From an uncultured Eubacterium sp. (GTDB lineage Bacteria; Bacillota_A; Clostridia; Lachnospirales; Lachnospiraceae): a DNA stretch of 8,567 nt. This document shows, piece by piece, positions 1 through 8,567 of this stretch (position 1 is the first letter of the stretch; every line of letters starts with the position of its first letter). The stretch spans positions 1 through 8,567 of the forward strand of contig CAOXUF010000076.1 in assembly GCA_948560485.1 (NCBI GenBank), given 5' to 3'. Below the pieces are notes generated by a model. The model was given only the letters and a program-made list of their open reading frames with translations. It was not told the origin of the DNA and ran no database searches. The translations under genes were made by a program, and so were the position numbers.

Positions 1-1038
1 ATTGATTTTTCAAGGTTCAACACATCAAAACGGTGTGGGAAGTTTGAGTTATATATTCGATTTGGTAAATTGAGATTTTTGAAAGACTTTTCAGATGTTT
101 ATTGGAAACATAACCAGATGTTTATTTTAAAATTGTGGAAAGAATTGCCAGAAGGGGAAAGCTTAGCATCTAATGAAGCAAGTTTTATAAAATTGTTTGA
201 GGATTTCTTCTCAGCAACAATTAAAGCATTTCCGGATTTTATTGTGAAACAGTTGAAAGAGTTTCATCATATGTATAGAGCCAGCGGATATGAAGTTTAT
301 GACAATTATAAATACATCATGCCTGATCCGGCATTTTGTCATGATAATCGTTGGAATGATGATGGTGTGGCTTTCCTCTATTTAGCATATGATGATGAAG
401 GGATGGACTATCAAAACATTAAACTGGCACAAAAAACGTGTTTTGAGGAGCTAAGAGCAAGAGAGGGACAGGCATTATCAGTGTGTAAGTTTAAAGCGGT
501 TCATAGGAGGATAAAAATATTAGATTTGTCTTTTGATGGAATTGATTATGAGGGGGAGTTGGAAGGATTAAATAAGCTGGAAATTACTTATAAAGATATG
601 ATGTGGGAAGTTATTCAAAATAAACCTAAATTGCGAAAGAGAATGCTTGAATATGCAAAGGCAGGGAATGAAAAAGCATTTGTGGAGGAATTAGATAAAA
701 TCCAGAGAAAAATGGGTTTAGAATTGAAAATGCACCACGATATTCAGCTACAGCTTTCTAAGATATTGATTGGTAATATTTGTGATGCAATATTTTATGC
801 TGTGGATAGAGAAGATGATCCTGAATTGGAGGCTTATATTCCGTTTAGAGCATTTAGCAGGTATCTTATAGCAAAAGGGTTTGGAGGAGTAGCTTATCGA
901 AGTACACGAATGGGAAAAATAGGATTACAAGGAAAATGCCTTACACTTTTTGATAAAAATGATGCAACATTTATTGAAGGAGAGATGGAGGTGTATGAGT
1001 ATCATAAAGATGGCTACAAATTTATAAAAAAATATTAA
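1..1038 (+). CDS. RES-domain protein (toxin-like), 5' end cut by the window
   Basis: The frame is open from base 1, so the true start lies to the left; the TTG at 70 has no convincing ribosome site. Counting codon 1 at base 1 there are 345 codons. The RES signature is visible. An MYRASG stretch (residues 92-97) is followed by NRWNDDGVAFLYLA (116-129), with the family's conserved Arg117 and Tyr127. Then come the acidic CFEEL (147-151), an 'ILDLSF' strand (172-177) and a late GGVAYRSTR (295-303) holding the conserved Ser301. RES proteins of the ParT/MbcT type are ADP-ribosyltransferase-fold toxins that modify proteins or degrade NAD+, usually paired with an Xre-like antitoxin. Here about 110 residues precede the RES domain, and larger RES proteins often carry an extra N-terminal domain. 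No antitoxin is visible downstream. The gene is visibly more AT-rich than its right-hand neighbours, which suggests separate acquisition. Family assignment is fairly sure; toxicity is inferred. Confidence 0.75.
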   Translation: MDFSRFNTSKRCGKFELYIRFGKLRFLKDFSDVYWKHNQMFILKLWKELPEGESLASNEASFIKLFEDFFSATIKAFPDFIVKQLKEFHHMYRASGYEVYDNYKYIMPDPAFCHDNRWNDDGVAFLYLAYDDEGMDYQNIKLAQKTCFEELRAREGQALSVCKFKAVHRRIKILDLSFDGIDYEGELEGLNKLEITYKDMMWEVIQNKPKLRKRMLEYAKAGNEKAFVEELDKIQRKMGLELKMHHDIQLQLSKILIGNICDAIFYAVDREDDPELEAYIPFRAFSRYLIAKGFGGVAYRSTRMGKIGLQGKCLTLFDKNDATFIEGEMEVYEYHKDGYKFIKKY

Positions 1039-1302
1039 ATGGCGATATTAGACCGGAGAATCAGATGTAATAGTCTGGAGAATATTTGGTGGAGTTTGTA
1101 GCAGAGCGATTTCCAAAGTCGTGTGCTTTGAAAAAATACTCTATATCATGCCTTGTGGGTATGATAAATAAATCAAAATAAGCATTAGACATTACACAAG
1201 GATAACGATAGAATAGGGCTGATGTGGGAGGATAGTATTAACCTTTGAGTTATTACTTCATAACTATTTGTGTAATTCCCTATTGAGGGATTTGAGGATA
1301 TA
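1039..1302. other. Intergenic spacer with small hairpins, no gene seen
   Basis: No open frame of note lies between the RES gene and the flavodoxin fragment. Three small inverted repeats are visible. One is a 9-bp stem with one G-T pair (1144-1152 with 1158-1166, 5-nt loop). The second is AGTTAT/ATAACT at 1248-1253 and 1260-1265. The third is TCCCT/AGGGA just before the next start. None is followed by a T-run on the + strand, so I do not call them terminators. On the minus strand the 9-bp stem is followed within about 8 nt by a T-run, but no minus-strand gene ends here. Confidence 0.4.
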
Positions 1303-1590
1303 ATGAAAGCGAAAAAAATAAAAATTTTTTTTAGTCCATACTTGACAGAAGAATATCCCATATGGTGGGGAGACGCTCCTATGGCAGTATATTCTTTTTT
1401 GGAATCCTATGACCTGTCAGGCAAAACAATCGTTCCATTCTGCACCAGTGGTGGCACCGGGATAGGTGGAAGTGTAAAACATATCAAAAAAGTTTGCAAG
1501 GGTGCAAAGGTAAAAAAAGGACTGACCGCCAATGATGTTAGTGATAAGAAAATACGCAAATGGTTAAAAAAAAATAAGGTGATTAAGTAA
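1303..1590 (+). pseudogene. C-terminal half of a flavodoxin, FMN phosphate loop missing
   Basis: Codes for 95 residues. From residue 18 on it matches the second half of the long flavodoxin-like family (Flavodoxin_4 type): YPIWWGDAP (18-26), FLESYDLSGKTIVPFCTSGG (32-51), then a lysine-rich end closing with IRKWLKKN. The same motifs recur in the intact flavodoxin domain of the lipoprotein at 5537. Flavodoxins of this type have about 85 further residues at the front, including the S/T-rich phosphate loop that binds FMN. Here these are replaced by about 17 unrelated residues, and an in-frame stop (1273-1275) excludes an upstream extension. A GAGG at 1294-1297 sits 5 nt before the ATG, so it may still be translated. 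Without the loop it should not hold FMN as a normal flavodoxin does. I read it as a deletion remnant. The alternative is a small protein with a new role. Confidence 0.65.
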
Positions 1591-1606
1591 ATGAGGAGCT
1601 GTGGTT

Positions 1607-1711
1607 ATGGCAGTAGAGAAAAAGTTATCTCCCTATGAGAAAGAATTAAAGGATAGTTTGGAAAAAATAGCGGGGTATATGCCCCGTCAGAAAGACAGCA
1701 GATATTATTAA
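1607..1711 (+). CDS. Unrecognised 34-residue ORF in the decayed region
   Basis: A short frame from ATG 1607 to TAA 1709-1711 with a good GAGGAG site at 1593-1598, 8 nt upstream. The peptide is charged and helical-looking: it starts MAVEKKLSPYEKELKDSL and ends in RQKDSRYY. I do not recognise the family. Its end overlaps, in another frame, the beginning of the MerR-like remnant, so it may be the front of a gene truncated by the same event that removed the MerR N-terminus. It could also be chance coding. The ribosome site is the only positive sign. Confidence 0.3.
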   Translation: MAVEKKLSPYEKELKDSLEKIAGYMPRQKDSRYY

Positions 1712-1871
1712 GCATTATATGAGTCTGCAAGACCACGGAAAAGAGAGGGAACAAATAGAGATATTGGAAAGCCATCGTAAAGAGCTGGTAAAACAGATGC
1801 ATGACGTACAGAAAAAACTGGATTGTCTGGATTATCTGTTATTTTATAAAAGAAAACAAACAGGAGGTTAA
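1671..1871 (+). pseudogene. Remnant of a MerR-family regulator, C-terminal helix only
   Basis: Frame 3 is open from just after the TAG at 1668 to the TAA at 1869-1871. The 44 residues from ATG 1719 run MSLQDHGKEREQIEILESHR and continue into KELVKQMHDVQKKLDCLDYL. This resembles the end of the effector-side linker and the long dimerisation coiled coil of MerR-type regulators, whose usual pattern is 'L...G....ER...L..HR..L..Q...L...LD.LDYK...Y'. The DNA-binding winged helix that should occupy the first ~70 residues is absent. There is no clear ribosome site for the 1719 ATG. MerR regulators commonly sit beside aldo/keto reductase and flavodoxin genes in Clostridia, so the context fits. The remnant stops 2 bp before the reductase start, and its last codons contain that gene's AGGAGG. 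Judged by pattern only. Confidence 0.5.
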
Positions 1872-1873
1872 CG

Positions 1874-2824
1874 ATGAGTAAAAATCAAACAATGCCAAAC
1901 ATTGCACTTGGTGCATGGTCCTGGGGCGCAGGGGCAGCAGGCGGGGATCAGGTTTTTGGAAACCATTTATTTGAGGAAGATTTGAAACTGGTTTTTGATG
2001 CTGCTATGGAACATGGATTACATCTTTGGGATACTGCGGCTGTATATGGTGAAGGTACTTCCGAGCGGATACTTGGAAATTTTGTGAAAGAGATTGACCG
2101 TAACGATGTGATACTCTCCACAAAGTTTACACCACAGATTGCTGGTGATTCACCGGATGCTATGCAGGAAATGTTAGACGGGAGCAGGGAAAGGCTCCAT
2201 GCAGATGTGATTGATATTTACTGGATTCATAATCCGATGAATGTGGAAAAATGGACGCCGGATTTAATCCCGCTGGCAAAAAGCGGACAGATTAAGACAA
2301 TCGGCGTTTCCAACCACAACCTTGCGGAGATAAAAAGGGCAAATGAAATTCTTGCTGCAGAGGGTCTGAAGATTTCTGCGGTGCAGAACCATTACAGTCT
2401 GTTACACCGTTCTTCGGAGCGTGCAGGTATCCTTGATTATTGTAAGGAGAATGGAATTACATTCTATTCCTATATGGTGCTGGAACAGGGAGCACTTACC
2501 GGACGGTACAGTGAGGAAAATCCATTCCCGGAGGGAACCGGGAGGGGAGAGGCGTATAACCCACATTTGAAAGAACTGACAGCATTGATTGATGAGCTGA
2601 GAATGATAGGGACACGTTTTGATGCCAGTCCCGCACAGGTTGCCACGGCGTGGGCGATTGCAAAGGGGACTCTGCCAATAATCGGGGTAACAAAGGTTAG
2701 CCAGGTGGAAGAAGCGGCAGGAGCAGCACAGATTAGATTGAATGCAGAGGAAGTTAGCCGTTTGGAAAAACTGGGTGATGAAACAGGTGTCAGGACACTG
2801 AGGGAATGGGAAAAGGAGATGTAA
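1874..2824 (+). CDS. Aldo/keto reductase (cytoplasmic, NADPH-type)
   Basis: A 316-residue TIM-barrel oxidoreductase of normal family length, with AGGAGG at 1862-1867 and a 6-nt spacer to ATG. The catalytic tetrad is complete: Asp53 and Tyr58 in WDTAAVYGEG, Lys84 in LSTKF, and His119 in YWIHNP. GVSNHN (residues ~153-158) and the C-terminal IIGVTKVSQVEEA stretch form the nicotinamide and phosphate-binding sites typical of AKRs. It should reduce aldehydes or ketones to alcohols with NAD(P)H; the substrate cannot be read from sequence. It belongs to the longer 'general stress protein/YhdN-like' branch and is not a close relative of the two exported reductases at 5537 and 7065, which use a DTAYMY..NE/LLHHP pattern. 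It leads a tight run with the acetyltransferase (3-bp gap) and the iron alcohol dehydrogenase, so co-transcription is likely. There is no signal peptide. Confidence 0.9.
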   Translation: MSKNQTMPNIALGAWSWGAGAAGGDQVFGNHLFEEDLKLVFDAAMEHGLHLWDTAAVYGEGTSERILGNFVKEIDRNDVILSTKFTPQIAGDSPDAMQEMLDGSRERLHADVIDIYWIHNPMNVEKWTPDLIPLAKSGQIKTIGVSNHNLAEIKRANEILAAEGLKISAVQNHYSLLHRSSERAGILDYCKENGITFYSYMVLEQGALTGRYSEENPFPEGTGRGEAYNPHLKELTALIDELRMIGTRFDASPAQVATAWAIAKGTLPIIGVTKVSQVEEAAGAAQIRLNAEEVSRLEKLGDETGVRTLREWEKEM

Positions 2825-2827
2825 ACT

Positions 2828-3409
2828 TTGACAGTAAATGACGTGATAGATGGTTTTACGGAGGACGCAGAGGATAATCCGAAGCGTGATGCCTATGCAG
2901 ATATTCTCTTTCAGGAAGCCATCCGCATTGGCATGGAGCTGAATAACCAGTACCATACACCGGAAGAAATCAGGGAGATAATGGGCAGGCTGACAGGAAA
3001 AAAGGTTGATGACAGTTTTCGGATGTTCCCACCGTTTTACACCGATTTTGGAAAGAACATTACCATTGGCAGGGATGTCTTTATCAATTCCGGCTGTCAT
3101 TTTCAGGATCAGGGAGGGATTACCATTGGTGACGGTTCTCTGATCGGACACAATGTGGTGCTGGCAACAATTAACCATGATTTGAGTCCTTTGAGAAACA
3201 GGGAAAACCATTATGCACCGATTGTGATAGAGGACCATGTCTGGATTGGTTCCAATGCAACAATCCTGCCGGGAGTTACGGTAGGCAGATGGTCTGTGGT
3301 GGCAGCGGGAGCCGTCGTCAGCAAAGATGTAGAGGCATTTACGATTGTCGGAGGTGTTCCGGCAAAGGAGATTCGCAAAATTAAAGATGGAGGAAAACAA
3401 CATGAATGA
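2828..3409 (+). CDS. Sugar/maltose-type O-acetyltransferase, left-handed beta-helix
   Basis: A 193-residue member of the hexapeptide-repeat acetyltransferases (Maa/LacA/NodL type). It has an N-terminal helical cap (residues 1-60), then beta-helix repeats such as ITIGRDVFINSGC, ITIGDGSLIGHNV, VWIGSNATILPGV and TVGRWSVVAAGAV. The end is the usual GGVPAKEIRKI. The catalytic histidine should be His117 in TINHDLSP. The family moves acetyl from acetyl-CoA to a hydroxyl on a sugar or related acceptor, acting as a trimer in the cytoplasm; the acceptor here is unknown. I chose the TTG at 2828 because AGGAG lies 9 nt upstream, the protein then has full family length, and no better in-frame ATG precedes the cap. 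It starts 3 bp after the reductase stop and overlaps the next gene by 8 bp, so it is translationally linked to both. Confidence 0.88.
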   Translation: MTVNDVIDGFTEDAEDNPKRDAYADILFQEAIRIGMELNNQYHTPEEIREIMGRLTGKKVDDSFRMFPPFYTDFGKNITIGRDVFINSGCHFQDQGGITIGDGSLIGHNVVLATINHDLSPLRNRENHYAPIVIEDHVWIGSNATILPGVTVGRWSVVAAGAVVSKDVEAFTIVGGVPAKEIRKIKDGGKQHE

Positions 3410-4574
3410 TTTTATTTTTCACAACCCGGATAAAGTGTATTTTGGAAAAAACCAGATGGAGCATTTGCCAGAGGAATTACTGAAGTTTGGCAAAAAAGTA
3501 CTTCTGGTGTATGGTGGTGGTTCCATCAGAAAAAATGGATTGTATGATACGGTAACAGGTCTTATGAAAGAGAACGGTATTGAGTTTTTTGAACTTTCCG
3601 GTGTTGAGCCAAATCCGAGACATTCCACTGCAAATAGAGGCGCCCAAATCTGCAAAACAGAAAATATTGACGTCATTCTTGCTGTGGGTGGCGGCTCTAC
3701 AATTGACTGTGCCAAAGGCGTTGCTGCTGCGGCTCTTACGGAGGATGGGGATGTATGGCCACTGGTATCCGGCGGTACATGGGTCATGCAGGCGCTTCCT
3801 TTGATTGCTGTCCTTACCAATGCGGCAACAGGTTCTGAGATGGATGCATGGGCAGTTATTTCTAACATGGATACGAATGAAAAAATTGGCTTGGGTGGGG
3901 ATGCCCTGATTCCGAGAGTGGCATTTGAAAATCCGGAGTATAGTTATTCCCTGCCAACCTATCAGACGGCATGCGGCGCTTTTGATATTTTCAATCATGT
4001 GCTGGATAATTATTATCTTGCCGGGGATGCCACTTTTGACATGGTGTTGGAACTTCAGGAGGCAGTGATGCGTGCGGTAGTAAAATGGACGCCGGTTGCC
4101 ATGAAAGAGCCGGAAAACTATGAGGCAAGGGCAAATCTGATGTGGGCGTCTTCCATGGCGCTGAATTCCATACTGGATGCGGGAACGGTTCATGGATGTG
4201 CCTGCCACGCAATGGAGCATGAACTTTCTGCATATTATGACATCACACATGGTCATGGTCTCGCTATTTTGACACCACGCTGGCTGACTTACATTTTGAA
4301 TGAAGATACAGCACCTGCGATTTACCGTCTGGGTACAAAAGTATTTGGAGTGGAAGAAGGACTTGAGGTGATAGAGGGAGCGGAAAAAGCGATATCAGCA
4401 GTATCTGATTTCTGCTTTAAGACGTTGGAGTTAAAAGAGACCCTGTCCGAGCTGGATATTGACAGCACCCGCTTTAAGGCGATGGCAGAGCATGCCTGCA
4501 TGGGCGGTGTCATAACGGGACCTGTGAATTTGGCGCCGGAGGATGTGGAGAAAATATATCAGATGTGTTTGTAA
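3402..4574 (+). CDS. Iron-type alcohol dehydrogenase, butanol dehydrogenase/YqhD class
   Basis: 390 residues from the ATG at 3402, which has GGAGG at 3389-3393 and an 8-nt spacer. An in-frame ATG 57 bp upstream lies inside the acetyltransferase gene and lacks a good site, so I reject it. The start MNDFIFHNPDKVYFGK is the family's usual N-terminus. The nucleotide-binding GGGS (38-41) and GGGSTIDCAKG (96-106) are present. All four metal ligands can be placed: Asp195 and His199 in AFDIFNHVLDNYY, His269 in CHAMEHELSAYY, and His283 in ITHGHG. Members reduce aldehydes (butyraldehyde and similar) to alcohols, mostly with NADPH and an Fe2+ or Zn2+ ion, in the cytoplasm. Paired with the aldo/keto reductase it suggests aldehyde disposal or fermentation-end alcohol formation. 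Substrate and cofactor preference are inferred from the subfamily. Confidence 0.92.
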   Translation: MNDFIFHNPDKVYFGKNQMEHLPEELLKFGKKVLLVYGGGSIRKNGLYDTVTGLMKENGIEFFELSGVEPNPRHSTANRGAQICKTENIDVILAVGGGSTIDCAKGVAAAALTEDGDVWPLVSGGTWVMQALPLIAVLTNAATGSEMDAWAVISNMDTNEKIGLGGDALIPRVAFENPEYSYSLPTYQTACGAFDIFNHVLDNYYLAGDATFDMVLELQEAVMRAVVKWTPVAMKEPENYEARANLMWASSMALNSILDAGTVHGCACHAMEHELSAYYDITHGHGLAILTPRWLTYILNEDTAPAIYRLGTKVFGVEEGLEVIEGAEKAISAVSDFCFKTLELKETLSELDIDSTRFKAMAEHACMGGVITGPVNLAPEDVEKIYQMCL

Positions 4575-4586
4575 TATTTATGAATG

Positions 4587-4624
4587 CTTTCTCAATTTTG
4601 AGGGGGCATTCAAAATTGAGAAAG
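4587..4624. repeat. Perfect 15-bp inverted repeat (hairpin) before the Fe-S flavoprotein gene
   Basis: CTTTCTCAATTTTGA (4587-4601) is the exact reverse complement of 4610-4624, with an 8-nt loop, GGGGGCAT. It lies 13-51 bp before the next ATG and directly abuts that gene's ribosome site (GCGAGG, 4626-4630). There is no T-run after it on either strand, so it is not a standard terminator. Each arm contains the near-palindrome TCAA-NN-TTGA, as an operator might. A weaker, mutually exclusive pairing exists: TGAATGC (4581-4587) with GCATTCA (4606-4612). Possible roles are an mRNA processing or stabilising hairpin between the alcohol dehydrogenase and flavoprotein genes, or a regulator-binding site. 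Confidence 0.7.
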
Positions 4625-4637
4625 GCGAGGTATAGAC

Positions 4638-5225
4638 ATGAAAGTATTAGGTATTAACGGCAGTGCCAGAAAAGACGGAAATACTGCCATTATTATGAAT
4701 AAGGTATTTGAGGAATTAAATAAGCAGGGAATAGAGACGGAACTGGTACAGTTTGCGGGGCAGGTCATCGAACCGTGTAAAGCATGCTGGGCATGTGGAG
4801 AACAGAAAAACTGTGTCCACAGGAAGGACATTTTTCGGGAAACCTTCGACAAGATGATGGAGGCAGATGGAATTTTACTCGGTTCTCCTGTCTATTCGGC
4901 AAACATTTCTGCAAGTATGCAGGCATTTCTGGAACGGGCAGCAGTGGTTAGTGACATGAACCGTGGCAGTCTGAACAATAAGTACAAGGTCGGGGCTTCC
5001 GTGGTGGCACTTCGCAGGGGAGGGGCATTATCGGCAGTGGATGCCATGAATCACTTTTTTATGAATCAGGAGATGATTATAGTAGGTTCAACATACTGGA
5101 ATATGGTATATGGCCAGATGCTGGGGGATGTGCTGAAGGATGAGGAAGGACTTCAGAATATGCAGAATCTCGGTGAGAATATGGCTTATGTACTGCACAA
5201 ATTAAATGATAACAAATCAAATTAA
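4638..5225 (+). CDS. Iron-sulfur flavoprotein / NADPH-dependent FMN reductase family
   Basis: 195 residues with a flavodoxin-like fold. The FMN phosphate loop is INGSARKDGNT (6-16), and the flavin-ring contact region is LLGSPVYSANIS (80-91). Between them is a compact cysteine cluster, Cys47-x2-Cys50-x2-Cys53-x5-Cys59. This spacing is the CX2CX2CX4-7C pattern that binds a [4Fe-4S] centre in archaeal iron-sulfur flavoproteins (Isf), so I expect both FMN and a cluster. Such proteins act as cytoplasmic electron carriers, or reduce O2, peroxide or quinone-like substrates; the partner here is unknown. There is no signal peptide. GCGAGG 7 nt before the ATG is an acceptable ribosome site. The gene follows the alcohol dehydrogenase by 63 bp that hold the long hairpin, so it is either the last gene of that operon with separate tuning or a unit of its own. 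Confidence 0.85.
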   Translation: MKVLGINGSARKDGNTAIIMNKVFEELNKQGIETELVQFAGQVIEPCKACWACGEQKNCVHRKDIFRETFDKMMEADGILLGSPVYSANISASMQAFLERAAVVSDMNRGSLNNKYKVGASVVALRRGGALSAVDAMNHFFMNQEMIIVGSTYWNMVYGQMLGDVLKDEEGLQNMQNLGENMAYVLHKLNDNKSN

Positions 5226-5260
5226 AACAGAAAGGGCGTTATCAGAAGATTTCTGTTTTT
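5224..5260 (+). terminator. Weak terminator-like hairpin at the flavoprotein stop codon
   Basis: AAAACAGAAA (5224-5233) pairs with TTTCTGTTTT (5250-5259) around a 16-nt loop. It ends in a five-T run that is partly inside the stem. It begins within the stop codon (TAA 5223-5225) of the preceding gene. The stem is almost all A-T, so it would be a weak stop at best. Confidence 0.35.
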
Positions 5261-5287
5261 AACTGAATATAAGAGTTATGATACCGT

Positions 5288-5340
5288 GATGGGCATACAG
5301 CGTATATTTTCATTTAAAAGACACCGTATGCCCATCTTTT
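5288..5340 (+). terminator. Probable rho-independent terminator with 11-bp stem
   Basis: GATGGGCATAC (5288-5298) pairs exactly with GTATGCCCATC (5326-5336), followed by TTTTATAT. The loop is long (27 nt). It lies 63 bp after the flavoprotein gene and would end the 1874-5225 transcription unit. An outer pair, GAGTTAT (5273-5279) with ATAACTC (5343-5349), flanks the same axis approximately, so the whole symmetrical element spans about 77 bp. Confidence 0.5.
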
Positions 5341-5349
5341 ATATAACTC

Positions 5350-5461
5350 ATTTATTCTTGCGTACGGAACGAGCCAAACGCAACCAGCCAGTTTGTCATG
5401 GAAAAAGTCAAAGCGACGTTACTATATCTTTTAAGTATGGATTAACATTTAATATATATAT
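5350..5461. other. Rest of the 5226-5536 gap: no gene seen
   Basis: This stretch between the terminator-like repeats and the promoter candidate has no supported gene. A locally GC-richer patch (about 5357-5425) has short open frames on both strands (about 30 codons) that I could not match to any family. It ends in an AT-rich TATATATA tract just before the promoter candidate. Confidence 0.4.
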
Positions 5462-5490
5462 TTGATATTTTGCAAAATGGTTGTTAAACT
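5462..5490 (+). promoter_or_regulatory. Candidate sigma-A promoter for the exported redox cluster
   Basis: TTGATA (5462-5467, 5 of 6 matches to TTGACA) is followed after 17 bp by TAAACT (5485-5490, 4 of 6 matches to TATAAT). A TA-rich tract precedes it. It lies about 47 bp before the lipoprotein gene, just after the terminator-like repeats, which is where a promoter for the new unit is expected. Confidence 0.4.
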
Positions 5491-5536
5491 GATGATAAGC
5501 AATAAATGAAAGTGATTTCTGAAAGGATGTGGGCTC

Positions 5537-7030
5537 ATGAAAAGATTATGCAGTATGATCCTATTGCTTGCTGTTCTGACCTGTCTGACAGCATGTGGAA
5601 AGGGCAGTCAGACAGGACAGACGGATGCAAATAGTGGTGCAACAAATAAGAAGGAGGAAAGTGTCATGAACCAGAGTGGACAGTCAAAGGAAAACACAAA
5701 TATTTTAGTGGCTTATTTTTCCTGCACAGGGACAACAAAGCCTTTGGCAGAGTACGCAGCAGAGTATTTGAATGCGGATTTGTATGAAATTAAGGCAGAA
5801 ACTCCATATACCAGTGCGGATTTGGATTACAATGCATCCGGTTCCAGGGCGAATAAAGAACAGGATGATGCCAGTGCCAGACCAGCGATTTCTGGTAAAG
5901 TAGAGGATATGGAGCAGTATACTACCGTGGTGTTGGCATATCCCATATGGTGGGGGCAGGCGCCGAGAATCATCAGTACCTTTTTAGAGAGTTATGATTT
6001 CAACGGAAAAACGATTGTGCCGTTCTGTACCTCCCACAGCAGCAGAATTGGTTCCAGTGATACGAATCTGCATTCCCTTGTGGATGACAGTGTGGAATGG
6101 AAAGAGGGGAAACGCTTTGCAGCCGGCACATCAAAGAGTGAGATTACCGGGTGGCTGGATGAGATGGAGGTTCAGCCCTTTGTGGAAGAAAACAGTGGAA
6201 AAGAGACAGCGGAGAGAGTCTTTGATTTTGAGAAAAGAACAGTCACATTAAACAGTGGTTATGAGATGCCGCTGAACGGACTTGGTACTTACAGCTTAGA
6301 GGACGAGACTTGTGTTTCCTCTGTTTCGGAGGCATTAAAGCGTGGTGTAAGGCTCATTGATACTGCTTATATGTACCACAACGAGGGAGAAGTCGGCAGG
6401 GCAGTCCGAGATTCCGACATTCCCCGTGAGGAAATTTTTGTGATAACAAAGCTGTACCCCAATCAGTTCTCCGAACCGGAAAAAGCCATTGATGAGGCAA
6501 TGGAAAAGCTGGATATCGAATATATTGACATGATGCTTTTACACCATCCCGGAACGGATGATGTCAAGGCATATAAAGCAATGGAAAAGGCAGTAGAGGA
6601 TGGGAAAATCCGTTCCATCGGATTATCCAACTGGTATGTGGAGGAACTGGAAGAATTTCTGCCACAGGTCAGTATCACTCCGGCACTGGTACAGAATGAA
6701 ATCCATCCGTATTATCAGGAAAACGATGTGATTCCGTATATTCAGAAACTTGGCATTGTGGTACAGGGTTGGTATCCTCTTGGTGGCAGGGGACATACGG
6801 CAGAACTGTTAGGAGATGAAACGATTTCTGCTATTGCAAAAGCACATGGAAAGTCATCGGCACAGGTAATCCTTCGTTGGAATCTGCAAAAAGGCGTGGT
6901 GGTGATACCGGGGTCAAGCAATCCCGACCATATACAGGAGAATACAGAATTGTATGATTTTGAACTGTCGGATGAGGAAATGGATAAAATCAACGCACTT
7001 GACCGGAATGAGAAACATGACTGGTATTAA
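5537..7030 (+). CDS. Exported lipoprotein: flavodoxin domain fused to aldo/keto reductase
   Basis: 497 residues; GAAAGGATG precedes the ATG at 5537. Residues 1-20 are a lipoprotein signal with lipobox LTAC (Cys20 lipidated), then a polar linker to about residue 52. Residues 53-212 are an FMN flavodoxin domain: strand ILVAYF, phosphate loop SCTGTTK (62-68), YPIWWGQAP (135-143) and FLESYDFNGKTIVPFCTS (149-166). Residues ~229-497 are a complete aldo/keto reductase with tetrad Asp275, Tyr280, Lys305 and His336, plus the cofactor stretch VVVIPGSSNPDHIQEN. Both halves keep their key residues. A fusion of an FMN electron carrier with an NAD(P)H reductase, anchored outside the membrane, is odd because NAD(P)H is not normally available there. 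It may act as a surface reductase fed by a membrane partner, or be made partly in the cytoplasm from the internal start at 5666. It is followed 34 bp later by a module-swapped paralog. The domain calls are firm; role and topology are inferred. Confidence 0.9.
   Translation: MKRLCSMILLLAVLTCLTACGKGSQTGQTDANSGATNKKEESVMNQSGQSKENTNILVAYFSCTGTTKPLAEYAAEYLNADLYEIKAETPYTSADLDYNASGSRANKEQDDASARPAISGKVEDMEQYTTVVLAYPIWWGQAPRIISTFLESYDFNGKTIVPFCTSHSSRIGSSDTNLHSLVDDSVEWKEGKRFAAGTSKSEITGWLDEMEVQPFVEENSGKETAERVFDFEKRTVTLNSGYEMPLNGLGTYSLEDETCVSSVSEALKRGVRLIDTAYMYHNEGEVGRAVRDSDIPREEIFVITKLYPNQFSEPEKAIDEAMEKLDIEYIDMMLLHHPGTDDVKAYKAMEKAVEDGKIRSIGLSNWYVEELEEFLPQVSITPALVQNEIHPYYQENDVIPYIQKLGIVVQGWYPLGGRGHTAELLGDETISAIAKAHGKSSAQVILRWNLQKGVVVIPGSSNPDHIQENTELYDFELSDEEMDKINALDRNEKHDWY
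5651..5668 (+). promoter_or_regulatory. Internal ribosome site and in-frame ATG (codon 44) of the lipoprotein gene
   Basis: AAGGAGG (5651-5657), then 8 nt, then ATG (5666-5668), in frame with the lipoprotein gene as Met44. This ribosome site is stronger than the one at the annotated start. Initiation here would skip the signal peptide and lipobox and give a 454-residue cytoplasmic flavodoxin-reductase starting MNQSGQSKENTNILVAYF. It may be a fossil of an ancestral start or a live second start. The Lys-Lys-Glu-Glu codons could also create it by chance. Confidence 0.45.
6221..7030 (+). repeat. Aldo/keto reductase module, copy 1 of a direct duplication
   Basis: This 810-bp stretch (residues 229-497 of the lipoprotein) recurs as 7449-8258 at a constant offset of 1,228 bp. 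The two protein copies align with no gaps, 204 identical of 267 residues by hand count (residues 231-497). Several DNA runs, such as that around 6330-6355, are nearly identical. Both end in the same KHDWY and stop. Confidence 0.85.
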
Positions 7031-7064
7031 AGGATATTGAAAAAGTTATGAAGGGGGAAAAGAG

Positions 7065-8258
7065 ATGAATCGGATACGGAAAATAATGGCTTTGCTGCTT
7101 GTGGCAATGATGGCAGTCAGTCCGCTGTCAGGGCGGGAGGTAATGGCAGCGAAAGCAAAGAACAGTAAAGTAACATTAAAAATCGGTAAAACAAATTATA
7201 CAAAGAAAACCTGTCAGTTAGTAAAAGGAGCAAAAGCCACGATTACAGTAAAGGCAGGTAACATAAAAGGCAAAAAGAAGATAAAATATACTTCTTCCAA
7301 TCAAAAGGCCGCCTCCGTCAGTACGAAGGGAGTTGTAAAGGCAAAGAAAAAAGGAACAGCCAAAATCAAAGTCACTGTTATATATGGCAGGAAAAAAGTA
7401 AGTTCGTGGCTGAAAATAAAGGTTACAAAGAAAGTGAAGTCCCCGGTTTTCAACTTCAAAAAGAAGACGGTAAAATTAAACAGCGGCTATAGTATGCCGC
7501 TTAATGGAATCGGGACATACAGTCTGGAGGATGATGTATGCGTGAGGTCTGTATCGGAGGCATTAAAGCGTGGCGTAAGGCTGATTGATACCGCCTATAT
7601 GTATGATAATGAAAAAGAGGTTGGAAAAGCGGTCAGGGAATCCGGAATACCGAGAGGAGAAATTTTTGTGACCACAAAGTTATATCCGGATCAGTATGAC
7701 AACCCGGAAAAAGCAATCAATGATTCTCTGAAGCGATTGGATATCGGCTACATAGACCTCCTGCTTTTACACCATCCGGGCGAGAATGATGTCAAAGCAT
7801 ACAAGGCAATGGAGAAAGCGGTCAGACAGAGGAAAGTCCGTTCCATCGGTCTGTCGAACTGGTATATTGAAGAACTGCAGGAATTTCTGCCACAGGTAAC
7901 AATCACTCCGGCAGTGGTTCAGAATGAGATTCATCCATACTATCAGGAAAACAAAGTGATTGATTATGTTCACAGCCTGGGGATTGTCATGGAAGGCTGG
8001 TATCCTTTTGGCGGGAGAGGTTACACCAAAGAGCTGCTCTCTGATAAAACCATAGCAAAGATTGCAAAGGCACATGGTAAATCAGTGGCACAGGTAATAC
8101 TCCGTTGGAATCTGCAAAAAGGTGTCGTAGTCATTCCGGGTTCCAGCAATCCGGCACATATACAGGAGAATACGGAAATTTACGATTTTACACTGAGTAA
8201 AAAAGAAATGAAACAGATAAATAAATTGAATCGTGATGAAAAACATGATTGGTATTAA
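7065..8258 (+). CDS. Secreted Ig-like domain fused to aldo/keto reductase
   Basis: 397 residues, with AAGGGGG at 7051-7057 before the ATG and 34 bp after the previous stop, so likely one transcript. Residues 1-29 form a Sec signal (MNRIRK, hydrophobic MALLLVAMMAV, probable cleavage near VMA-A28/29); there is no lipobox. Residues ~33-122 are a lysine-rich bacterial Ig-like (BIG2-type) domain, with the family's 'YTSSNQKAASVSTKGVVKAK' (75-94) and GTAKIKVT. Residues ~129-397 are an aldo/keto reductase with tetrad Asp175, Tyr180, Lys205 and His236, each exactly 100 less than in the gene before it. The lysine-rich Ig-like domain could bind the anionic cell wall or polysaccharide and hold the enzyme at the surface. 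No LPXTG anchor is seen; the protein ends in KHDWY. As with its neighbour, the source of NAD(P)H outside the cell is unexplained. The Ig-like function is inferred. Confidence 0.88.
   Translation: MNRIRKIMALLLVAMMAVSPLSGREVMAAKAKNSKVTLKIGKTNYTKKTCQLVKGAKATITVKAGNIKGKKKIKYTSSNQKAASVSTKGVVKAKKKGTAKIKVTVIYGRKKVSSWLKIKVTKKVKSPVFNFKKKTVKLNSGYSMPLNGIGTYSLEDDVCVRSVSEALKRGVRLIDTAYMYDNEKEVGKAVRESGIPRGEIFVTTKLYPDQYDNPEKAINDSLKRLDIGYIDLLLLHHPGENDVKAYKAMEKAVRQRKVRSIGLSNWYIEELQEFLPQVTITPAVVQNEIHPYYQENKVIDYVHSLGIVMEGWYPFGGRGYTKELLSDKTIAKIAKAHGKSVAQVILRWNLQKGVVVIPGSSNPAHIQENTEIYDFTLSKKEMKQINKLNRDEKHDWY
7449..8258 (+). repeat. Aldo/keto reductase module, copy 2 of a direct duplication
   Basis: Second copy of the module at 6221-7030, in the same orientation and of equal length. 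Homology starts near residue 129 (FNFKKKTVKLNSGY), just after the Ig-like domain. The sequence upstream of that point is unrelated to the flavodoxin of copy 1, so the junction marks the swap of N-terminal modules. Confidence 0.85.
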
Positions 8259-8330
8259 AAAGTCGATTAAATGCATTGACAAAGGAATCCTATGGTTATG
8301 CCTTACATAAACGAACAGGAGGCTGATTTT

Positions 8331-8567
8331 ATGCAGAAATTTAGAAGGGGTAAAAAAGGAATGCAGGCAGTAGTCCTGCTGCTTGTATTCAGTCTGTTGA
8401 TTGCCGGATTTTCTATAAACAGTATGGTTTCCAAAGCTGCTGCGAAGGGAAAGAAAACAGTTGCAATCAAAAAGGTGTCATTAAAGATTGGCAAGAAGAA
8501 AATTACCAAAAAAACATACAAAATGAAACCGGGGGAGAAGAAGAGACTCAAAGTCAGTGTCTCTCCT
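8331..8567 (+). CDS. Secreted protein with lysine-rich Ig-like start, 3' end cut by the window
   Basis: 79 codons are visible and the frame is open to the right edge. AGGAGG at 8317-8322 with an 8-nt spacer supports the ATG at 8331. Residues 1-~38 are a Sec signal: basic MQKFRRGKKG, hydrophobic core AVVLLLVFSLLIAGF, and a likely cleavage in the SKAAAKG region. The rest is lysine-rich (VSLKIGKKKITKKTYKMKPG) and parallels the start of the Ig-like domain in the gene before it (VTLKIGKTNYTKKTCQLVKG). It is probably a third member of the exported set. Whether a flavodoxin, a reductase or only Ig-like repeats follow lies outside the window. Confidence 0.75.
   Translation, partial: MQKFRRGKKGMQAVVLLLVFSLLIAGFSINSMVSKAAAKGKKTVAIKKVSLKIGKKKITKKTYKMKPGEKKRLKVSVSP

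Follow-up and report, generated by a model that had tools for sequence, protein, structure and literature searches.

A flavodoxin and an aldo/keto reductase (AKR) are joined in one polypeptide, behind a lipoprotein signal, in a stretch of DNA of 8,567 nucleotides from an uncultured Eubacterium sp. of the Lachnospiraceae (hereafter the window), and the question raised is what such a pair could do outside the cell. Proteins of both kinds normally stay inside the cell, and AKRs are the textbook example of enzymes that draw on the NAD(P)H of the cytosol. The domains, export signals, conservation, and gene context described here are read directly from sequence. The first-pass annotation of this DNA had placed a lipobox (LTAC, with Cys20) before two complete redox domains, which was confirmed by the open reading frame (ORF), a residue-checking script, and Pfam. 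The same script bore out the flavodoxin phosphate loop at residues 62-68 (Ser62-Lys68, SCTGTTK) and the AKR tetrad (Asp275, Tyr280, Lys305, and His336). The features of the protein are:

5537..7030, + strand: lipobox-Flavodoxin_4-AKR fusion, 497 aa (ORF, Pfam domains, residue check)
5537..5596, + strand: lipoprotein signal peptide, residues 1-19 plus Cys20, MKRLCSMILLLAVLTCLTAC (from the translation; rule-based, not SignalP)
5699..6163, + strand: Flavodoxin_4 (PF12682), residues 55-209, with phosphate loop 62-68 (Pfam, 175.2 bits, cut-off 24)
6293..7003, + strand: AKR domain (PF00248, Aldo_ket_red), Pfam residues 253-489 (172.1 bits, cut-off 24)

In an AlphaFold2 model of the fusion (mean pLDDT 82.1, pTM 0.56) residues 17-52 score below 50, and the placement of Flavodoxin_4 relative to the AKR is left undefined. 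Judged by structure, the AKR extends over residues 231-497 approximately, wider than the Pfam match. The flavodoxin half is matched by PDB entry 3klb over residues 54-210, and scores 194.8 bits against NCBIfam NF005501 (PRK07116 flavodoxin), under the curated cut-off of 198. In sequence and fold the AKR half is closest to YvgN, MGS-M4, DkgA, 2,5-DKG reductase, and the trypanosomatid prostaglandin F synthases, the structure comparison covering essentially residues 231-497 only.

The fusion is not a product of chance, since in 37 homologs aligned to it, which are 55-92% identical, the flavodoxin likewise precedes the AKR. An isolated aberrant gene or an assembly artefact was ruled out by the many related proteins, contig stretches, and sampled genomes. 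A protein search returned at least 7,996 significant matches, single-domain relatives included, of which 120 were listed, and scanning genome contigs yielded 122 related stretches, 80 of which were retained. In even samples, relatives were found in 22 of 200 genomes from the family of G004, the closest genome (E 1e-100; three of them the seeds G002, G004, and G006), in 7 of 398 genomes from its phylum (E 1e-90; one a seed), and in 2 of 198 genomes from the order of G009 (both seeds). Named hosts include Anaerostipes butyraticus (locus L075), Bacteroides timonensis, B. faecichinchillae, and Parabacteroides acidifaciens. Judged by its sequence, the fusion is one member of an exported family that is widespread, chiefly among gut Bacillota, with some representatives in Bacteroidota. 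The fusion is thus no rarity: many relatives share the architecture.

Export was called by a simple rule of our own making, not by SignalP. In a 38-row alignment Cys20 is nearly invariant, and an export or anchor signal is found at the N terminus of 78 of the 84 close AKR-domain ORFs (at least 380 bits), 56 of these being lipoboxes and 22 other signals or anchors. Of the six ORFs in which the rule finds no signal, L012 and L098 run into a stretch end, L040 has a lipobox that is plain on inspection, L026 and L046 appear, again on inspection, to have been given the wrong start, and L072 shows no signal. Less related unfused AKR ORFs (below 380 bits, from loci shared with the 84) have no signal in 19 of 21 cases, one of the 19 (L057_4) being a fragment of the exported group. 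The two that carry a lipobox, L100_2 and L107_0, belong to the outgroup of 14 AKRs used below, which is therefore not purely cytosolic. Among the 226 homologs listed, an N-terminal signal or anchor is present in 209 (111 lipoprotein-like, 92 with a Sec or anchor segment, 6 Tat), and the 17 without one have late or truncated starts by eye. A signal was likewise seen by eye in 18 of 21 loci of the Lachnospiraceae sample (L119 and L129 have none; L131 is broken, yet its first piece has a lipobox) and in all 8 ORFs obtained from the phylum sample with the AKR-domain query, two of which come from the seed genome and one of which continues from its signal into an SLH-like stretch.

The kind of signal varies across relatives: Sec with a lipobox, Sec with Big_2, SLH, dockerin, an N-terminal anchor, or twin-arginine (Tat). 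The partner domains are extracellular ones: besides Big_2, there is SLH in 7 of the homologs listed (precomputed table; confirmed for P0120 and P0159), dockerin in L118, P0176, and P0179, and Cu_amine_oxidN1 in L014. The Tat signal (SRRQF) is found in L117 (1498-3105, minus strand), P0121-P0124, P0135, and P0142. A mis-called start was ruled out, as relatives carry these several kinds of signal. TatC is present in G211, the genome of the Tat-type member L117, and in both Bacteroidota genomes searched; it was not found in 14 other family-bearing Bacillota genomes searched, which may be incomplete. This pattern suggests that Sec-type members, including that of G004, might be exported unfolded and loaded with cofactor outside. 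The extracytoplasmic placement proposed by the first-pass annotation is well supported by comparison with the relatives' signals, which make it very likely that the fusion protein is located outside the cell. As the anchors differ among relatives while the reaction centre stays constant, the exported AKR-flavodoxin unit probably does chemistry there. Several export routes have been used, yet all catalytic residues are kept, which suggests that gut bacteria reduce carbonyls outside their cells.

A second start at Met44 (ATG at 5666) would give a form that stays in the cytoplasm and draws on the NAD(P)H there, the exported form then being only part of the product. In the window (5648-5668), AAGGAGG lies 8 bases before this in-frame ATG, and the resulting form would be without a signal peptide; AGGAGG with ATG is also found in L001 and L005, GGAGG with GTG in L039 and L044, and Met44 is the annotated start of two database entries, P0022 and P0024. 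Among 52 lipoprotein-like members, 15, 9, and 3 reach 5, 6, and 7 Shine-Dalgarno bases against an expected 6.7, 2.6, and 0.45, but relatedness among the members means that these are not independent counts, and an excess is also seen in 63 lipoprotein-like control ORFs (8, 3, and 2 versus an expected 5.5, 1.2, and 0.43). Moreover, most of the Bacteroidota members tested have no such site. We consider a dual product improbable.

Within the AKR half the Asp/Tyr/Lys/His tetrad is invariant in all 84 close relatives, a set that includes near relatives and whose members are thus not independent, and also in the 14 outgroup AKRs. Ser364, Gln386, and Trp412, which we take to be nicotinamide-site residues, are each kept in 84/84, and Asn365, usually a nicotinamide contact, is Asn in 71/84 and Cys in 13/84, the latter being a point against the explanation favoured below. 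Since the tetrad is invariant, carbonyl reduction, one of the two roles first proposed, is plausible, and on these residues the AKR half is likely to be an active carbonyl reductase; leads to an electron source come from a few relatives. Alternatively, the domains might have been retained for a binding or structural role outside the cell and not for redox catalysis. No cofactor supply is obvious there, and relatives have Big_2 and SLH as partner domains, both of which are common in binding proteins. This reading is nevertheless highly improbable, given the strict conservation of the tetrad and of the three nicotinamide-site residues, and a phosphate loop that is intact in most homologs (226 matches listed).

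Tyr252, Gly459, and His465 occur together in 84/84 close relatives versus 1/14 outgroup AKRs, and the C-terminal EKHDWY is found in 84/84. The Lys and Arg that form the 2'-phosphate site of NADPH-specific AKRs are not present. Because Gly459 and His465 replace them throughout, the sequence points to NADH, or to no strong preference, and NADPH need not be the cofactor; of the NAD(P)H requirement first proposed, the NADPH part is corrected accordingly. The same trio stands at the same positions in an engineered 2,5-DKG reductase (1m9h; F22Y, K232G, R238H), in which 232 and 238 are aligned, and the match at 22 holds if the first 17 residues align gap-free. That enzyme is a laboratory mutant, reportedly made to accept NADH, whereas the trio is natural in the family. 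YvgN, DkgA, and 2,5-DKG reductase are single-domain enzymes without an export signal. They share with the fusion their sequence, the fold of residues 231-497, and the tetrad; the AKR of the fusion differs in being exported and fused, in having Gly and His for Lys and Arg, and in its EKHDWY end. Against the DkgA model (NCBIfam NF008598, equivalog) it scores 206.5 bits, under the curated cut-off of 425.

The functions of AKR and flavodoxin appear to be linked, because the two are either fused or encoded as separate exported neighbours (e.g., L049, L051, and L065). Fused and unfused forms are mixed across the tree, and supported branches force at least five changes of the fused label; together with the frequent adjacency of the separate forms, this suggests a working partnership and argues against two independent exported activities that happen to share an anchor. 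In the latter case the AKR would use extracellular NADH from lysed cells, or would be a nicotinoprotein whose firmly bound nucleotide cycles between alcohol and carbonyl, and the flavodoxin would trade electrons with flavins or quinones. Several exported members are AKR-only, with no flavodoxin within the stretch covered (e.g., L050, L053, L054, and L075), so that the AKR may not need one; the stretches vary in length, and "no neighbour" often means "not seen". Two lipoproteins (L039:9956-10996 and L044:1497-2537), 94 and 92% identical to the window AKR, have the flavodoxin domain missing between linker and AKR. These also favour independence, as does the finding that no electron carrier is consistently present in genome and locus counts, and we regard separate action as possible, if doubtful. 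The tree leaves a single clade of exported AKRs unproven, with ten outgroup rows beside Bacteroidota on long branches of weak support. The fusion of L036, which is titled Lachnospiraceae, clusters with Bacteroidota, a possible binning error or transfer.

The surroundings of the gene in the window are:

1874..2824, + strand: AKR without export signal, upstream neighbour (Pfam, 196.9 bits)
2828..3409, + strand: hexapeptide acetyltransferase-like neighbour (Pfam)
3345..4574, + strand: iron-containing alcohol dehydrogenase (best NCBIfam model PRK15138, 243.4 bits, under the cut-off of 645)
4638..5225, + strand: FMN_red-family flavoprotein without export signal (Pfam, 107.9 bits)
7065..8258, + strand: sibling with Sec signal, Big_2, and AKR (Pfam, Big_2 36.1 bits, Aldo_ket_red 166.2 bits)
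8292..8567, + strand: probable Big_2-flavodoxin-AKR sibling, start only (92 aa, signal-like N terminus; runs off the window end)

By eye, none of the four upstream neighbours has an export signal. PRK15138 is the model for YqhD, an alcohol dehydrogenase. The sibling at 7065-8258 is whole and exported, belongs to the same tetrad-bearing group, and ends in EKHDWY. The piece at 8292..8567 has no Pfam match over cut-off; its probable assignment is based on visual resemblance to P0049, P0058, and P0099 and on the gene order of L002, where such a trio stands in the same order as in the window (middle gene, Big_2 21.4 bits, cut-off 22.8). Upstream, positions 1303-1590 hold the C-terminal half of Flavodoxin_4 only (profile 81-154), whose best match is an exported flavodoxin, complete in length, of L001 (8058-8666, 152.6 bits); this piece looks like a remnant. 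An ORF open at the window start (1-1038) has a RES-domain match (32.9 bits, cut-off 23.2).

Across 81 loci (the 80 retained stretches and the window), with neighbour clusters named from one representative each, the recurrent neighbours are LysR (40 loci), hexapeptide transferase (29), alpha/beta hydrolase (27), FMN_red (18), and iron-containing alcohol dehydrogenase (14). The LysR genes are on the opposite strand in 39 of 43 copies, and none was seen in the window itself. A YqhD-like iron-containing alcohol dehydrogenase and a DkgA-like AKR are clustered here as in the YqhC-YqhD-DkgA system of E. coli, from which the present loci differ in having LysR-type regulators nearby and an exported AKR. 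In E. coli, YqhD and DkgA are paired under one activator, for aldehydes, and DkgA, unlike YqhD, is dispensable for survival of glutaraldehyde (PMC8262776). Because the E. coli pairing serves aldehydes, reactive carbonyls are favoured by analogy as the substrates; candidates would be reactive aldehydes and diet- or drug-derived ketones.

As for the source of electrons, no recognisable membrane electron carrier is encoded in the window (ORFs, Pfam). Neighbour clusters present in at least 4 loci include two of multi-pass membrane proteins (7 and 4 loci); the 7-locus cluster resembles a MATE-type transporter by eye, and neither resembles an electron carrier. A source is only hinted at, in a few loci, by DUF4405 membrane cytochromes and, in L132 and L005, by flavinylation-type flavodoxin lipoproteins. 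L132 encodes three proteins on one strand: a lipoprotein of the Flavodoxin_4 family that carries the insertion DAVSSASVVT, a protein with DUF4405 (33.9 bits, cut-off 26.7), and the exported AKR. DUF4405 is near an exported AKR in 3 of 92 loci, the others being L136 (1.6 kb away) and L011 (5.5 kb away; 25.9 bits, just under the Pfam cut-off, with Flavodoxin_4 lipoproteins alongside). In L005, the closest locus, the gene is preceded at a distance of 854 bp by one for a flavodoxin lipoprotein that carries the insertion DVDATTSASV. The insertions in L132 and L005 resemble a published [S/T]GA[S/T]-like motif, with Ser standing for its Gly.

In published work on flavinylation, a DUF4405 protein binds heme b and ApbE flavinylates two Flavodoxin_4 proteins at such an insertion (PMC11334425); neither of two flavinylation papers mentions AKRs ("aldo", 0 occurrences). 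The flavinylated proteins are of the same domain family and extracytosolic, and such genes or look-alikes are near a few relatives, but the flavodoxin of the fusion is without the inserted motif. Between strand 1 and helix 1 the insertion is absent, strand 56-60 leading through SCTGTTK to helix 67-78, and with this ordinary phosphate loop FMN would be held non-covalently. Flavinylation at the SGAT of the linker was rejected, as SGAT is found in 13 of 106 fused lipoproteins only. DUF4405 is present in 18/34 family-bearing genomes versus 8/20 others (11/22 versus 8/20 among sampled genomes of the G004 family, and 7/12 further family-bearing genomes) and was not found in G004; on these counts, and those by locus, it was rejected as a universal donor. 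ApbE is present in 14/15 genomes and FMN_bind in 22/22 versus 16/20, but the counts are uninformative since both also serve Rnf-type complexes. L011 also encodes an S-layer-bound flavodoxin (1817-2944; three SLH domains and Flavodoxin_4), beside the flavodoxin lipoproteins and the DUF4405-type gene. In L173 (7174-9363) and L174 (6717-9038), from genomes that also encode an Fld-AKR fusion, DUF4405 is joined to Flavodoxin_4 through an FGE-sulfatase-like domain in a single protein; L176 and L180 have lipoprotein-like FGE-Flavodoxin_4 versions.

The explanation that we favour, and hold to be about evenly poised on the sequence evidence, is a lipid-anchored surface carbonyl reductase of the AKR superfamily with its cofactor recharged via the fused flavodoxin. 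The protein would most likely leave the cell unfolded through Sec, bind FMN and NAD(H) outside, and be fixed by its lipid to the membrane's outer face. There the AKR would reduce carbonyls (aldehyde or ketone) in the cell wall or gut lumen using NADH, and the flavodoxin would most likely recharge it, taking electrons from an extracytosolic chain based on the membrane or on flavins; we infer the NADH use, the carbonyl substrates, and the electron path through FMN. That the flavodoxin feeds the AKR is a tentative proposal. Flavodoxins generally transfer single electrons, while an AKR must receive a hydride from the nicotinamide buried in its barrel, which leaves the step from FMN to NAD putative on chemical grounds. 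A self-contained chain, leading from a membrane cytochrome or flavinylated lipoprotein through the flavodoxin FMN to NAD held captive in the exported AKR, is rather unlikely. If true, it would mean an AKR driven by membrane electrons instead of free NAD(P)H, and fixed variously to membrane, S-layer, or dockerin-bearing assemblies; we know of no earlier AKR driven by membrane electrons.

Among the papers listed by searches of one open-access library, none has an exported AKR-flavodoxin fusion in its title or abstract. The domains are ordinary; their joint, repeated export with intact catalytic sites is, by those titles and abstracts, the new part. It makes the external supply and recharging of FMN and NADH directly testable, and connects aldehyde-type gene clusters to flavin-based extracytosolic electron transfer. 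According to PMC5503946, vesicles of Bacteroides fragilis contain a flavodoxin, which is not equated here with an exported family member. A cyclophilin-like domain (PF18050) is fused to, or encoded beside, exported flavodoxin-AKR proteins in L071, L076, P0120, P0197, and L018 (11428-11955).
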